Assembly: GCA_016125215.1 (NCBI GenBank)
Contig: WGMF01000011.1
Span: forward strand, 1-64,000
From: Phycisphaera sp.
Lineage (GTDB): Bacteria; Planctomycetota; Phycisphaerae; Phycisphaerales; Phycisphaeraceae
Length of the DNA: 64,000 nt
Direction of reading: 5' to 3'
The notes under the pieces are model-generated. The model made no database searches. It was given only the letters and a program-made list of their open reading frames with translations, and was not told the origin of the DNA. Made by a program: the position numbers and the translations under genes. Positions 1-64,000 of the stretch are shown one piece after another. Positions within the stretch are counted from its first letter, which is position 1. The number at the start of each line of letters is the position of its first letter.

Positions 1-114
1 CAGGTTTTAAGCGTCTCGCTTTTCGAAAAAACCCCGCTTTTACAGGCGTTTTCGAGACAAAACGAAAATACCAAGACCGACCCATTCGCTAACCAGTTGT
101 CGCTGTTCGAGTAA
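1..114 (+). CDS. C-terminal fragment of an IS4-like transposase
   Basis: An open frame runs in from the left edge without a start and stops at the TAA at 112-114. The 37 residues seen include LFEKTPLLQAF and end in NQLSLFE. This ending is what I recall for IS4-type transposases (the DUF4372 group), whose last residues are typically QLSLF-like. The rest of the gene and the left inverted repeat lie outside the window, so whether the element is intact cannot be judged. The assignment rests on a short tail and is moderate. Confidence 0.6.
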   Translation, partial: QVLSVSLFEKTPLLQAFSRQNENTKTDPFANQLSLFE

Positions 115-130
115 TGTTGGGACAGTAGTG

Positions 131-175
131 ATCCATCATCAATCATCAATGGTTTGATGCTGACATCAGACATTT
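131..175. repeat. CATCAATCATCAATGG-type dispersed repeat, copy 1
   Basis: The stretch holds ATCCATCATCAATCATCAATGG-like sequence (interrupted here for brevity) followed by GACATCAGACAT just before recO. Related copies occur at 12852-12925, 15601-15657 and 23835-23905, always between genes. No function is evident. Confidence 0.7.
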
Positions 176-181
176 CTCCCC

Positions 182-928
182 ATGCCGCGCTTTAAGGACC
201 AGGCCCTTTGCATCCGACACTACGACTGGTCCGAGACCAGCCAGTTGGTGGCGCTGTTCACGCGTGAACACGGGCTGGTGCGTGGGTTGGCCAAGGGGTC
301 GAAACGGATGTCGCCTTCGAGCGTCGCGCGCTATTCCGGGGGGATCGACCTGCTCACGTTGGGGGAGGTGGTCGGGATCATCCGCCCATCGAGTGAACTG
401 GCGAACCTGACGGAGTGGGACTTGCAGGAGCCTTACCGCCACCTGCACACGGACCTTGAGGCCCAGAGGCTGGCCATGTTTGCGGTGGACCTGGGCGGGG
501 CGATGCTGGCTGAACACGACCCGCACCCGGTGATGTTCGATGCGACGCTTGTTTTGCTTGAGTCCTTGCGTGAGACCGGGTGTCGCGGTTTGGCGCTGCT
601 GCGATACCAGTGGTGCGTGCTGACCGAGACGGGGTACAAACCGCAGGTCGACCACGACGTGCGGACGAACCAAGCGTTGCCGGACCGGGCGGTGTATACC
701 TTTGACGCTCGGGCCGGTGGCTTGACCGCGGCGGACGGGTCGGAGCACGCGCAGTGGCGTGTTCGGCGGGAGACGGTGGAACTGCTGCGTGGTGTCGCGG
801 CGGGCGAAGCGTTAGAAGATGCGGATGGCGCGGCTGTCGGGCGGGCTAACAGGTTGTTATGTGTGTATGCCCGGGCGCTGCTGGACCGGGAGCTGCCTAC
901 GATGGGGATCGTGTTGAAGGAGGTGTGA
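182..928 (+). CDS. recO: DNA repair protein RecO
   Basis: RecO assists RecF/RecR in loading RecA on gapped DNA in the cytoplasm. The 248-residue length is normal for the family. The N-terminus (FKDQALCIRHYDWSETSQLV, then LFTREHGLVRGLAKGSKR) is the typical RecO OB-fold region, and the C-terminal half is helical. Many RecO proteins have a four-Cys zinc site after the helical GYxP segment. Here the matching region (GYKPQVDHDVRTNQALPDR) has no cysteines, so that site is lost. The ATG at 182 has no clear Shine-Dalgarno sequence, but it gives the family's normal N-terminus. The gene follows an IS tail and a dispersed repeat. Confidence 0.9.
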   Translation: MPRFKDQALCIRHYDWSETSQLVALFTREHGLVRGLAKGSKRMSPSSVARYSGGIDLLTLGEVVGIIRPSSELANLTEWDLQEPYRHLHTDLEAQRLAMFAVDLGGAMLAEHDPHPVMFDATLVLLESLRETGCRGLALLRYQWCVLTETGYKPQVDHDVRTNQALPDRAVYTFDARAGGLTAADGSEHAQWRVRRETVELLRGVAAGEALEDADGAAVGRANRLLCVYARALLDRELPTMGIVLKEV

Positions 929-959
929 ATGAAGTATGAGATTGTGATCACGGGTTAAA

Positions 960-983
960 GCGGAGGGATGGCCATCCCTCCGC
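960..983. terminator. Perfect palindrome after recO, possible terminator
   Basis: Two 12-base arms (GCGGAGGGATGG and its exact complement) abut without a spacer between recO and the HAD gene. The RNA would form a strong hairpin, but no T-run follows. It could end recO transcription or be a small repeat element. A nine-codon ORF (MKYEIVITG) at 929-958 sits between recO and the hairpin and is probably not a gene. Confidence 0.4.
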
Positions 984-1018
984 ATTGAAGAAGCGTTGTG
1001 AGATACTGTGAGAAATTC

Positions 1019-1879
1019 ATGCGTTACCGGATGATTGGGATCGACCTCGACGGCACGCTGCTGGATTCGACCGGTGTTCCGCCGGAGGCAAACCTGCGGG
1101 CGATCCGCGACGCGCGTGAGGCGGGCGTGAGGGTCGTGCCCTGCACGGGGCGGAGCTGGTGTGAGTCGCGCATGGTGACCGCACAGCTTGACGGGATTGA
1201 GCGTGGCGTGTTCGTGACCGGGGCGGCGGTGTGCCATCTTGACGACGGCCGGAGCGTGGACCTTGCGGTGATCGAGCCGAACCTGGCGCACCGGATTGTC
1301 GAACACCTGTCTGACGGACCGGAGGCGGTGCTGGTGTTCAGGGAGCGGTACCGTTGCGGGCACGATTATCTTGTGACCGGTCGGGGTGAGCTGACGCCCA
1401 ACACGCGCTGGTGGTTCGAGCAGACCGGCGCCAACGTGCATTTCCAGCGCGAAGTCACGCCGGTGGATTTACACCACACGCTGCGAGTGGGTTTGGTAGC
1501 CCCCGGCAGTCGTGCGGTGAGGCTTACCGAGAAGCTCCGCGGGGAGCTTGGTGGCGGGGTGATCGTCCACAGTTTTGCCGCGGTGCAGATGCCCAATCCG
1601 GAAGAGAGTGTCTACATCCTCGAGGCCTTCGCGGCAGGCGTCGACAAGTGGCGTGGCCTGACGTGGTTGGCGCGGGAGCACGGCATTGCCCCCGGGGAGA
1701 TCGCGGTGATCGGCGACGAGATCAACGACGTGTCGATGCTCAGCTCGGCCGGCTGCGGCATCGCCATGGGTAATGCGACGAAGCCCGCCCTCGACGCCGC
1801 CCGCTACGTCACCCTCTCGCAAAACGAAGCCGGCGTCGCCCACGCCATCGGCAAACTCCTCACCGGTGAATGGGTCTGA
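1019..1879 (+). CDS. HAD-superfamily (Cof-type) phosphatase
   Basis: This is a probable phosphatase of small phosphorylated metabolites. HAD motif I is GIDLDGTLLDS near the N-terminus, with both catalytic aspartates present. Motif II is the T/GR stretch VVPCTGRS. Motifs III-IV are K (near AAGVDKWRGL) and GDEINDVSML. The length and the C-terminal GDxxND motif fit the Cof/IIB subfamily. The start is uncertain: ATG 1019 or ATG 1031 (MIGIDLDG) are both better than the upstream GTG at 998. Substrate cannot be predicted. A second Cof-type phosphatase lies at 31398-32189. Confidence 0.85.
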   Translation: MRYRMIGIDLDGTLLDSTGVPPEANLRAIRDAREAGVRVVPCTGRSWCESRMVTAQLDGIERGVFVTGAAVCHLDDGRSVDLAVIEPNLAHRIVEHLSDGPEAVLVFRERYRCGHDYLVTGRGELTPNTRWWFEQTGANVHFQREVTPVDLHHTLRVGLVAPGSRAVRLTEKLRGELGGGVIVHSFAAVQMPNPEESVYILEAFAAGVDKWRGLTWLAREHGIAPGEIAVIGDEINDVSMLSSAGCGIAMGNATKPALDAARYVTLSQNEAGVAHAIGKLLTGEWV

Positions 1880-1946
1880 CCTCTGAATCTGCCCTGATCT
1901 GCCCTGATCTGCCATGATCTGCGTCATCTGCGCAATCTGCGGTTGC
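1880..1946. repeat. Short tandem repeat of ATCTGCC/ATCTGCG units
   Basis: After the HAD gene, CTGATCTGCC is repeated and grades into ATCTGCGTCATCTGCGCAATCTGCGG. The last part resembles one arm of the paired 9/10-nt repeat loci found elsewhere in the window. No opposite arm is seen nearby. Confidence 0.65.
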
Positions 1947-2042
1947 TCGGGTAAATCCAACATGACCCCCACGCCCCCGATTGTCCCCGCGCCCCCCGCG
2001 TGTTAGTTTGACATCATCCCCCCAACACACGAGGACACCGCC

Positions 2043-2534
2043 GTGCCGAGCTTTGATATTGTCAGCCGCGTCGAGATGCAGGAGGTCGACAACACGATCA
2101 ACAACACGAAGAAGGAAGTGGCGACGCGCTACGACTTCCGCGGGTCGAAGACGGAGATCCACTTCGACCGCAAGGAGAAGAAGATCAACCTGCTCACCGA
2201 GGACAAGATGAAGATGGAGGCGGTGCGTGAGATGCTTCTCAATCACGCGGGCAAACGCAAGCTCGACCTGAAGGTCTTCGAGTTCGGCGAGCCGCAGCCC
2301 GGCCCGCAGGCCAACCTCAAACGCGAGGTCAAGATCAAGGAGGGCATCCCGCAGGACATCGCCAAGCGGATCGTCAAGACGATCAAGGACGCCAAGATGA
2401 AGGTGCAGGCCTCGATCCAGGGCGAAGAGGTCCGTGTCACCGGCAAGCAGATCGACGACCTGCAGGCGGTGATCACGATGCTGCGCGGACAACCGATCGA
2501 GGTGCCGCTGCAGTTTGTGAATATGAAAAAATAA
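2043..2534 (+). CDS. yajQ: YajQ family nucleotide-binding protein
   Basis: The protein is a 163-residue member of the UPF0234/YajQ family, which includes cyclic-di-GMP-binding regulators. The start is the diagnostic MPSFDIVSRVEMQEVDN with VATRYDFRGSKTEI shortly after. The end (VRVTGKQIDDLQAVI, then QFVNMKK) is also canonical. GTG at 2043 is the start; it lies about ten bases after a GAGG sequence. Whether this member binds c-di-GMP is unknown, but a GGDEF-type membrane protein is encoded at 23909-26428. Confidence 0.95.
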   Translation: MPSFDIVSRVEMQEVDNTINNTKKEVATRYDFRGSKTEIHFDRKEKKINLLTEDKMKMEAVREMLLNHAGKRKLDLKVFEFGEPQPGPQANLKREVKIKEGIPQDIAKRIVKTIKDAKMKVQASIQGEEVRVTGKQIDDLQAVITMLRGQPIEVPLQFVNMKK

Positions 2535-2545
2535 GACCGCCATTC

Positions 2546-2636
2546 ACCGCAGAGATCGCAGAGGACGCAGAGAAGACCATAGAGTCGAAACCGCGAATTT
2601 TTTAATTCTCTGCGCACTCCGCGATCTCAGCGGCAA
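2546..2636. repeat. Paired inverted repeat made of 9-nt units (locus A)
   Basis: The left arm has three 9-nt units (ACCGCAGAG, ATCGCAGAG, GACGCAGAG). The right arm at 2606-2633 is a near-perfect reverse complement. About 30 unrelated bases lie between them. Locus 29885-29979 has nearly the same arms with a different middle. Confidence 0.85.
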
Positions 2637-2642
2637 ATCCCC

Positions 2643-3110
2643 ATGCCCCACAAGCTCTCGCCTATAGAAGAACTGGCCCGTATCCGTGCGATCTACCGTG
2701 ACGACACCGCGGCCATCATGGCCATGCTCGAACGCCAGTTCGCGGTGTTGCACAACCGGGCCCAGGTCCTGCTCGGCCTGTGCGGCATCGTCATCAGCAC
2801 CACCGGCTTCTCGGGACGCATCATCGCGGGGACCAATCGGTTGGCACAGGCGCTCATCATCCTCGGCGTCACCGGTGTGCTTGCGGCGGCGGGGATCGTG
2901 TCGTGGGGTGTGCTCCACCTCCGCTGGCTCTCGCAACAGCCCGGGGAACTCCCCGACGGCTGGCTGGCCACTTCGCTGGCCTACCGCGACCGCAAGACCC
3001 GTTACTACCGCTACGCCATCGTCATCATGCTCGTGGGTCTGACGCTCTACGTCGGGGCCATCTGTGTGATGCTTGCCAACCCCCACGTCGACGGACTGCC
3101 GGCGAGGTGA
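2643..3110 (+). CDS. Small membrane protein of unknown function
   Basis: The 155-residue product has a charged N-terminal helix (EELARIRAIYRDDT, HNRAQVLL) and three hydrophobic segments: LLGLCGIVISTTGF, ALIILGVTGVLAAAGIVSW and YAIVIMLVGLTLYVGAI. The arrangement of an amphipathic start followed by membrane helices is loosely like Pycsar effector TM proteins, but no partner cyclase is present, so I do not assign that role. The ATG lies 7 bases after a repeat locus and there is no strong Shine-Dalgarno sequence. Confidence 0.6.
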   Translation: MPHKLSPIEELARIRAIYRDDTAAIMAMLERQFAVLHNRAQVLLGLCGIVISTTGFSGRIIAGTNRLAQALIILGVTGVLAAAGIVSWGVLHLRWLSQQPGELPDGWLATSLAYRDRKTRYYRYAIVIMLVGLTLYVGAICVMLANPHVDGLPAR

Positions 3111-3139
3111 TTGGCGTGCGACCCGGAGTCGTCTATAAT
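3111..3139 (+). promoter_or_regulatory. Sigma70-type promoter for ispA
   Basis: TTGGCG at 3111-3116 and TATAAT at 3134-3139 are separated by exactly 17 bases. The promoter is about 100 bases upstream of the ispA start and begins one base after the preceding stop codon. It would drive ispA and probably dxs. Confidence 0.7.
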
Positions 3140-3235
3140 CTCCGTAATCATCAGGGCTTGTCCCGGTACGGGGATTTTGTCCCCGCCGGATAAATGTTTC
3201 TTACCGCTTGCTCACACGATACTTACCGTTTCATC

Positions 3236-4144
3236 ATGACCACACCCAGCGCCACACAGGACAAGCCCGCCATCGATGTGGCGCAGCTCACCGCGCCGGC
3301 TGGGGCGGTCGAAGCTTACATGGACAAGGTTCTCACGGACCGACCCTTGCCCGCGAACCTGCGGGAGGCAGCCAAGTACGCCCTGCTCGGCGGCGGCAAG
3401 CGGTTGCGACCGGTGCTCATCGTCCGCTCGTGTGAAGCGGTCGGCGGAACGCTCGAAGACGCCCTGCCCCCCGCCTGTGCGATGGAGATGATCCATTGCT
3501 TCAGCCTCGTCCACGACGACCTGCCCGCGATGGACGACGACGACCTGCGCCGCGGCAGGCCGACGCTCCACCGACACACCAACGAAGCCATGGCGATCCT
3601 GGCAGGCGACCTGCTCACCGGACTGGCGTTCGAGGTGCTGGCCACCCGCATTGCCGACCCCGTCCTTGCCAACCGCTGCGTCACCGAACTGGCGCTGGCG
3701 ACCAACGACATGATCGCCGGCCAGGTCTACGACACGCTGCCCGACTTCCCCCCGGAAGTTCGGCCGATCGAAAAACTGCGGACGATCCATCGCAACAAGA
3801 CCGGTGCCCTGATCCGCGCGTCCTGCCGACTCGGCGCGATCTTGGCCGGCTGCGATGAAAAGCAACTGGCGCAACTCACACGCTACGGCGAGGCGGTCGG
3901 CCTGATGTTCCAGGTGGTTGACGACCTGCTCGACGTGACGCAGACGACCGAACACCTGGGCAAGAAAGCCGGCAAAGACTCCGACGCGGGCAAACTGACC
4001 TACCCCGGCCTCATCGGGATCGACGCCAGCAAACGCGAAGTCGAACGCCTTCGAAACGAATCGCTCGACGCACTGACCTCCCTCGGCCAAGCCGCCCAAC
4101 CCCTGCGCGACCTGTGCGAATACCTCGCGGTGAGGACCAAGTAA
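3236..4144 (+). CDS. ispA: Polyprenyl (farnesyl/geranylgeranyl) diphosphate synthase
   Basis: This trans-prenyltransferase condenses IPP with allylic diphosphates. The 302-residue protein shows GGGKRLRPVL, the first aspartate-rich motif DDLPAMDDDDLRRGRPTLH near residue 95, and the second, VDDLLDVT followed by GKKAGKD, near residue 228. These Asp residues bind Mg-diphosphate. ATG 3236 gives MTTPSATQ; an upstream in-frame ATG at 3194 would add 14 residues not expected for the family. It is followed by dxs, which makes the DXP needed for its substrates, so the two form an isoprenoid unit interrupted by a repeat locus. Product chain length (C15 or C20) cannot be fixed by eye. Confidence 0.92.
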   Translation: MTTPSATQDKPAIDVAQLTAPAGAVEAYMDKVLTDRPLPANLREAAKYALLGGGKRLRPVLIVRSCEAVGGTLEDALPPACAMEMIHCFSLVHDDLPAMDDDDLRRGRPTLHRHTNEAMAILAGDLLTGLAFEVLATRIADPVLANRCVTELALATNDMIAGQVYDTLPDFPPEVRPIEKLRTIHRNKTGALIRASCRLGAILAGCDEKQLAQLTRYGEAVGLMFQVVDDLLDVTQTTEHLGKKAGKDSDAGKLTYPGLIGIDASKREVERLRNESLDALTSLGQAAQPLRDLCEYLAVRTK

Positions 4145-4150
4145 GACATG

Positions 4151-4268
4151 AACCACCGAGACACCGAGAACACCGAGATGGGAATGAGAGCGTCCATGCT
4201 GAAGTGTATGGACCAATCTTCTCTGCTTTTTGGCTCGGTCTCTGTGTCCTCTGTGCCTCTGTGGTTAA
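4151..4268. repeat. Paired inverted repeat made of 9-nt units (locus B)
   Basis: The left arm is AACCACCGAG, ACACCGAGA, ACACCGAG. The right arm (4234-4268) reads CTCGGTCTCTGTGTCC and on to CTGTGGTTAA, its imperfect reverse complement. The locus separates ispA from dxs. It can be read as short ORFs with HRDTENTE-like peptides; these are not genes. Confidence 0.85.
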
Positions 4269-4358
4269 CCCCCTCCCCCCGACCGATTCGCAACCCCAAG
4301 TCCCGTGCGGTCCGATATATCCACTCAAGCTCGACCCTCTGATCCAGAGAAACACACC

Positions 4359-6314
4359 ATGACCGAACTCCTGCAGCACATCCAAGGACCAGCCGACCTC
4401 AAGAAGCTGAGCATCGACCAGCTCCCGCAACTCGCGCAGGAGATCCGCACCGCCATCTGCGACCAGGTCTCCAAGACCGGCGGACACCTCGCTCCGAATC
4501 TGGGCGTCGTCGAACTCTCCATCGCCCTGCACTACGTCTTCGACTTCGGGCACGACCGACTGCTCTTCGACGTCGGCCACCAGTGCTACCCGCACAAGCT
4601 TTTGACCGGGCGCCTCGGCCTGCTCTCCAAGCTGCGCACCCGCGAGGGCATGGCCGGCTTCCCCGAACCCCGTGAATCGCCCTTCGATCTTTTCTCCGTC
4701 GGACACGCCGGCACCGCGATCTCCACGGCCGTCGGCATGGCGCGCGGCGACCTGCTCCAGCACAAAGAGGGCGAACAACTCCCCCACGTCGTTTCGCTCA
4801 TCGGCGACTCCTCCATCGTCAACGGCATTGCCATGGAGGGCCTCAACAACGCCGGCACGCTCAAACGCCAGTTCCTCGTCGTCCTCAACGACAACGGCAT
4901 GTCCATTGCCAAACCGCAGGGCGCCCTGGCCGGCTACTTCGACCGCATCCGGGTCAGCCACACCTACGAAGAGTTCAAGAAGCGCGCCCACGAACTCTTT
5001 GCCCGCCTGCCCGGGGGCACCACGCTCGAAGACCTCTACAACAGGGCCGGCACCGCGATGAAGGCCGCCGTCGCCCACAACCACATGTTCGAGCAGTTCG
5101 GCTTGCTCTGTGTCGGGCCGATCGATGGCCACGACATCCCGACGCTCATCGACATGCTCAACGAAATCCGCGACTACGACCGCCCCGTGCTCCTGCACGT
5201 CAAGACCGTCAAGGGCAAGGGCTTCGACTTTGCCGAGGGCGATGCGACGACATTCCATTCGCCCAAGCCTTTCCGCGTCGAGGGCTGCCGTGTCGAGATC
5301 AAGGGCGGCGGGCGTTCGTTCACCAGCGCCTATGCCGACGCCATGATCGACCTGATGCAGCGCGACGAAAAGGTTTTTGCGGTGACCGCCGCGATGCCCG
5401 ACGGCACGGGGCTGTCCAAGGTTCTCCCTATGTTCCCCGAGCGCAGCCTCGACACGGGTATTTGTGAATCTCATGCCATGGACATGTGCGCTGGGCTGGC
5501 CAAGACGGGCCTCAAGCCGTTCTTTGCGGTCTACTCGACATTCAGCCAGCGCGCGATCGACCAGGTCTTCCAGGAAGTCTCCTTACAGAACCTGCCGGTG
5601 CGCGTGTGCATGGACCGCGCGGGGTTCGTCGGCGGCGACGGGGCTGTCCACCACGGGTTCATGGATATCTCCTCGTTCCGTGTCTTCCCTCATGCCGTCC
5701 TGCTCGCCCCGTGCGACGAACCGACGCTCAAGGCCGGCCTGGAGTTCATGAGGCAGTACAACGACGGCGCGAGCTTCATCCGCTACCCGCGCGACAATGT
5801 GGCCGAGAAGCCGCTGCAGGAAAACACCCCGCCGTTCGAGCTGGGCAAAGCGAACCTCGTGCGTGCGTCCAGGAGTGACAAGCCGGATGTGGCGATCCTC
5901 GGTTACGGCACGATGGTCTACGAAGCCAACACCGCCGTCAACGAGCTTGTGCAGCAGGGTTACGACATCGCGCTCTACGACGCGCGTTTTGCCAAGCCCG
6001 TCGACATCGAACTCGTTGCGCAGCTCGTCGAGAAACACATCCCCGTGCTGACGATCGAAGACCACGCCCTCGCCGGCGGCTTTGGTTCCGCCGTCCTCGA
6101 AGCCGCCCACGACGCGGGCCTCGACACGACGGGCATCCACCGCATGGGCATGCCGATGAAGTACGTCTACCAGGACTCGCGCAAAAACCAATTGGCCGAG
6201 GTCGGCCTCGACAGCGCGAGCATCGCCCGCAAGGTGCGCTCGATCCTCGAATCCCGCGCCGCCCACGACGTGCAGGTGCGCGTAGGCGTGACGCCGACCC
6301 GCGCGGGTCGGTGA
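4359..6314 (+). CDS. dxs: 1-deoxy-D-xylulose-5-phosphate synthase
   Basis: Dxs is the thiamine-diphosphate enzyme that joins pyruvate and glyceraldehyde 3-phosphate in the first step of the MEP pathway. The 651-residue protein has the N-terminal GHLAPNLGVVELSIALHYVF, the TPP pocket region GDSSIVNGIAMEGLNNAG with VVLNDN, the transketolase pyrimidine-domain motif MDRAGFVGGDGAVHHG near residue 417, and a C-terminal transketolase domain. The usual GDG of the TPP motif reads GDS here. ATG 4359 follows AGAGA and gives the normal N-terminus (MTELLQHI). It belongs with ispA upstream. Confidence 0.95.
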   Translation: MTELLQHIQGPADLKKLSIDQLPQLAQEIRTAICDQVSKTGGHLAPNLGVVELSIALHYVFDFGHDRLLFDVGHQCYPHKLLTGRLGLLSKLRTREGMAGFPEPRESPFDLFSVGHAGTAISTAVGMARGDLLQHKEGEQLPHVVSLIGDSSIVNGIAMEGLNNAGTLKRQFLVVLNDNGMSIAKPQGALAGYFDRIRVSHTYEEFKKRAHELFARLPGGTTLEDLYNRAGTAMKAAVAHNHMFEQFGLLCVGPIDGHDIPTLIDMLNEIRDYDRPVLLHVKTVKGKGFDFAEGDATTFHSPKPFRVEGCRVEIKGGGRSFTSAYADAMIDLMQRDEKVFAVTAAMPDGTGLSKVLPMFPERSLDTGICESHAMDMCAGLAKTGLKPFFAVYSTFSQRAIDQVFQEVSLQNLPVRVCMDRAGFVGGDGAVHHGFMDISSFRVFPHAVLLAPCDEPTLKAGLEFMRQYNDGASFIRYPRDNVAEKPLQENTPPFELGKANLVRASRSDKPDVAILGYGTMVYEANTAVNELVQQGYDIALYDARFAKPVDIELVAQLVEKHIPVLTIEDHALAGGFGSAVLEAAHDAGLDTTGIHRMGMPMKYVYQDSRKNQLAEVGLDSASIARKVRSILESRAAHDVQVRVGVTPTRAGR

Positions 6315-6377
6315 TCGGTCTGTGCGTATGTGTGCCACTGGCGGTAATCCGGGAACGGTTGCCGTACACTGTTACCG

Positions 6378-7148
6378 ATGCCTGACATCAAGCAACCCCT
6401 AGACCAGAGCATCTTCGACCTCATCATGGCCCACCTCGCCATGTTGAAGCAGTATGTCCCCGGCCCAGTGAAGAAGGCGGGAGGGGCAAAAGATCAGTTG
6501 CTGGAGCGCTACCGCAAAGACCCCCTCTACAGCATATTTGGGCTGGATTCTATCGAATATGTGTCCGCCACTCTGGGCGGGGGCACCATCACGTCCATTC
6601 ACCGAAAATTGGGCGACATCTATGAACAAAGCGTAGCGACCATCTTCGCGCAGTCTCTGAACATGAGTGCTACTGACCTGACCTACTCCGCCAAGATTCA
6701 GTCGGGTGCTACCGAAGAGAGTCGATCAGCCGATGTATACATCCAGTTCGACCGTGTAAAGCTCAAGAAACAGCGCAAGGTCATCGAAGCTTTCTGTGGC
6801 AAAGAGTTGGCAAAACTGAGCGCAAAGCCGAAGGTCACACTGATAGGTGTTGGAATGGAAGTGCGTCACTGCTACCAGACAGGCGACAGCAAACGCACAC
6901 AAGCCGACGAAGCGATGGCGCGGCACCTGCTCGTGTCCGGCATCCTACCAATGATGCCGCTGTTTTGCGGGCAGAGCAATCCCGGTATCGTGTCCCGGTA
7001 CCGAAGTGTCTGGGTTATCAAACAGGCAGCGGAGAGATACGCTGCGATTCGGACTCTCAGCGGTTACGACTTCTACGACTTCCTGTATCGTAACCGTGAC
7101 GACTTCCGCGCACCGGTAATTGAAATGCTTCGGGGGTTGAACAAGTGA
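6378..7148 (+). CDS. Putative type II restriction endonuclease
   Basis: I do not recognise the family. The 256-residue protein overlaps the start of a DNA methyltransferase by four bases (GTGA), which is the normal gene order for a restriction-modification unit. Possible PD-(D/E)XK elements are the acidic helix KLGDIYEQSVATIF, the strand SADVYIQFD, and VGMEVRHCYQTGDSKRTQ. GC content and codon use are visibly lower than in dxs, for example ATA codons, suggesting transfer. The start ATG 6378 gives MPDIKQPLDQ. The role is inferred mainly from position and size. Confidence 0.6.
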   Translation: MPDIKQPLDQSIFDLIMAHLAMLKQYVPGPVKKAGGAKDQLLERYRKDPLYSIFGLDSIEYVSATLGGGTITSIHRKLGDIYEQSVATIFAQSLNMSATDLTYSAKIQSGATEESRSADVYIQFDRVKLKKQRKVIEAFCGKELAKLSAKPKVTLIGVGMEVRHCYQTGDSKRTQADEAMARHLLVSGILPMMPLFCGQSNPGIVSRYRSVWVIKQAAERYAAIRTLSGYDFYDFLYRNRDDFRAPVIEMLRGLNK

Positions 7149-7507
7149 ACCAATTATCGCTTTACCCCGAAGCTGTCTCGTTCGTCAATCGCCGGACATC
7201 CGATGTCACGTTCAAGGGCAAGATGGGCCTACCGATTCATCGCTGGTATCGGTTGACGCCCAGTTTCTCGCCCCAACTGGCGCTGGATATCGCAGGGTAC
7301 TTCGGTATCACGCCAGATGACTTCGTACTAGACCCGTTCAGCGGTGTAGGAACGGTGCCCCTGTGCATGAAGTATCGCGGCGTGCCGGCGTGCTCAATCG
7401 AACTGAATCCCTACCTCCACTTCGTTGGCACGGTGAAGACCCGAACCTACGCCGACCTGCCGGACATTCGAGAGTTATTCGATTCTTTATCTGATGCGAG
7501 CGCGTGA
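7145..7507 (+). CDS. DNA methyltransferase, N-terminal part (SAM-binding motif)
   Basis: The 120-residue product contains the SAM-binding motif DPFSGVGTVPLC near residue 60 and the following acidic strand SIELNPYLHFVG, the usual motif I and II region of DNA methyltransferases. It starts at a GTG overlapping the stop of the putative endonuclease. It ends at 7507, with the rest of the enzyme encoded in another frame from 7494. It may be one half of a natural two-subunit enzyme or the first half of a frameshifted gene. It lacks the catalytic (D/N/S)PPY motif, so it cannot act alone. Confidence 0.75.
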   Translation: MNQLSLYPEAVSFVNRRTSDVTFKGKMGLPIHRWYRLTPSFSPQLALDIAGYFGITPDDFVLDPFSGVGTVPLCMKYRGVPACSIELNPYLHFVGTVKTRTYADLPDIRELFDSLSDASA

Positions 7508-8435
7508 AGAAGTGGCCGCGATCCCGAAGGGCAAGGCTGTGGTCAGGCACCTGGAAGAGAACGCCGCGTTCGTTCCACCAATCCACAAGCCGGAACGCTG
7601 GTGGTCACCGATGAACTTGGCGCAGCTGGTGTGCATACGTCGGCTGATGTTCGAGACGAAGGACGAAGGTGAGCACATCGACCTGTTGAAGATGGGGATA
7701 TTGGGCATCCTGATCCCAGTGAGCAACGCGAAGCACAACCATGTCTCTCTCACTTACTCGAAGTACCCACTACCACCGGTGGACGTGGTGGGCGTGCTAG
7801 CGGACAAACTGGGTGAGATGGTCGAAGACATCAACGCGGTGTCTTCTCTTCCCTGCTCTGAAGTGAAGGTTCACGCGGGGAACAGCAAAGAGGCAGCGGC
7901 AATCCTCTCGCACGGCCCGAAGGTATCCGCCGTCATCACCTCACCCCCATATCCGAACAGGTTCAGTTACGCCAGAGAGACCCGCCCACACCTGTTCTTT
8001 TTCAATATGATTGAGAGTGCCGAAGCAGTTGGGCAGTTGGAAACAGACGCCCTCGGTGGGACGTGGGGCAAAGCTACGTCAGTGCTCATGGAAGGGGTCG
8101 AACCTGCGAACGCTGTCATACGCCGTTTACTAAAGCCGTACATCGACGGCGCTCATCGCGAAGGGAACGGGAACTTGATGACTGCTTACGTCGTGAAGTA
8201 TTTCAACGACCTGTTTGCCCATGCGGAGCAGATCGGGATAGTGTGTAGGACGCGGGCGAAATTGGCGTATGTGATCGGGAACAGCAAGTTTTTTGGGAAC
8301 CCACTTCCGAGTGACGAAATTCTGGGCGCCATCTTCAGCCACTTCGGGTTCAAGTTGGATGGCATCCACAAGATGCGCCGACGGGTGAGCAAGTCGGGGC
8401 TGTACGAAGCCGTCGTGATGATGTCCCGAAAGTGA
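7494..8435 (+). CDS. DNA methyltransferase, C-terminal part (catalytic SPPY motif)
   Basis: The 313-residue product carries the catalytic motif TSPPYPNRFSYARE, which fits an N4-cytosine or N6-adenine methyltransferase. It lacks motif I, which lies in the preceding frame. The ATG at 7494 is inside the end of the upstream ORF (14-base overlap) and has no Shine-Dalgarno sequence, so it would depend on translational coupling. The fusion order would be motif I, a variable region, then motif IV. Whether the two ORFs form a split enzyme or a broken one is open. Confidence 0.75.
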   Translation: MRAREEVAAIPKGKAVVRHLEENAAFVPPIHKPERWWSPMNLAQLVCIRRLMFETKDEGEHIDLLKMGILGILIPVSNAKHNHVSLTYSKYPLPPVDVVGVLADKLGEMVEDINAVSSLPCSEVKVHAGNSKEAAAILSHGPKVSAVITSPPYPNRFSYARETRPHLFFFNMIESAEAVGQLETDALGGTWGKATSVLMEGVEPANAVIRRLLKPYIDGAHREGNGNLMTAYVVKYFNDLFAHAEQIGIVCRTRAKLAYVIGNSKFFGNPLPSDEILGAIFSHFGFKLDGIHKMRRRVSKSGLYEAVVMMSRK

Positions 8436-8536
8436 TCGCCAAATGTCCGGTTTGTGCTTCCAGCAAGGTAGGGTGTGTCAAGGATCGCCGGGTGCTACTG
8501 GCGGCTTGCCCGCCGGTGCATGAAACATACGGATGA
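8432..8536 (+). CDS. Short zinc-ribbon-like ORF, probably truncated by a repeat
   Basis: A GTG overlaps the methyltransferase stop (GTGA). The frame reads IAKCPVCASSKVGCVKDRR and stops after 34 residues. The CxxC start looks like the first half of a zinc ribbon, but the reading frame then runs into the dispersed palindromic repeat that begins near 8466. It may be the remnant of a third gene of the restriction-modification unit. Evidence is thin. Confidence 0.35.
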   Translation: MIAKCPVCASSKVGCVKDRRVLLAACPPVHETYG

Positions 8537-8600
8537 CGGGTGCGTACCCACGATCCGCAGACCGGCGATACATCCGGGGGCATCGCCGGCTTTATGAGGA
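8466..8600. repeat. Degenerate copy of the GGCGGCTTG palindromic element plus a second short repeat
   Basis: The sequence GGTGCTACTGGCGGCTTGCC with the following CCGGTGCATGAAACATACGG matches the core of the elements at 12035-12187 and 16910-17063. It lacks their right half and both terminal repeats. A second short repeat, CATCGCCGGCTTTATG at about 8581-8596, recurs near 9150. Confidence 0.65.
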
Positions 8601-8626
8601 TCAGTCGGGTTGCGGTTCGTCAGCAA

Positions 8627-8845
8627 TTACGCCGCGGGGATTTCAAGGGTGTCGATTTCGACCGTGGGTTGGGGGATGGCTAAACCGTCGGCTGCGAGGC
8701 CTTCGAGGTGGAAGGCGATGGCTTCGCGCAGGAGTTGGCGGACTTCCTGGGTGGACGATCCGGTGACGCCGACGCCGGGGAGGTCGGGGGCGTAGGCGCC
8801 GTAGGTGCCTTCCTCTGTTTTCTCGATGATGATGGCGTACTTCAT
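8627..8845 (-). CDS. hicB: HicB family antitoxin
   Basis: The 72-residue product (MKYAIIIEKTEEGTYGAYAP, then DLPGVGVTGSS and AIAFHLEGL) is a typical HicB partial RNase-H-like fold that neutralises the HicA mRNA interferase. The start is the ATG at 8845, overlapping the stop of the upstream hicA by two bases. An in-frame upstream ATG would add 52 residues taken from the hicA region in a wrong frame and is rejected. The partner toxin is broken by a nonsense codon, so hicB may now be a solitary antitoxin. Confidence 0.88.
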   Translation of the reverse strand: MKYAIIIEKTEEGTYGAYAPDLPGVGVTGSSTQEVRQLLREAIAFHLEGLAADGLAIPQPTVEIDTLEIPAA

Positions 8846-9048
8846 GTCAGGTCGTCCTTGGATAGTCCCGCTTGGCGAAGGATGTTGCGTAGCGTGCCGG
8901 GCGGGACGGTATCGTTGGGTTTGCCCGCGATGGTTACACGGCCGGGCCGACTGGGGTGTTTGAATTGCCGGTGACTGCCGCGTTAAGCCACCTGTGTCCA
9001 ACCATGTGATTCAATCAATCGGACTACATCCCGGTACTTCGGAGCCAT
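8842..9048 (-). pseudogene. hicA: hicA toxin gene with an in-frame stop codon
   Basis: Reading from ATG 9048 gives MAPKYRDVVRLIESHGWTQV, then Ala, then a TAA at 8985-8983, and then RGSHRQFKHPSRPGRVTIAG and a normal HicA ending (PGTLRNILRQAGL). Apart from that codon the frame is intact for 68 residues, the usual HicA length, and it still carries the catalytic His in the GSHRQF motif. A single base change would restore it. The lesion removes the part with the active histidine, so the toxin should be inactive unless the stop is read through. Confidence 0.85.
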
Positions 9049-9067
9049 GCGAATCATGATACGCACC

Positions 9068-9166
9068 GTGTGCCACCGACGGCTTGCCGACCAATACTTT
9101 GAGCACACAGATGGCGGTGGGGTGCGGTTGTGCCGGGGACCGGCGATGACATCGCCGGCTTTATGC
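9068..9166. repeat. Short palindromic repeats upstream of hicA
   Basis: GTGTGCCACCGACGGCTTGC at 9068-9087 resembles the arm of the GGCGGCTTG element. A separate hairpin at 9140-9158 has arms CCGGCGATG and CATCGCCGG around one base, and is followed by CTTTATG as at 8588-8596. Either could act as a terminator for the minus-strand gene at 9190-9441. Confidence 0.55.
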
Positions 9167-9189
9167 AGAACGCTTGTAGGAAATCGGAC

Positions 9190-9441
9190 TCACGCGGCGC
9201 CGGTGTGGCGTGTGGGTTCGTCCATGGGGAGCAGGTGGTGGAAGACGGTGACACCGGTGCGTTGCATTTCGCGGAGGTAGGGCTTGCACAGGCCGCAGTG
9301 TTGGCCGGCTCCGCATTGGGAGGCGACGGTGTCGGTGTCGGTCTGTCTGCTGATCGCTTCGTCGCGCAGCGAGGTGAAGGTGCGTTGGGTACAGACGCAT
9401 CGGTCAACGCGGATCGGACTGGGTTGCGGTTGTTGATTCAT
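9190..9441 (-). CDS. Small BFD-like [2Fe-2S] protein
   Basis: The 83-residue protein has the spacing of bacterioferritin-associated ferredoxin domains. Cys15-x-Cys17 (DRCVCTQRTF) is followed by Cys49-x2-Cys52 (HCGLCKPYLREMQRTGVTVF), and the CxxCxPYL and TGxTxF signature is clear. There is an extra Cys at 43. Such proteins bind a [2Fe-2S] cluster and may help iron release or electron transfer. No bacterioferritin gene is nearby. Overlapping longer ORFs in other frames lack any family signature. Confidence 0.75.
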   Translation of the reverse strand: MNQQPQPSPIRVDRCVCTQRTFTSLRDEAISRQTDTDTVASQCGAGQHCGLCKPYLREMQRTGVTVFHHLLPMDEPTRHTGAA

Positions 9442-9471
9442 GGTGAAGCGCGTCGGGCGTCGTGGTTGGGA

Positions 9472-9870
9472 TTAATTCAACGTGACCCACTTCATGTCGC
9501 CGTTGCGTTTGACGAGGAGGAACGCGGTCTGGTTGGGTCCTGAGTTGGCGTTTCGGTCGAAGACCGCGCGGTAGACATCGGGCCCGAAGCGATCCACCGA
9601 GACCAGTTTGGATTCGGGCCGTGACGCAAGATCGAGCAGCGCCCGGGTGATGGCCTGGGCCAACTCCGGTTTGAGGCCCTCGTCGAGTTGGGTTTTTGTC
9701 AACTCGGCTCGCTGATCGGGTGCGGATTCTCGGAGGCGTTGCAGATTCGCTTCGACCTGTCGGGCTTCGGGGCTGTCGAGGCCGAGGTCGCGGTAGGCGT
9801 ATTTCTTCTCACACCCGAGCGGTGCAAGGCACACGCAAGTCAGGGCAAGCATGGTGACGAGTGTGCGCAT
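9472..9870 (-). CDS. Small lipoprotein of unknown function
   Basis: The product has 132 residues. ATG 9870 gives a signal peptide with a lipobox ending LAPLGC (Cys20), so it is probably lipid-anchored. The mature part (SPEARQVEANLQRLRES, then VFDRNANSGPNQTAFLLVKR) resembles no family I can name. The start is two bases from the stop codon of the pseudopilin gene upstream, so it is the third gene of an operon that begins with the PEP-CTERM gene below the cobalamin riboswitch-like leader. Confidence 0.7.
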   Translation of the reverse strand: MRTLVTMLALTCVCLAPLGCEKKYAYRDLGLDSPEARQVEANLQRLRESAPDQRAELTKTQLDEGLKPELAQAITRALLDLASRPESKLVSVDRFGPDVYRAVFDRNANSGPNQTAFLLVKRNGDMKWVTLN

Positions 9871-9871
9871 C

Positions 9872-10678
9872 TTACTGGTCGTAGTGTGGCACATTGTTAG
9901 CCCCGACAAACCCGAGGTTCTGTTCGGGTTGCGTGATTGATCCGTCTTCGATGCCGAAGGCTTGCGCGTGGCCGTCCGCGGTGAGGGCCTGCGTTGAGCC
10001 GTGGTGTCGGAAGTGTGTGGTGGGCGTGTTGTTGGGGCCGAAGCCGGTGGTCACGGGGTCGAGCGAGGTGCTGTTCTGGAAGACCCAGATGGAAGAGGGT
10101 TTCCAATACATGGCTGCGTCGACGAAGACGAAAAGCTGGGTGGGGCTTTTGATATCGTCGACGCGCTTGCGTGGCATGAGTTGGCCGGCCGCGTCGAATC
10201 GGAACCAGAAGACGGGGTCGAGACACCAGCCGTTGTAGCCATAGGTCGTGGTCTGCTCGGCGGCGACGCCCTGGGGGACATAGGTGCCAAAGGGGAGCAT
10301 CGGGCACCAGAGCACGCGGCGGTCGTTGTTGGCGTAACGCAGGAGCCAGTTGTCGACGGAGGAGACCGGCGAGGTGTTGGTGCCCCAGAAGTAGCTCAGC
10401 ACGCCGGTCGTGGGGTAGTTGGTTCGGCGGGCATCGGGGAAGAAGCCGGCGTTGTCCGATTGGTAGTTGCTCACCGCTTGACCGAGGGCGTGGAGGTTGG
10501 ACATGCAGACGACGCCCCTGGCCGAGTCCCGGCTGGAGGCCAGGCTTGGCAGGGTGATGCCCACGAGCAGGCTGATGATCGTCACCACCACGAGCAGTTC
10601 GACCAGGGTAAACGCCGTGGGGGGTGATGGCCGACGCCCTCTCTCCTCCTGGGTGAGATCGGACGTGTGCGTGGTCAT
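9872..10678 (-). CDS. Prepilin-like (type II secretion pseudopilin family) protein
   Basis: The 268-residue protein has the prepilin cleavage/methylation motif AFTLVELLVVVTIISLLVGI after a polar leader, followed by a large C-terminal domain with GHAQAFGIEDGS near the end. This layout fits the planctomycete DUF1559/H-X9-DG group of pseudopilins. ATG 10678 (MTTHTSDLTQ) is chosen; the frame is open further but the extra residues are proline-rich and unlike a leader. It lies between the PEP-CTERM gene and a lipoprotein on the same strand. Confidence 0.8.
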   Translation of the reverse strand: MTTHTSDLTQEERGRRPSPPTAFTLVELLVVVTIISLLVGITLPSLASSRDSARGVVCMSNLHALGQAVSNYQSDNAGFFPDARRTNYPTTGVLSYFWGTNTSPVSSVDNWLLRYANNDRRVLWCPMLPFGTYVPQGVAAEQTTTYGYNGWCLDPVFWFRFDAAGQLMPRKRVDDIKSPTQLFVFVDAAMYWKPSSIWVFQNSTSLDPVTTGFGPNNTPTTHFRHHGSTQALTADGHAQAFGIEDGSITQPEQNLGFVGANNVPHYDQ

Positions 10679-10783
10679 GGAGTGGGTCCGTGTTGTTGGG
10701 TGGGGTGCGAGTTTGAGAACCGACCGGGCCCGAGGCGGGGGAAAGGGTCCGCCGAACGGGCCCGGCCGGTGTCTATTCAATGA

Positions 10784-11443
10784 TTAGTTCAACCCGATCC
10801 GCGGTCGTTGCCACGATCGTCCGAGCATCGCCAGGCTGAGCAGGCAGATACCCGCCGTGGCCGGTTCGGGGACGAGCGGAACGGTCGGGGGGTTATGTGG
10901 GGTGAAGTCAAAGCCGGTCTGCCCGGTGTTTTCGAGAGACCAGCCGTCCCAATCGCCGTCGGTAAGGTTGCGACCGTCCACGCCATAGTCATACGGCGAG
11001 GTCCACGCCATGCCGTCGGTGCTGTTCCAGTAGCCGGTGTAGTTGCTGTTGGGGTCGCCAAAGTAGCCTGACTCGGCAATTGAGTCGGACCCGTCGGTCA
11101 GACCGTTGATCAGGTGTGCTAGTAACGGGTACGGGAAGTACGTCGAGGTCACGTCGAGTGAGCCAGCCACATCGATGGCGTCGAGCATATCCCAGCTTGT
11201 CGCGCTGCCGTCCCACTTGTAGCCGTAGGCTTTGGAGACGCTCCCGAAGTCCACGACCACGACGGCCTGATTGGAGCCGCTGCCCGCCCAGTATTCCAGC
11301 TCGATGGTTTTGCCATCGAACACCACGGCGGCGGCCTGCGCGCTGGGCAGGTTTGCCAGACCTATCACCATGAACAGACAGACCGCCACGCCGAGTTGCC
11401 CGAGCTTGCGGGCTCCTGTGAATCGAATCTCCGTTGCCAACAT
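10784..11443 (-). CDS. PEP-CTERM sorting domain protein
   Basis: The 219-residue exported protein has a signal peptide (LGVAVCLFMVIGLANLPSAQA) and a C-terminal VPEPATAG motif, followed by the hydrophobic ICLLSLAMLG and an Arg-rich end. This is the tripartite PEP-CTERM signal processed by exosortase. The middle (YGYKWDGSATSWDMLDAIDV, then GYFGDPNSNYTGYWNS) is a domain I have seen described only as hypothetical. An AAGGAG seven bases before ATG 11443 fixes the start. It is the first gene after a cobalamin riboswitch-like leader, so B12 may control it. No exosortase is in the window. Confidence 0.82.
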   Translation of the reverse strand: MLATEIRFTGARKLGQLGVAVCLFMVIGLANLPSAQAAAVVFDGKTIELEYWAGSGSNQAVVVVDFGSVSKAYGYKWDGSATSWDMLDAIDVAGSLDVTSTYFPYPLLAHLINGLTDGSDSIAESGYFGDPNSNYTGYWNSTDGMAWTSPYDYGVDGRNLTDGDWDGWSLENTGQTGFDFTPHNPPTVPLVPEPATAGICLLSLAMLGRSWQRPRIGLN

Positions 11444-11540
11444 GACCGACTCCTTTTCCGCCCTGAATCGCGCAGGGCCAAGCCCCCAAATGAACAGACA
11501 GTTCTGTCCTTTGCGAGGGGTCGATGACGTCGGGGTTGAG

Positions 11541-11828
11541 CCTGCCTGGGGGTGTGGCAAACCACCGCGGTGTCCCACTCGCGAGGACACGGTGTTCAAC
11601 AGGCAGGTCTTCCGGCTTAGGGCGTTGGGCCGACCCCCTTCCCGGCTTCACTCGTTGCAAGTGAGCCAGTGGTGTTGGGTCAGCCGTGGGGTGAGTGGTC
11701 GTGCGGGGTGGGATGGATCACGGTCGTGTGATCCGGGTCCGATCCGTACGTCCATCGCTCCAGCCCGTCACGGCGGCGCGTCCGCGGGAGATTGCCCCAT
11801 GTCCGTGAGTGATCCCTTGTGGTGACGT
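11541..11828 (-). ncRNA. Cobalamin riboswitch-like leader
   Basis: On the minus strand the RNA contains, 5' to 3', CACAAGGGATCACTCACGG, GGGGCAATCTCCCGCGGAC, GCGCCGCCGTGACGGG, CCACTGGCTC, GCCGGGAAGGGGG and AAGCCGGAAGACCTGCCTG (11600-11618). These match the order of conserved elements of the AdoCbl riboswitch, above all the GAAGACCTGCC end. Downstream, CAGGCAGG at 11541-11548 is complementary to CCTGCCTG of the aptamer, so alternative pairing could form the expression switch. A second hairpin lies at about 11560-11595. The first gene controlled would be the PEP-CTERM gene at 11443. Recognition is by eye and not by a covariance model. Confidence 0.78.
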
Positions 11829-12034
11829 GAGTTGTTTTTACAAACAACGGCTCATTCACACCGGGAAAAACTTCCGGGGGGGGGTGCTCCACTTCCCTTT
11901 TCACCCGGTCGGCGGTCGGCTACACACCGCTCGCAGACCGGGCACCATGTTGAGACAACCACCCTATCGCGGAAGCCCCGGCGCCGCAAGGCCGGGTTAT
12001 GAGATTTTCATGTCTTTTATTGACGCGGCCTTTT

Positions 12035-12187
12035 CTTAGAAGGCGTGTGAGAAGCTTGGGTGTGCCACGGGCGGCTTGCCCGCCAGTGCTTAAAACGTAC
12101 GGCTTTTTCACTGGCGGACAAGCCGACAGCGGCACCCCAATACACACCCTCGTGATTTCAGCCTGGCTTCTCACACACTTTCTTGCA
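12035..12187. mobile_element. MITE-like palindromic element, copy 1
   Basis: The element is about 150 bases with imperfect terminal inverted repeats (CTTAGAAGGCGTGTGAGAAG at the left; CTTCTCACACACTTTCTTG at the right). Its centre is a long hairpin based on GGCGGCTTGCCCGCCAGTGC and its complement. The copy at 16910-17063 is almost the same sequence in the opposite orientation. There is no coding capacity. Confidence 0.8.
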
Positions 12188-12265
12188 GGCCCCGCTTCAG
12201 GCCGGCTACGCATCGACCGATGGGTGAGTGGAGGCCCTGTCAATCCGTCGTTATCGGGTGGAGAA

Positions 12266-12733
12266 ATGGCTCAAACACGCGCGTTTACGCTTGTTGAACT
12301 TATCATTGTCATCACCGTGCTGGGGATCCTCGGGGCGCTGGTGATCCCGATGTTTGCCCGTGGGGACACGCAGGCGATGACCGCCGCGACCCAGTCGAAC
12401 CTGCGTGCCATCAACCAGCAGGCGGTCATGTACCAGGCGGACCACGGCTCGATGCCCGACGCCATCGACCCGGCATGGTTCCCCAACAACAAGGTCCCTG
12501 CCAATCCCTTCGACTCAAGCCACCCCCACAACGTGCAGAACCTCGACAGCGCGATCACCGACCCGACCTATAAAGTCATCCACCGCTACTCCAGCGGCCA
12601 CCACGGCTGGTGGTATAACACTCGATTAGGTGTCCTCCGCGCCCGCCCCGACGACGTCGGCTCATACGAAGCCACACTTCAGACCTACAACGCCATCAAC
12701 GGCACGGACCAGACCGACCTGGGGAAGTATTGA
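12266..12733 (+). CDS. Prepilin-like (type II secretion pseudopilin family) protein
   Basis: The 155-residue product starts MAQTRAFTLVELIIVITVLG, a very short leader with a prepilin cleavage site and the conserved +5 Glu, then LGALVIPMFARGDTQAM. A GGTGGAG lies six bases before the ATG. The C-terminal part (NFxx-like NNKVPANPFDSSH, then GWWYNTRLGVLRAR) is like GspG/GspH-type pseudopilins with a trimmed globular domain. It is a single gene next to repeats. No secretion ATPase or assembly gene is in the window. Confidence 0.82.
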   Translation: MAQTRAFTLVELIIVITVLGILGALVIPMFARGDTQAMTAATQSNLRAINQQAVMYQADHGSMPDAIDPAWFPNNKVPANPFDSSHPHNVQNLDSAITDPTYKVIHRYSSGHHGWWYNTRLGVLRARPDDVGSYEATLQTYNAINGTDQTDLGKY

Positions 12734-12925
12734 CCCGAAAAAAGACACGGCGTGGGTTAGTGACTGGTGACTGGTGACTGGTGACTGGCGAGGGGCAGCG
12801 TCGAGGGGCTGGGGCTGTCTGCGGTGCTGCACAAGAGTTCGCTGTGCTCTCTGAGATCATCATTCATCAATCATCAATGGATCACTTCTGACATCAGACA
12901 TCATCCATCAGACATCAGACATCCC
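12734..12925. repeat. Repeat-filled gap: GTGACTG tandem plus CATCAATCATCAATGG copy 2
   Basis: Four tandem GTGACTG heptamers occupy 12760-12787. From 12852 comes GAGATCATCATTCATCAATC, then ATCAATGG, and the GACATCAGACAT unit twice up to the aminopeptidase stop. The gap lies between convergent genes and has no clear terminator. Confidence 0.7.
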
Positions 12926-14080
12926 TCACCCCCGCCCCGGCCAACCCTCAAACACAAACGCCCCATCGCGTGAGATGACCTCGCCATCGACGGTGATCGT
13001 GCCGCCCTGTCTTAGATCGCAAACCATGTCCCAGTGCAGGCCCGAGTCGTTGTCGTTGCCCGTTTCGGGGTAGCCGGCCCCGACCGCCGCGTGGAAGGTG
13101 CCGCCGATTTTTTCGTCGAAGAGCGTGTTCTTCGAGTAATCGGTGATGGCGTAGTTCGTTCCGACGGCGATCTCGCCGAGGTTGCGCGCGTTCTCGTCGA
13201 GGTCGAGCATCTTGAGCAAAAAGTCCTCGCCCTTGGACGCCTTGGCGCGCGTGACCCGGCCCTTCTCGAAGTGCAACTCGATGTCGTGGACCTCGACGCC
13301 GTGGTGGACAGCTGGGAACGAGTAGCGCACGACGCCGTTGACCCCGCCGTCGGCGGCCTTGAGGTTCGGGCCTGTGAAGACCTCGCCGTCGGGGAAGTTT
13401 TCCTTGCCACAACAGTTGATCCACGTCATGCCCTCGACGGTGACGTGCAGGTCGGTGCCCTGCGGGGTGTGGAAGTGGATGTTCTTTTTCCCGGTGAGGT
13501 AGTCGACGACTTTCTGTTGCGCTGCGGCGATCTTCTTCCACTCGCCGACGGGGTCGTCGAGGTCGAGGTGGCCGGCCTTGAAGACGAACTCTTCGTACTG
13601 ACGCAGGCTCATCTCGGCGTCCTGTGCGCTGGCGAGCGTGGGGAAGAGGGTGCCCGTCCAGCGCAGCTTCCTGGGGTCGTCTTCACCCAGAGCCGCCCGC
13701 TGCATGAACGTGTGCATGATCGGCTTTCGGGCTTTGCCGGCCACGCCCTGCTTCCGGGGGTCGGTGCGCGAGAGGCCCTTGGTATTCGTCTCGGCCCAGA
13801 TGCCGATCGACGCGTGGATGGTGTCGATCTCGTGCAGCGCCAGCGGACTGACAAACTGTAACTGTTCGTCGTTGGCCAGTTCGTAGAACATTTCGTTGAG
13901 TGAATCGGGCGCGCTGCGGACGTAGGGGTGCGCCCCGGCGCGCAGCACGTGTTCATACAGCGCTTCGATGAGCGGCGTGGCCACCGGATCGCCCGTGATG
14001 CGCACGAGCTGGCCCTTCTTCACCGAGACGGAATACTCCACGAGCACACGGGCAAGTCTGTCGATCCGGGGGTCACGCAT
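12926..14080 (-). CDS. M29-family aminopeptidase
   Basis: This is a metal-dependent cytosolic exopeptidase of the AmpS/PepS/thermostable aminopeptidase family. The 384-residue length and the sequence layout agree: GTDLHVTVEGMTW, then NFPDGEVFTGP carrying the Glu metal ligand region, GTNYAITDYSKNTLFDEKIG, and GTFHAAVGAGYPETG followed by the His/Asp HWDMVCDL. ATG 14080 (MRDPRIDRLARVLV) is preceded by AGGAG six bases upstream and is preferred to ATG 14110. It is convergent with the pilin gene, with repeats on both sides. Confidence 0.92.
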   Translation of the reverse strand: MRDPRIDRLARVLVEYSVSVKKGQLVRITGDPVATPLIEALYEHVLRAGAHPYVRSAPDSLNEMFYELANDEQLQFVSPLALHEIDTIHASIGIWAETNTKGLSRTDPRKQGVAGKARKPIMHTFMQRAALGEDDPRKLRWTGTLFPTLASAQDAEMSLRQYEEFVFKAGHLDLDDPVGEWKKIAAAQQKVVDYLTGKKNIHFHTPQGTDLHVTVEGMTWINCCGKENFPDGEVFTGPNLKAADGGVNGVVRYSFPAVHHGVEVHDIELHFEKGRVTRAKASKGEDFLLKMLDLDENARNLGEIAVGTNYAITDYSKNTLFDEKIGGTFHAAVGAGYPETGNDNDSGLHWDMVCDLRQGGTITVDGEVISRDGAFVFEGWPGRG

Positions 14081-14100
14081 GGGGGCTCCTGAGTGATGTT

Positions 14101-14282
14101 GAACCGCCAAGACGCCAAGTGCGCCAAGGAGAGGTGAGAGAGTTCATGTTTGATGCTGTGCGTCAGATGTCATGGAGGATTGAATAATACAGAGGGCTTA
14201 TTGGCTGATACCCGGGCCAAGCAAGATATTCTTCATCTGGTCCTCACCCCGACCTTGGCGATCTTGGCGTCTTGGCGGTTAG
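14101..14282. repeat. Paired inverted repeat made of 9-nt units (locus C)
   Basis: The left arm is CCGCCAAGA, CGCCAAGTG, CGCCAAGGA. The right arm at 14252-14282 reads ACCTTGGCGATCTTGGCGTC and ends TTGGCGGTTAG. The 120 bases between them contain no gene. Confidence 0.85.
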
Positions 14283-14328
14283 CCTCCCCCGATCTTACCG
14301 GACGCAAGCAATCCGCGTCAGAAAAGTC

Positions 14329-14357
14329 TTGCTTTTCACGGGACAAACGGTTAGGTT
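14329..14357 (+). promoter_or_regulatory. Candidate sigma70-type promoter
   Basis: TTGCTT at 14329-14334 and TAGGTT at 14352-14357 have a 17-base spacer. The transcript would start about 30 bases before the phosphotransferase ATG. Confidence 0.45.
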
Positions 14358-14392
14358 GAGGATGAAGTTTCCCTCACCGCGGGACGTGTGCG

Positions 14393-15436
14393 ATGGACGA
14401 TCGGGCCACACCCGAACACGCCGTCGGCCCGGAGGCCCGGGCCCAAACGCCTAAACACCCCAGCGATCCCGTTGAACCGCTTCACGCGACCGGTGGAGCC
14501 GACCCCTCGGGCACACCCTTCCGTCCCTTCGGGGCTGAGATCGAACCCGTTTTGTACAAAGCCTGCGACGGTCGGCTGTCCCACATCAGTTTCTTCCGCA
14601 CCGATTGGCAACGCGGCGGCGCCCTGACCGGCTACGCCAAATGGACCGACGATCACCAACAATCGCACGACGTGGTCGTCAAGCTCCCCGTCCGCCCACG
14701 CGAACGCCACTGGCTCTGTCGCCTGCAACCCTATCCCGATGTCGTGCCCACGCTCTACGCGCACGGCGAGGAACTCGGGCACTACGACATCGCGTGGGTC
14801 GTGATGGAACGCATGCCCCACGGACCGCTCGGGCCGGCGTGGAACGGGTCGGCCTTTGACCTTATCGTCCAGGCCGTCGCCCGGTTCTACAAGGCCGCTT
14901 CAAACTTCCCCATCGACCGCGAATCAAAAGAAAAAGAGTGGTCGGCCATCCTGCACTATTCACGCAAACACGTGGGCGACGTGAAAGACCTGCCCAACGC
15001 ACCACGCTGGAAAAAGGCTCTCAAGGCCGCTCAGAAAAAACTCCCCGACTGGATGGCGATCTGGTCCGACCGCCCACGCGACAACTGGCTCCACGGAGAC
15101 TTCCATCTCGCCAACGCCATGACACGCACGCCCCCGCCCAACGGCCCAGCGGTGCTCATCGACCTGGCGGAAGTCAAAGTCGGCTGCTGGGTCCAGGACG
15201 CGGTCTACCTCGAACACCTCTTCTGGTCACGCCGTGACAGACTCGGCGACCGCAAAATCTGCTCGATGATCGCGCACGAACTCAAACACCACAACCTGTC
15301 CCCCGGCAACAACTGGGCTGACCTGGCCCAGGTCAAGCGCGCACTACTCGCCTTGGCCACACCCGCCAACCTCGAACACGAGGGCAACCCCCACCACGTC
15401 GCCGCGGCGCTCGAAGTCCTCGAGTCGCTCGTGTGA
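14393..15436 (+). CDS. Aminoglycoside phosphotransferase-like small-molecule kinase
   Basis: The 347-residue protein has the kinase core of the APH/choline kinase family. DVVVKLPVRPRERHW carries the ATP-binding Lys, WVVMERMPHGPLGP is the hinge, WLHGDFHLANAM is the catalytic HGDxHxxN loop near residue 240, and VLIDLAEVKVG has the metal-binding Asp. The first 45 residues are low-complexity and may not belong to the fold; a later start cannot be excluded. Its substrate is unknown. It stands alone between two inverted-repeat loci. Confidence 0.8.
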   Translation: MDDRATPEHAVGPEARAQTPKHPSDPVEPLHATGGADPSGTPFRPFGAEIEPVLYKACDGRLSHISFFRTDWQRGGALTGYAKWTDDHQQSHDVVVKLPVRPRERHWLCRLQPYPDVVPTLYAHGEELGHYDIAWVVMERMPHGPLGPAWNGSAFDLIVQAVARFYKAASNFPIDRESKEKEWSAILHYSRKHVGDVKDLPNAPRWKKALKAAQKKLPDWMAIWSDRPRDNWLHGDFHLANAMTRTPPPNGPAVLIDLAEVKVGCWVQDAVYLEHLFWSRRDRLGDRKICSMIAHELKHHNLSPGNNWADLAQVKRALLALATPANLEHEGNPHHVAAALEVLESLV

Positions 15437-15438
15437 GA

Positions 15439-15734
15439 GAGAGTTTCACGCGGGGGCCGCAGAGAGCGCGGGGTCAGGGCGGGGCAACCCAAGGCAAGTT
15501 TCTCGCCAAGCTCGCCAAGACGCCAAGCAAAACAACGAAGACAAGAGCAGGGATTCGGAGGCATTTAGCCCGATCACTTGCGACCGGTGGACGCCCCGCT
15601 GAGATCATCAATCATCATTCATCAATCATCAATGGCTCGGACCTGACACCCAGCATCTCCTCACCCTTGGCGTGCCAGGCGTGAAATCTCTTTGTCTCCC
15701 CCCGCGCTCTCTGCGGCCCCCGCGTGAAACTCTC
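15439..15734. repeat. Perfect 35-bp inverted repeat enclosing nested repeats (locus D)
   Basis: Bases 15439-15473 (starting GAGAGTTTCACGCGGGGGCC) and 15700-15734 are exact reverse complements over 35 bases. Inside are the arm TTTCTCGCCAAGCTCGCCAA near 15500, a weaker partner CTTGGCGTGCCAGGCG near 15666, an ATTTAGCCCGATCACTTGCG unit and a CATCAATCATCAATGG copy. The layers suggest successive insertions. Confidence 0.85.
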
Positions 15735-15780
15735 CCCGCTTGCTCCGCTATAATCGCCCCTTCCTCTCACGGAGCCCACT

Positions 15781-16899
15781 ATGCGCGCCATCGTCACCGG
15801 CCAGATCGGGATGGACAAGAAGGACTACCTCGAAAAGGTCGTCCGTCTGGCCGGCGAACGCGGCGAAACCATCAGCCTCTACAACGTCGGCGACATGATG
15901 TACCAGGAGGCCCCCGACGTGCGCCCCGGACGCATCCTCGACCTCCAACTCTCACGCCTCAACGCCCTGCGTCGCTCGACCTTCAAAGACATCATCGCCC
16001 AGTCGGCCGGCCAGAAGAACATCATCGTCAACACCCACGCCACCTTCCGCTGGCGGCACGGCCTGTTCTCCGCGTTCGACTTCGACCAGCTCCAGGCCCT
16101 CGAAGCCGACGTGCTCGTCTGCCTGCTCGACAACATCGAGGTCGTGGCCGACCGGCTCAAACGCGACCACACCACCGACGCCACGCTCAAGGACCTCATG
16201 GTCTGGCGCGAAGAAGAGATCATGGCCACCGAACTCGTGGCCCAGGCCCTGGGCATCGGCAACCGCTTCTACGTCCTCTCGCGCGGCCGACACACCGACA
16301 CCACCGAGACCTGCTTCCGGCTCGTCTGCCGACCGCAGATGAAAACGGTCTACCCCTCGTTCCCCATGACGCACGTCGTCAACCTCCCCAAAGTTCTTGA
16401 AGAGATCGACGCCTTCCGTGCCAAGCTTGCCGATCACTTCATCGCCTTCGACCCCGGCGACGTGGATGAAAAAATGCTCCTGGACTCCGCCATCGCCGCG
16501 GCGCGCGACGGCAAAGAATTCGTCACCACCCAGCCCGGCTCGTTCACCGGAGGACGAAAAACCATCGACGTGTCGGTCAAACAGGTCCTCGACATCGCAG
16601 GCGACATCGACGGGCAGATCTACTCGCGCGACTTCAAAATGGTCCGACAGAGCGACATGATCGTCAGCCTCGTCCCCGAACTGCCCGACGGCATGCCGGG
16701 ACTCTCCTCCGGCGTCGAACGCGAACTCCACCACGCCTTCGAGCACGGCCGCGATGTCTACGTCGTCTGGAAACCCAAACGCTCACCCAGCCCCTTCATC
16801 ACCGAGACCGCCACGAAAGTCTTCAAGAGCGTCGAAGAAGCGCTGCGCCACTTCGAGGCCCAGGGCTTCTTCTACCACGGCAACCTCTTCGGGCACTGA
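15781..16899 (+). CDS. P-loop kinase fused to a nucleoside-deoxyribosyltransferase-like domain
   Basis: The 372-residue protein starts with a P-loop-like strand and loop (MRAIVTGQIGMDKKDYLEKV) followed by a region similar to archaeal adenylate kinase/AAA proteins (NIIVNTHATFRWRHG, then ADVLVCLLDNIEVVADRLK). From about residue 280 the sequence (YSRDFKMVRQSDMIVSLVPE, then SSGVERELHHAFEHGRDVYV) has the layout of nucleoside 2-deoxyribosyltransferases: D, then S-G-x-x-x-E. I infer a nucleotide-binding enzyme of unknown reaction. A GGAG lies seven bases before ATG 15781. Confidence 0.65.
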   Translation: MRAIVTGQIGMDKKDYLEKVVRLAGERGETISLYNVGDMMYQEAPDVRPGRILDLQLSRLNALRRSTFKDIIAQSAGQKNIIVNTHATFRWRHGLFSAFDFDQLQALEADVLVCLLDNIEVVADRLKRDHTTDATLKDLMVWREEEIMATELVAQALGIGNRFYVLSRGRHTDTTETCFRLVCRPQMKTVYPSFPMTHVVNLPKVLEEIDAFRAKLADHFIAFDPGDVDEKMLLDSAIAAARDGKEFVTTQPGSFTGGRKTIDVSVKQVLDIAGDIDGQIYSRDFKMVRQSDMIVSLVPELPDGMPGLSSGVERELHHAFEHGRDVYVVWKPKRSPSPFITETATKVFKSVEEALRHFEAQGFFYHGNLFGH

Positions 16900-16909
16900 C
16901 CCCCGGAAG

Positions 16910-17063
16910 CTAAGAAAGTGTGTGAGAAGCCAGGCTGAAATCACGAGGGTGTGTATCTGGGTGCCACTGGCGGCTTGTCCGCCAGTGAAAAAGCCGTACA
17001 TTTCAAGCACTGGCGGACAAGCCGCCAGTGGCACACCCAGGCTTCTCACACGCTTTCTAAGAA
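16910..17063. mobile_element. MITE-like palindromic element, copy 2 (inverted)
   Basis: The sequence between AAGAAAGTGTGTGAGAAGCC and GGCTTCTCACACGCTTTCTA is the reverse complement of copy 1 at 12035-12187 with only scattered differences. The core hairpin pairs CACTGGCGGCTTGTCCGCCA with its complement around AAAAAGCCGTACATTTCAAG. It sits between convergent genes and may also terminate both. Confidence 0.82.
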
Positions 17064-17103
17064 GGAACGTTAACCCCGAACCCCGAGGGCGTATCGCACC
17101 CCG

Positions 17104-18315
17104 TCACGCCCCGACGACCTCCATCGCGATCCGCTCCCATTCGCTCAGCCGCGCGGGGTCGTTGCGGATCGTGCTCAGGTCCTTGAGGATCAACTCGCAC
17201 GGCGTGTTGTGCTTCCGGCAGGACTCGACGGTCTCGACCAGCTCTTTACGCACCAGCCCTTCGTCGAACGAATCCATCGCCAGAAAAGCCGGGTTGGGCT
17301 TGGCGGACATGACATAGTCGCCGTGGATTTTCTCGGCCATGATCGGCTTGTTCGCCCACGGGCTGGCTGAAATCTTGCGCACCGTCTTGAGCTTGCGGAT
17401 GATGTCGATCTTGTTGTGCAGCGGCTCGCAGCACCCGTAGTAGACCAGCCCGTAACGGTCCAGCAGCGACTTGATCGGGTCGATGTCGAACTCCTCGTGC
17501 ATGGCCGGCGAAACCTCGGAGAACATCTGCGCCATCGAGAACGTCCACGTGTCTTTGGCGGTCGCCTTTTTGCCGTCGTAATCCCCGGACGGCAGCTCGT
17601 CACAGAACGCGCCGGTGCAGTGGACCTCCTGCGGTGCCGGCTCGAGCAGGCCAAGCTCTTCGTACTGGTCCAGCACGCCGTGCTCCATCTCGACGAATCT
17701 GGCAATCAACTCCGCGATGTATTCCGGGCGGTCAGCCAGATCGTAAAGCACGCGCTCGGGCGAGATCAGCGTCGTGATCCGGTCCCACAGGCCCGAGTGT
17801 CTGCCCACGCCGACCAGCCGGACCGGCAAGACACCGTCCAATACCTCGCTGACTTCGGCAAGGCGTTGGCGGTCGAGTTCCGGGTCGACCTCGACCACGG
17901 GCGTCTTGAGCGCGCGGACCTCTTCGACCGTCGTGAGCTGTTCTTCATAGTGCTGCGAGAGGCCCTTCCTCTCGACCTTCCACTCGGGGCCGATCTTGGC
18001 GTTGCGCACCGTCTTTTCGATGCCCAGCCAGGGCAGCACGACCATGTCGACCTTGAAGTGCTCCCAGACATAAAGCGTCATCCGCAAGCGACGCTCGATG
18101 CTATGGAGCAGGCCCTCTTGTGTGACCATCTCCTGTCCGCCCCAGGGCAACTCGTCCCAGGGCAACTGGTCGATCCGCACCATGGGTCTGACGGGTTTGA
18201 GCGCGTTGTGGCAACGCCAGAGGTCGATGGTCTGTTGTTGTCGGGGCAGCGCAGCGATCTGGGCGTAACGCTTGCCCAACTCTCGGATCGTTTCTCGCTG
18301 TTTCTTATCAAGCAT
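17104..18315 (-). CDS. Uroporphyrinogen decarboxylase-like protein
   Basis: The 403-residue protein belongs to the URO-D/HemE-like TIM-barrel superfamily, which also holds corrinoid methyltransferases. Supporting segments are LVGVGRHSGLWDRITTLISP, MEHGVLDQYEELGLL and YGLVYYGCCEPLHNKIDIIR, the last with a Cys-Cys close to the usual zinc or substrate site. It is much divergent from true HemE and the N-terminal arginines of HemE are not visible, so heme synthesis is unlikely. It lies 60 bases downstream of a PhyH gene on the same strand and probably forms a catabolic operon with it. Confidence 0.72.
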   Translation of the reverse strand: MLDKKQRETIRELGKRYAQIAALPRQQQTIDLWRCHNALKPVRPMVRIDQLPWDELPWGGQEMVTQEGLLHSIERRLRMTLYVWEHFKVDMVVLPWLGIEKTVRNAKIGPEWKVERKGLSQHYEEQLTTVEEVRALKTPVVEVDPELDRQRLAEVSEVLDGVLPVRLVGVGRHSGLWDRITTLISPERVLYDLADRPEYIAELIARFVEMEHGVLDQYEELGLLEPAPQEVHCTGAFCDELPSGDYDGKKATAKDTWTFSMAQMFSEVSPAMHEEFDIDPIKSLLDRYGLVYYGCCEPLHNKIDIIRKLKTVRKISASPWANKPIMAEKIHGDYVMSAKPNPAFLAMDSFDEGLVRKELVETVESCRKHNTPCELILKDLSTIRNDPARLSEWERIAMEVVGA

Positions 18316-18375
18316 GGTGTCAACTATCGATGTTTCTCTGGGTGCGCCCCACCCGTCTCTACGCTGATGCGGGGG

Positions 18376-19185
18376 CTAATGCCCCGCCGGTTGGCCGTCC
18401 TGATGTTTGGCTATCCAGCCCGCGTTGGGCCCGGTCGGATCGCCGTAGGTGTTCCCCGCCCTGTCCCGGCCCCGTGCGAGGTAGATTTCAAATTGACTGT
18501 TGGGAAAAGGCATGTGCTTCGTGGCGGCCGAGATGTATCGCATCGTGTATCCACAGCGACGCATCGTGCCCTTGTTCGCGGCCGAGCCGTGGATGATGCG
18601 ACCGTCGTGCAGCGAAGCCTGTCCCGCTTTGAGCACGCAGTCGACCGCCTTGGATTCATCGTACTGGCCCTGGCGGATCTCGGAGCCGAAGACCTGCTCC
18701 TTCGGGTTGGCCACCGGGTCGTAATCGCTAAAGCCGTTGAGGTGCGTGCCGGGGATCACACGCATGCAGCCGTTCTCGGGCGTCGAGGGGTCGACTGCCA
18801 GCCAGACCGTGACGACGCGCATCGGGTCGAGCCGACCTTTCCAGTAGGCGCTGTCCTCGTGCCAGGGCACGCGTTTGCCGATGGCCGGCGGCTTGCAGAT
18901 GAAGTGCGAACTGAACAGCGCGATGTCCGGGCCGAGGATCGGCTCGACAAGGTCGAGCACTTCGTCGTCGAGCAGCCAGTCGAACAGACGCGGGTGCCAG
19001 AAGTGCGGCACGTCCATGTGCTCGGGGCTGCGCGAGCGACCGGTGGTGCTCCACTCATCAAGCAGCTCATCGAAATACGTTTTGAGCGCTTCGAACTTCC
19101 CGGGCTTGAACACGTCCACCCCGGGCAACAGAAAGCCCTCGGCGTTGAACTTCTCGACGTGTTGGGGTGTGAGTCGTGCGGTCAT
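18376..19185 (-). CDS. Phytanoyl-CoA dioxygenase (PhyH) family protein
   Basis: This is a probable Fe(II)/2-oxoglutarate-dependent oxygenase of 269 residues. The facial triad is visible as His and Asp of VPWHEDSAYWKG and a distal His in DGRIIHGSAANKG, and the Arg that holds 2-oxoglutarate is likely in RRCGYTMRYI. CMRVIPGTH is typical of PhyH. ATG 19185 (MTARLTPQHVEKF) has a GGAG nine bases upstream; the open frame extends much further but without family similarity. An AraC-type regulator is divergently encoded, and the URO-D-like gene follows. Substrate is unknown. Confidence 0.85.
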   Translation of the reverse strand: MTARLTPQHVEKFNAEGFLLPGVDVFKPGKFEALKTYFDELLDEWSTTGRSRSPEHMDVPHFWHPRLFDWLLDDEVLDLVEPILGPDIALFSSHFICKPPAIGKRVPWHEDSAYWKGRLDPMRVVTVWLAVDPSTPENGCMRVIPGTHLNGFSDYDPVANPKEQVFGSEIRQGQYDESKAVDCVLKAGQASLHDGRIIHGSAANKGTMRRCGYTMRYISAATKHMPFPNSQFEIYLARGRDRAGNTYGDPTGPNAGWIAKHQDGQPAGH

Positions 19186-19298
19186 GGTCGTCGTGCTCCG
19201 TGGTGGTGAATATCTGGACACGCCGAACCACGCCGGCCGCGCCCCGTCCCCGCCCTGATGGGACGTGATGATTAAAACACACAATACAAGGAATATCT

Positions 19299-19331
19299 TG
19301 CCTGAATTCAGGCATTTTATTACACTGTAAT
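19299..19331. promoter_or_regulatory. Two palindromes between phyH and the AraC-type gene
   Basis: TGCCTGAATTCAGGCA (19299-19314) is a perfect 16-base palindrome. ATTACACTGTAAT (19319-19331) has perfect 6-base arms around one base. They lie in an AT-rich divergent intergenic region and are good operator candidates for the AraC-type regulator. Confidence 0.55.
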
Positions 19332-19350
19332 GATATTTTCGGCTTTCACC

Positions 19351-20220
19351 ATGGTCCCGCGATTCAAGATTAAACAATTCGTCGAACCCGGGCGGCACTA
19401 CCACGTCGCCCGTCAGAGCTACACACCCGGGTCGGGCTGCGGCCTGCACGACCACGATTTCTGCGAGGTCTTCTGGATCGAGCGCGGCTGTGCGGGGCAC
19501 GCGGTGAACGGTCAGATGCAAAACCTCGATGCGGGCACGGTGGTCTTCATCCGCCCACAAGACGCCCACAGCTTCAAGCCCGTCGGCGGGGGGTTCACCC
19601 TTGTCAACGTCGCCTTTGCACAACGCGAGGCCCGTACCCTTACAGGTCGTTACTATCGACACGCCACGCAACAAACACCCGCGCTTGCCAACCCCTGGTC
19701 GGACAAGCAACCCTTGCCCTTTTCCATGACCGTCGGCCCGGAGGGGCTAGTGCAACTGGCCTACTGGAGCCAGCGGCTGCCCGGTCTGGAGAACGACCGC
19801 CTCACCTTCGACGCCTTCATGCTCCACCTCCACCACCTCTGCACCACGCCAGCCCAATCCCCCGCCACCACTCCCCCCCGTGACGCCCCCTCCTGGCTAC
19901 ACGACGCCCTGCAGGACCTGGCCCAACAAGACCGCCTGCACAACGCCCCGCAACGCCTCTCGCAACTGGCCGACCGTTCGCCCGAACACCTCAACCGCGT
20001 CATCCGCAAATCGTTCGGCTGCACCACCACCGACCTGGCCAACCGTGTCCGCCTCGAACGCGCAGCCCGTCTCCTGAGCATGACCAGCCGACCCATCCTC
20101 CGCATCGCCGACGACAGCGGGTTCGACAACCTCGGGTATTTCTACCGCCTGTTCCGCGATCACTTCGGCGTGACCCCCCGGCGATACCGACTGGACAAGA
20201 CCGCCGTCGTCCGGGCGTGA
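19351..20220 (+). CDS. AraC family transcriptional regulator
   Basis: The 289-residue protein has an N-terminal cupin sensor (YHVARQSYTPGSGCGLHDHD, then DAGTVVFIRPQDAHSF) and a C-terminal double helix-turn-helix (LADRSPEHLNRVIRKSFGCT, then IADDSGFDNLGYFYRLFRDH) ending in the typical FGVTPRRYR. It probably senses a small ligand and controls the divergent phyH/URO-D-like genes. ATG 19351 is chosen because the alternative ATG at 19330 lies inside the ATTACACTGTAAT palindrome; the added seven residues look non-essential. Confidence 0.87.
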   Translation: MVPRFKIKQFVEPGRHYHVARQSYTPGSGCGLHDHDFCEVFWIERGCAGHAVNGQMQNLDAGTVVFIRPQDAHSFKPVGGGFTLVNVAFAQREARTLTGRYYRHATQQTPALANPWSDKQPLPFSMTVGPEGLVQLAYWSQRLPGLENDRLTFDAFMLHLHHLCTTPAQSPATTPPRDAPSWLHDALQDLAQQDRLHNAPQRLSQLADRSPEHLNRVIRKSFGCTTTDLANRVRLERAARLLSMTSRPILRIADDSGFDNLGYFYRLFRDHFGVTPRRYRLDKTAVVRA

Positions 20221-20235
20221 GAGGCTGGGACATTA

Positions 20236-20262
20236 GCCGCAGATGAACGCAGATGAACGCAG
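20236..20262. repeat. One-sided CGCAGATGAA tandem repeat
   Basis: CGCAGATGAA is repeated with a 10-base period (CCGCAGATGAACGCAGATGA and on). No opposite arm is visible. A diverged relative with CGCAAATGAA units lies at about 23711-23741. Confidence 0.65.
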
Positions 20263-20313
20263 ATGGGATACAAAATTTTTTGGACCAGTCGCTTTCCGGG
20301 GGTGACCGATGGA

Positions 20314-21240
20314 CTACCCAAGCAACCCGCGCTCGCGCAGGTAACGCAGCACGACCGTGTCGAAGGGGACCGAGGTGTCGGTGACCATGTACATCACGCC
20401 GCGCTTTCGGCAGAGGTCACGGACGTGCTGGCAGTAAGCCTGCAGGTTGGCCTTGTAGCGCTTGATTAGAGCCGGCCCGACGGAGACTTCCGCTACATCC
20501 GCGTCCTCCATGTCGATCAATCGTAAATCCCCGATCACGCCGCCGGCCTGCGGGTCGACCTCCTGCGGGGCCAGCAACTGGATCGCGTAGGCGTCGAACC
20601 GCTCCGCCGCGAGATAACGCAGCGCGTCGCTCAGTTCGCCCTTGTCGAAGAAATCACTCACCAGCACGACAACGCCCTTTTGCCTCTGCATGAGCGTGAA
20701 GCGGCGCAGCACGTCGCTCAGGTTGCCCGCGCCGCGCCGATCCTCACCGGCTCTTGATTGGTCGGCAATGAATTCGAGCATCTGCGGGATCGGTCGTCGG
20801 CCACGGAGGTTGGGCAATTGCCCCAACAGCACGTCCGCAAAGCTATACACGCTCACACGGTTGTAATTGACCAGCCCGATGTACCCCAGCGCCGCCGCGA
20901 GTCGCTGCGCGTACTCCACCTTCCGGGGTTCGCCGTAGTGCATCGAACGTGAGACATCGAAGATCAGCGACACCGAGAGGTCTTCCTCTTCCATGAACAG
21001 GCGGAGGAAGAGCTTGTCGAGGCGTGCGTAGAGGTTCCAGTCGATAAACCGCAGGTCGTCGCCGACGACGTAGGAGCGGTAGTCAGCGAACTCGACCGAC
21101 TGGCCACGCTTCTTGGACCGCCGTTCGCCCTGCAATTTGCCCTGCAGAATCTTTCGGCTCATGACATCGAGCCGATCAAGCTGCTGCATGAACAGCGGCG
21201 AGAGGAGCGACTGCTTCGGGGTGGTCTGGGTTTCAGCCAT
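20314..21240 (-). CDS. DUF58 domain protein (VWA-like)
   Basis: The 308-residue protein has the DUF58 signature FADYRSYVVGDDLRFIDWNL, then LYARLDKLFLRLF, and a von Willebrand A-like fold with the metal-site motif FDVSRSMHYG. Such proteins usually act with a MoxR AAA ATPase in assembly or envelope stress functions, and the partner is commonly next door. Here no MoxR gene is adjacent: upstream is a repeat locus and a symporter gene. It may be a solitary copy, or the repeat insertion may have separated it. ATG 21240 gives the expected start. Confidence 0.88.
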   Translation of the reverse strand: MAETQTTPKQSLLSPLFMQQLDRLDVMSRKILQGKLQGERRSKKRGQSVEFADYRSYVVGDDLRFIDWNLYARLDKLFLRLFMEEEDLSVSLIFDVSRSMHYGEPRKVEYAQRLAAALGYIGLVNYNRVSVYSFADVLLGQLPNLRGRRPIPQMLEFIADQSRAGEDRRGAGNLSDVLRRFTLMQRQKGVVVLVSDFFDKGELSDALRYLAAERFDAYAIQLLAPQEVDPQAGGVIGDLRLIDMEDADVAEVSVGPALIKRYKANLQAYCQHVRDLCRKRGVMYMVTDTSVPFDTVVLRYLRERGLLG

Positions 21241-21252
21241 GATCGATCAGGG

Positions 21253-21443
21253 AATTTCTCGCGAAGCACGCGAAGGCGCGAAGAGGGAAAAGGGGCTGGG
21301 ATATCGAGTACCGGGGCAAGGAAAATGCTCAAACAAGTTTGAGCATTCATCATCAAAGGATCAGTGCAGACATGATCCTTCGATCTCGCACCATCATAGA
21401 TTGCTTGCCCCCTTCGCGTCTTCGCGTGCTTCGCGAGAACTTT
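21253..21443. repeat. Paired inverted repeat made of 9-nt units (locus F)
   Basis: The left arm is TTTCTCGCGAAGCACGCGAA with GGCGCGAAG following. The right arm (21412-21440) is CTTCGCGTCTTCGCGTGCTT and CGCGAGAA, its close reverse complement. The interior includes GAGCATTCATCATCAAAGGA, a possible remnant of the CATCAATCATC repeat. Confidence 0.85.
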
Positions 21444-21445
21444 TC

Positions 21446-23296
21446 CTAATGCTCTGGCGCGGTTTCGATTTCGACGGCCGGGCCGGCGCCTTCGGGCTCG
21501 CGGACGGCGTCGATCATGTCCTTGACCTTTTCGCTGGGTCCGGGGCAGAAGGGGGTCAGCCCGAGTGTGACGGCAAAGTTCAGTCCCATGCCGATGGTGC
21601 CGATGCCGGTCGGCCCGATGTCGAAGCACCAGTTGCTCCACCCGCCGTAGACCGTGCCGATGATGTAGGTCGCGGTGAAGCCCAGGCCGACGACCATACC
21701 CAACAGTGCGGGGACGGTGCCGACGCGCTTGGAGAAGATGCCCAGGACGATGACGGGGAAGAAGCTCGACGCCGCCAGACCGAACGCAAAAGCGACCACC
21801 TGCGAGACGAAGCCGGGCGGGTAGATGCCGAAGATGCCCGCGATGACGACGGCCACGCCGATGACCGTGCGCCCGACAAGCAGGCGTCTGGCCTCAGTTG
21901 AACTCGGGTCGATCATGCGTGCGTAGAGGTCGTGCGCGATGCTGGAGGAGATGACCAGGAGCAGGCCGGACGCGGTGGAGAGCGCCGCGGCGAGCCCGCC
22001 CGCCGCGACGAGTGCGATGATCCAGTTGGAGAGTTCCGCCATCTCGGGCACGGCCAGGACCATGATGTCGCGGTCGGGTCCGGAGAGCTTGTGGGCCTTC
22101 ATGATCGGGCGCCAGTCGCGTCCCTGTGCGCCGAAGGAGTCTATCCATTTCTGGTGATCGACGCGGATGTCGTCGAGCGTCCACGACGCCTTGTCGAGGG
22201 TGACGTTGCCGGTGCGGAAGATTTCGTTGTCGTCGTTGTTGGAATAGCGGACAGCCCCGTCGCCGTCGTCGAGCCAGACGACCAGTCCGGTCTTGCGCCA
22301 GTTGGTGAACCACGAAGGCAGTTGGGCCTCGGTCTTGCCCTGGATGGAGTCGATCATGTAGTAGCGGGCAAAGACCGCGGTGGCGGGCGCTGAGAGGTAG
22401 AGCAGGGAGATGAAGAAGAGCGCCCAGAAGGCGGACCATCGTGCCGCCTTGACGTTCTTGACGGTGTAGAACCGGACGATGACGTGGGGCAGGCCGGCCG
22501 TGCCCGCCATGAGCGCGAGGGTGACGCAGAAGAGGTTAAGCAGTTTAACCCGGTCGTCTGGAGAGTCGTACCCGAACGCGCCGGTGTAACTGGCAAAACC
22601 CAGGTCGTGGTGGATCTGGTTGAGCTTGTCGAGGAGGTAGGTGGGTTCGGAGAGCAGTTGCGAGCCCAGGCCGACCTGCGGAAGCGTCGCGCCGGTGAGT
22701 TTGATGCTGATGGCAATGGCGGGGATGAGGAACGCGGTGATGAGGACCCAGTACTGGGCGACCTGCGTCCAGGTGATGCCCTTCATCCCGCCGAGCGTGG
22801 CGTAGACGAAGACGATGGCCATGCCGATGATGACGCCGCGGTCGATCGAGACATCGAGGAATCGGGAGAAGACGATGCCGACGCCGCGCATCTGGCCGGC
22901 CACGTAGGTGAAGCTCACGAAGATGGCACAGAAGATGGCCACGGATCGTGCGACATTGGACTCGTATCGGTCGCCGACGAAGTCGGGCACGGTGAAGTGA
23001 CCGAACTTGCGCAGGTAAGGCGCGAGAAGGAGCGCGAGCAACACGTACCCGCCGGTCCAGCCCATGAGGAACTGCCCGCCTGCGAAGCCCATGAAGGAGA
23101 TGATGCCGGCCATGGAGATGAAGGAGGCGGCGGACATCCAGTCGGCGCCGGTGGCCATGCCGTTGGCGATGGCGGGAACGCCCCGGCCGGCGACGTAGAA
23201 GCCGTGCGTGTCCTTGACGCGCGAGAGCCATGCAATGAACAGGTAGAGCGTGAAGGTGATCCCGACGATCAGGTAGGTCCACTGGGTCACGCTCAT
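21446..23296 (-). CDS. Sodium:solute symporter (ActP/VC_2705-like)
   Basis: The 616-residue membrane protein has about 13 transmembrane helices and matches the SSS family in SRVKDTHGFYVAGRGVPAIA, ATGADWMSAASFISMAGIIS and the late ATGLLLVISSSIAHDLY-type helix (TASGLLLVISSSIAHDLYAR). A roughly 100-residue soluble insert (QLPSWFTNWRKTGLVVWLDD onwards) sits mid-protein. It is preceded 37 bases upstream by a DUF4212 gene, the small partner subunit of the VC_2705 subfamily, so the pair probably imports acetate or another monocarboxylate with sodium. The exact substrate is not shown by the sequence. Confidence 0.9.
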   Translation of the reverse strand: MSVTQWTYLIVGITFTLYLFIAWLSRVKDTHGFYVAGRGVPAIANGMATGADWMSAASFISMAGIISFMGFAGGQFLMGWTGGYVLLALLLAPYLRKFGHFTVPDFVGDRYESNVARSVAIFCAIFVSFTYVAGQMRGVGIVFSRFLDVSIDRGVIIGMAIVFVYATLGGMKGITWTQVAQYWVLITAFLIPAIAISIKLTGATLPQVGLGSQLLSEPTYLLDKLNQIHHDLGFASYTGAFGYDSPDDRVKLLNLFCVTLALMAGTAGLPHVIVRFYTVKNVKAARWSAFWALFFISLLYLSAPATAVFARYYMIDSIQGKTEAQLPSWFTNWRKTGLVVWLDDGDGAVRYSNNDDNEIFRTGNVTLDKASWTLDDIRVDHQKWIDSFGAQGRDWRPIMKAHKLSGPDRDIMVLAVPEMAELSNWIIALVAAGGLAAALSTASGLLLVISSSIAHDLYARMIDPSSTEARRLLVGRTVIGVAVVIAGIFGIYPPGFVSQVVAFAFGLAASSFFPVIVLGIFSKRVGTVPALLGMVVGLGFTATYIIGTVYGGWSNWCFDIGPTGIGTIGMGLNFAVTLGLTPFCPGPSEKVKDMIDAVREPEGAGPAVEIETAPEH

Positions 23297-23332
23297 GCGT
23301 GGTCTCCGGTTGCGTGGTCGGCGTAGGTCGGC

Positions 23333-23665
23333 TTAGTTTTCAGCCGAGCCGTTCTTGAGCGATTCAAGCTCGTTGTGGTGCTTACGGTCCAGCGCGTTCA
23401 TCAGCACACAGTAGAGCAGGATGATGAGGACAAAGACGATGATCGCGCCCTGCTGCGCGAACCAGAACCCCAGCGGGAATCCGCCGAGCTTCACGGGCAG
23501 CTTGTTGAGATAGTCCGCAAAGAGCACGCCGCACCCCAGGCCGGCGACGGCCCAGACCAGAAGTAGCGCCCGCATCACGAGCAGGTTCCATTTCCAGTAG
23601 CGGTCCAGTGAAGCCTGAACCTGCGGAGACTTGGCGTTGACCTGAGGGTTGTTTTTGTCAGACAT
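23333..23665 (-). CDS. DUF4212 small subunit of the sodium:solute symporter
   Basis: The 110-residue protein contains YWKWNLLVMRALLLVWAVAG and FPLGFWFAQQGAIIVFVLII, two transmembrane helices with the FWFAQQG motif typical of DUF4212. This family is regularly encoded directly before VC_2705-type symporters, as here, and is thought to be an accessory membrane subunit. ATG 23665 gives MSDKNNPQ, a polar start. It is the first gene of a two-gene operon. Confidence 0.88.
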   Translation of the reverse strand: MSDKNNPQVNAKSPQVQASLDRYWKWNLLVMRALLLVWAVAGLGCGVLFADYLNKLPVKLGGFPLGFWFAQQGAIIVFVLIILLYCVLMNALDRKHHNELESLKNGSAEN

Positions 23666-23710
23666 GTGTCTGACTTTTTATCGGAGCGGGCGAGAGAATG
23701 CAAGCTGGCG

Positions 23711-23905
23711 AAAAATAGCCGCAAATGAACGCGAATAAACGCAAATGGGGCGGGGGGGAGGTGGAGACAGGAACGAGCTACGCGACCTTGACCATTTAGC
23801 CCGGTCGCTTGCGACCAGAGGGCGAATTTCTGAGATCATCAATCAACATTCATCAATCATCAATGGATCGGATTCCCGACTTCATCCATCAGACATCAGA
23901 CATTC
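23711..23905. repeat. Repeat-filled gap: CGCAAATGAA units, TTTAGCCCGGTCGCTTGCG unit, CATCAATCATCAATGG copy
   Basis: Bases 23711-23741 carry degenerate CGCAAATGAA units. At about 23795 comes TTTAGCCCGGTCGCTTGCGA, also found near 15567, and from 23835 a CATTCATCAATCATCAATGG copy with GACATCAGACAT following. The two last modules occur in the same order in locus D, which suggests they move or duplicate together. Confidence 0.7.
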
Positions 23906-23908
23906 TTC

Positions 23909-26428
23909 TCACCCCGCCTTGCGTTCGTGGGTAGCGTCTTCGACGACGACGCGGTTTCGACCGGATCGCTTGGCGTTCTCCAGGCAGCCGGCCGTCACGT
24001 CGAGCATCTCAACCGCGGAACGGTTGCCCTCGCTGATCGAGACGCCGATGCTGGCGGTGAGCTGCCAGGTCTGTCCGTCGGTCAGCGCAAGCTCCTGCGA
24101 GGCGATCATCTCGCGCAGGCGATCCGCCAGGTTGACGGTGTCCTCGCGTCCGAGTCCCGGGCAGAGCAACCCGAACGTCGCGCCGTTGAGTCGCGCGATG
24201 AAGTTGGACCGCCGTGAAGCCCGTCGCAGGGCGCGGGCGATGGTCTTGAGCACGAGGTCCGCGGACTGGTGGTCCATGACCTCGTTGAGCTTGCGGAAGT
24301 GGTCGAGGTTGACCAGCACAACGGACCAGGGTTGGCCGGGCCTGTTGGCAAGCTTCTGCGCCGCGATCCGGAAGTGTCTTGCGTTGGGCAGTTGCGTGAC
24401 CGCGTCGGTCAGTTCGAGCGAGTGGAGCTGCTCGTTGAGGTGGGCGATGGTCAGTTGCGCCGCGACGAGCGGGGCGGCGGCGTCGAGCAGGAAGAGCTGG
24501 CCCTGGTCGATCTTCTCGCCGCAGCGCTGGGCGATCCACAGGATGCCCTGGGTGTCGCTGCCGCAGCTCATCGGTGTGCCTGCGATGGCCGTCAGACCCG
24601 CCTGCTCGACGACCCTGGCCCACGGCTCCTTGGGCAGGTCCTGCCAGAAGGTCAGCTCCTGGTTGGCCAGGACCAGTGGGATCACGTGGCGCTCGATGTT
24701 GTCGACTAACAACTTGTTTGATTCGTAACGGTAAGCGGTCGCGCCGCGGTGGAGCAGTTGGCCGCCGTGCCCCGCCGCGTCGTGGCGACGCAGGGCGACG
24801 CCCACCGCCTCGACGCCCGTGGCCTCGTGCAGCACCTGCACCACGTTTTCGAGCAGGTCGTCGACGTTCTCGGTGTTGTTGATCCGCTGGCCCAGGCGTT
24901 TGAGCGCCTCGAGCTGGGTTTTCTGCTGGTCCATGAGCCTTCGGCTCTGTGCCTGGCCGCTGACCTCCTGGATGACCCATAGCCTGCCCAGGGACTGGCC
25001 GTTGCCGTCGTGGACGGGGATGCCCTGGAACTGGAGCGTGCCCAGCCTCGTATCGAAGCGGGCCTGCGCCGGGCGGGTGTCGTCGGCACTGATGCGGGAA
25101 AGCCCGCCGAGAAACGCCTCGCGGTCCACCACACCCAGTTCGTTCCAGAACGTGGCCGGGTCGTAGCGCGTGTGGAGGACGGCGGTCTTGTTGAGCAGGT
25201 GGAGCAGTTGGTCGTTGTGCGCCGCGACCAGCCCCTGCGCGTTGACGAGCAGGATCGCGTCGGACATGTGGTTGATGACCATGTTCATCAGGCGCGACTG
25301 GTCCGCGAGTTGTTGCTGGAGCTGTCGGGACTGGCTGATGTCCTGGAGCGACAACCGGACGCTCTCGAGCACGCCGTCCTCGTTGCGCACGCCGCTGACC
25401 TCCACCAGCGCGACGATCTGCGCCTCCTCACGGCTATCACCGGGGACGATCATGCGCAGCTCGCACCGTGTCGATCCCTGCACCTCGACCTTGTCGATGG
25501 CCTGACGCAGAAGCGTCCCGTCGCGCGGGTGGACAAGGTCGAAGGCGTCCCGGCTGACGAGCTGGGCCTCGTTGTCAAGGCGCAGCAATTGTGCCGCCTT
25601 GCGGTTGGCCTCGAAGACGTGCCCGTCCCGGCGGAGGCTGAGCATCGCGGCCGGGGCAAACTGGTAAAGGTTCTGGAACGCGCTCTCGCGCTTGCGGAGC
25701 TGTTGGGTCGTGCATTCGAGACGGGTGAGCATCCCGCCGATCGATTCGCCCAGCTGCCTGAACTCACCCCTGGATCGGCGTGCGACCGCGTAGAACGGCT
25801 CGGGCCCCGCGTTGGCCGCGACGAGCGTCACCACCTCCTCGAGCGGCCCGGTGAACCACCGGCGTAACAACAGCAGGCCCAGCAACGTCATCACCGACAT
25901 CACCAGCCACTGGCCGGTGAGCGCCTCCATCGCGCTGTGCATGATGCGCTTGCGCGCCGCCGGGCCATCGACTAGCACCGACAGCGTGACCACCTTGCCG
26001 TTGTGCGTGAACGGGGCCACGAGCAGCGTGGGGCGGTCGATGGCCACTTCGTCGCCCATCGGCATGGCGTGCTCGGCCAGCGTCCAATGCGCCGCGGTGT
26101 CGTCCGGGTCGCTGGGCCAACCCTCCGAGCAGATCGGTCGGTGGCCCTCCAGTTCGATCTTCGCGCCGTCCGTCAGCGGGTGCTGCGTGAGGATGTGCAG
26201 CATCTGTTCGAGCTGCTGCTCGTTGCGCGAGTCGATCGTGTTGCGTAAGAGCCCCTGGAAATTGCGGACGAGCTGGGCCACCTCGCGTGAGAGGTTCATC
26301 TTCATCTCGGGTTCGGCGTGCTGGAGTTCGAGCACCGTCAGCGCAGCCGACACCACCAGCCCCCCCACGACCAGCGCGAGGACCAGCCGGGTGACCACCG
26401 ATGACATCAAGCGACCTTTGACCGCCAT
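23909..26428 (-). CDS. Membrane sensor with PAS, GAF and degenerate GGDEF domain
   Basis: The 839-residue protein has a first membrane helix (VTRLVLALVVGGLVVSAALT, about 10-32), a periplasmic stretch of about 150 residues, a second helix (WLVMSVMTLLGLLLLRRWF), a HAMP-like linker, two PAS domains (first about 265-380), a GAF domain and a C-terminal GGDEF-fold domain. The GGDEF-domain start (LTDAVTQLPNARHF) is normal, but the catalytic loop reads NGATF (in ARLNGATFGLLC) instead of GGDEF. Cyclase activity is therefore doubtful; it may act as a receptor or protein-interaction module. ATG 26428 has a GGGGAG just upstream and is favoured over 26503. Confidence 0.82.
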   Translation of the reverse strand: MAVKGRLMSSVVTRLVLALVVGGLVVSAALTVLELQHAEPEMKMNLSREVAQLVRNFQGLLRNTIDSRNEQQLEQMLHILTQHPLTDGAKIELEGHRPICSEGWPSDPDDTAAHWTLAEHAMPMGDEVAIDRPTLLVAPFTHNGKVVTLSVLVDGPAARKRIMHSAMEALTGQWLVMSVMTLLGLLLLRRWFTGPLEEVVTLVAANAGPEPFYAVARRSRGEFRQLGESIGGMLTRLECTTQQLRKRESAFQNLYQFAPAAMLSLRRDGHVFEANRKAAQLLRLDNEAQLVSRDAFDLVHPRDGTLLRQAIDKVEVQGSTRCELRMIVPGDSREEAQIVALVEVSGVRNEDGVLESVRLSLQDISQSRQLQQQLADQSRLMNMVINHMSDAILLVNAQGLVAAHNDQLLHLLNKTAVLHTRYDPATFWNELGVVDREAFLGGLSRISADDTRPAQARFDTRLGTLQFQGIPVHDGNGQSLGRLWVIQEVSGQAQSRRLMDQQKTQLEALKRLGQRINNTENVDDLLENVVQVLHEATGVEAVGVALRRHDAAGHGGQLLHRGATAYRYESNKLLVDNIERHVIPLVLANQELTFWQDLPKEPWARVVEQAGLTAIAGTPMSCGSDTQGILWIAQRCGEKIDQGQLFLLDAAAPLVAAQLTIAHLNEQLHSLELTDAVTQLPNARHFRIAAQKLANRPGQPWSVVLVNLDHFRKLNEVMDHQSADLVLKTIARALRRASRRSNFIARLNGATFGLLCPGLGREDTVNLADRLREMIASQELALTDGQTWQLTASIGVSISEGNRSAVEMLDVTAGCLENAKRSGRNRVVVEDATHERKAG

Positions 26429-26630
26429 ACGCTCCCCATCCAAGCAAAGACAGACGATACGCCCACACGGTCTATCGGCTGTATCCACGCGGGTTTGAAG
26501 CAAGCCGGCACCCCGCCGCCGCTTGATAGCCGACGCAGCCGTTACAACCCGATGGCCCGATACCGCCGGTTCACGGCCGGGGGTCTGATAACCCGACCCG
26601 GACGGGCCGGGACCGGGGAGGGGGGCGGGC

Positions 26631-26676
26631 TTGACACGGGGGGCTTTGATGACGATAATTTCTGTAAAGACTGAAA
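26631..26676 (+). promoter_or_regulatory. Sigma70-type promoter with overlapping operator candidate for gbsR-like gene
   Basis: TTGACA (26631-26636) and GATAAT (26654-26659) have a 17-base spacer. TTTCTGTAAAGACTGAAA (26659-26676) begins in the -10 box and covers the transcription start. A matching site, TTTCTGTTATTTCAGAAA, lies before the next gene at 27305. This suggests autoregulation. Confidence 0.7.
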
Positions 26677-26685
26677 GGTTCGGCC

Positions 26686-27279
26686 ATGCTACTCAACCCC
26701 GCCGCGGAAAAGTTCGTCGTCCACTGGGGCGAGATGGGCTCGCGCTGGGGCATCAACCGCACCGTGGCACAGGTCCACGCCCTGCTCTACATCTCCCCCA
26801 AGCCCCTGCACGCCGAGGAGATCGCCACGACGCTCAAGGTCGCCCGCTCCAACGTCAGCACCTCGTTGCGCGAACTGCAGGCCTGGGGCATCGTCAAAGT
26901 CGCCCACGTCCTGGGCGACCGCCGCGACCACTTCGAGACCTACACCGATGTCTGGGAACTCTTCCAACGCATCATGGACGAGCGTAAAAAACGCGAGATG
27001 GACCCGACCGTCGCCCTCCTGCGCGAGTGCCTGACCCCCGAAAGCCCAAACAGCAGGACCCGGGGCGGGCAACCCGATACCCTCGACGACTTCACCCGAC
27101 ACCGACTCACCGAACTGCTCGCCTTCTTCGAGTCCATGAACGCCTGGTACGACCAGGTCCGACTCATCCCCACCGGCGCCCTCTCCGCCTTCTTCCGCAT
27201 GGGCCACAAACTCCGCAAACTGCTCACCCCCGGAAGCAAGCCCGCAGGCAAAACCCCAACCCATGGAGCCCGACCATGA
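26686..27279 (+). CDS. GbsR/MarR-like transcriptional regulator
   Basis: The 197-residue protein is a winged-helix regulator of the GbsR group. MGSRWGINRTVAQVHALLYI and LHAEEIATTLKVARSNVSTS form the DNA-binding domain, and LRELQAWGIVKVAHVLGDRR with a long C-terminal helical region complete the fold. In other bacteria GbsR controls osmoprotectant uptake; in planctomycetes it often precedes a small membrane protein and a DCC protein, as it does here. The binding sites are probably the two TTTCTG-N6-CAGAAA-like palindromes at 26659 and 27305. Confidence 0.87.
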   Translation: MLLNPAAEKFVVHWGEMGSRWGINRTVAQVHALLYISPKPLHAEEIATTLKVARSNVSTSLRELQAWGIVKVAHVLGDRRDHFETYTDVWELFQRIMDERKKREMDPTVALLRECLTPESPNSRTRGGQPDTLDDFTRHRLTELLAFFESMNAWYDQVRLIPTGALSAFFRMGHKLRKLLTPGSKPAGKTPTHGARP

Positions 27280-27304
27280 ACCGGCCTCTTTTTTTACCCA
27301 CATA

Positions 27305-27339
27305 TTTCTGTTATTTCAGAAATTTGTGAAGTATACAAA
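27305..27339 (+). promoter_or_regulatory. Operator candidates before the membrane protein gene
   Basis: TTTCTGTTATTTCAGAAA (27305-27322) is directly followed by TTTGTGAAGTATACAAA (27323-27339), which has 5-base inverted arms. The first matches the half-sites and spacing of the site over the regulator's own promoter. Confidence 0.55.
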
Positions 27340-27406
27340 CAAACCCCGGACCCCGGACCCCGTCTCCACCCACCCCCCTCAACCCCCTCTTCAAGGAATC
27401 CCCGCC

Positions 27407-27826
27407 ATGACCGCCACCCCCACCCTCATCACCTACACCCTCTACCTGCCCATCAGCGTCGCCCTGACCGTCTGGGTCGCGCGCACGCTCCATAAGCACG
27501 GACGCATCTTCCTCGTCGACGCCTTCGGCGGCAACGAACCGCTGGCGGACTCGGTCAACCACCTGCTCGTCGTCGGGTTCTATCTCATCAACGTCGGCTA
27601 CGTCACCCTCGCGCTGCGCTACGGGACCAAGCCCACCGACACGCAAGGGGCCTTCGAGTTCCTCTCCACCAAGGTTGGCCTGGTCCTCGTCGTGCTTGGT
27701 GTGATGCATTTCTTCAATCTTTATGTCTTCTCGAAGCTGCGCAAACGCTCCCTCGAAAGACACAACCCAACCCACGACAACGCCCCGCCCGTCACCCCTG
27801 ACAACGTGTTACCCACCGCCGGCTGA
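27407..27826 (+). CDS. Four-helix membrane protein of unknown function
   Basis: The 139-residue protein has hydrophobic segments LITYTLYLPISVALTVWVA, NHLLVVGFYLINVGYVTLAL and VGLVLVVLGVMHFFNLYVFS separated by charged loops (ARTLHKHGRIFLVDAFGGNE). The polar tail is proline and asparagine rich. AAGGA lies ten bases before ATG 27407. It is the second gene of a regulator/membrane/DCC set, and co-occurrence suggests a shared role that is not known to me. Confidence 0.68.
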   Translation: MTATPTLITYTLYLPISVALTVWVARTLHKHGRIFLVDAFGGNEPLADSVNHLLVVGFYLINVGYVTLALRYGTKPTDTQGAFEFLSTKVGLVLVVLGVMHFFNLYVFSKLRKRSLERHNPTHDNAPPVTPDNVLPTAG

Positions 27827-27881
27827 TGCCCGGGCCCTTCCGGGGTTTGACAGACACAGGCGACAAACAAAGGAGACCACC

Positions 27882-28469
27882 ATGAAATCGCTCACCGTGC
27901 TTTACGACGCCGAGTGCGCTTTCTGCAGGCGATGCAGGCGTTGGCTCGAAGCGCAGCCGCAGCTTGTCACGCTCCGCTTCCTCCCGCGGGCGGCACCGCG
28001 CGTGAAAGAGTTGTTCCCCATGCTCGAAATGGCCGGCGACGATGCGGAGCTGATCCTCGTCAGCGACGAGGGGGCGGTCTACCGCGACGACAAGGCTTAC
28101 CTGATGTGTCTCTGGGCGCTGCGCGAGTACCGGTCGATCGCAATCAAGCTTGCCACGCCGAAGTGGCGCGGCCTGGCCAGGCGCGCCTTTGCCTGGCTTG
28201 CCAACGGTCGCTCGTGGCTCTCGCGTTTCTTCGAGAGCGACACCGCGGTGATCGACACGATCCGTTTACATCACGTGGATTGTGCCTGCCGCGCCATGAA
28301 CCAAGACAACCCCGGTTGCCCGAACCCGGACCGTCACGACAACACCAGCCTGCACGCCCTTCGCCGATCGCGCGAACACACCGACCGCGTCTGGCACGAG
28401 ATGACACGCCTCGGCGAAAGACAAGACGGTTTTGACCGACGACCCCCGATCGGCCCGCCCCTGAATTGA
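27882..28469 (+). CDS. DCC-family thiol-disulfide oxidoreductase (DUF393)
   Basis: The 195-residue protein starts with the thioredoxin-like core VLYDAECAFCRRCRRWLEAQ, where the DxxCxxC motif names the family. An AAAGGAG seven bases before ATG 27882 supports the start. The C-terminal part is longer than the usual 110-130-residue DCC protein and has a Cys cluster (HHVDCACRAMNQDNPGCPNP). It is the last gene of the GbsR unit. A redox function is inferred; the partner is unknown. Confidence 0.85.
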   Translation: MKSLTVLYDAECAFCRRCRRWLEAQPQLVTLRFLPRAAPRVKELFPMLEMAGDDAELILVSDEGAVYRDDKAYLMCLWALREYRSIAIKLATPKWRGLARRAFAWLANGRSWLSRFFESDTAVIDTIRLHHVDCACRAMNQDNPGCPNPDRHDNTSLHALRRSREHTDRVWHEMTRLGERQDGFDRRPPIGPPLN

Positions 28470-28578
28470 CCCTGTGATAACACGGCAGGAGATGTTAAGA
28501 TAAGAACCCGTCAGGATCGGGGCTGTCTGCGTTTGTCGTCTACAGGCTGACTCACATCTCTCACCGAAAGGGGTTTCG

Positions 28579-29010
28579 ATGCACAACATGCTCACACTCG
28601 CACAGAGTTATTCCAACCAGGGCGGCGGCGGCGCGGCCGGCGGGATCGTCGCAGGCATCTTTGGCTGCATGTTCATGATCGTCTACCTGGCGATCATCGT
28701 GGCGGTCATCGCGGGCCTGTGGAAGACCTTTGCCAAGGCCGGCCAGCCGGGCTGGGGTGCGATCATCCCCATCTACAACGTCTACCTGCTCACGCAGATT
28801 GCCGGCCGACCGTGGTGGTGGCTGCTGCTGTTCTTTATCCCCATCGTCAACCTTGTCATCACCATCCTCTTGGCGCTGGATATTGCCAAGGCCTTCGGGA
28901 AGACGCCGGTCTTCGGGATCGTCGCGCTGTGGCTCTTTGCACCGGTGGGTTACTGCATGCTCGGTTTCGGCAGCGCAACCTACCAGGGCGCCCCGAACTC
29001 GCAGGCCTGA
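28579..29010 (+). CDS. DUF5684-like small membrane protein
   Basis: The 143-residue protein has a Gly-rich start ([15 protein letters not shown]) and four hydrophobic helices. The motif [20 protein letters not shown] followed by [18 protein letters not shown] is characteristic of the DUF5684 group, sometimes annotated as signal-peptidase-I-associated. AAAGGGG lies six bases before ATG 28579. Its role is unknown; it is monocistronic by spacing. Confidence 0.75.
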
Positions 29011-29071
29011 GTCGAGATTGTTTAGCGACAAACCTCTGTTAACCTGTGTGCCACGCCAAGGATTTCACGCC

Positions 29072-29866
29072 ATGCCCTCCGCGCCCATCCGTGTCACCGT
29101 CTGGGGTGAAAACGTCCACGAGCACAAGAACGAAACCGTCAAGAAAATCTACCCCCACGGCATGCACAACGTGATTGCCGACGGCCTGCGCGAGGTGCTC
29201 GGCGACCGGGTCGTCGTCAAGACCGCCACGCTCGACCTGCCCGAGCACGGCCTGCCCCCGGAAGTTTTAGACAACACCGACGTGCTGACCTGGTGGGGCC
29301 ACGCGGCGCACGGCAAGGTCGAAGACGCCGTGGTCGAGCGCGTCCACAAGCGTGTCCTGGCGGGCATGGGCCTGCTCGTGCTCCACTCGGGCCACTACTC
29401 GAAAATCTTCAAGAAACTCATGGGCACCGGCTGCGGGCTCAAGTGGCGCGAGGCCGGCGAACGCGAACGCCTCTGGTGCGTCAACCCCGGCCACCCGATT
29501 GCCGATGGGCTGGGCGAGTATTTCGAGCTGCCCCACACCGAGATGTACGGCGAGTTCTTCGACATCCCCCAGCCGGACGAACTGGTCTTTATCAGTTGGT
29601 TCGAGGGCGGCGAGGTCTTCCGCTCCGGCTGCACGTGGCAACGCGGCAAAGGCAGGGTCTTCTACTTCCGCCCCGGCCACGAGACCTTCCCCATCTACTA
29701 CGACGCCAACGTCCGCCGGGTCATCGCCAACGGCGTCCAGTGGGCTGCCCCGACGCAAGGCTCACCCTATGCCTTGGCTGCACCCAACATCAAAACGCCC
29801 CTGTCGCCGATCCAGTCCTCCCATGTGGCGGACGAGTCTTTGCACGAACACCAGCGCAAAGGTTGA
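29072..29866 (+). CDS. ThuA-like (trehalose utilisation) protein
   Basis: The 264-residue protein has a class I glutamine amidotransferase-like fold of the ThuA family: [60 protein letters not shown] and [18 protein letters not shown]. In rhizobia ThuA is part of trehalose catabolism (3-keto sugars). Planctomycetes carry many copies and the substrate of this one is unknown. ATG 29072 is chosen; the open frame runs through the preceding gene in another phase. Confidence 0.88.
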
Positions 29867-29884
29867 ACGGCCGCGGACATCTTC

Positions 29885-29979
29885 ACCGCAGAGATCGCAA
29901 AGGTCGCAGAGAAGAAAATGAATCGGCTTGTAGGGCTATCTGGCTTTCTCTGCGCACTCTGCGATCTCTGCGGCAAATG
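29885..29979. repeat. Paired inverted repeat made of 9-nt units (locus H)
   Basis: The left arm is ACCGCAGAG, ATCGCAAAG, GTCGCAGAG. The right arm (29945-29973) is its near-perfect complement, ending CTCTGCGGCAAAT. The arms are almost identical to locus A (2546-2636). It lies between convergent genes. Confidence 0.85.
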
Positions 29980-30009
29980 CTCTTTGCATCGACCCGCGTC
30001 ATCTGCGGA

Positions 30010-31041
30010 TCACTCCTTCTTCCGATTCTCCAACCGCTCAAAGAACCGCGTCGCGGCGTCGTGGTAGATCGTCTTCAACAAGGCCGGGTCGAGTTCGCAG
30101 CCGCGCAGTTGGGCGGTCGAGTCTTCGGGGAGCGACGGGTCGACCATGTGCAGGTCGGGGTCGACGATCGGGCTTGGGCCGGCGTAGTCGGTCTCGAACA
30201 TCGTGCGTAAGGCCCAGTATCGGCTGGCATACAAATCAAAGTCGATGTTGTCCGCCGACGCGACGATGTCGCTGCCAAAGAGGATTCTCCCGGGGTTCTT
30301 GAGCAAGAATGCCTTCAACTTCCGGGGGTGTTTGCTCAGTTCGCGCACCATCCATTTTGTGGCGGAGGTGTCGAGGTGGAGGTTGGGGTGACGGTCGAGC
30401 AGTTGCTGGAGGTGGTCGAGGTCTTCGGGGTGCCCGCCCATGTGGGCCGCGATCCACGGCACGTCGGGGTACTCGTCGAGCAGACGTTCGAGCGGCTCGT
30501 ACTGCGACGCCTTGGAACCGTACTTGTTGGCGTCTTTGTATTTGGTGGCAAACCACGTGTCGGGGTCGGCCACGTGGACCATGAACGCCATGCCCAGTGA
30601 GCGTGCGAGTTTCATGGCTTCGAGACGGATGGGCGCATCGAGCAGGAGGTGGGGCGAGAAGTCGCGCCCGCGCGGGGCCGCCCAGAACTTGCACAACCGA
30701 CACCCTCGCACGGCAAAGGCCTCGATGTCGCGCAGCCACTGTGTGGTGAAGGTCTCTTCCTTGTCACGCTGGCTAAAATCGGGCACGGCGTTGAACTCGA
30801 TGCGGTCGCCGAACTCGGCTTTGAGGTCGTCGACGATCGAGATGCGCGACATGGCCACGACTTTCTGGACGTTGTAGGCGTCGGCGGCCTGGAAGAACAT
30901 CCGCGCCGCCTCGACCGAGTTGAGGTGGAGGTGGATGTCCACGATCGGCCCGGTCCACGGCAGGTTCTTCGCCTCGGCGCGGTAGTTCAGGCCCAGCGTG
31001 TTTGCGGGGTTGGTGGGGCTGACATTCGGGGTCACGCTCAT
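30010..31041 (-). CDS. Amidohydrolase family 2 protein (TIM-barrel metal hydrolase)
   Basis: The 343-residue protein has the metal-ligand strands of the amidohydrolase superfamily: IVDIHLHLNS (H-x-H), AFMVHVADPDTW, IAAHMGGHPEDLDHL and the terminal Asp in RILFGSDIVA. Such enzymes hydrolyse lactones or decarboxylate aromatic acids. The order of motifs fits the amidohydrolase 2 (PF04909-type) group. It faces the ThuA gene across a repeat locus. Substrate is unknown. Confidence 0.85.
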   Translation of the reverse strand: MSVTPNVSPTNPANTLGLNYRAEAKNLPWTGPIVDIHLHLNSVEAARMFFQAADAYNVQKVVAMSRISIVDDLKAEFGDRIEFNAVPDFSQRDKEETFTTQWLRDIEAFAVRGCRLCKFWAAPRGRDFSPHLLLDAPIRLEAMKLARSLGMAFMVHVADPDTWFATKYKDANKYGSKASQYEPLERLLDEYPDVPWIAAHMGGHPEDLDHLQQLLDRHPNLHLDTSATKWMVRELSKHPRKLKAFLLKNPGRILFGSDIVASADNIDFDLYASRYWALRTMFETDYAGPSPIVDPDLHMVDPSLPEDSTAQLRGCELDPALLKTIYHDAATRFFERLENRKKE

Positions 31042-31397
31042 CGGTCGGGTCCGTTGGGGCTTGGGGGATCAAGTACGCTCGCAGCTTTTCCAGTCGTTAC
31101 GAGCGGTCACGGGAAAACAAAGTGTAGGACGATTCACTGGCCGGGGGTATGGGTAAATTGTTAGATTCTGCGATGCTCGGTCAACGCAAGCTCTACGATT
31201 GGCTGATCGGCCTGAACGCGGTCAGCCCGACGGGTACGATGTGGCCGGTGCCCGACGTGCTGGGCGTGTTGGCTGACGTCGGCCGACGCGACGTGTCCCC
31301 ATGCGTGGGCCAATGGAATGGATACGCCCCCGTGGACCGCAATCACACGCAACATCCCGATGGACACTTAAGAGAAGACGATGGCCCGCCTTCGCCG

Positions 31398-32189
31398 GTG
31401 AAGCTCGTGGCCATCGACCTCGACGGCACGCTCTTGCGCAGCGACAAACGGATGACCGCAAAAACAGTCAGGGCCGTCCGCCGCGTGATCGACAAAGGCG
31501 TGCGTGTGGTGCTCGCCTCGGCCCGGCCGCCGCGCTCGGTGCGGGACATCTACAGCCACCTCGGGCTGGACACGTTCCAGGTCAACTACAACGGCGCGCT
31601 GATCCACGACGCGCCGGGCCAGCGCCACGTCTTCCACGAGCCGCTTGCGCCGGAGGTCGTCAAGGGCGTGATCCGCGTGGCGCGCCGCATCGACCGCCGC
31701 GTGGTGGTGAGCCTGGAGATCCTCGATAAGTGGTACACCGACCACGTCGACGAAAAACTCCCGACCGAGACGAGCAAGGTCTTTGCCCCGGACTTCATCG
31801 GCCCCCTCGAGGCCTTCGTGCGTGTGCCGATCACCAAGCTCATGCTGCTTGCGCCCCCGGAAGTGATGAATAAGATCACCCCGAAGGTGAGGTCGAAGTT
31901 CGCGGGCAGGATTGCAACGGCGGTCAGTGACAGACACGTGCTGCAGGTGATCCACCCGCGCGTGGACAAGGCTTACGCGCTCGAGCGTGTGGCCAGACAC
32001 TACGGCGTCAAACGCGAATCGGTCATGGCGATCGGCGATGCGCCCAACGACATCGGGATGATCAAGTGGGCGGGCTTTGGCGTGGCGATGGACAACGCCT
32101 GGCCGACGGCGCGCAGCGCCGCAAGAGCGATCGTCCCCTCGAACGACCGCGACGGTGTGGCGTATGCGCTCGACCGTTTCGTGGCGTGA
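31398..32189 (+). CDS. HAD-superfamily (Cof-type) phosphatase
   Basis: The 263-residue core starts at GTG 31398 (VKLVAIDLDGTLLRSDKRMT) and has motif II in VVLASARPPRSV, a Lys (KAYALERVARHYGVKRE) and GDAPNDIGMIKWAGFGVAMD. It is a IIB-type phosphatase of the Cof group and 50 residues unlike the copy at 1019. The frame is open to 31149, which would add an 83-residue extension without similarity to the family, so I prefer the GTG although its Shine-Dalgarno is weak. It is convergent with aspartate kinase with six bases between stops. Confidence 0.82.
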   Translation: MKLVAIDLDGTLLRSDKRMTAKTVRAVRRVIDKGVRVVLASARPPRSVRDIYSHLGLDTFQVNYNGALIHDAPGQRHVFHEPLAPEVVKGVIRVARRIDRRVVVSLEILDKWYTDHVDEKLPTETSKVFAPDFIGPLEAFVRVPITKLMLLAPPEVMNKITPKVRSKFAGRIATAVSDRHVLQVIHPRVDKAYALERVARHYGVKRESVMAIGDAPNDIGMIKWAGFGVAMDNAWPTARSAARAIVPSNDRDGVAYALDRFVA

Positions 32190-32195
32190 AGAAAT

Positions 32196-33527
32196 TCAAT
32201 CCACGAAGGCGCGGTAGATCGCGCGGACGGCTTTCTCGAAGTCCGCGCCGCTGACGCCGACGATGATGTTCAGTTCGCTCGACCCCTGGTCGATCATGCG
32301 GATGTTGACGCTGGCCTCGGCCAGGGCGTTGAAGAGCCTGGCCGCCATGCCGGGCGTGTGGGCCATGCCGCGCCCAACGGTGGCAATCAACGCCAGGTCC
32401 GAATCCACGTCCACCGCGTCGGCGTTGCACTCGACCTTGAGTTGTTCGAGGATGCGTTCGAGCTTGCCGTTGATCTGGCTGTCCGCGACGACGACGCTCA
32501 TGGTGTCGATGCCCGAGGGGGTGTGCTCGTAGCTCACGCCGTTGTCCTCGAAGACCGAGAGCAGTCTGCGTCCGAAGCCCAGCTCGGCGTTCATCATCGC
32601 CTTCTCGACGTTGACGACGGTAAAGCCCTTGCGCCCGGCGATGCCCGTGATCTTGTGGGCGATGGGCGTGGTCGCGGTGGGCTGGGAGAGGATGGTCGTG
32701 CCGGGGTGGTCGGGGTCGTTGGTGTTGCGGATGTTGACGGGGATGCCGACTTTACGAACGGGGAAGATGGCCTCGTCGTGCAGGACGGTGGCGCCCATGT
32801 AGGCCAGTTCGCGCAGCTCACGGTAGGTCACGGTATCGATGGCGCGGGGGTTCTCGACGATGCGCGGGTCAGCCATGAGCAGGCCGCTCACGTCGGTCCA
32901 GTTCTCGTACACGTCCGCCCCGGCGCAGCGCGCGACGATGGCGCCGGAGATGTCCGACCCGCCGCGCGAAAAGGTCTTCACCGCGCCGATGGCGGACTGC
33001 CCGTAGAACCCGGGGACCACCGCCCTGGGCGACTTCTTCAGGCGTTCACCTAACACCATGTAAGTCCGGGCGTCGTCGTACCGGCCCTGCGCGTCGAAGA
33101 AGATCACCTCGGCCGCGTCGATGAATTCGTAACCCAGAAGCTCCGCCGTGATGATCCCCGAAAGGTATTCCCCGCGGCTGGCGGCGTAGTCGGCCGTGCC
33201 CCCGGTGGCACCGTTGCGGGCGATCTGCCTGCGGACATCGTCGAGCGTCGGCCCCAGCCGGAGCGACAGCCCCAGGTCGCGCACGATCTGCTCATAGCGG
33301 TCGGCAATGATCGAGAAGACCTCGTCGAACGTGAAGTTCTGCTTGGCGGCCTCGTGGCAGAGGTAGAGCAGGTCGGTGATCTTGCGGTCGTCCTTGTGGC
33401 GTTTGCCCGGCGCGGAGGGCACGACATACCGCCTCTCCGGATCGCCCTTGACGATGGACTGGACTTTACGGAATTGGTTGGCGTCGGCGACGCTGGTGCC
33501 GCCGAACTTGCAGACCTTGACGCCCAT
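32196..33527 (-). CDS. lysC: Aspartate kinase
   Basis: The enzyme phosphorylates aspartate in the first step to Lys, Thr, Met and diaminopimelate. The 443-residue protein starts GVKVCKFGGTSVADANQFRK, has the substrate and catalytic region RGGSDISGAIVARCAGADVY, and ends with two ACT domains (VNVEKAMMNAELGFGRRLLS and ATVGRGMAHTPGMAARLFNA). AGGAG lies ten bases before ATG 33527. It resembles the monofunctional aspartokinase III/planctomycete type. The gene symbol is by function; paralogues cannot be excluded. Confidence 0.92.
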   Translation of the reverse strand: MGVKVCKFGGTSVADANQFRKVQSIVKGDPERRYVVPSAPGKRHKDDRKITDLLYLCHEAAKQNFTFDEVFSIIADRYEQIVRDLGLSLRLGPTLDDVRRQIARNGATGGTADYAASRGEYLSGIITAELLGYEFIDAAEVIFFDAQGRYDDARTYMVLGERLKKSPRAVVPGFYGQSAIGAVKTFSRGGSDISGAIVARCAGADVYENWTDVSGLLMADPRIVENPRAIDTVTYRELRELAYMGATVLHDEAIFPVRKVGIPVNIRNTNDPDHPGTTILSQPTATTPIAHKITGIAGRKGFTVVNVEKAMMNAELGFGRRLLSVFEDNGVSYEHTPSGIDTMSVVVADSQINGKLERILEQLKVECNADAVDVDSDLALIATVGRGMAHTPGMAARLFNALAEASVNIRMIDQGSSELNIIVGVSGADFEKAVRAIYRAFVD

Positions 33528-33592
33528 GGTGCGTTGGCTCCTGTCCCCGGGCCCCGGTGTGGGGTGGGGCAATGTACCTGTTTGAAGGCCTC

Positions 33593-33620
33593 TCGACAAA
33601 GTCCCGGGGATTTCTATACT
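33593..33620 (+). promoter_or_regulatory. Promoter for tRNA-Leu
   Basis: TCGACA (33593-33598) and TATACT (33615-33620) are separated by 16 bases and end 20 bases before the tRNA. Confidence 0.6.
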
Positions 33621-33639
33621 GATGGGCTTGCGCCCCCGA

Positions 33640-33725
33640 GCCCGGGTGGCGAAATTGGCAGACGCGCCAGCTTGAGGTGCTGGTGGGAGTAAAATCCCTT
33701 GGAGGTTCGAGTCCTCTCCCGGGCA
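33640..33725 (+). tRNA. tRNA-Leu (anticodon GAG)
   Basis: The 86-base gene folds with acceptor stem GCCCGGG/CCCGGGC, an anticodon stem CCAGC/GCTGG around TTGAGGT, a variable arm (GGGAGTAAAATCCCT) and the TC arm GAGGTTCGAGTCCTC. The anticodon GAG reads CUC. Discriminator base is A and no CCA is encoded. The long variable arm confirms a class II tRNA. Confidence 0.95.
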
Positions 33726-33973
33726 TTCGAGACGGCTTGTTCACGATTCATCGCCCCGCTTCAGGGCATCCCGTGTCCTCGTTGCACGCAAGCCCGGCTG
33801 GGGGGGGTGAGGCGGCGTGCGTGGATGGATTGGGTTGCCTTCCTAATCACTCAATAGCGGTCGGTGTCGCGCGGCGTCTGGCGGGTTGACCCGTTTGGCT
33901 ATTTTTTTTTGACGCTTCACCAATCCGTGTCGGGACGGTTTCGGGTGAGTCTCGAGTGTCTCACACGGACCCG
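33726..33973. terminator. Gap after tRNA-Leu with a T-run
   Basis: The 248 bases contain no gene. A short stem CGGGT/ACCCG at 33882-33893 is followed by TTTGGCT and a run of nine T from 33902, which could end the tRNA transcript. The stem is weak. Confidence 0.4.
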
Positions 33974-36900
33974 TCACACCACCGCCTGCCAGACCGATGC
34001 GACGGTGGGCAGTGTGAGTGACCCGGTACGTGTCGTGCCGTTCATGGTCCAGACGAGGGTCTGACCGGTCGCGGTGTTTCGCCAGAGGATGTCGGGCTTG
34101 GCGTCGTAGTTGGAGTCGAGCGTGCCGGCGATGATCCAGTTCATACTGCCGACGTTGGGCAGGTCTACGCCGCTGAGCACCGAGGTGCCGTTCATCAGCC
34201 AGACAAGGTTGTTCCCATTGGAGGTATTTCGCCAGATCAGGTCGGGCTTGTTGTTGGCGTCGAGGTCCCTGATTGCGGCGAGTTGCCAGTTGAGGTCCGC
34301 GACCGTAGGCAGGGCGAGGTTGCCCAGCTTAGCGGTGCCGTTCATGGTCCAGACCAGGTGCTGCCCGGTGGCGGTGTTGCGCCAGACGATGTCGCGGTAG
34401 AAGTCGCTGTTGAAGTCGCCGACGCCGACGATCTTCCAGTTGAGGTCTGCCACCGGGGGCAGGCCGATGCTTTGGAGCTTGGTGGTGCCGTTCATGGTCC
34501 AGATGAGGTTCTGGCCGTTCATGCTGTTGCGCCAGACGAGGTCGGGGCTGCCGTCGAGGTTCATATCGCCCACGGCGACGATCTGCCAGTGGGTGTCGGC
34601 TACGGGTGGCAGCCCCGCCGAGCCGGTCTTGGTTGAGCCGTTCATGTACCACACGACGTTCTGTCCGTTGGAGGTGTTGCGGAAGACGATGTCGTCGCGG
34701 CCGTCGCCGTTGAAGTCGGCGGTGGGGCCGGCCTGCGTGTAGATCAGGTGGTCTTCGACCTCGCCGTCGTAGGTGTAACCGGTGGGTGCCAGGCCGGTGG
34801 CGGAACTGAGTCGGAACCGGGCAAACGTTGGCCCGTTGATGACGTAGCCGGGCACGCTGAACCCCAGGTCGTTGTTGCCCGTGTTGACCACCTGGTCTGT
34901 GATGATCTGTTCACCGGCGTCGAGGAAGTCGCCGTCGTTGTTGAAGTCGATCCACGCGTTGAGGTTTCCCGATCCCGAGGCGTTGACGCGTACGGTGGCG
35001 GTATTTCCGCCGCGCACCGCGCTGAGGAAGGTCACGCCGTTCTCGTCGTCGGTGCCCGTGTTGTCATCGCCGCCGGCGTAGAGGGTGGGCAGGCCGTTGC
35101 TCTCGGTGTCGATTGAAGCGCCGAGGTAGAGTGATGAGGCGTAGTGCCGCGCACCCTCGGAGGCCAGGAGCGTGCCGTAGGTGTCGGGCGCGTCGCCGTA
35201 GTCGAGGTCCGCGCGGGTCAGTGCGACGAGGTAGGCGTCCAAGCTGCCGTCGAAGGTGGTGTCGTAACCGCCGTTGACCCAGCCGTCGGAGTAGGTATGT
35301 CCCACCAAGTAAAGGCTGCCGTCAGCGGCCACAGCCAGGCCCGCGAGATACTCCAGAGTCGTTCCGCCGACGTAGGTGGACCAGAGGTGCTGGCCGCCAC
35401 CGCCCAGTCTCACCGCGAAACCGTCCTGATTTCCGTTGAAGCTGGTGTCGTGGCCGCCACTGACCCAGCCGTCAGTACCGGTTTCCCCCGCGACGTAAAC
35501 ACCGTCGTCACCAGCCAGAGCCAGGCCATTAGCGGCTTCAGAAGAGTTACCGCCGAGGTAGGTGGACCAGAGGTGCAGTCCACCACTGTTGAGTTTCACG
35601 ACGAAGCCGTCTGTATCTCCACCGTATGTGGTGTCATAGCCGCCGCTGACCCAACCGGAGGACTGCGTGTATCCCGCGACGTAGACGCTGCCGTCACCGG
35701 TCACAGCCAGTGCGTTTCCAACCTCGACGCTATCCCCGCCGAGGTAGGTGGACCAGATGGTGTGGCTGTCGGCGTCGAGCCTGACAACGAAAGCATCGAG
35801 GCCGCCAGCAAGGCTGGTGTCGTATCCGCCGCTGACCCAGCCGGTGGAGGTGGTGTACCCCGTCACGTAGATGTTGTTGTTACCGGCCACAGCCACGGCA
35901 TAGGCGTAATCATCAGCGTCTCCGCCGAGGTAGGTGGACCAGACGTGCTGGCCGCTGCTGTTGAGTCTGACCACGAAGGCATCAACAGTACCACTGAAGG
36001 TGGTATCGTCGCCCCCCATGACCCAGCCGGAGGACTGCGTCTCTCCCGTGACATAGACGCTGCCGTTGCCGGTGACGGCGATCCCTCTTGCCGTATCAGA
36101 ATTGAAACCCCCGAGGTAGGTGGACCAGAGGAACCCCCCGTTGGTGTTGAGTTTGACGACAAAGCCATCCTGGTTTCCGTCATAGGTCGTGTCATAGCCC
36201 CCGCTGGCCCAGCCGGTGGACTGCGTGTAACCCGCGACGTAGACGCTGCCGTCACCGGCCACAGCCATGGCACGGGCGTAATCAACGCCGTCCGCACCGA
36301 GATAGGTGGACCAAAGGAGCTTGCCGCCGGCGGTGTATTTGGCAACAAAACCATCCACACCTCCGCCGTAGCTGGTGTCGTAGCCGCCGCTGGCCAAGTC
36401 GCTGGAGTCGGTCGCTCCCGCGAGATAGACGTTGCCCTGGCTGTCCACCGCCACGGCTGTACCATTTTCCAGAGCGCTCCCGCCGACGTAACTCGACCAG
36501 AGGTAATCGATGAAGGTCTGTGCCGCGGCGACGGTGCCGGTGATCGCGAAGTTGTAGGGGTTCTCGTTGCTGTCGTTGGTGACGAAGCTGATCTGCCCGG
36601 ACTTCACACCCAGCGAACCCACACCGAGCTGCACGGTGAAGGTGTCGGCTGATCCCGCGGGGATCGTGGCCGAGAGGCCCTCGGTGACGGTGTACCCCGC
36701 CGGTACGGTGAGGTTGGACGTGTTGAGGTCGGCTGTGCCGTCGTTGTAGACCGTGAAGGTCTTGCTCAACGGCTGGCCGTTCTGGTAGATCGTGCCGAAG
36801 TTGGTGAAGTCGTTCGTGGCCGGGGTGAGGTCGCCATCGGTGATGACGATATTGTTGCCGCGGACCTCGACCTCGGGCTCGGAGATGGTGAAGACGGAGT

Positions 36901-39900
36901 AGTCCTCGACCTCGCCGTCGGGCGCGTAGCCCGTGTACGACAAGTCGCCCACAGTGCTCAAACGGAAGCGGGCGATGGTCAGGCCGTTGAGGGTATCCCC
37001 CGTGACCGTGAACACCACGTCGCTGTTGCCTGGGATGAGAGACTGATTGGTGATTATCTGTTCGCCATCGTCGTCGAAGTCGCCATCAGCATTGAAGTCG
37101 ATCCAGGCGTTGAGGTAGCCGAAGTCCGAGGCGTTGACGCGGACGGTGGCGTTCTGGCCGTTGCGCAGGGCACTGAGGAAGGTGACGCCGTTCTCGTCGT
37201 TGGTGCCAGTGTTGTCGTCGCCGCCGGCGTAGAGGGTGGGCTGGCCGTCGCTCTCGTAGTCGATCAAGGCGCCGAGGTAGAGCGAAGAGGGGTAGTGGCG
37301 AGCGCCGTCGGAAGCCAGGAGCGTGTGGTAGGAGTTAGGCGCGTCGCCGTAGTCGAGTGCGGTGTTGGACAGGCGGACGAGGAAGGCGTCAATACTGCCG
37401 TTCTGACTGGTGTCGTACCCCCCGCTCACCCAGCCGGAGGATTCGGTTTCACCCGCGACATAGACGCTGCCGTCGGGGGCCACAGCGACGAAGTAGCCGT
37501 AGTCATTCCCTGTCCCGCCGAGGTAGGTGGACCACTGGTACTGGCCGGCCGTGTTGAGTTTCACCACGAAGCCGTCGGCGTCTCCATTCTGACTGGTGTC
37601 GTATCCCCCGCTCACCCAGCCGGAGGAATAAGTGGAACCCGTGACATAAACACTCCCGTCGGTAGCCACCGCGACGGAGTTGCCGTTGTCAGTAGCTGTC
37701 CCGCCGAGGTAGGTGGACCACAGATGCTGGCCGGCGGCGTTGAGCTTCACCACGAAGCCGTCGGCGCCTCCACCGTAATCGATGTCGTATCCCCCGCTCA
37801 CCCAGCCGGAGGAAAAGGTCTGACCCGTGACATAGACGCTCCCGTCGGGGGCCACCGCGACGGAGAAGCCGTAGTCATATTCTGTCCCGCCGAGGTAGGT
37901 GGACCACAGGTGCTGGCCGGCGGCGTTGAGCTTCACCACGAAGCCGTCGGCGCTTCCATTCTGACTGGTGTCGTATCCCCCGCTCACCCAGCCGGTGGAA
38001 AAGGTCTCACCCGTGACATAAACACTCCCATCGGGGTCCACCGCGACGGAGTTGCCGTAGTCATTACTTGTCCCGCCGAGGTAGGTGGACCACTGGTGCT
38101 GGCCGGCGGCGTTGAGTTTCACCACGAAGCCGTCGGTGCCTCCATTCTGACTGGTGTCGTCGCCCCCGCTCACCCAGCCGGAGGAAGCGGTGGTACCCGT
38201 GACATAAACACTGCCGTCGGGGGCCACCGCGACGGAGTTGCCGGAGTCATTGCCTGTCCCGCCGAGGTAGGTGGACCACTGGTGCTGGCCGCTGGGTGAG
38301 AACTTCACGACGAAGGCATCGCCACTGCCGTCAAGGGTGTTGTCGTATCCCCCGCTCACCCAGCCGGAGGAAGAGGTCTGACCCGTGATATAAACACTGC
38401 CGTCAGAGGCCACCGCGACGGAGTTGCCGGAGTCAGAAGCTGTCCCGCCGACGTAGCTCGACCAGAGGTGGCCGATCACGTCCTGTGCCGCCGCGACGGT
38501 GCCGGTGATCGTGAAGCGGTAAGGGTTGGCGTCGGTGTCGGTGGTGTTGAAACTCACAAAACCGCTCTTGACGCCGAGTGTGGCGACATCCATCCGCACG
38601 GTGAACGTGTCGCTGCCGCCCGGGGTGATCGTGGCGTTGAGACCTTCCGTGATGGTGAAGCCCGCGGGCACCGTCAGGTTCGACGTCGTCAGGTTCACCG
38701 TGCCGTTGTTGAAGACCGTGAACGTTCGGCTGATTGTGCCGCCGTTCTGGTAGAGCGTGCCGAAGTCGGTGTGTTTGAGTTCGGAGGGCGAGGTGTCGCC
38801 GGTGACGATGGTCTGGTTGTTGCCCTGGACCAGCGCATCGGGGCCGGCCTGCGTGTAGACCTGGTAGTCCTCGACCTCGCCGTCGCGTGCGTAACCCGTC
38901 GGCCCGACACCGGTGAAGCTGGTCAATCGGAAGCGGGCAAAGGTCGACGTGTACCCGAGCGTGTTGGGCACGACGAAGGTCAGGTCGATGTTGCCCCCGT
39001 AGACCGGCTTGTCGATGAAGACCTGTTCGCCTGCGTCACCGAAGTCGCCGTCGCCGTTGTAGTCGATCCACGCGTTGAGGAAGCCGGGGGCCGAGGTGTT
39101 GACGCGGACGGTGGTGGTGGCCCCGCCGCGCACGTCGCTGAGGAACGTCACGCCGTTTTCGTCGTCGGTGTTGCCGTTGTCGTCGCCCAGCGCAGCGCCG
39201 GAGACCAGGCCGTTGCTCTCGGCATCGCGTGACGCGCCGAGGGTAAGCCCCGTGGGATAGTGCCGTGCGCCGTCGGCGGCCTTGGTGGTGCCATAAGAAT
39301 CCGGCGCGTCGCCGTAGTCGAGGTTAATGTCGTCGAGACGGACGACAAAGCCGTCCTGGTTTGAGCTGTACTGGGTGTCGTAGCCGCCGCTGATCCAGCC
39401 GTTGTAAGAGGCGGTCCGCCCGACGACGTAGATGCCCCCGGTGCCCGTCAGCGCGACGCCGAAGGCTCGGTCTTCATCATCCCCGCCGAGGTAGGTCGAC
39501 CAGAGGTGCTGGCCGTTGGCGTTGACTTTCACGACAAAGCCGTTGACCGTCCCGGTGAAGTCGGTGTTGTAGCCCCCGCTGACCCAGCCGGCAGAATGCG
39601 TTTCTCCCGCGAGATAGACGCTGCCGTCACCGGCGATGGCCAGGTTGTTGCCGAAATCATCTTCACTTCCCCCGACATAGGTGGACCAGAGGTGTTGGCC
39701 GCTGGCGTTGAGTTTGACGATAAAGGCATCCTGGCCAAAGTTGTAGATGGTGTCGTAGCCGCCGCTGGCCCAGCCGGCGGAAGAGGTGTATCCCGAAACA
39801 TAGACGCTGCCATCGCCGGCCACGCCGATGTCGTAGCCCGTGTCACTGCTCTCGCCGCCGAGGTAGGTCGACCAGAGCGTCTGGCCGTTGGCGTTGAGCT

Positions 39901-41896
39901 TCACCACAAAGGCGTCAGGGCCCCCGTTCTGGGTGGTGTCGTACCCGCCGCTGACCCAACCCGTGGAATCGGTCTGCCCCGTCAGGTAGACGCTGCCGTC
40001 GCCGGCCACGCTCAGGCCCGTGCCGTAATCATCACCCGCCCCGCCGAGGTAAGTCGACCAAATGAACTGGCCGTTGGTGGCCAGTTTCACCACGTAGATG
40101 TCATCAGCTCCCCCGTTGTATGAGGTGTCGGGGCCGCCGCTGGTCCAACCTGCCGATTCGGTGTACCCCGAAACGTAAAGGCTGCTGCCCTTGACCGCGA
40201 GGCCGAAAGCAACTTCATCTCCATCGCCGCCGAGGTAGGTGGACCAGAGCAATTCGCCGTTGGGGGCGTATTTCGCGACATAACCGTCGACGACTCCCCC
40301 GTAGCTGGTGTCGTAACCGCCGACCGCCCAGTTGTCAGAGGAGGTATACCCCACGATGTAGACGTTCCCGTTCGCATCCACCGCGGTGTCGTTGCCGTAC
40401 TCCGTACCGTAATCCCCGACATAGGTGGACCAGAGGTGCCCCGGGATCGCCCCCGCCGCGGCGACCGTGCCGGTGATGGCGAAGTTGTAGGGGTTCTCGT
40501 TGGCGTCGTTGTTGGTGAAGCTGATGTCGCCGGCCGCCGTGCCCAGCGTGTCGACTTGCATCTGCACGGTGAACGTGTCGCTGCCGCCGGCGGGGATGAT
40601 TGCGTCGAGGCCCGCGATGACCGTGAAGCCCTCTGGCACGGTGAGGTTGCTGGTGGTGATCGGCGCGGTGCCGACGTTGTTGACCGTGAACGTTCGGCTG
40701 AGCGTGCCGCCGTTCTGCAGCAGCGTGCCGAAGTGGGTGAAGTCCAGCGCGTTGGGCGTCTGGTCGCCGTCCACGATCTCAAAGCCGTTGCCCCGGACCT
40801 CGATCTCTCCGCCGAACTGCGTGTAGACCTGGTAGTCCTCGACCTCGCCGTCGGGAGCGACGCCGGTGGGCTCCAGCCCGTTGAGCGAACTGAGTCGGAA
40901 GCGTGCAAAAGTCGAGCCGGTGGTCACGATATCGGGCACGGAGAATTGCAGGTCGTTGTTGCCGCTGTTGACGCCCCGGCCGTCGAAAATCTGTTCGCCG
41001 GCGTCGTTGAAGTCGCCGTCGGCGTTGAAGTCGATCCAGGCGTTGAGAAAGGCGATGCCCGAAGAATTGACGCGGACGGTGGCCATATCCCCGCCGCGCA
41101 GGGCGGTGAGGAAGGTCACGCCGTCTTCGTCGTTGGTGCCGGTGTTGTTGTCGCCGAGGGCCGCGCCGCTGGGTGCGCCGTCGGCCTCGGCATCGATCGT
41201 GGTGCCCAGGCGCAGACCGCTCTGCGCGTGGCGTGGTCCGTTGGAAGCCAGCGAGGTGCCGTAGGTGTCCGGTGCATTACCGAAGTCGAAGCCCACCGAC
41301 AGGTCGGTGATGGTCAGTCTGTAGCCGCCGGTGTCTCCGGACTGATCCCCCGAACCGTCCACGGCCTTGTAGGCCCCGTTGCCGAACCCCGACACCCCGA
41401 TGTAGTACGTGCCGCCGATGTCGAAGGTGTGGGTCAGGTATGACTCGAGACTATAGTAATTAATCAGATCGTCCGGGGCTTTGCCGTCATCGCTGTTGCC
41501 CAGCAGCGAGCCGGTGGAGTCGAACAGGCGCAGATAGCTGTCCAGCAGGTCGCCCACGTCGTCGATGTCGAACCCCAGCGTGTGGCCGGCCGTGACATTG
41601 AACTTGTACATGTCCACGTCGAAATCGGTGCCCGGATCGGGGTTGGTGTTCTGGGCGCTGATCGTCCCTGTGACAAAGCTGTTGACCGTGGCCTGGATCG
41701 CTTCGCTGATCTGGTCGTTGGGGTCGGCCGACAGCAGCAACCGCGCTTCCAGAGGCTCAAACAGCGAGGGGCCGTGTTGCGGATCACGTGAAACCTCTGA
41801 GGCCCGGGGAGTCCAGAGCGATTCAAAAAAGCAATTCATCAGGCCCGTACATAAATCCCCGCGCCGATATTGTGTCGTACGAGGCTTAATCGCCAT
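33974..41896 (-). CDS. Giant modular secreted-type protein (LEPR-XLL, GEVED, SBBP, FG-GAP)
   Basis: The 2640-residue protein begins with an LEPR-XLL-like segment (FEPLEARLLLSADP, about 47-58), a planctomycete N-terminal signature of large exported proteins, followed by a pre-peptidase C-terminal-like domain (about 90-200). Then comes a module repeated three times: GEVED domain (starts near 204, 862, 1515; each ends DGEVEDY), an Ig-like choice-of-anchor/ASPM-type domain (TFTVYNxGT with NPYNFAITGTV), and an SBBP beta-propeller of 62-residue WSTYLGG...SVYVTG repeats (6, 6 and 7 repeats). A fourth GEVED (about 2235-2390) leads into five FG-GAP-like repeats of about 50 residues (DIVWRNTATGQ, LVWTMNGT). 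No membrane helix or PEP-CTERM is seen at the C-terminus. The likely place is the cell surface or outside; adhesion or polymer binding is an inference. ATG 41896 or 41839 could be the start. Confidence 0.88.
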   Translation of the reverse strand: MAIKPRTTQYRRGDLCTGLMNCFFESLWTPRASEVSRDPQHGPSLFEPLEARLLLSADPNDQISEAIQATVNSFVTGTISAQNTNPDPGTDFDVDMYKFNVTAGHTLGFDIDDVGDLLDSYLRLFDSTGSLLGNSDDGKAPDDLINYYSLESYLTHTFDIGGTYYIGVSGFGNGAYKAVDGSGDQSGDTGGYRLTITDLSVGFDFGNAPDTYGTSLASNGPRHAQSGLRLGTTIDAEADGAPSGAALGDNNTGTNDEDGVTFLTALRGGDMATVRVNSSGIAFLNAWIDFNADGDFNDAGEQIFDGRGVNSGNNDLQFSVPDIVTTGSTFARFRLSSLNGLEPTGVAPDGEVEDYQVYTQFGGEIEVRGNGFEIVDGDQTPNALDFTHFGTLLQNGGTLSRTFTVNNVGTAPITTSNLTVPEGFTVIAGLDAIIPAGGSDTFTVQMQVDTLGTAAGDISFTNNDANENPYNFAITGTVAAAGAIPGHLWSTYVGDYGTEYGNDTAVDANGNVYIVGYTSSDNWAVGGYDTSYGGVVDGYVAKYAPNGELLWSTYLGGDGDEVAFGLAVKGSSLYVSGYTESAGWTSGGPDTSYNGGADDIYVVKLATNGQFIWSTYLGGAGDDYGTGLSVAGDGSVYLTGQTDSTGWVSGGYDTTQNGGPDAFVVKLNANGQTLWSTYLGGESSDTGYDIGVAGDGSVYVSGYTSSAGWASGGYDTIYNFGQDAFIVKLNASGQHLWSTYVGGSEDDFGNNLAIAGDGSVYLAGETHSAGWVSGGYNTDFTGTVNGFVVKVNANGQHLWSTYLGGDDEDRAFGVALTGTGGIYVVGRTASYNGWISGGYDTQYSSNQDGFVVRLDDINLDYGDAPDSYGTTKAADGARHYPTGLTLGASRDAESNGLVSGAALGDDNGNTDDENGVTFLSDVRGGATTTVRVNTSAPGFLNAWIDYNGDGDFGDAGEQVFIDKPVYGGNIDLTFVVPNTLGYTSTFARFRLTSFTGVGPTGYARDGEVEDYQVYTQAGPDALVQGNNQTIVTGDTSPSELKHTDFGTLYQNGGTISRTFTVFNNGTVNLTTSNLTVPAGFTITEGLNATITPGGSDTFTVRMDVATLGVKSGFVSFNTTDTDANPYRFTITGTVAAAQDVIGHLWSSYVGGTASDSGNSVAVASDGSVYITGQTSSSGWVSGGYDNTLDGSGDAFVVKFSPSGQHQWSTYLGGTGNDSGNSVAVAPDGSVYVTGTTASSGWVSGGDDTSQNGGTDGFVVKLNAAGQHQWSTYLGGTSNDYGNSVAVDPDGSVYVTGETFSTGWVSGGYDTSQNGSADGFVVKLNAAGQHLWSTYLGGTEYDYGFSVAVAPDGSVYVTGQTFSSGWVSGGYDIDYGGGADGFVVKLNAAGQHLWSTYLGGTATDNGNSVAVATDGSVYVTGSTYSSGWVSGGYDTSQNGDADGFVVKLNTAGQYQWSTYLGGTGNDYGYFVAVAPDGSVYVAGETESSGWVSGGYDTSQNGSIDAFLVRLSNTALDYGDAPNSYHTLLASDGARHYPSSLYLGALIDYESDGQPTLYAGGDDNTGTNDENGVTFLSALRNGQNATVRVNASDFGYLNAWIDFNADGDFDDDGEQIITNQSLIPGNSDVVFTVTGDTLNGLTIARFRLSTVGDLSYTGYAPDGEVEDYSVFTISEPEVEVRGNNIVITDGDLTPATNDFTNFGTIYQNGQPLSKTFTVYNDGTADLNTSNLTVPAGYTVTEGLSATIPAGSADTFTVQLGVGSLGVKSGQISFVTNDSNENPYNFAITGTVAAAQTFIDYLWSSYVGGSALENGTAVAVDSQGNVYLAGATDSSDLASGGYDTSYGGGVDGFVAKYTAGGKLLWSTYLGADGVDYARAMAVAGDGSVYVAGYTQSTGWASGGYDTTYDGNQDGFVVKLNTNGGFLWSTYLGGFNSDTARGIAVTGNGSVYVTGETQSSGWVMGGDDTTFSGTVDAFVVRLNSSGQHVWSTYLGGDADDYAYAVAVAGNNNIYVTGYTTSTGWVSGGYDTSLAGGLDAFVVRLDADSHTIWSTYLGGDSVEVGNALAVTGDGSVYVAGYTQSSGWVSGGYDTTYGGDTDGFVVKLNSGGLHLWSTYLGGNSSEAANGLALAGDDGVYVAGETGTDGWVSGGHDTSFNGNQDGFAVRLGGGGQHLWSTYVGGTTLEYLAGLAVAADGSLYLVGHTYSDGWVNGGYDTTFDGSLDAYLVALTRADLDYGDAPDTYGTLLASEGARHYASSLYLGASIDTESNGLPTLYAGGDDNTGTDDENGVTFLSAVRGGNTATVRVNASGSGNLNAWIDFNNDGDFLDAGEQIITDQVVNTGNNDLGFSVPGYVINGPTFARFRLSSATGLAPTGYTYDGEVEDHLIYTQAGPTADFNGDGRDDIVFRNTSNGQNVVWYMNGSTKTGSAGLPPVADTHWQIVAVGDMNLDGSPDLVWRNSMNGQNLIWTMNGTTKLQSIGLPPVADLNWKIVGVGDFNSDFYRDIVWRNTATGQHLVWTMNGTAKLGNLALPTVADLNWQLAAIRDLDANNKPDLIWRNTSNGNNLVWLMNGTSVLSGVDLPNVGSMNWIIAGTLDSNYDAKPDILWRNTATGQTLVWTMNGTTRTGSLTLPTVASVWQAVV
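37370..38485 (-). repeat. Six 186-bp tandem repeats inside the giant gene
   Basis: The marker CCGCCG before AGGTAGGTGG (ACGTAGCTCG in the last unit) occurs at 37515, 37701, 37887, 38073, 38259 and 38445, exactly 186 bases apart. Within this block the repeats are much more alike at DNA level than those of the first and third propellers, pointing to recent duplication or gene conversion. Confidence 0.85.
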
Positions 41897-42364
41897 GCTC
41901 TCTTGACTCCGGGAAAAATGTCACGCGGGCCGATGGCCGCTGATCCGTCGGGAGAAAATGAGTCGGAACGGACGGGCTTCGCGAAGATGCAGATTGCCGC
42001 AAGCTCTAATCAATAAAGACCATAACAAAACAACCCGTGAAGAGCGAAATGTCTTTTTCTAAGCTGATTTTGGCGTCCCTGCGCCGCGGTGGGGCTGCCT
42101 GATCCGGAATGCTCCGGACACAACCCCCGCCGGGCAGACGCCTGTTGCGCGGTGCGTCCCGAGGGGTTCATTTCCAACGCCTCGAGTTGAGGCCCCAATA
42201 CAGGGGGATGCGTTGCGGCGGTTCAAAACGCGCAGCCTGTTCTCTTTGTTCGACGACACGGGGCGGCTTTGAGCCTCAAACCCACCACGATATTCATCGG
42301 ACCCCGGGCGTGGGTTGGCCGCGATTGGGGGTAAGCTCGTGATACCCGCGTTTGCCCGGCCTGC
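41897..42364. other. Leader region of the giant gene
   Basis: The 468 bases between the giant gene and the response regulator hold no convincing ORF. A small hairpin, TCCGGAATGCTCCGGA, is at 42103-42118, and an AT-rich patch (42005-42065) could contain the promoter of the giant gene. I see no known riboswitch. Confidence 0.4.
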
Positions 42365-43009
42365 TCAGTGCAAAAGCGTGTTGAGTTGAACGAGTTCCGC
42401 CAGGCTCTGGACGCCCATCTTGTCCATCACTTTGGAGCGGTGGTTCTCGACGGTCTTGGGGCTGATGCCCAGTTCCATGGCGATCTGTTTGTTGAGCATG
42501 CCGCTGACCACCAGGCCCATGACTTCTTTTTCCCGCGCGGTCAGCAGGCTGAGTTGTTCCCTGGCCTGCTGCACCTTGAGGTCGTCCACGCGCTGATCGA
42601 TGTTGAGGTGGATGGCCTCACGGATCCGCTTGAGCAGGGACTCGTCGTCGAAGGGCTTTTCGATGAAGTCGAACGCCCCCTCCCGGACGGCCCGGACCGC
42701 CATCGGGATCGTGCCGTACGCCGAGATCAGGATGACGGGCAGGCGGACGCCTTGACTGCGTAGTTCGTTCTGGAAATCCAACCCGCTGATGTCGGGCATG
42801 CGGATGTCCAACAGGAGGCAGCCGTGCATCCTGGGTTGGTACTCTTCGAGGAAAGCCCTGCCCGAGGCGTAGGTTTTCGCGTTGAGGCCGGCCGTGCCCA
42901 GCAGAAACTCGATCGCGCTGCGCATGCCCCGGTCGTCGTCGATCACGAAGACGGTGGCGTCGCTGATGCTGCGGGGCAAGTCGAGTTGAGCTGGGCTATG
43001 CATGGACAT
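42365..43009 (-). CDS. FixJ-like response regulator
   Basis: The 214-residue protein has a receiver domain (VFVIDDDRGMRSAI, phospho-acceptor Asp68 in LLLDIRMPDISG, SAYGTIPMAV, Lys in IEKPFDD) and a LuxR/FixJ helix-turn-helix (LTAREKEVMGLVVSGMLNKQ, then ISPKTVENHRSKVMDKM). Its start overlaps the 3' end of the sensor kinase gene by 14 bases, so the pair is translated together. The regulon is not shown, but the pair closes the minus-strand arm that faces the multiheme cytochrome genes. Confidence 0.92.
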   Translation of the reverse strand: MSMHSPAQLDLPRSISDATVFVIDDDRGMRSAIEFLLGTAGLNAKTYASGRAFLEEYQPRMHGCLLLDIRMPDISGLDFQNELRSQGVRLPVILISAYGTIPMAVRAVREGAFDFIEKPFDDESLLKRIREAIHLNIDQRVDDLKVQQAREQLSLLTAREKEVMGLVVSGMLNKQIAMELGISPKTVENHRSKVMDKMGVQSLAELVQLNTLLH

Positions 43010-44732
43010 GTTGCACCGTCCTGACTGTAAAACTGAAGGTCATGCCGCTGTCCGGATTGTTCGTGGCCAACAGCCGTCCGTTGTGGGCTTCGATGAGGGT
43101 TCGACAGATGGGCAGGCCCATGCCCATGTTGCCCGGCTTGGTGGTGGTGAAGGGCTCGAAGATCCGCTGCAGATCACTCGCCGGGCAGCCCCTGCCGGTG
43201 TCGGTCACGTCCACACGTATGTCCTCGGGCCCGCTTGAACAGGCCGACACGGTGACCCGTCTGATGGGCGGGTCGCAGGCCTGGATGGACTCATAGGCAT
43301 TCTTGACCAGGTTCATGATGACCTGTTGAATCTGGACGCGGTCGACCAAGACCGTGGGGGTGTTGTCGGGGATGTGGGTCTGCAGGTCGATGCGCATGCG
43401 TTTGCGGTCCGGATCGATGAGTTGTGCAGCCTCCCTGACTAACATCGGCAGGTTATGGGGCCCAAAACAGGGGGGGTTGGGCGTCAAAAAAGTCCGAAGG
43501 CGATCGATGATCTCCACCGCGCGCACGTTCTGGGCATTGACGTCGTCGAGGGCCTTGACGATGCGTGGCAGGTCGGGCTGGGGCTGGGTGAGCAGCCTGC
43601 GAAAGCCGTTGAGGTAGGTGGCCACCGCGCCGAGGGGCTGGTGGAGTTCATGGGCCAGTCCTGCCGCCATCTCGCCCATCATGCTCACGCGCCCGAGCTG
43701 GGCCAGTTGTTCCATGTGCCGACGGGATTTCTCTTCGACTTCCTGGCGGTCGCGGATCTCCTGCGCCAGTTGCCGGTTGGTTTCGCTCAGTTCCCTCGTC
43801 CGCTCCTCGACGCGCATCTCGAGCACGCCGTAGGCTTCCTGGAGGGCTTTTTCAGCGTGCGTCCGTTCGTTGATCTGCCGACTGAGCGCCCACATGCCCA
43901 GCCCCATCCCCCCCACGAGCGCCACGCAGATAATCATGAGCGTCCGTGTCTGCTCGTCCCAGAAAGGCGTGACAAACGTGGCCAGGCGCAGCTTCATGCC
44001 GTTGCCCGGTCGGAGCAGGACGGTCTGGCCGATCAACCCCTCGTCCACCCGAGCGACGCGCGGCGTGCTGTAGATCACCTGGCCCTGTTCGCCGCACAGC
44101 TCGGTGTGGTGTGCCTGGAGGATCGACCGGTCCAGCGTGTCACGCAAAAGCAGTCGGCTGTTGTACGACGCCACGAAGACCCCCGCGGACTGGCCACCGG
44201 CGGGCGTGGAGACGTAAAGGTCAAAGCAGTGCGTGCCCGCAAGACCGATGTGGGGGTTGGAGTATGTCAACGGCTCGCCGGTCGTGACGGCCCGCATGGC
44301 GTCGGTGTGCTCGGGCACGGATTGGCTTAACTCGCTGGCTTCGTCGCGGTACTCCTCGGGCACGATCCACACCAGGCCCCGGCCGCCCCGCACAAAGAAT
44401 ACCGCGGTGATACGGGGTCGCTTGGCAATATAGCCGCTGGCCAGGCTGTGAAACTCGCTCTCCGTCAGTGTGCCTTTGGCGGCCTGTTCCGCCAGGAGCT
44501 TGAGGAATTCCTCGTCGGTTTCCAGCCGCGCCGAGATGGTGTCGCGCGCCGTCTGAAGTGCGCGCTCGAGTTCGACCTGCTTCTGGTTGCGGTGGTGGAC
44601 CTGCAGCCGCCAGATGAGAAGCGAGAGCAACAGCAACATCGTCACGGTCATCACCGCCGGCCCGAACCACGGCAGGCGCGTGATCCACCGCGCTCGCTTG
44701 TGTTTGCGCATGCTGCCGTGTGCCAGTGCCAT
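42996..44732 (-). CDS. Sensor histidine kinase (FixL-like, membrane-bound)
   Basis: The 578-residue kinase has a first helix (VMTVTMLLLLSLLIWRL), a periplasmic domain of about 220 residues (RITAVFFVRGGRGLVWIVPE, then GTHCFDLYVSTPAGGQ) that looks CHASE/PAS-like, a second helix near 260-280, a coiled coil (ELSETNRQLAQEIRDRQEVE), the HisKA box MGEMAAGLAHELHQPLGAVA (His near 360), and an HATPase domain (NLVKNAYESIQ, TDTGRGC, GMGLPICRTLIEAH). The sensed signal is unknown; no heme-PAS signature of true FixL is evident. It overlaps the response regulator gene. Confidence 0.9.
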   Translation of the reverse strand: MALAHGSMRKHKRARWITRLPWFGPAVMTVTMLLLLSLLIWRLQVHHRNQKQVELERALQTARDTISARLETDEEFLKLLAEQAAKGTLTESEFHSLASGYIAKRPRITAVFFVRGGRGLVWIVPEEYRDEASELSQSVPEHTDAMRAVTTGEPLTYSNPHIGLAGTHCFDLYVSTPAGGQSAGVFVASYNSRLLLRDTLDRSILQAHHTELCGEQGQVIYSTPRVARVDEGLIGQTVLLRPGNGMKLRLATFVTPFWDEQTRTLMIICVALVGGMGLGMWALSRQINERTHAEKALQEAYGVLEMRVEERTRELSETNRQLAQEIRDRQEVEEKSRRHMEQLAQLGRVSMMGEMAAGLAHELHQPLGAVATYLNGFRRLLTQPQPDLPRIVKALDDVNAQNVRAVEIIDRLRTFLTPNPPCFGPHNLPMLVREAAQLIDPDRKRMRIDLQTHIPDNTPTVLVDRVQIQQVIMNLVKNAYESIQACDPPIRRVTVSACSSGPEDIRVDVTDTGRGCPASDLQRIFEPFTTTKPGNMGMGLPICRTLIEAHNGRLLATNNPDSGMTFSFTVRTVQHVHA

Positions 44733-44758
44733 GACGGTTTACCGATCTGCTTCCGGGG

Positions 44759-45577
44759 TTAGTGGTCGTCGTGTTCCGGGTGTGTGGCTTGGGGGTGGTC
44801 GTCGTCGTCGTCGTGCGGCAGCGGCTGGCCCCCGCCCCCGGCCGGGAGGATGTCCAGCAACTGGTAGTAGGCGTCCATCTCGGTGGCGCTGGGGCAATCG
44901 TGATTCACGGGCCGCATCGAGTTGATCGCGGTGGCCAGCACCCAGTGCACACCGCCGTCCCCAAAGAGCAGGTTGCAGCCACGACCGTCGTGCGTGGCGT
45001 AGATCGTGCCGTGGAACCGGCTGTCTTCGTCGTAGCCGTTGACCCCGAGAAAATCCGTGAAGACGACCTTGTTGGTGTAGAGCTCGGTGCTGCGTTGCGC
45101 ACTGGTGAGCGAGGGTTTTTCAAAACGGGCCGCAAAGCCCGCGTTCAACCAGGAGCCGGGGCCCCCCGCGCCGTTGTTCCAGGGGTTCTCTGGCGTATCG
45201 AATGCCAGGTCGGGCGTGGGGGCTTGCCGGCCGGCGTCACAGTAGAACGTCGAGGGGTCCGTGATGTATTCGGTCAGAAGACCGAGGTTGACCCGGCTGC
45301 CGTTGGGTCGAACCATCGCCACCGTGTCGAGCGATAGCGAAGGGTCCCCGTAATAATCGGGCATGAGGTCGCGGTGATCCATGCTGTAAGACCACACCCC
45401 AAAGCCCAGGTGGTGCAGCGAAGTGGCACAGCGCACGATGTCCTTTTGCTTCTGCGCGGCAAAGAGCGCGGGCAACAGGATCACCAGCAGTATCGCCACG
45501 ATGGCCATCACCACGATCAACTCGACAAGCGTAAACGCGTTGGATTTTGCACGGGATGGCGGGGTCCGGGGCGTCAC
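44759..45577 (-). CDS. Prepilin-like protein with an Asp/His-rich tail
   Basis: The 272-residue protein has the prepilin motif AFTLVELIVVMAIVAILLVI and an LLFGDGGVHWV (H-x9-DG-type) region as in the DUF1559-like pseudopilins. The C-terminus is unusual: GGGQPLPHDDDDDHPQATHP followed by EHDDH, a likely metal-binding tail. The start is a GTG at 45577. The gene lies between ccsA and the kinase on the same strand, with 26 and 75 bases on either side, so it may share an operon with the cytochrome maturation genes. Confidence 0.8.
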   Translation of the reverse strand: MTPRTPPSRAKSNAFTLVELIVVMAIVAILLVILLPALFAAQKQKDIVRCATSLHHLGFGVWSYSMDHRDLMPDYYGDPSLSLDTVAMVRPNGSRVNLGLLTEYITDPSTFYCDAGRQAPTPDLAFDTPENPWNNGAGGPGSWLNAGFAARFEKPSLTSAQRSTELYTNKVVFTDFLGVNGYDEDSRFHGTIYATHDGRGCNLLFGDGGVHWVLATAINSMRPVNHDCPSATEMDAYYQLLDILPAGGGGQPLPHDDDDDHPQATHPEHDDH

Positions 45578-45652
45578 GGGTCGGTCCCTGTTGGGGCTGT
45601 CGGTCGGGTTTCGGGCGGTCGGCTTGCTGCGAACGGGTCCATCTTAACCGCA

Positions 45653-47395
45653 TCACTCCGCATTCAGAGCGGCAATCTTGCCTTGCCCCGTGGGCGCGGG
45701 CGTGCCGATCGGCCTGTGCGAGCCGACGGGCTTTGATCGGCTCCTCCAAAGACGCTCGGGCACGCCGCCGATCCCGATGACCAGAAGCTGTGACACGACA
45801 AAGATCGCCAGCCACCACGCCGCCGAGTCGATAAAACCATACGAGTGCAGGCCCCGACCGAGCATGTTCACGCCGAACCAAGACCAGCTCGTCACAACAT
45901 TGCCAAAGACCGCCAGCACCGCGATGCCCCGGTGCCTGACCAGCCCGCCCCAGCGTGCGTGGAGCACCAGCGCGTTCCACAGCACGATGACCAGCGCGCC
46001 GTTTTCCTTCGGGTCCCAGCCCCAGAACCGCCCCCACGACTGGTCCGCCCAGATACCCCCGAGGATCGTGCCGACGAAACTGAACAGCGTCGCAAAGCAG
46101 ATCACGCCGTAGATCATCTGTGCCAGTTGTTTTGAATCGGCTTCTCCCAGCGACCGCGTGAAGACGCCGCGGAAGATGTACGCTACCCCGAGCAGGCCCG
46201 CAAGATACGTGGCCGAGTACCCGAGCGTGATGACGACCACGTGTGTCGCCAGCCAGAAGTTGGTGTCGAGCACCGCCTGCAGCACCGCCATGGAGTCGCC
46301 GTTGCCCGAGAGCCCCTGCGCGATCAGCAGCGTCGTAAAGCCGGCCGCCGCCGCGACCACAAGGCCCATCGTGTTGCGGTGGAGGTATTCCAGGATCACG
46401 CACAACACCGCCACGCCCCACCCGATGAACAGGGCGGAGGAATAGAGATTGGTCACCGGGGGTCGGCCAGACAGATAGACCCGCATGCCCAGCCCGAGCG
46501 TGTGCACCCCCAGCACCACCACGAGCAAGGCAAACGCGGCGCCGTGCAAGACCCGTTGCCAGCGCAGCCAGCAGACCATCGTCATCAACCCGATCACGAG
46601 GTAAAGCACCGAAGCGCGGAAGAACACCCCGTAGCGGTTAAACGCCGCTTCGAGTCGGGCCCGGTCGGTCAGGGCGCGGTGATCCAGGCGCATCATGTCC
46701 CGCAGGCTGTGGGTCAAGCTGTTGAAGCGTGACGCATCACGGTCGCGGTACGCAACAAAAAGTTGCCTGTAGCCGTCCGCGATCCGTGCGGATCGTGTCG
46801 AGCCACCGCCCGCCTGCGAGACAAAGTGGATCGGTGCCCATTCACCCGGGACCGAGTCCGTTGGCACCAGACGGATGGCGTCCATCCCCCGCAGCGATTG
46901 GTAAAGGGCGAGCTGGTTGCTCAGTTGCAGCACCTTGCCCTGGTAGGCGTCACGCTGATCCTGTGGGGTCTGGTCCGCCAGGACCGCCTGCGCCTGAAGT
47001 TCGCTGGCCTTTTGCATGAGCAGGTTGTAGCTTGCTCGCTTGACCGTGGGGTCGGTCAGCCCAAGCAGCCCCCGCACGCCCGGGTGGTCCACCCGGAAGA
47101 CCCCGTCGTGGTCCGCCACATCCGGACGCGCGATCACGTCGAGAAGCCACGTGACCGCATCGAGGCTCTCTGTGTCGCGCATGAGTGACTGTCGGCCGCT
47201 GATCGACATCAGGCTGTTGCGGGCGATGCTGTCGATGGGCTTGCACCGACCGGAGAACAACGCGGGCAACTCGCCGAACGCGTCGGTGTCCAGCCCCTCC
47301 GGTCGTGAATGAACCGCAAGCGGGCCCGCGAGGTAGACCGCCGTCAACGCAAGTGTGAGGCCTATCGCCAATTTGTTTGACGTTCGATGATTCAT
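45653..47395 (-). CDS. ccsA: Cytochrome c biogenesis protein CcsA (ResC)
   Basis: System II cytochrome c maturation delivers heme to apocytochromes on the outer face of the inner membrane. The 580-residue protein has an N-terminal periplasmic part of about 250 residues and a C-terminal group of about eight helices. The tryptophan-rich heme-handling WWD motif is GGIWADQSWGRFWGWDPKEN at about 447-467, with flanking histidines. Its start overlaps the resB gene stop by four bases (ATGA), so the two are a coupled operon. It would mature the cytochromes encoded divergently. Confidence 0.93.
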   Translation of the reverse strand: MNHRTSNKLAIGLTLALTAVYLAGPLAVHSRPEGLDTDAFGELPALFSGRCKPIDSIARNSLMSISGRQSLMRDTESLDAVTWLLDVIARPDVADHDGVFRVDHPGVRGLLGLTDPTVKRASYNLLMQKASELQAQAVLADQTPQDQRDAYQGKVLQLSNQLALYQSLRGMDAIRLVPTDSVPGEWAPIHFVSQAGGGSTRSARIADGYRQLFVAYRDRDASRFNSLTHSLRDMMRLDHRALTDRARLEAAFNRYGVFFRASVLYLVIGLMTMVCWLRWQRVLHGAAFALLVVVLGVHTLGLGMRVYLSGRPPVTNLYSSALFIGWGVAVLCVILEYLHRNTMGLVVAAAAGFTTLLIAQGLSGNGDSMAVLQAVLDTNFWLATHVVVITLGYSATYLAGLLGVAYIFRGVFTRSLGEADSKQLAQMIYGVICFATLFSFVGTILGGIWADQSWGRFWGWDPKENGALVIVLWNALVLHARWGGLVRHRGIAVLAVFGNVVTSWSWFGVNMLGRGLHSYGFIDSAAWWLAIFVVSQLLVIGIGGVPERLWRSRSKPVGSHRPIGTPAPTGQGKIAALNAE

Positions 47396-48810
47396 GCCCT
47401 GGGTTTCCTGAGAAATGCGGTCAGCCCCAGACCGAATTGAACCGTCATCCCGATCGTGCCCAGGGCGCAGGCGATGTAAGGGATCGTCCAGCCGGGGTTG
47501 CGCACGACCATGAGCACGGTGCCCCGGTCCGGGTCGCCCTCACGCGCACCGGGGATCCAACTCGACTGAAAATAAGTCTCCCCCCGGTATCGCAGCGGGT
47601 TGTTCATGGAGATCGCAACCGCCCTGTCCACGTGGTGGAGTTCGTCGGTCAGGCGGATGTCGCTGGAGAAATTGCGCGGGACGCCCGTGCCGGGGTAGAG
47701 GTCGTGATTGAACTTGACCAGCTTGAGGGCGTACGGCCGGTAGTATCGGCGGAACCGCAGCGCGACGGTGTGGAGCGAGTCCCCGAACCGGACCGGTTGC
47801 CCGATCACGATGTCGCTGTCGACCTGAAAGTGCGGGGAGACCAGGTAACGCCCGATGAGCGTGTCGCCGTCATAGAGCGCGATCAGGGCCGAGGGCACGT
47901 CGATCGAACGGTCCATGCTCATGCCTGTGGCCGCGGACGTGGGGACCGCCACCATGTTGACGCCAAACCCAGCGGTGGCGCGGGGCTTGAGTTGACCGGC
48001 GGGATCGACACTCACCACCCGGGATTGCCTGATGTACTGCTCGACCGTGATCGCAAAGGGCAGCGTCGGGTGGCTGATACGCCGGCCCGTGCGGAGCGAT
48101 TGAAGCAGCATCGACTCGGGCACCGCGACGGTCCGGTCGTGCGTCGGGTCGGACGGATCGATCACCGCCAGTTCGACCTCCCGGATGTCCTGCGCCCATG
48201 AAGTCGTCGCCCCCTCGTAAATGGGCATCTGGGTTTCCACCGCCGACGCCGCGGTGACGCCCTCGCCGATGATGAGCAGGATCAGCGCCGCGTGGATTAG
48301 GATCACCCCGCAGCGCCGACCGAACGTGAGCACGCAACCCGCGACCACGGGGGCATACACCACCACGCCCAGCATCATCAGCGGCAGCACGCCCGTGTAC
48401 CCGCCAAACCGCGCGAGCACCCGCCCCGGCAGCGGGCTGTTGTGAAACCACGCAACCAGCGCCGCGCCGACCACGATCACCCCCCAACCCCACACGAGTC
48501 TTGGGCCCGTGGCCTTGACCCTGAAACGCAACGCATGCGCCGCAAGCAGGTTCACAAGCATCAAGCCCCCGACGGTGTACCCGCCGGGAAACAGAACTTC
48601 GCCCGGCACGTTCACGGTGCGCGGCAGGAATATCTGCAAGGGGACATAGACCACAAACGATCGGAAGTACCGGTGGACCACGTCCCAGATGCCACGGTCG
48701 ACCTGCGCCAGCGTGCCGAAGAAAACAAGCAGCACCAGCAGGCCCAGCAACACCACCGTCAGCCTCATGGACGCCAGCGGGCCGAGCATGTTTCGGAGTT
48801 TCTTGGGCAT
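47392..48810 (-). CDS. resB: Cytochrome c biogenesis protein ResB (Ccs1)
   Basis: The 472-residue protein is the partner of CcsA in system II. It has an N-terminal membrane pair (SMRLTVVLLGLLVLLVFFGT, GGYTVGGLMLVNLLAAHALR), a further helix pair, a large periplasmic domain (FGDSLHTVALRFRRYYRPYA, ISMNNPLRYRGETYFQSSWI) and a final helix (IPYIACALGTIGMTVQFGLG). The RYRGETYFQSS segment is typical of the ResB family. It is followed directly by ccsA. Confidence 0.92.
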   Translation of the reverse strand: MPKKLRNMLGPLASMRLTVVLLGLLVLLVFFGTLAQVDRGIWDVVHRYFRSFVVYVPLQIFLPRTVNVPGEVLFPGGYTVGGLMLVNLLAAHALRFRVKATGPRLVWGWGVIVVGAALVAWFHNSPLPGRVLARFGGYTGVLPLMMLGVVVYAPVVAGCVLTFGRRCGVILIHAALILLIIGEGVTAASAVETQMPIYEGATTSWAQDIREVELAVIDPSDPTHDRTVAVPESMLLQSLRTGRRISHPTLPFAITVEQYIRQSRVVSVDPAGQLKPRATAGFGVNMVAVPTSAATGMSMDRSIDVPSALIALYDGDTLIGRYLVSPHFQVDSDIVIGQPVRFGDSLHTVALRFRRYYRPYALKLVKFNHDLYPGTGVPRNFSSDIRLTDELHHVDRAVAISMNNPLRYRGETYFQSSWIPGAREGDPDRGTVLMVVRNPGWTIPYIACALGTIGMTVQFGLGLTAFLRKPRA

Positions 48811-48832
48811 GGGGTGTCGGGCTTATGAATAC

Positions 48833-49987
48833 TTATTGCGACTGGAAACGCAGTGATTCCAAAAACGACACAAACGGCTCGTACTGGCTTTCGAGCAGTG
48901 GCGCAGCCCCGGTCATCTTGAAAAACCAGGTCTGCCCATCGTGTTGGATCGGGGCGACCACGATGCCCATCCCCGCCGAGGGGCCTTGCGTAGCGACAAA
49001 GCGGTACACCCGCGCCTCCTGGCCATCGATGTTGACCGTGCCAGCGTCTTCGCTGTCGAGGCTTGCCACCGGCAGGAGGCCGACCTGGTTTCGCCACCGG
49101 TTGACGTTGGCCAACTCCCCCCCCACGTCGCCCGGAAAAGCCGTGATGGCCATCTCCCCGCTCCGGTTGTCGTGCGTGAAAACCAACGTGGCAAACCGCA
49201 TGTTGCGCGGCTGCGGGTCAAGGGACCAGCCCTCGGGCACACGGAACGACACCGGCCCGATGTTCTGAACGCCGTCGCCGTTGACCGGTGATTGCACCCT
49301 CGCGTGATCCACGTGCGGGTTCGGCGTGACTTGTGCGGGATGAACCGAACGCAGGATCAACAGAAAATCGGGCTCGACCCCGGCAATCAGCCCGACCGAC
49401 CCGCGGGCCTTGAAAAACCACGTGGAATCCGTGGTATGGATCAGCGCCGCCAGCATCCGTTCATGTGACGCCGCGTCCGTCACCGCGGCTTGAGTTGCCA
49501 GATCGACCAGCGTCACCGCCACTTGGCCCCCCTCCAACGGGCGTGTCATCCCGGGCAACGCCGCCTCATCAGTCTCCGCAAGCCCCATCTGTTTGCGCCA
49601 GCGATTGACGTTGGCAAGCAACGACCCAGACTGGAGCGGCAGTTTGGTCACCGTGATTTCAAAACCATCCGATGAACGGGTGAGTGTCATCTCACGCATC
49701 GGCCCGCCACCCGGACGTTGCGACCAGCCCGCGGGCAACGCCCACTCCAGCCGATCCGTGGACACGGCCTCACCGGCGCCTTGCCCATCGGACACGGCCA
49801 TTGCGGGCGCGCGTCCCATCGTCATCGGCGACACCTCTTTCGGCGCGTTGTAGGTCCGTATCTCGCTGCGTTCGTCGCAACCCCCGGTAAAAAGCGCGAT
49901 CGAAAAAAACGCGCACACCACGGCAAGGCGTGATGAATACAAACACCGGTCGTTTGTCCGGATCAAGACAGTAAGCCATCGCGTCAT
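48833..49987 (-). CDS. Lipoprotein with two tandem homologous domains
   Basis: The 384-residue protein has a signal peptide with a lipobox (SIALFTGGC, Cys36 region). The mature part has two related domains: ALPAGWSQRPGG, TVTKLPLQSGSLLANVNRWR and FRVPEGWSLDPQ, AITAFPGDVGGELANVNRWR, each with a later STWFFKARG/TWFFKMTG strand. The tandem shows an internal duplication. ATG 49987 has AAGGATG upstream. I do not recognise the family. It is the first gene of the minus-strand arm with resB and ccsA and lies 500 bases from the divergent electron-transfer operon. Confidence 0.75.
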   Translation of the reverse strand: MTRWLTVLIRTNDRCLYSSRLAVVCAFFSIALFTGGCDERSEIRTYNAPKEVSPMTMGRAPAMAVSDGQGAGEAVSTDRLEWALPAGWSQRPGGGPMREMTLTRSSDGFEITVTKLPLQSGSLLANVNRWRKQMGLAETDEAALPGMTRPLEGGQVAVTLVDLATQAAVTDAASHERMLAALIHTTDSTWFFKARGSVGLIAGVEPDFLLILRSVHPAQVTPNPHVDHARVQSPVNGDGVQNIGPVSFRVPEGWSLDPQPRNMRFATLVFTHDNRSGEMAITAFPGDVGGELANVNRWRNQVGLLPVASLDSEDAGTVNIDGQEARVYRFVATQGPSAGMGIVVAPIQHDGQTWFFKMTGAAPLLESQYEPFVSFLESLRFQSQ

Positions 49988-50497
49988 CGGCTCATCCTTG
50001 TGCAGACCCACCCGCTGGGGCGAGATGAGTGGCTGAAACAACCTTATATCAATGTCGGTCCGATTATCGCTCATCAAGCGCAGAATTGAGCGGATTTTGC
50101 CCTTTTTTTCGCTGGCGTTTTTCCCTGAGTCCCCTGGGCAATCCCCCTATATGCATGTTTTGATTCGGGGGATATGCCCAGATGATGACCGTCTTTTCTA
50201 TCAATACATAAAGCCACGCCCGGCGCGGCACCGGCTTCGATACTCGGCCACACGATCACGTAATACCCTGATTATTACCGTGTTTACCGGCGTTTCGTTC
50301 ACCGGATTCTTTATCGCCAAGGCGTGATCGGTATTCATAGGAAGCCCGGTTAAGAAATGCTTTGAAGTTTGTCGGTCCTGTGGTAGTTAAGACCTCATCA
50401 CACCGATAACGCAAGAGTGTGTTGCCGGATACACGCAAGGCAACAGGCCCGCCGATGTCGCTGATTGCAGCATGAATTCACGCAAGCAGATCGATGC
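49988..50497. promoter_or_regulatory. Divergent AT-rich control region with a long hairpin
   Basis: The 510 bases separate the cytochrome maturation arm from the electron-transfer operon and are visibly less GC-rich than the genes. A 14-bp stem with one bulge (CTGGGCAATCCCCC, 50134-50147, with GGGGGATATGCCCAG, 50167-50181) encloses 19 bases (TATATGCATGTTTTGATTC). A weak sigma70-like box pair (TTGAAG 50362, TAGTTA 50384) is on the plus strand. No long ORF fits a gene. A binding site of the FixJ-like regulator would be expected here but I cannot point to it. Confidence 0.5.
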
Positions 50498-52765
50498 ATG
50501 ATGAGTTGGCTTCTCGCATCCATCCCGGTGCTCGTCCTGGTGCTTTTCGTACTGCTGCTGGTGCGCCGCCACCACGAGATGCAGGGCTACGCCCGCAGCC
50601 ACCGCGAACGCCGGGACGCCAGGGAGCGCGGCACTCACACCGCAAGACTCCAATACCCCGACATCGACCTGGGCAAGTGCCTCGGGTGCGGCGCCTGTGT
50701 GCGCGCGTGCCCCGAAGACGGGGTCCTCTCACTGTTGCACGGCCAGGCGGTTGTCGTCCACGGGGCGCGCTGCGTGGGTCACGGCCTGTGTGCCACGGCG
50801 TGCCCGACCGCCGCGATCGCCATCACCCTCGGCGACCTGAGCGACCGCAAAGACCTGCCCGCGCTCGGAGAAGACCTCGAAGCCGTCAACGTCCCGGGCC
50901 TGTTTGTCGCCGGGGAACTGGGCGGCTTTGCGCTGGTGCGCACCGCCGTCACGCAGGGGGCCGCCGTGGCGGACGCGGTGGCAAAAAAACTCAATGGGCA
51001 CGACAAAAACACAGCGAGGCACGTTGAAGCCTCGGTATTCGATCTGTTGGTTGTTGGGGCGGGTCCTGCCGGGCTGAGTTGTTCCTTGCGTGCAAGGCAA
51101 CTCGGCCTGGCGTTTACCACCGTCGAGCAGGAGGAACGCATCGGCGGCACCGTGGCCGCGTACCCCCGGCGAAAAATGGTGATGACCCAGCCCGTCGAAC
51201 TCCCCCTGCACGGCAGGCTCAACCGGCAGACCTATCAGAAAGAGGAGTTGATCGCACTCTGGGAGCGTGTCTGGAGGGAACACGACCTGCCCATCCGCAC
51301 GGGTGTCCGTGTGGAGGATTTTGCACGCGACAGCTCGGGCGTCTTCACGGTTCACACCTCGGTCGGCCCGGTGCGTGCCCGCAATGTCTGCCTCGCGCTG
51401 GGGCGCAGGGGTTCGCCGCGCAAGCTCGGCGTGCCGGGCGAAGAGCTCCCCAAGGTGGCTTACAGTCTGTTAGACGCCGAGTCTTACACCGGGCGGAAGG
51501 TCCTGGTCGTCGGGGGCGGCGACAGCGCGGTCGAAGCGGCCCTGGGCCTGGCGGAGCAACCGGGCAACGAGGTTTCGATCTCATACCGCAAGGGCGCATT
51601 TACCCGCCTCAAGACCCGCAACGAAAACCGGCTGCACCGCGCGGTCGAGCTTAAGCGGGTGCGTGTCTACTTTGAGTCCGAGGTTGAAGAGATCACGCGG
51701 GCGAGTGTCCGCCTGCGGTGTGGCCGCGATGGGGCGGTCGATCGGTTGACGCTCGCCAACGACGACGTGTTTGTTTTTGCCGGCGGTGTGCCGCCGTTTG
51801 CGCTTCTTGAGCGTGGGGGCGTGTCGTTCGATCCCGCCGACCGCCCGACGCCGACCGAGCCCGGTCGGGGCTCGGGGGTGCTGGTGGCGCTGATGCTGCT
51901 GTTGTGCTGCACGGCGTTGATGTATGGCTGGGTGAACTGGCACCGCGCCTACTACGACCTTGCTGCGCCGGTCCGGGCCGGCTCTCCGCTGCACGGCTGG
52001 CTCAGGCCGGCGGGCGCGGTCGGACTGACTTTTGGTTTCCTGGCGTGCGCGTTGTTTCTGTGCAACCTCGCGTACCTGATCAAGCGCAGCAAACTCATGG
52101 GGCGTCGTCTGCCCGGGTCGCTCGGGTCGTGGATGAGCGCCCACATCTTCACCGGTCTGCTTGCGCCGCTGTGCGTCCTGCTTCACGCGGGTCTGTCGAT
52201 ACGGGACACGGTCGGGGGCCACGCGTTCGTTGCGCTGCTCGTGGTCGTGGTGACGGGCATCCTGGGCAGGTATCTGTATGCGCTGGTCCCGCGGGCGGCC
52301 AACGGGCGGGAGATGGACCTCGACGAGCTTTGCACGCAACTCTCCACGCTTTCTGCGGAGTGGGACCGGGGCGGGCGCGGCTTCGGCAGCGCGGCGCGTG
52401 AACAGATCGACAGCCTGATCCACGCCGGCCGATGGCGTGCGGGCTTTTTGGCAAGGGTGTGGGCGCTCCTGGCGGGGCAGTTCAAACTCAGGCGGGTGCT
52501 CCACAACCTCCGACAACAGGCCCAGAGCGACGACATCGCCACGTCCGAACTGCACAGGGTCCAGGGGCTGGCACGTCGTGCGTTCCGAATCAGTCAGGCG
52601 GTTTCGCATTACGAAGAGGTCCGCGCGGTGCTCTCGTCGTGGCGCTATTTCCACAGATGGGTGGCGCTGTTGATGGTGTTGCTCGCGGTGGTCCACATCG
52701 CCATTGCGATCCGTTACGCGGATATCGAGTGGTGGTGGCCCATCGCGGCGGGGGGCGTGTCGTGA
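50498..52765 (+). CDS. Membrane ferredoxin-flavin-b-heme oxidoreductase
   Basis: The 755-residue protein combines four parts. An N-terminal helix (LLASIPVLVLVLFVLLLV) is followed by a ferredoxin domain with a full [4Fe-4S] motif, CLGCGACVRACP, and a second motif CVGHGLCATACP in which the second Cys is His. Next is a two-dinucleotide-binding flavoprotein of thioredoxin-reductase type (LVVGAGPAGLSCSLRARQLG for FAD, VLVVGGGDSAVEAALGLAEQ for NAD(P)). The C-terminal half has four or five helices with His pairs (HIFTGLLAPLCVLLH; HRWVALLMVLLAVVHIAIA) typical of b-type heme. It probably moves electrons between NAD(P)H or ferredoxin and the periplasmic cytochrome. ATG 50498 is used. It overlaps the next gene by four bases. 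Confidence 0.85.
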   Translation: MMSWLLASIPVLVLVLFVLLLVRRHHEMQGYARSHRERRDARERGTHTARLQYPDIDLGKCLGCGACVRACPEDGVLSLLHGQAVVVHGARCVGHGLCATACPTAAIAITLGDLSDRKDLPALGEDLEAVNVPGLFVAGELGGFALVRTAVTQGAAVADAVAKKLNGHDKNTARHVEASVFDLLVVGAGPAGLSCSLRARQLGLAFTTVEQEERIGGTVAAYPRRKMVMTQPVELPLHGRLNRQTYQKEELIALWERVWREHDLPIRTGVRVEDFARDSSGVFTVHTSVGPVRARNVCLALGRRGSPRKLGVPGEELPKVAYSLLDAESYTGRKVLVVGGGDSAVEAALGLAEQPGNEVSISYRKGAFTRLKTRNENRLHRAVELKRVRVYFESEVEEITRASVRLRCGRDGAVDRLTLANDDVFVFAGGVPPFALLERGGVSFDPADRPTPTEPGRGSGVLVALMLLLCCTALMYGWVNWHRAYYDLAAPVRAGSPLHGWLRPAGAVGLTFGFLACALFLCNLAYLIKRSKLMGRRLPGSLGSWMSAHIFTGLLAPLCVLLHAGLSIRDTVGGHAFVALLVVVVTGILGRYLYALVPRAANGREMDLDELCTQLSTLSAEWDRGGRGFGSAAREQIDSLIHAGRWRAGFLARVWALLAGQFKLRRVLHNLRQQAQSDDIATSELHRVQGLARRAFRISQAVSHYEEVRAVLSSWRYFHRWVALLMVLLAVVHIAIAIRYADIEWWWPIAAGGVS

Positions 52766-54810
52766 GCAGATCGCGCTGGCTGATTGCGGCGGTTTCCCTG
52801 TTGCTGGTTCTGATCGTGACTTACTGGGAGTTTGGCAGGTTGACGACGCCCGGACCTCTGCACCCGACCCACGCACGCTTGAGCAAGCTCAACGGGCGCT
52901 TCGACTGCGCCGCCTGCCACGGCAACGACCGCACGACGATGGCGCAGGCCTGCCTGGCCTGCCACGCGGAGATCGGCAAGCAACTGGCGGACGGCGCGGG
53001 GTTGCACGGTCGAATCGATGCCCCGCTTGCGCAGACGTGCCAGCGATGTCACACCGAACACAACGGCGGACGGGTCGCGCTGGTGTCGCCGATGAGTTTT
53101 GTCCTGGCGGGCATCAAAGACACAGACCGGTACCACACGGTGTATGACCCGGGGTTTGGCCTGACCGGACGCCACGGGCAACTCCGGTGCGAGCGCTGCC
53201 ACAAACTGGCGCTCGAGCCGATGCTTCGCGAGGGTGATCGGCGGTTCGTCGGCCTCACGCAGGCGTGTACGTCGTGCCACGAAGACCCCCACCGCGGGTC
53301 GTTCGGTGACGACTGCGCTTCCTGTCATGGCCAGAGTCAGCCGTTTGAACAGGTCTCCGAGTTCAAGCACACCGAGCGCTTCTCGCTGGTCGGGGGCCAC
53401 GGCGGTGTGGCGTGCGTGCAATGTCACGAAAAGGCGTCGGCCTACTCTGTTGCGAACCTGCAGGCCCACTCTCCCCCGGCGGTCCGTTCATGCGTGGATT
53501 GCCACACCTCGCCCCACCGTGATCGCCTGCTGCTCGCCGCGGCCGAGGCTTCGCACGCCCCGCCCCAACAAACCTGCGTCGCCTGTCACGACGTGATGGA
53601 CAAGAGTTTTCTCTATCCCCACGCAAGGATGACTCCCGCCCTGCACACGGCCGGCGCGTTTGCGTTGACGCCGCCGCACGACAGGGCCACGTGCAGCGCC
53701 TGCCACGATGGGATCGGGTCGTGGGAGGGTCTTTCTGAGAAACCGGACCTGAACGCGGTCTTTGCTAAACGGTTCCCGAGTGTTGCGGGCGAGGATTGCG
53801 GCGCGTGTCACAAGGACCCCCACGCGGGTCAGTTTGCAGGTGGCGTGACCAAGGGGCGGTGTCTTGATTGTCACAGCGCGCTGCGTTTCAAGCCCGCGTT
53901 GTTTGATGTGCCGCGTCACGCCAGGACCGGCTTTGCCCTCACCGGGGCGCACAAGCCGATGGAGTGCGCCGGGTGTCACAAGAGTGTGAACGGCGTGGTG
54001 AAGTTCGCGGGGGTATCGGGAGAGTGCGCCGCGTGTCACAAGGATGTCCACGCCGGCCAGTTCAACAGGGAACCCGCGGCCGGCCGCTGCGACGCCTGCC
54101 ACGACACAACTCGATTCCAGCCGGCGGTCTTTGATGTCGAGCGTCACGCCGGTACGCGTTTCCCGCTTGACGGTGCGCACCTCGCGGTGGGTTGCCGGGA
54201 TTGCCACGTTGAAGCCCGGCCGGCGCGCCGTTTTACCAATACGCCGGTGGCATGTGCCGAGTGTCACAAGGACGCGCATAACGGATTGTTTGATGGTGTT
54301 GACAAGCCCGTGGCGGTAAACGGCCAGCGCGGTTGTGCCCGGTGTCACACCACGGAGCGATTTGACCGGGTGCCGTGGACGGGCAAGGCGCACGAGACGT
54401 GGACGGGTTACGCGTTGGTCGGTGCCCACGCAAAGGCTTCGTGTGCCGATTGTCACAAGGACCGCGCCGATGCCGGGTTGGCTGGCCACGTCTTTGCGCG
54501 GTTGTCGCGTGACTGTGCGTCCTGCCACCTGGACCCGCACGCGGGCCAGTTCCGTGTCGGGGGTGTGAATGATTGCTCGCGCTGCCACGACCCGGGCGTT
54601 GCGTTTGACCGCTCGCCCTTCGATCACCGGGAGCAGACGCGATTCGCGCTCGACCAGACGCACGCCAAGCTCGACTGCAACGCCTGCCACAAGGCGTACC
54701 GCACTCAGGCGGGTATCGATGTCGTGCGATACCGACCGCTTGGCACGCGATGCCAGGACTGCCACGGTTTCGAGTCTTACGAAGACAAGGAGAAACGTGC
54801 GAAGCATTAA
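52762..54810 (+). CDS. 23-heme membrane-anchored multiheme cytochrome c
   Basis: The 682-residue protein has a single N-terminal helix (WLIAAVSLLLVLIVTYWEFG), then 23 CxxCH heme-binding motifs spread to the C-terminus (the first CAACHG near residue 50, the last CQDCHGFE). Many are in pairs of form ECAxCHKDxHAGQF, recalling cytochrome c3/decaheme families. The start GTG 52762 overlaps the preceding stop. Its location should be the periplasm, anchored in the inner membrane. It lies between the oxidoreductase and the outer-membrane barrel and would carry electrons across the periplasm. Heme number is counted from motifs. Confidence 0.9.
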   Translation: MSRSRWLIAAVSLLLVLIVTYWEFGRLTTPGPLHPTHARLSKLNGRFDCAACHGNDRTTMAQACLACHAEIGKQLADGAGLHGRIDAPLAQTCQRCHTEHNGGRVALVSPMSFVLAGIKDTDRYHTVYDPGFGLTGRHGQLRCERCHKLALEPMLREGDRRFVGLTQACTSCHEDPHRGSFGDDCASCHGQSQPFEQVSEFKHTERFSLVGGHGGVACVQCHEKASAYSVANLQAHSPPAVRSCVDCHTSPHRDRLLLAAAEASHAPPQQTCVACHDVMDKSFLYPHARMTPALHTAGAFALTPPHDRATCSACHDGIGSWEGLSEKPDLNAVFAKRFPSVAGEDCGACHKDPHAGQFAGGVTKGRCLDCHSALRFKPALFDVPRHARTGFALTGAHKPMECAGCHKSVNGVVKFAGVSGECAACHKDVHAGQFNREPAAGRCDACHDTTRFQPAVFDVERHAGTRFPLDGAHLAVGCRDCHVEARPARRFTNTPVACAECHKDAHNGLFDGVDKPVAVNGQRGCARCHTTERFDRVPWTGKAHETWTGYALVGAHAKASCADCHKDRADAGLAGHVFARLSRDCASCHLDPHAGQFRVGGVNDCSRCHDPGVAFDRSPFDHREQTRFALDQTHAKLDCNACHKAYRTQAGIDVVRYRPLGTRCQDCHGFESYEDKEKRAKH

Positions 54811-56473
54811 GCGCATGGTTTTGACGGCGTTGTTGGCCTTGAGCCTGGCGCACCCCGCCGCGGCTGGAGACACGCGCGTGCTGCAGGTGACGGTGACGTC
54901 GACCTCGGGATCGAGCGTGTTTCTCGACAAGGGCGCGTCATCGGGCGTGGTCATGGGGATGACCGTCTGGCTCTACCCGCCCAGGGGTGCGCAGGTGGCG
55001 GCGATTGTGCGGTATGTTTCGAGTAACCGCGCGAGGGCGGACCTTCCGCCGGGCATCGACGTACCCCCCATCGGCACGCGCGGTGAGGTGGAGGTCGGCT
55101 CGACGGTGGAGGGCGGCGAGGGCGCGTTGGGTCCGTTGACGCCGCGCTCGCCGGACAAGAGCGTGCCGGTCCATCCCCCCTGGAGCACCGACGCCCCGTT
55201 GCCCGGGACCGATCAGCCCTTGCTGGCACCGATCGTGGGCACACGGGCCGAGGACAGGCCCACCGAGTTCAGCGGGCGTATCTATCTCAACGCGCTGTTC
55301 ACGCACGACCAGAGCCAGGGACGGAACGACAACTTCGTCAGCGCCCGCGCCGGGCTGTCGTTGGATGTCACCAATCCCTTCAAACTCGGCGGGGCGATCA
55401 GTTTCGACGGCGAGATCGACAACCGCAGTCAGTTCCTGACCGATGGCAGCAACACCGCCCAGTTCGGCTACCAGATCGAGCAGTTTTCCTACACGCTCGG
55501 TGGCCACGAATATTCGGTTTACCGCCTCGAAATCGGGCGGTTCTATTCGTTCTACCTCCCCGAGTTGGGGTTGATCGACGGGGCGGAGTTCGGTTACGAC
55601 CTGGGCAACCGTTTCACGCTGGCCGTCGGCGTGGGCATCCTGCCGCTCAGCGCGGACGAGCCGAACTACGGCCAGGACTACGGCTTTCACGTGCTGGTGA
55701 ATTACGAGTCGCGCGACCCGGGTTTGTTTTCCGGCGTGGTCGGCTACCAGAAGACCTGGCACAAGAGCATGATGGACCGCGACCAGGTGCTGGGGCATTT
55801 CAACCTGCGCATCGGCGACACGCTGTGGTTCTATACCTCGTTCCGCGCCGACCTGTACGACTCAAACGACACGATCAAGTCGCAGTTTATTCAACTGACC
55901 GAGCTGTGGGCGCAGCTGCGTTACGCCCCGGGCACGGATTACGGGGCCTCGGTGTCGTATTCCCTGTTCCGCTGGCCCGAGCTGCTGCGGGACCAGTACA
56001 GCATGCTGCCCGCGGACACGATCCGTAACGGGCGTGTGGAGCGTGTGAGTTTTTCACCGTGGTGGCAGCCGATCAAGAACTGGCGCCTCAGCGGCAAGTT
56101 CGACCTGTGGCGGGACGAGAACGACGACGGCACGGGCGGTGAGCTTCGCCTCGACTGGAGCGACCCGCGGTCGAGTTGGCCCGCGATCAACGGCACGGTC
56201 TTCTACACGACGGGGGGCTCGAACTCCGGGAGGGGCGCGCGTCTCGAGGCCCGCAAGGCGTTCAGGGAGTTCGATGTGTTCCTGGGTTACGAATACTACA
56301 TGTACGACATCCAGACCGTGCTCACGGGCAAGGACACGCTCGTCCGCCAACTCGTCCGCGGCGGCGTGAGCTGGTCGGCAAGCAAGTGGTATGTGAGCCT
56401 GACCGCGGATTACTACTTCGGCGACGCGGACGATGAGATCACCCTCGGCTTGTTTCTGTCCAGACGGTTCTGA
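54797..56473 (+). CDS. Outer-membrane beta-barrel protein of the conduit
   Basis: The 558-residue protein has a signal peptide (RSIKRMVLTALLALSLAHPA), an N-terminal soluble domain of about 80 residues (VTVTSTSGSSVFLDKGASSG, SH3-like), a proline-rich linker, and from about residue 160 alternating strands (EFSGRIYLNALFTHD, FGYQIEQFSYTLGGHEYS, WYVSLTADYYFGDADDEITL) ending in Phe (LFLSRRF), the mark of an outer-membrane barrel. GTG 54797 follows AAGGAG and overlaps the previous gene by 14 bases; ATG 54815 would remove the basic n-region of the signal. It has no CxxCH. By position it is the porin of a porin-cytochrome complex, as MtrB is for MtrA/MtrC. Confidence 0.82.
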   Translation: MRSIKRMVLTALLALSLAHPAAAGDTRVLQVTVTSTSGSSVFLDKGASSGVVMGMTVWLYPPRGAQVAAIVRYVSSNRARADLPPGIDVPPIGTRGEVEVGSTVEGGEGALGPLTPRSPDKSVPVHPPWSTDAPLPGTDQPLLAPIVGTRAEDRPTEFSGRIYLNALFTHDQSQGRNDNFVSARAGLSLDVTNPFKLGGAISFDGEIDNRSQFLTDGSNTAQFGYQIEQFSYTLGGHEYSVYRLEIGRFYSFYLPELGLIDGAEFGYDLGNRFTLAVGVGILPLSADEPNYGQDYGFHVLVNYESRDPGLFSGVVGYQKTWHKSMMDRDQVLGHFNLRIGDTLWFYTSFRADLYDSNDTIKSQFIQLTELWAQLRYAPGTDYGASVSYSLFRWPELLRDQYSMLPADTIRNGRVERVSFSPWWQPIKNWRLSGKFDLWRDENDDGTGGELRLDWSDPRSSWPAINGTVFYTTGGSNSGRGARLEARKAFREFDVFLGYEYYMYDIQTVLTGKDTLVRQLVRGGVSWSASKWYVSLTADYYFGDADDEITLGLFLSRRF

Positions 56474-56478
56474 ATACC

Positions 56479-59289
56479 ATGACAACACGCCCGGCCATCC
56501 CGACGCTTCTTCGCAAGCACCGCAACGTGATCCTCACGGTGGGCATGCTGTTGCTGTGGGCCTCGTGTACGCGCGTGGTGCGCCAGGACGAGTGGGACAA
56601 GCAGCGGGGTCCGGTCATCCCGCACGACACGTTCCCGGCGGATTGTTCGCTCTGTCACGTTGGGAATGACTGGAACACGCTCAAGGAGGATTTTGTATTC
56701 GACCACGAAAAGCAAACGGGCGTGGCGCTCAAGGGTGCGCACGCCAAGGCGCAGTGCCTGCGCTGCCACAATGACCGCGGGCCGGTGGCAAAGTTTGCCG
56801 CCAAGGGTTGCGTGGGGTGCCACGTCGACAAACACGGGGGCAAACTCGGGATCAACTGCAACACCTGCCACGACGAGCAGAGCTGGCGCCCGACCAACGC
56901 CATCGCCGAGCACAACCGCACGCGCTTCCCGCTCATCGGAACACACGCCGCAACCCAGTGCATCAAGTGCCACACCGGTGCCGACTCGGGCAACTTCTCC
57001 GGCCTCGATATTTCGTGTGTGGGCTGCCACATGTCGGACTATCAATCCGCCAAGAACCCCGACCACGTCGCGGGCGGTTTCGATACCGACTGCAAACGCT
57101 GCCACACGCCGATCTCCTGGCAGGGCGCTTCGATCGATCACCCCAGCAGCTTCCCGCTTTCGGCTGGGCACGCGGGATTGAACTGCAACCAGTGTCACAC
57201 GGGCAACACCTTCCAGGGCCTCTCGACCGACTGCGTCGCGTGCCACCTGAGTGATTACCAATCGACGACGAACCCGAACCACGCCGCCAGCGGTTTTTCC
57301 ACGAATTGCACGCAGTGCCACTCCACCAGCGCGTGGTTGGGCGCGAAGTTCAACCACCCGTCGAGCTTCCCACTCTCGGCCGGCCACGCGGGGCTCAAGT
57401 GTGCCGACTGCCACGTCGGCGGGAAGTTCCAGGGCCTGTCCACCGATTGTGTTGCCTGTCACCTCACGGACTTTCAGGCCACGAAAGACCCCAACCACGT
57501 CGCCAGCGGCTTTGCCACGAACTGCACGCAGTGCCACACCACCAACTCATGGCAGGGCGCTAAATTCGATCATCCCGCGAGCTTCCCGCTCACCGCCGGC
57601 CACGCGGGGGTCAAGTGCACCGACTGCCACGTCGGAGGGAAGTATGACGGGCTGTCGAACAGTTGTGCTTCGTGTCACACATCCGATTACCAGAAGACGA
57701 AAAACCCAAGCCACGCCGCGGCGGGTTTCGGGACGGACTGTGCGCAGTGCCACACCACCAGCGCGTGGCTTGGCGCGAAGTTCACGCACACCAACAGCTT
57801 CCCCCTGACCGGCGGACACAGCGGGCAGAGCTGCAACGCCTGTCACACGGGCAATAATTTCAAGGGCCAATCTTCGGAGTGTGTTTCCTGCCACCTCGCC
57901 GATTTCCAGTCTACGCAGAAGCCCAACCACACCGCCAGCGGGTTCGGCACGGATTGCAAGCAGTGCCACGAAACCAACCAGTGGAAGGGGGCACAGTTCA
58001 CTCACACCAACAACTTCCCGCTCACCGGCAGCCACGCCGGCCTCAACTGCACCCAGTGCCACGTCGGTGGGAACTTCAAGGGCCTCTCCACCGATTGCGT
58101 GTCGTGCCACCTTGCGGACTATCAAAGCACGAAAGACCCCAACCACGCGGCGGCGGGTTTTGCAACAGACTGTAAGAAGTGCCACAACACCAACGCGTGG
58201 CAGGGCGCCGCATTCACACACACCAACACCTTCCCGCTCGCCGCCGGCCACGCGGGGCTTAAGTGCACCGATTGTCACGTCGGTGGAAAGTACCAGGGCC
58301 TTTCAAGTGATTGTGTCTCTTGCCACCTCACGGACTTCCAGGGGACGAAAGACCCCAACCACGTCGCCAGCGGGTTTGCCACGGACTGCAGGCAGTGCCA
58401 CACGACCACCACGTGGCAGGGCGCGAAGTTCGAGCACCCGGCCGCGTTCCCATTGGCCGCGGGCCATGCGGGGCTCAAGTGTTCCGATTGTCACGTCGGT
58501 GGGAACTTCAAGGGCCTCTCCTCCGATTGCGTGACGTGCCACCTCACCCACTACCAGGCCACGAAAAACCCAAACCACGCCGCGGCCGGTTTTGCCACGG
58601 ATTGCAAGCAGTGCCACACGACGACCACGTGGACCGGCGCGAAGTTCAACCATCCCGCGAGCTTCCCGCTCAGCGCGGGACACGGCGGGCTCAATTGCAC
58701 ACAGTGTCACGTCGGCGGGAAGTACCAGGGACTATCGAGCGACTGCGTCACCTGCCACCTGACAAAGTATCAAGCCACCAAGGACCCCAATCACGCCGCG
58801 GCCGGCTTCCCCACCGATTGCAAGCAGTGCCACACGACGACCACGTGGTTGGGCGCGAAGTTCGACCACCCCGCGAGCTTCCCCCTCAGCGCGGGACACG
58901 GCGGGCTGAACTGCACCGATTGCCACGTCGGCGGCAAGTTCCAGGGGCTGTCGACCGATTGCGTCACGTGTCACCTCACGGATTATCAGGGCACGACCAA
59001 CCCCAACCACGCCGCCAGCGGATTCAGCACCACCTGCACCACGTGTCACACCAACATGAACACGTGGAAGGGCGCGGTCTTCAACCACACGTTCCCGATC
59101 ACCAGCGGCGCGCACAAAGTCTTCAAGTGCAGCGACTGCCACCTCAACCCCGCCAACCAGCAGACCTTCAGTTGCACCCACTGCCACGACCACAGCCAGA
59201 CCACCATGAACAACAAGCACAGGGAAGTGCGAAACTACGTCTGGTCCAGCCCCGCATGTCTCAACTGCCACCCGAACGGGCGACACTGA
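56479..59289 (+). CDS. 37-heme lipoprotein multiheme cytochrome c
   Basis: The 936-residue protein starts with a signal peptide and lipobox (VGMLLLWASC, Cys at about 30), followed by 37 CxxCH motifs. Six lie in a variable N-terminal part, then nine units of exactly 72 residues each carry three hemes (pattern CKQCHTTTTWTGAKFNHPAS, CTQCHVGGKYQGLSSDCVTC, HLTKYQATKDPNHAAAGFAT), and four more end the protein (last CLNCHPNGRH). The lipid anchor and the barrel gene directly upstream suggest an outer-membrane surface location. It would be the terminal wire of the conduit. Heme ligation is inferred from motifs only. Confidence 0.9.
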   Translation: MTTRPAIPTLLRKHRNVILTVGMLLLWASCTRVVRQDEWDKQRGPVIPHDTFPADCSLCHVGNDWNTLKEDFVFDHEKQTGVALKGAHAKAQCLRCHNDRGPVAKFAAKGCVGCHVDKHGGKLGINCNTCHDEQSWRPTNAIAEHNRTRFPLIGTHAATQCIKCHTGADSGNFSGLDISCVGCHMSDYQSAKNPDHVAGGFDTDCKRCHTPISWQGASIDHPSSFPLSAGHAGLNCNQCHTGNTFQGLSTDCVACHLSDYQSTTNPNHAASGFSTNCTQCHSTSAWLGAKFNHPSSFPLSAGHAGLKCADCHVGGKFQGLSTDCVACHLTDFQATKDPNHVASGFATNCTQCHTTNSWQGAKFDHPASFPLTAGHAGVKCTDCHVGGKYDGLSNSCASCHTSDYQKTKNPSHAAAGFGTDCAQCHTTSAWLGAKFTHTNSFPLTGGHSGQSCNACHTGNNFKGQSSECVSCHLADFQSTQKPNHTASGFGTDCKQCHETNQWKGAQFTHTNNFPLTGSHAGLNCTQCHVGGNFKGLSTDCVSCHLADYQSTKDPNHAAAGFATDCKKCHNTNAWQGAAFTHTNTFPLAAGHAGLKCTDCHVGGKYQGLSSDCVSCHLTDFQGTKDPNHVASGFATDCRQCHTTTTWQGAKFEHPAAFPLAAGHAGLKCSDCHVGGNFKGLSSDCVTCHLTHYQATKNPNHAAAGFATDCKQCHTTTTWTGAKFNHPASFPLSAGHGGLNCTQCHVGGKYQGLSSDCVTCHLTKYQATKDPNHAAAGFPTDCKQCHTTTTWLGAKFDHPASFPLSAGHGGLNCTDCHVGGKFQGLSTDCVTCHLTDYQGTTNPNHAASGFSTTCTTCHTNMNTWKGAVFNHTFPITSGAHKVFKCSDCHLNPANQQTFSCTHCHDHSQTTMNNKHREVRNYVWSSPACLNCHPNGRH
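57091..59034 (+). repeat. Nine 216-bp tandem repeats encoding triheme units
   Basis: The first cysteine codon of successive units falls at 57091, 57307, 57523 and so on to 59035, exactly 9 x 216 bases. The last three units are the most alike. The constant length shows in-frame duplication without indels. Confidence 0.9.
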
Positions 59290-59396
59290 GGCGACCACGG
59301 GTCGGGCGGCGACTTGACCGATGGAGTCCGGCCGTGTCCCTCATCATGGCGTGCCCGATCGGCGGGGGTATCCCATTGAGCCGGTCGCAATACAGC

Positions 59397-59426
59397 GACA
59401 AGCCCCGCGGGGGTGCGGGGCTTGTC
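59397..59426. terminator. Bidirectional terminator hairpin
   Basis: GACAAGCCCCGC and GCGGGGCTTGTC form a perfect 12-bp stem around GGGGGT. It lies between the 37-heme gene (plus) and hsp20 (minus), so it could end both transcripts. No T-run is seen on the plus strand. Confidence 0.7.
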
Positions 59427-59463
59427 GGGGTTGGCTGGTCTGTCGTTGACGCGACTGGGCGGG

Positions 59464-59910
59464 TTACTTCACTTCGATCTTACGGGGCTTGACCTCGTCG
59501 CGTTTGTGGAGGGTCAGGCGGAGGACGCCGTTGTCGAGCTTGGCGTCGACCTTGTTTTCATCCACCGCCACCGGGAGCGTGAAGGCGCGGGCGACTCGGG
59601 TGAATCGGCGTTCGTTGAGGTGGGTGGCAGATTTCTTGGGGTCGCTGGCTTCGGCTTTACGCTGGGCGGTGATGGACAACACGCCGTTCTCAAGCGTGAC
59701 CTCGACCTGGTCCCTTGTGAAGCCCGGCAGCTCGGCGTCGACATAGAAGTGGGCCTCGTCTTCACGGATGTCCACGGGGTAGGAGCCGACCAGGTCGCCC
59801 ATCTCGTTTTCCTGTCCGTACCAGCGGTTCATGGCTTTGTCGAACTCGTGCTGGAACACGTCGAGCGGGTTGTCGAAGATCGATCGGCTTCGTCGCAGGG
59901 TCGGTAACAT
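59464..59910 (-). CDS. Hsp20 family small heat shock protein
   Basis: The 148-residue chaperone has the alpha-crystallin domain: SYPVDIREDEAHFYVDAELP, GFTRDQVEVTLENGVLSITA, FTRVARAFTLPVAVDENKVD and the closing AKLDNGVLRLTLHK. A C-terminal I-x-V motif is present as IEVK. It would bind unfolding proteins without ATP. AAAGGAG lies seven bases before ATG 59910. A possible sigma54-type promoter is at 59983-59997. Confidence 0.93.
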   Translation of the reverse strand: MLPTLRRSRSIFDNPLDVFQHEFDKAMNRWYGQENEMGDLVGSYPVDIREDEAHFYVDAELPGFTRDQVEVTLENGVLSITAQRKAEASDPKKSATHLNERRFTRVARAFTLPVAVDENKVDAKLDNGVLRLTLHKRDEVKPRKIEVK

Positions 59911-59982
59911 GGCAAGTCTCCTTTCTGGAAAAACAAGGTTTAACGGTTACGAAACATGTGATCCATCGAACGCCATAATATT

Positions 59983-59997
59983 GGCAATCTTCGTGCC
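59983..59997 (-). promoter_or_regulatory. Possible sigma54-type promoter for hsp20
   Basis: On the minus strand GGCACGAAGATTGCC has GG and GC ten bases apart, as in -24/-12 promoters (TGGCACG-N4-TTGC). It is about 75 bases upstream of the hsp20 start. No sigma54 activator is in the window, so the match could be chance. Confidence 0.3.
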
Positions 59998-60189
59998 GGG
60001 CACTTGTCTGTAATATGTTGAAATTAATCCGCTTAACAAAATCGTTCCAGCGTTGAAATTGCCGTTTTGGCAGTCGCCCGGATTGACGGGCGTCATGTTG
60101 ACAATCCGGCAGGATCACCCGGAGCGAAGTGGCGTTGGCGGCGCAATCCGATATCCTGATGTCAACTTTTAGCCCGTGGTGGGTCGGTC

Positions 60190-61383
60190 ATGGCGGCACG
60201 AAAGATCGCAAACGCGCAAGAGCACGGGACCCACTCCATGCGACGCACCCGGCCGCGCGTGCTGGTCAACGTTGTTGACCGTGCGCTGATCGAGCTTGCC
60301 CGGCAGTGGCAGTGGGACCTGGTGGACCTGGGCATCACGCGCGGCGTCATCCCGGAAGATCCCTACCCGGTTGGGGCCATTCTCGATTTGGATGCCAACC
60401 ACAGCGTGGTCAAGACCCTCTTGGACAAGGGTTGCCACGTTGTGCGTCACGGCTATCTCCCTGACGACCTGGACAGCCGGTTGCCCGCGGTATTGCCCGA
60501 CCGGGACGACCACGCCAGGCAAGCGGTCGAGCACTTTGCCCAGCGCCGGTTCAAACACGTGGCGTATGTCGGTTACGACCCGCTCGACCCGCAGGCCCAG
60601 CTCGGCCCGCTCTACCACATGTTTCGGCGTTACGCCCTCGAAGCCGGCATGGCGTTTGAGATGATCTCGCTCAAACATGAGGGTGGCCAACTCAAGACAC
60701 CCACCCTCCGTCACGAAAGACGCATGAAGGCCCTGGCCAACTGGCTCATCGGCTTGCCCAAGCCCGTGGGCATCTTCACCTACTCCGACATCACCGCTTC
60801 CAACATCATCCTGGCCTGTCAGCAGCCGGACGTGCCCGTGCCCGAGCGTGTCGCGGTGCTGGGCCTGGGAGACAACGAACTGGTCTGCGAGCTGAATCCG
60901 GTGACGCTCTCTTCCGTGGATACCGCGGCGGACGAGGGTTCGAGGCAGGCGATGTGGCTGGTTCGGCAACTCATCGAGGGTCACGCGCCGCCGACCGAGC
61001 CGATCATGGTCAAGTCGCGCGGCGTCCATACCCGGCGCAGCACCGACACGCTGGCGGTCGAAGACCCGACGCTGGCTCGGGTGCTGCGCTTCATGTGGGA
61101 CCACGCCGACCTGGACCTCTCCGTGGACGACATCGCAAAGGAAGTCGGGATCAGTCGGCGGAGCCTGCAACGCGCTTTCCAGGTCCACCTCGGCCGGGGC
61201 GTGACCGTCGAGATGCGACGCAGGCGCCTCGAGAAATTCAAAGAGGCGCTCGAAACCACCCAGACGCCCGTCGCTGAGCTGGCACCGCTCTATGGCTTTC
61301 GCACACTGGCCTACATGCACCAGTGCTTCCGCGAGGCCTTCGACACGACGCCCCACCAGTACCGCGCCCGGCTCCGGCGGTGA
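60190..61383 (+). CDS. XylR-type transcriptional regulator (LacI-like sensor, AraC HTH)
   Basis: The 397-residue protein has a periplasmic-binding-protein-like sensor domain (FKHVAYVGYDPLDPQAQLGP, GIFTYSDITASNIILACQQP, RVAVLGLGDNELVCELNPVT, LSSVDTAADEGSRQAMWLVR) and a C-terminal AraC double HTH (LSVDDIAKEVGISRRSLQRA, FREAFDTTPHQYRARL). This is the XylR/AraC architecture used for sugar sensing. The alpha-L-fucosidase gene starts 61 bases downstream on the same strand, so fucose or a fucoside is a plausible ligand. Confidence 0.88.
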   Translation: MAARKIANAQEHGTHSMRRTRPRVLVNVVDRALIELARQWQWDLVDLGITRGVIPEDPYPVGAILDLDANHSVVKTLLDKGCHVVRHGYLPDDLDSRLPAVLPDRDDHARQAVEHFAQRRFKHVAYVGYDPLDPQAQLGPLYHMFRRYALEAGMAFEMISLKHEGGQLKTPTLRHERRMKALANWLIGLPKPVGIFTYSDITASNIILACQQPDVPVPERVAVLGLGDNELVCELNPVTLSSVDTAADEGSRQAMWLVRQLIEGHAPPTEPIMVKSRGVHTRRSTDTLAVEDPTLARVLRFMWDHADLDLSVDDIAKEVGISRRSLQRAFQVHLGRGVTVEMRRRRLEKFKEALETTQTPVAELAPLYGFRTLAYMHQCFREAFDTTPHQYRARLRR

Positions 61384-61444
61384 ACCCGTTATCATGCCCA
61401 TCGATCTGCGGGTTGAACTTCACAATGATTTCAGAAGAGTGAGC

Positions 61445-62749
61445 ATGGATACTAGCGCAACACAACAGCGTTTGAAATGGTGGCGCGAGGCACGCCTGGG
61501 CATGTTTATCCACTGGGGCTGTTACAGCACGCTCTGTCGCGGCGAACAGGTCATCCTCCGCGACCTGATGCCGCTGCACGAATACACCAAAATCGCAAAC
61601 GACTTCAAGCCCGCCAAAGACTGGGCAGACCACATCGCCGACCAGGCTGTGCGAATGGGCGCGAGATACACGGTGCTCACCACACGCCACCACGACGGGT
61701 ACTGCCTCTTCGACACCAAGACCGATGGCTTCAACGCGGTCAAGACCGGCCCCGGCCGCGACCTTGTCCGCGAGTATGTCGAGGCCGCCCGCAAGCGTGG
61801 CTTGAAAGTAGGCTTGTATTACTCGATCGTGAACTGGCGATGGCGCGGCTTCTGGGACCCGGCTGGGTATCCCGACGATCTTCCCAAGATCGTCCAGCAG
61901 GTCCACGACCAGGTCGCCGAGTTGATGACGAACTACGGCAAGATCGACATCCTGTGGTACGACGTCTCCGCTGTGCCGGGGGGTAACTCGCCCGGGTCGT
62001 TTGGGTATCAGCCCTCCCCGCTTGGCCCGACCTCGGCGGAGTTTTACCGGTCGGCGGAACTCAACGCGAAGGTCCGCCAACTCCAGCCCCACATCCTCAT
62101 CAACAACCGCAGCGGCACGCCCGAAGACTTCGGCACGCCCGAGCAGCACGTCACCGCCGACAGCGACGACCGGGCGTGGGAAGCGTGCATGACGAAAAAC
62201 TTTGCCCCCAACTGGGCCTGCGTAAACCACTCCGTCGCCGACAAGAGTGCGGGGCAGGTCCTCTTCCACATGATGGACGCCTTCCGAAAGGGCGGGAACT
62301 TTCTTTTCAACATCGGCCCCGATGCGCAGGGGCACGTGTTGCCGCGCGACCGTGAAGCGCTGGACCAGATCGGCCAATGGCTCAAACGCAACAGTGATGC
62401 GGTCTTCACCACATCGGGTGATTCGATCACGCACGGCCGCGGCCAGGGCGCGTGCTACCACTACGGCATGTTCACCACGACAGGCACCACCGCCTACCTC
62501 ACACTCTTTTTCTACCCCCGGGAATACCTCGTGATCTCGAAGGTCGGCGGGAATCTCAAGAGCGCGTCGATCCTCTCCACCGGCCAGCCCCTGCAAGTCC
62601 AACGGCTGTCCAACCAGCGCTACCGCATCACCGGCCTGCCCTTGAAGATGCCCGACGAGCTTGCCACGGTGCTCAAGCTCGAGTTTGAAAAACCGCCTCA
62701 TACACTCGAATGGTCCGGTGCCGAGTGGCTGGAAGGTCAATTGACGTAA
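61445..62749 (+). CDS. GH29 alpha-L-fucosidase
   Basis: The 434-residue enzyme cleaves alpha-L-fucose from glycans. It starts LKWWREARLGMFIHWGCYST, has TVLTTRHHDGYCLFDTKTDG, and a nucleophile region IDILWYDVSA typical of family 29. ARKRGLKVGLYYSIVNWRW and RKGGNFLFNIGPDAQGHVLP also fit. No signal peptide is seen, so it may act in the cytoplasm. ATG 61445 gives the family start; an ORF reaching to 61292 overlaps the regulator and is rejected. With the upstream regulator it forms a sugar-use unit; marine algal or mucin fucans are possible sources. Confidence 0.92.
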   Translation: MDTSATQQRLKWWREARLGMFIHWGCYSTLCRGEQVILRDLMPLHEYTKIANDFKPAKDWADHIADQAVRMGARYTVLTTRHHDGYCLFDTKTDGFNAVKTGPGRDLVREYVEAARKRGLKVGLYYSIVNWRWRGFWDPAGYPDDLPKIVQQVHDQVAELMTNYGKIDILWYDVSAVPGGNSPGSFGYQPSPLGPTSAEFYRSAELNAKVRQLQPHILINNRSGTPEDFGTPEQHVTADSDDRAWEACMTKNFAPNWACVNHSVADKSAGQVLFHMMDAFRKGGNFLFNIGPDAQGHVLPRDREALDQIGQWLKRNSDAVFTTSGDSITHGRGQGACYHYGMFTTTGTTAYLTLFFYPREYLVISKVGGNLKSASILSTGQPLQVQRLSNQRYRITGLPLKMPDELATVLKLEFEKPPHTLEWSGAEWLEGQLT

Positions 62750-62812
62750 ACGCGACAGAGTCGGATAAAATCGTTTGTTCTCACCGGTCAGCCTTTTCAC
62801 AAGGAGCGTACT

Positions 62813-64000
62813 GTGACCCGCGCACAAAATTCCTTTGTTGTGTGGAAGACGATCCGATCCACGATTCAACACGTTGCGCTGCTTGGCCTGTCGCTGTGGG
62901 CTGTGGCGTGGGGTCATGCGCCGGCGGTGGCGGCGGCAGACCCTTATTACACCCAGCCACAGGTCTACAACTCACGCCCGCCGACCGACCGCGGCTACAT
63001 GTTCGGCCACATCGGGCCGACCGGCATCGTCGCCTACATCAACCCCGGCGTGCTCGTCACCGTCGAAGAGATGCAGCCCGGCAGCCCCGCAGAGGGAAAG
63101 TTCAAAAAGGGCGACATCCTCCTCGGCGTCAACGGCAAGACGCTCAAGGGCCTCAACCCGTTCGTCGTGATGGGCGAAGCGATCACACGGGCCGAGGCAA
63201 CCGACGGCAAGCTGACTTTCAAAGTGTTATCCGGTGAGGTCGAACACGAGGTGGCCCTGACGATCCCCGTGTTGGGCCGTTACAGCAAGACCTGGCCCGT
63301 TGACGACGCCAAGTCAAAAAAAATCATCGAACAGGCCGCAAGATTTTACGCGGGCCCGAACGACGCTTCGGAGATCGACGACGAGGTCCAGATCAAGGGC
63401 CACGGCGTCGAGGGCGCATTGGTCTGCCTGTTCCTGCTGTCCACCGGCGACGATCAATACCTCCCCTACGTGAAAAAATACATCCGGGGCTTCGAGTCCA
63501 ACCTCCAGGGCATCGGGGACAACACGTGGTACAACGGCTACAACGGCATCGCGGTGTGCGAGTATTACCTGCGCACCGGCGATCAAGACGTGCTGCCCGT
63601 CATCCAGTATTACTGTGACGACGCCAAGAGACGACAGAAGTTCGGCTGCGCCTGGACACACTGGGGCGGCGACATCCACCCACGCTACGTCGCGGGCGGC
63701 CTGATGAACCCCGCCAGCTCGCAGGTGCTCACCACGCTCCTGCTGGCCAAGGAATGCGGGGCCGACGTGGACGACGCCACGCTGCTGGGCTGTCTCAAAT
63801 ACTTCTACCGCTTTGCCGGCCACGGTTCGGTGGCCTACGGCGACCACCGGGCCGAGGGCGGGCTGGGGTCCAACGGCAAGGACGCCATGATCGCCGCCGC
63901 GATGCAGGTCGCCATGTCCTCGTCGGGCGACACGACCCTCTACAAGGCGGCTCGCGACGACCTGGCCATGAACAATCTCCAAAGCTACGCCTCGCTGGCA
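62813..64000 (+). CDS. PDZ domain protein (DUF6288-like), truncated by the window edge
   Basis: GTG 62813 is preceded by AAGGAG six bases upstream. The 396 residues seen have a signal peptide (QHVALLGLSLWAVAWGHAPA), a PDZ-like domain (GPTGIVAYI, then MQPGSPAEGKFKKGDILLGV and KVLSGEVEHEVALTIPVLG), and a long helical-repeat part (VEGALVCLFLLSTGDDQYLP, NTWYNGYNGIAVCEYYLRTG, YGDHRAEGGLGSNGKDAMIA) like six-hairpin or prenyltransferase-like folds. I recall such proteins as DUF6288 in planctomycetes. The reading frame is open to the last base of the window. Function is unknown. Confidence 0.8.
   Translation, partial: MTRAQNSFVVWKTIRSTIQHVALLGLSLWAVAWGHAPAVAAADPYYTQPQVYNSRPPTDRGYMFGHIGPTGIVAYINPGVLVTVEEMQPGSPAEGKFKKGDILLGVNGKTLKGLNPFVVMGEAITRAEATDGKLTFKVLSGEVEHEVALTIPVLGRYSKTWPVDDAKSKKIIEQAARFYAGPNDASEIDDEVQIKGHGVEGALVCLFLLSTGDDQYLPYVKKYIRGFESNLQGIGDNTWYNGYNGIAVCEYYLRTGDQDVLPVIQYYCDDAKRRQKFGCAWTHWGGDIHPRYVAGGLMNPASSQVLTTLLLAKECGADVDDATLLGCLKYFYRFAGHGSVAYGDHRAEGGLGSNGKDAMIAAAMQVAMSSSGDTTLYKAARDDLAMNNLQSYASLA

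Follow-up and report, generated by a model that had tools for sequence, protein, structure and literature searches.

A divergent cobalamin riboswitch ahead of a PEP-CTERM/pseudopilin operon in a Phycisphaera genome, and its probable role in surface capture of vitamin B12

Is a minus-strand leader that resembles a cobalamin riboswitch genuine when it stands ahead of genes for surface proteins, and what would such genes do under its control? The question is raised by a locus in a 64,000-nucleotide stretch of Phycisphaera sp. DNA (contig WGMF01000011.1, positions 1 to 64,000 of the forward strand), called the window here. A preliminary description had proposed an AdoCbl riboswitch with a downstream switching sequence, followed by an exosortase-sorted protein, a pseudopilin and a lipoprotein that could be B12-related surface components. 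The features of the locus are as follows.

11593-11956, minus strand: cobalamin (AdoCbl-type) riboswitch aptamer (clade covariance model, sub-threshold RF00174, conserved boxes)
11768-11785, minus strand: order-specific L5 box GCGGACGCGCCGCCGTGA, 18 nt, exact match
11600-11607 and 11541-11548, minus strand: CCTGCCTG and the complementary CAGGCAGG, a possible anti-P1 helix
11570-11590, minus strand: P13-like hairpin GTGTCC-TCGCGAGT-GGGACAC, with CTCGCG conserved in the loop
11450-11478, minus strand: hairpin GCCCTG-CAGGGC and Shine-Dalgarno-like AAAAGGAG, from sequence, ahead of the start codon at 11443
10784-11443, minus strand: gene 1, secreted PEP-CTERM protein of 219 aa, CL3 family (PF07589; family comparison)
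10919-11284, minus strand: predicted transcobalamin beta-domain-like (beta-grasp, SLBB) domain of gene 1, residues 54-175 (AlphaFold2 and structure alignment)
10805-10873, minus strand: PEP-CTERM sorting tail of gene 1, residues 191-213 (PF07589)
9872-10678, minus strand: gene 2, pseudopilin of 268 aa with a C-terminal H-X9-DG-like motif (TIGR02532)
9472-9870, minus strand: gene 3, small lipoprotein of 132 aa (HMM and neighbourhood)
9190-9441, minus strand: gene 4, BFD-like [2Fe-2S] protein of 83 aa with four cysteines, CxC...CxxC (PF04324, alignment)

The leader was searched with the Rfam model RF00174, which aligned over model positions 1-189 to 11591-11959 (-) at 18.2 bits (E = 0.024, 701 nt searched), and an Rfam scan of the whole window returned no cobalamin riboswitch at the gathering cut-off of 31.5 bits, which is an empirical threshold and no structural feature. 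The preliminary description had let the riboswitch stand or fall with this covariance search, and on its own terms the outcome would have been a refutation. A clade covariance model (R1), built from 17 relatives with the window sequence left out, matched the leader over its full length at 11593-11956 (-) with 94.7 bits (E = 2.5e-35), and no second match was found in the 4.04-Mb genome (next best, 12.4 bits). Within the 17 relatives, 96% of the cells of the R1 structure were paired and 17 pairs carried double changes, a number attained in 0 of 500 shuffles; the window copy showed few non-standard pairs against this structure, the core boxes in order (R1 full-length match, boxes compared by eye), and the terminal box AGCCGGAAGACCTGCC. 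Since the clade-model match is strong, unique in the genome and backed by covarying structure, the minus-strand cobalamin riboswitch that immediately precedes the PEP-CTERM gene is real, and the ordered boxes claimed at the outset are borne out; the sub-threshold RF00174 score alone would have wrongly dismissed a true riboswitch. The range first assigned to the locus, 10784-11828, contains the aptamer except for its 5' third, which falls outside.

The RF00174 score lies below the cut-off because of two long insertions in the window copy, where the distance from GGGAAG to the L5 box is 106 nt (median 36) and that from the L5 box to the aptamer end is 184 nt (median 134). Chance resemblance with no riboswitch behind it, to which the missing gathering-score match might point, is vanishingly improbable, already refuted by the E-value from an independent model and by the uniqueness of the match in 4 Mb. 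A copy that decayed in this genome and lost its ligand response would fit the gap between 18.2 and 31.5 bits and insertions some 70 and 50 nt above the median, but is distinctly unlikely, as the conserved boxes are intact, the clade model scores highly, and the insertions fall in length-variable regions, with some relatives having long ones too. Within its known riboswitch family, the window RNA is a new and divergent member. Two sub-threshold RF00174 matches elsewhere in the genome (C33 and C45, one of them within a rhomboid-like reading frame) had no backing from the clade model and were rejected, and weak matches in the leader to RF02790, RF03128 and other Rfam families were judged to be due to chance.

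Downstream of the core, the CTCGCG of the P13-like hairpin recurs within 75 nt in 79 of 120 riboswitch loci (15 in the reversed control), and its CGCG could pair with the CGCG of L5, by analogy with the known L5-L13 kissing loop. The complementary sequence proposed earlier as the switch is present: CCTGCCTG and CAGGCAGG pair in the minimum-free-energy fold, and their complementarity has a probability of p = 0.01 by chance in the window sequence. As a conserved switch, however, this anti-P1 helix was rejected, comparably strong pairing (p <= 0.05) being found at only 8 of 120 riboswitch loci, about the chance level. Under free folding, the predicted pairing of the Shine-Dalgarno region was identical with and without the anti-P1 helix, terminator and promoter scans of the leader found neither element, and folding together with the terminator scan gave no clear expression platform in the leader.

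Further elements flank the operon. A second pseudopilin-like gene (11999-12733, plus strand) runs divergently, directly upstream of the riboswitch operon. A 152-nt element at 12033-12184 and 16912-17063, in inverted orientation and 93% complementary, contains palindromic parts (GTGCCAC..GGCGGCTTGCCCGCCAGTG); one copy lies shortly before the riboswitch, and partial copies occur at 8492 and 9070. At 8627-9057 (-), a HicB-like frame lies beside a HicA-like frame with one in-frame stop codon, and the HicA/HicB pair of this region is probably broken.

The PEP-CTERM gene, pseudopilin and lipoprotein are as described earlier, and a fourth gene, for the small BFD-like protein, was added after the lipoprotein. 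Gene 1 matched PF07589 at 21.1 bits (cut-off 20.7) in a genome with exosortases scoring 168, 166 and 150 bits, so that it has both marks of a PEP-CTERM surface protein, the C-terminal motif and a host exosortase. Gene 2 was matched by TIGR02532 (17.5 bits, cut-off 16.3) and by a GspG-like profile (E = 1.7e-10), and by Pfam N_methyl slightly under the cut-off of that model; its predicted structure has a pilin-type long helix (residues 25-75) and retrieved only pilins with Foldseek, weakly, and the prepilin-type N-terminal motif and long N-terminal helix together mark it as a type IV pilin or pseudopilin. Counterparts of gene 3 occupy the same position in ZRK34 (L194), in Lentisphaerae (L230) and in two other genomes of the order. 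Gene 4 has the CxC and CxxC pairs and matched PF04324 (Fer2_BFD) with E = 0.0045 and 17.8 bits, below the cut-off of 26. No TonB-dependent receptor was found in the window operon.

The preliminary description had suggested a search for the same gene set after B12 riboswitches in other planctomycetes, and the set recurs across the order. An above-threshold cobalamin riboswitch was detected in 38 of 41 genomes (own and relatives), usually exactly one. Of 151 genomes from the order, 144 contain the L5 box when a single mismatch is tolerated, a count that is supportive only, since the reversed control pattern also occurs by chance in a minority of genomes. The order-wide set comprised 121 riboswitch loci from 113 genomes, with downstream frames classed by iterated HMMs and gene counts restricted to the 110 loci whose sequence extended for 3.5 kb or more. 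A pseudopilin follows at 103 of these 110 loci, a secreted BtuH-like family at 85, a BFD-like gene at 48, a beta-propeller family at 22, DUF4465 at 6 and a TonB receptor at 6, two of the latter counted twice owing to tandem riboswitches. In control windows on the same strand, 5.7-11.2 kb downstream, a pseudopilin was present in 5 of 30 and the other families in 0 or 1.

Profiles of the accompanying secreted families lead to cobalamin binders. The common secreted family matched Bacteroides BtuGH (8blw, E = 2.1e-28) and BtuH2 (7biz, E = 1.8e-22), BtuH being a proven B12 binder (PMC8941943), and a PDB sequence search with the beta-propeller profile gave no convincing match. DUF4465, carried by sister operons, was matched by Pfam with E = 3.9e-55. 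We take IPR013424 to be a PEP-CTERM signature. It is carried by 88 of 824 DUF4465 family members (PMC12751083), and high-affinity binding of B12 is documented for members of DUF4465 (PMC13398666, PMC12751083). In one genome (locus L047), a riboswitch of the same class is followed by frames that resemble an adenosyltransferase, BtuF and ABC components (named by eye), and the FecCD permease there was also found in the search for that domain. Two order-type riboswitches lie close together at L110 (G063) and at L111 (G066), the first followed by a pseudopilin and the second by a TonB-dependent receptor.

The AlphaFold2 model of gene 1 (60 members) is of moderate confidence, with pLDDT 75.6 and pTM 0.64, and includes a helix at residues 83-92 followed by strands at 97-101 and 111-116, where pLDDT is 56-76; this is the place at which members of the transcobalamin-like SLBB clade have a beta-hairpin inserted behind the helix. 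Foldseek ranked 3u7z and animal cobalamin carriers at the top (E 0.008 to 0.3), and VIA-align superposed model residues 54-175 on the beta-domains of intrinsic factor, haptocorrin and transcobalamin and on 3u7z with Z 10-11.2 and rmsd 2.2-2.7 A over about 100 residues, the next unrelated fold reaching Z 5.9. On the predicted model, gene 1 thus has the beta-grasp fold of the transcobalamin C-terminal domain. The fold search was blind to B12, and fold and riboswitch are therefore independent pointers; the shared fold, itself a prediction, is alone no proof of cobalamin binding by gene 1. The transcobalamin beta-domain has been placed in the SLBB superfamily, in a clade with listed planctomycete members whose extracellular representatives were predicted to scavenge B12 (Burroughs et al. 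2007, PMC1796856).

CL3, the family of gene 1, has 16 members in the order-wide set after removal of two spurious HMM matches (L060, L102), which had fallen on the repeat-like C-terminal region of other proteins. Besides PEP-CTERM, no Pfam domain was found in CL3, the 60 members gave no transcobalamin-clade Pfam match, a result of no weight at this divergence, and a PDB sequence search with the CL3 profile gave no convincing match. A subset-alignment scan of 84,980 species genomes yielded 80 CL3 loci, in Bacteroidota, Verrucomicrobiota, Planctomycetota, Armatimonadota, Desulfobacterota and others. An Rfam scan of 58 of these loci detected a cobalamin riboswitch in the same-strand upstream sequence of 47 (46 RF00174, one AdoCbl-II), distributed as 11/14 in Bacteroidota, 12/14 in Verrucomicrobiota and kin, 13/15 in Planctomycetota and 11/15 in others. 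ZRK34 (Planctomycetales, complete genome) and a Lentisphaerae genome repeat the window order of riboswitch, CL3, pseudopilin and lipoprotein, and an Empedobacter locus runs riboswitch, TonB receptor, BtuG-like DUF5074, BtuH-like protein and CL3-DUF5074-T9SS tail. At L244 3959-4046, an AdoCbl-II riboswitch (RF01689, in place of RF00174) precedes a CL3 gene. In Desulfobacterota, c-di-GMP-I riboswitches lie beside family genes at L186 6398-6814 and L188 1-59, that of L186 directly ahead of the cobalamin riboswitch, in tandem.

The earlier suggestion that these surface proteins are B12-related has strong comparative support, since the same gene set follows the riboswitch order-wide, sister operons encode DUF4465 and BtuH-domain proteins of proven B12-binding families, and CL3 is riboswitch-linked across phyla with a predicted fold like the cobalamin-binding beta-domain of transcobalamin. 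We put the probability at about 0.75 that the window operon is a B12-repressed surface capture system for cobalamin, a figure that excludes any pseudopilus step; in this capture reading we infer binding by gene 1 and by the RNA, sorting, and transport. Matrix formation and attachment are the usual context of PEP-CTERM proteins and pseudopilins, and the operon might accordingly be read as a surface or adhesion programme that is merely B12-responsive, for example in settling on B12-producing partners, with no role in acquisition. This is unlikely, given that the variable first genes repeatedly belong to B12-binding-type families (BtuH, DUF4465, transcobalamin-like) and that the same families stand beside btuB in Bacteroidota.

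The demand for such a system was gauged by searches of 51 genomes of the window's family. CbiC, taken as the marker of de novo B12 synthesis, was found in 0 of 51, B12-dependent methionine synthase (MetH domain) in 47, PduO adenosyltransferase in 46 and FecCD permease in 50. A TonB plug is present in 21 of the 51 genomes and absent from 30, and among the 33 of best quality it is present in 12, leaving 21 without a TonB receptor. Methionine synthase and PduO are both encoded in the window's genome, as are a BtuC-like permease and, next to it, a BtuF-like protein, assigned on scores that fall short of the NCBIfam cut-offs; this genome also encodes two TonB plug proteins, the better of which is heme-receptor-like (237 bits, against 109 bits for BtuB).

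At about 1.36 kDa, B12 exceeds the size that ordinary porins admit, and to our knowledge BtuB is the only well-established outer-membrane route for it. Outside Bacteroidota, 44 of 57 CL3 loci have a pseudopilin and none a same-strand TonB receptor; the 23 Bacteroidota loci have no pseudopilin and 13 have a TonB receptor, so that pseudopilin and BtuB-type receptor never co-occur among the 80 loci (44 versus 13). This mutual exclusion is suggestive, the flanks being limited and phylogeny a confounder. Gene 2 shares 54% identity with the riboswitch-linked pseudopilin of ZRK34 and 49% with that of Lentisphaerae, and the 4-Mb window genome (G000) has some 50 pseudopilin-like paralogues, whose likeness to gene 2 is mainly N-terminal (best 62 bits). 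In planctomycetes, dextran has been reported to attach to pili-like fibres and to build up in the periplasm (PMC5394234), and by analogy fibre-linked uptake in these bacteria is at least plausible.

The capture reading can be laid out as a cycle. At low cellular adenosylcobalamin, the leader would permit operon expression, in keeping with the OFF-type response known for riboswitches of this class; the product of gene 1 would be exported, would stay attached to the surface through its PEP-CTERM tail, and would bind cobalamin through its predicted transcobalamin-like beta-domain. The general pilin/type II machinery would build the gene 2 product into a pseudopilus which may, at clearly less than even odds, carry or pass the vitamin over the outer membrane in place of BtuB. 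The BtuF-like and BtuC-like proteins, whose genes were found elsewhere, would then serve inner-membrane passage, and the PduO-type enzyme, whose gene was also found, would adenosylate the cobalamin, with AdoCbl shutting the switch again. The wider proposal, that in several phyla a dedicated pseudopilin, coexpressed under the riboswitch with transcobalamin-like and BtuH-like surface proteins, moves cobalamin over the outer membrane in place of BtuB, is tentative and less likely than not. Capture might instead involve a pseudopilin that serves only for display or anchoring of the binding protein, or assists its export, B12 crossing the outer membrane through another porin or receptor. This has only slightly less than an even chance: pseudopilins are secretion parts in known systems, with numerous paralogues in this genome, and the two TonB plug proteins could point to another entry, but no gene follows the riboswitch more constantly than the pseudopilin, which is missing where btuB is present, and many high-quality genomes of the window's family have no TonB receptor, as counted above.

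If true, the pseudopilus route would represent a new kind of B12 uptake. For a B12-dependent family without de novo synthesis and often without a TonB receptor, one riboswitch operon offers a candidate alternative route; a likely function emerges for CL3, an unannotated protein family of many phyla, with a fold link to vertebrate B12 carriers, and a possible role is suggested for some of the very numerous planctomycete pseudopilins. Searches of titles and abstracts in the open-access literature returned no paper linking a cobalamin riboswitch with PEP-CTERM, with planctomycetes or, in this sense, with pseudopilins, and nothing on such a system linking PEP-CTERM with vitamin B12.

Set against known systems, the window RNA shares with RF00174 (Cbl-I, AdoCbl type) the ordered core boxes, matching helices, the CCACTG...GGGAAGG module, the terminal AGCCGGAAGACCTGCC box and a P13-like hairpin downstream; it differs in the order-specific L5 box GCGGACGCGCCGCCG, the long insertions and sub-threshold score, and in preceding PEP-CTERM and pseudopilin genes in place of classic B12 genes. 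Gene 2 resembles the GspG/ComGC pseudopilins of type II secretion and competence in its prepilin N-terminus and single long helix, and is unlike them in its large C-terminal domain with the H-X9-DG-like motif and in its link to a B12 riboswitch. With the transcobalamin-like SLBB clade, gene 1 has in common the predicted beta-grasp domain, secretion, and hosts without B12 synthesis, whereas it has no alpha/alpha toroid partner domain and is not recognised by Pfam; the tie of CL3 to cobalamin riboswitches and pseudopilins was not found mentioned in the description of that clade (PMC1796856). The Bacteroides B12 loci (BtuB, BtuG, BtuH, BtuJ/DUF4465) likewise place a set of surface B12-binding proteins under a cobalamin riboswitch, have the BtuH-domain and DUF4465 families in common with the sister operons, and are joined to CL3 by the Empedobacter locus. 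They have lipoprotein or T9SS anchors where the operons described here have PEP-CTERM or dockerin-like tails, and BtuB where these operons have a pseudopilin; the window operon contains no ABC genes. Among B12 capture systems, this operon represents a new variant.
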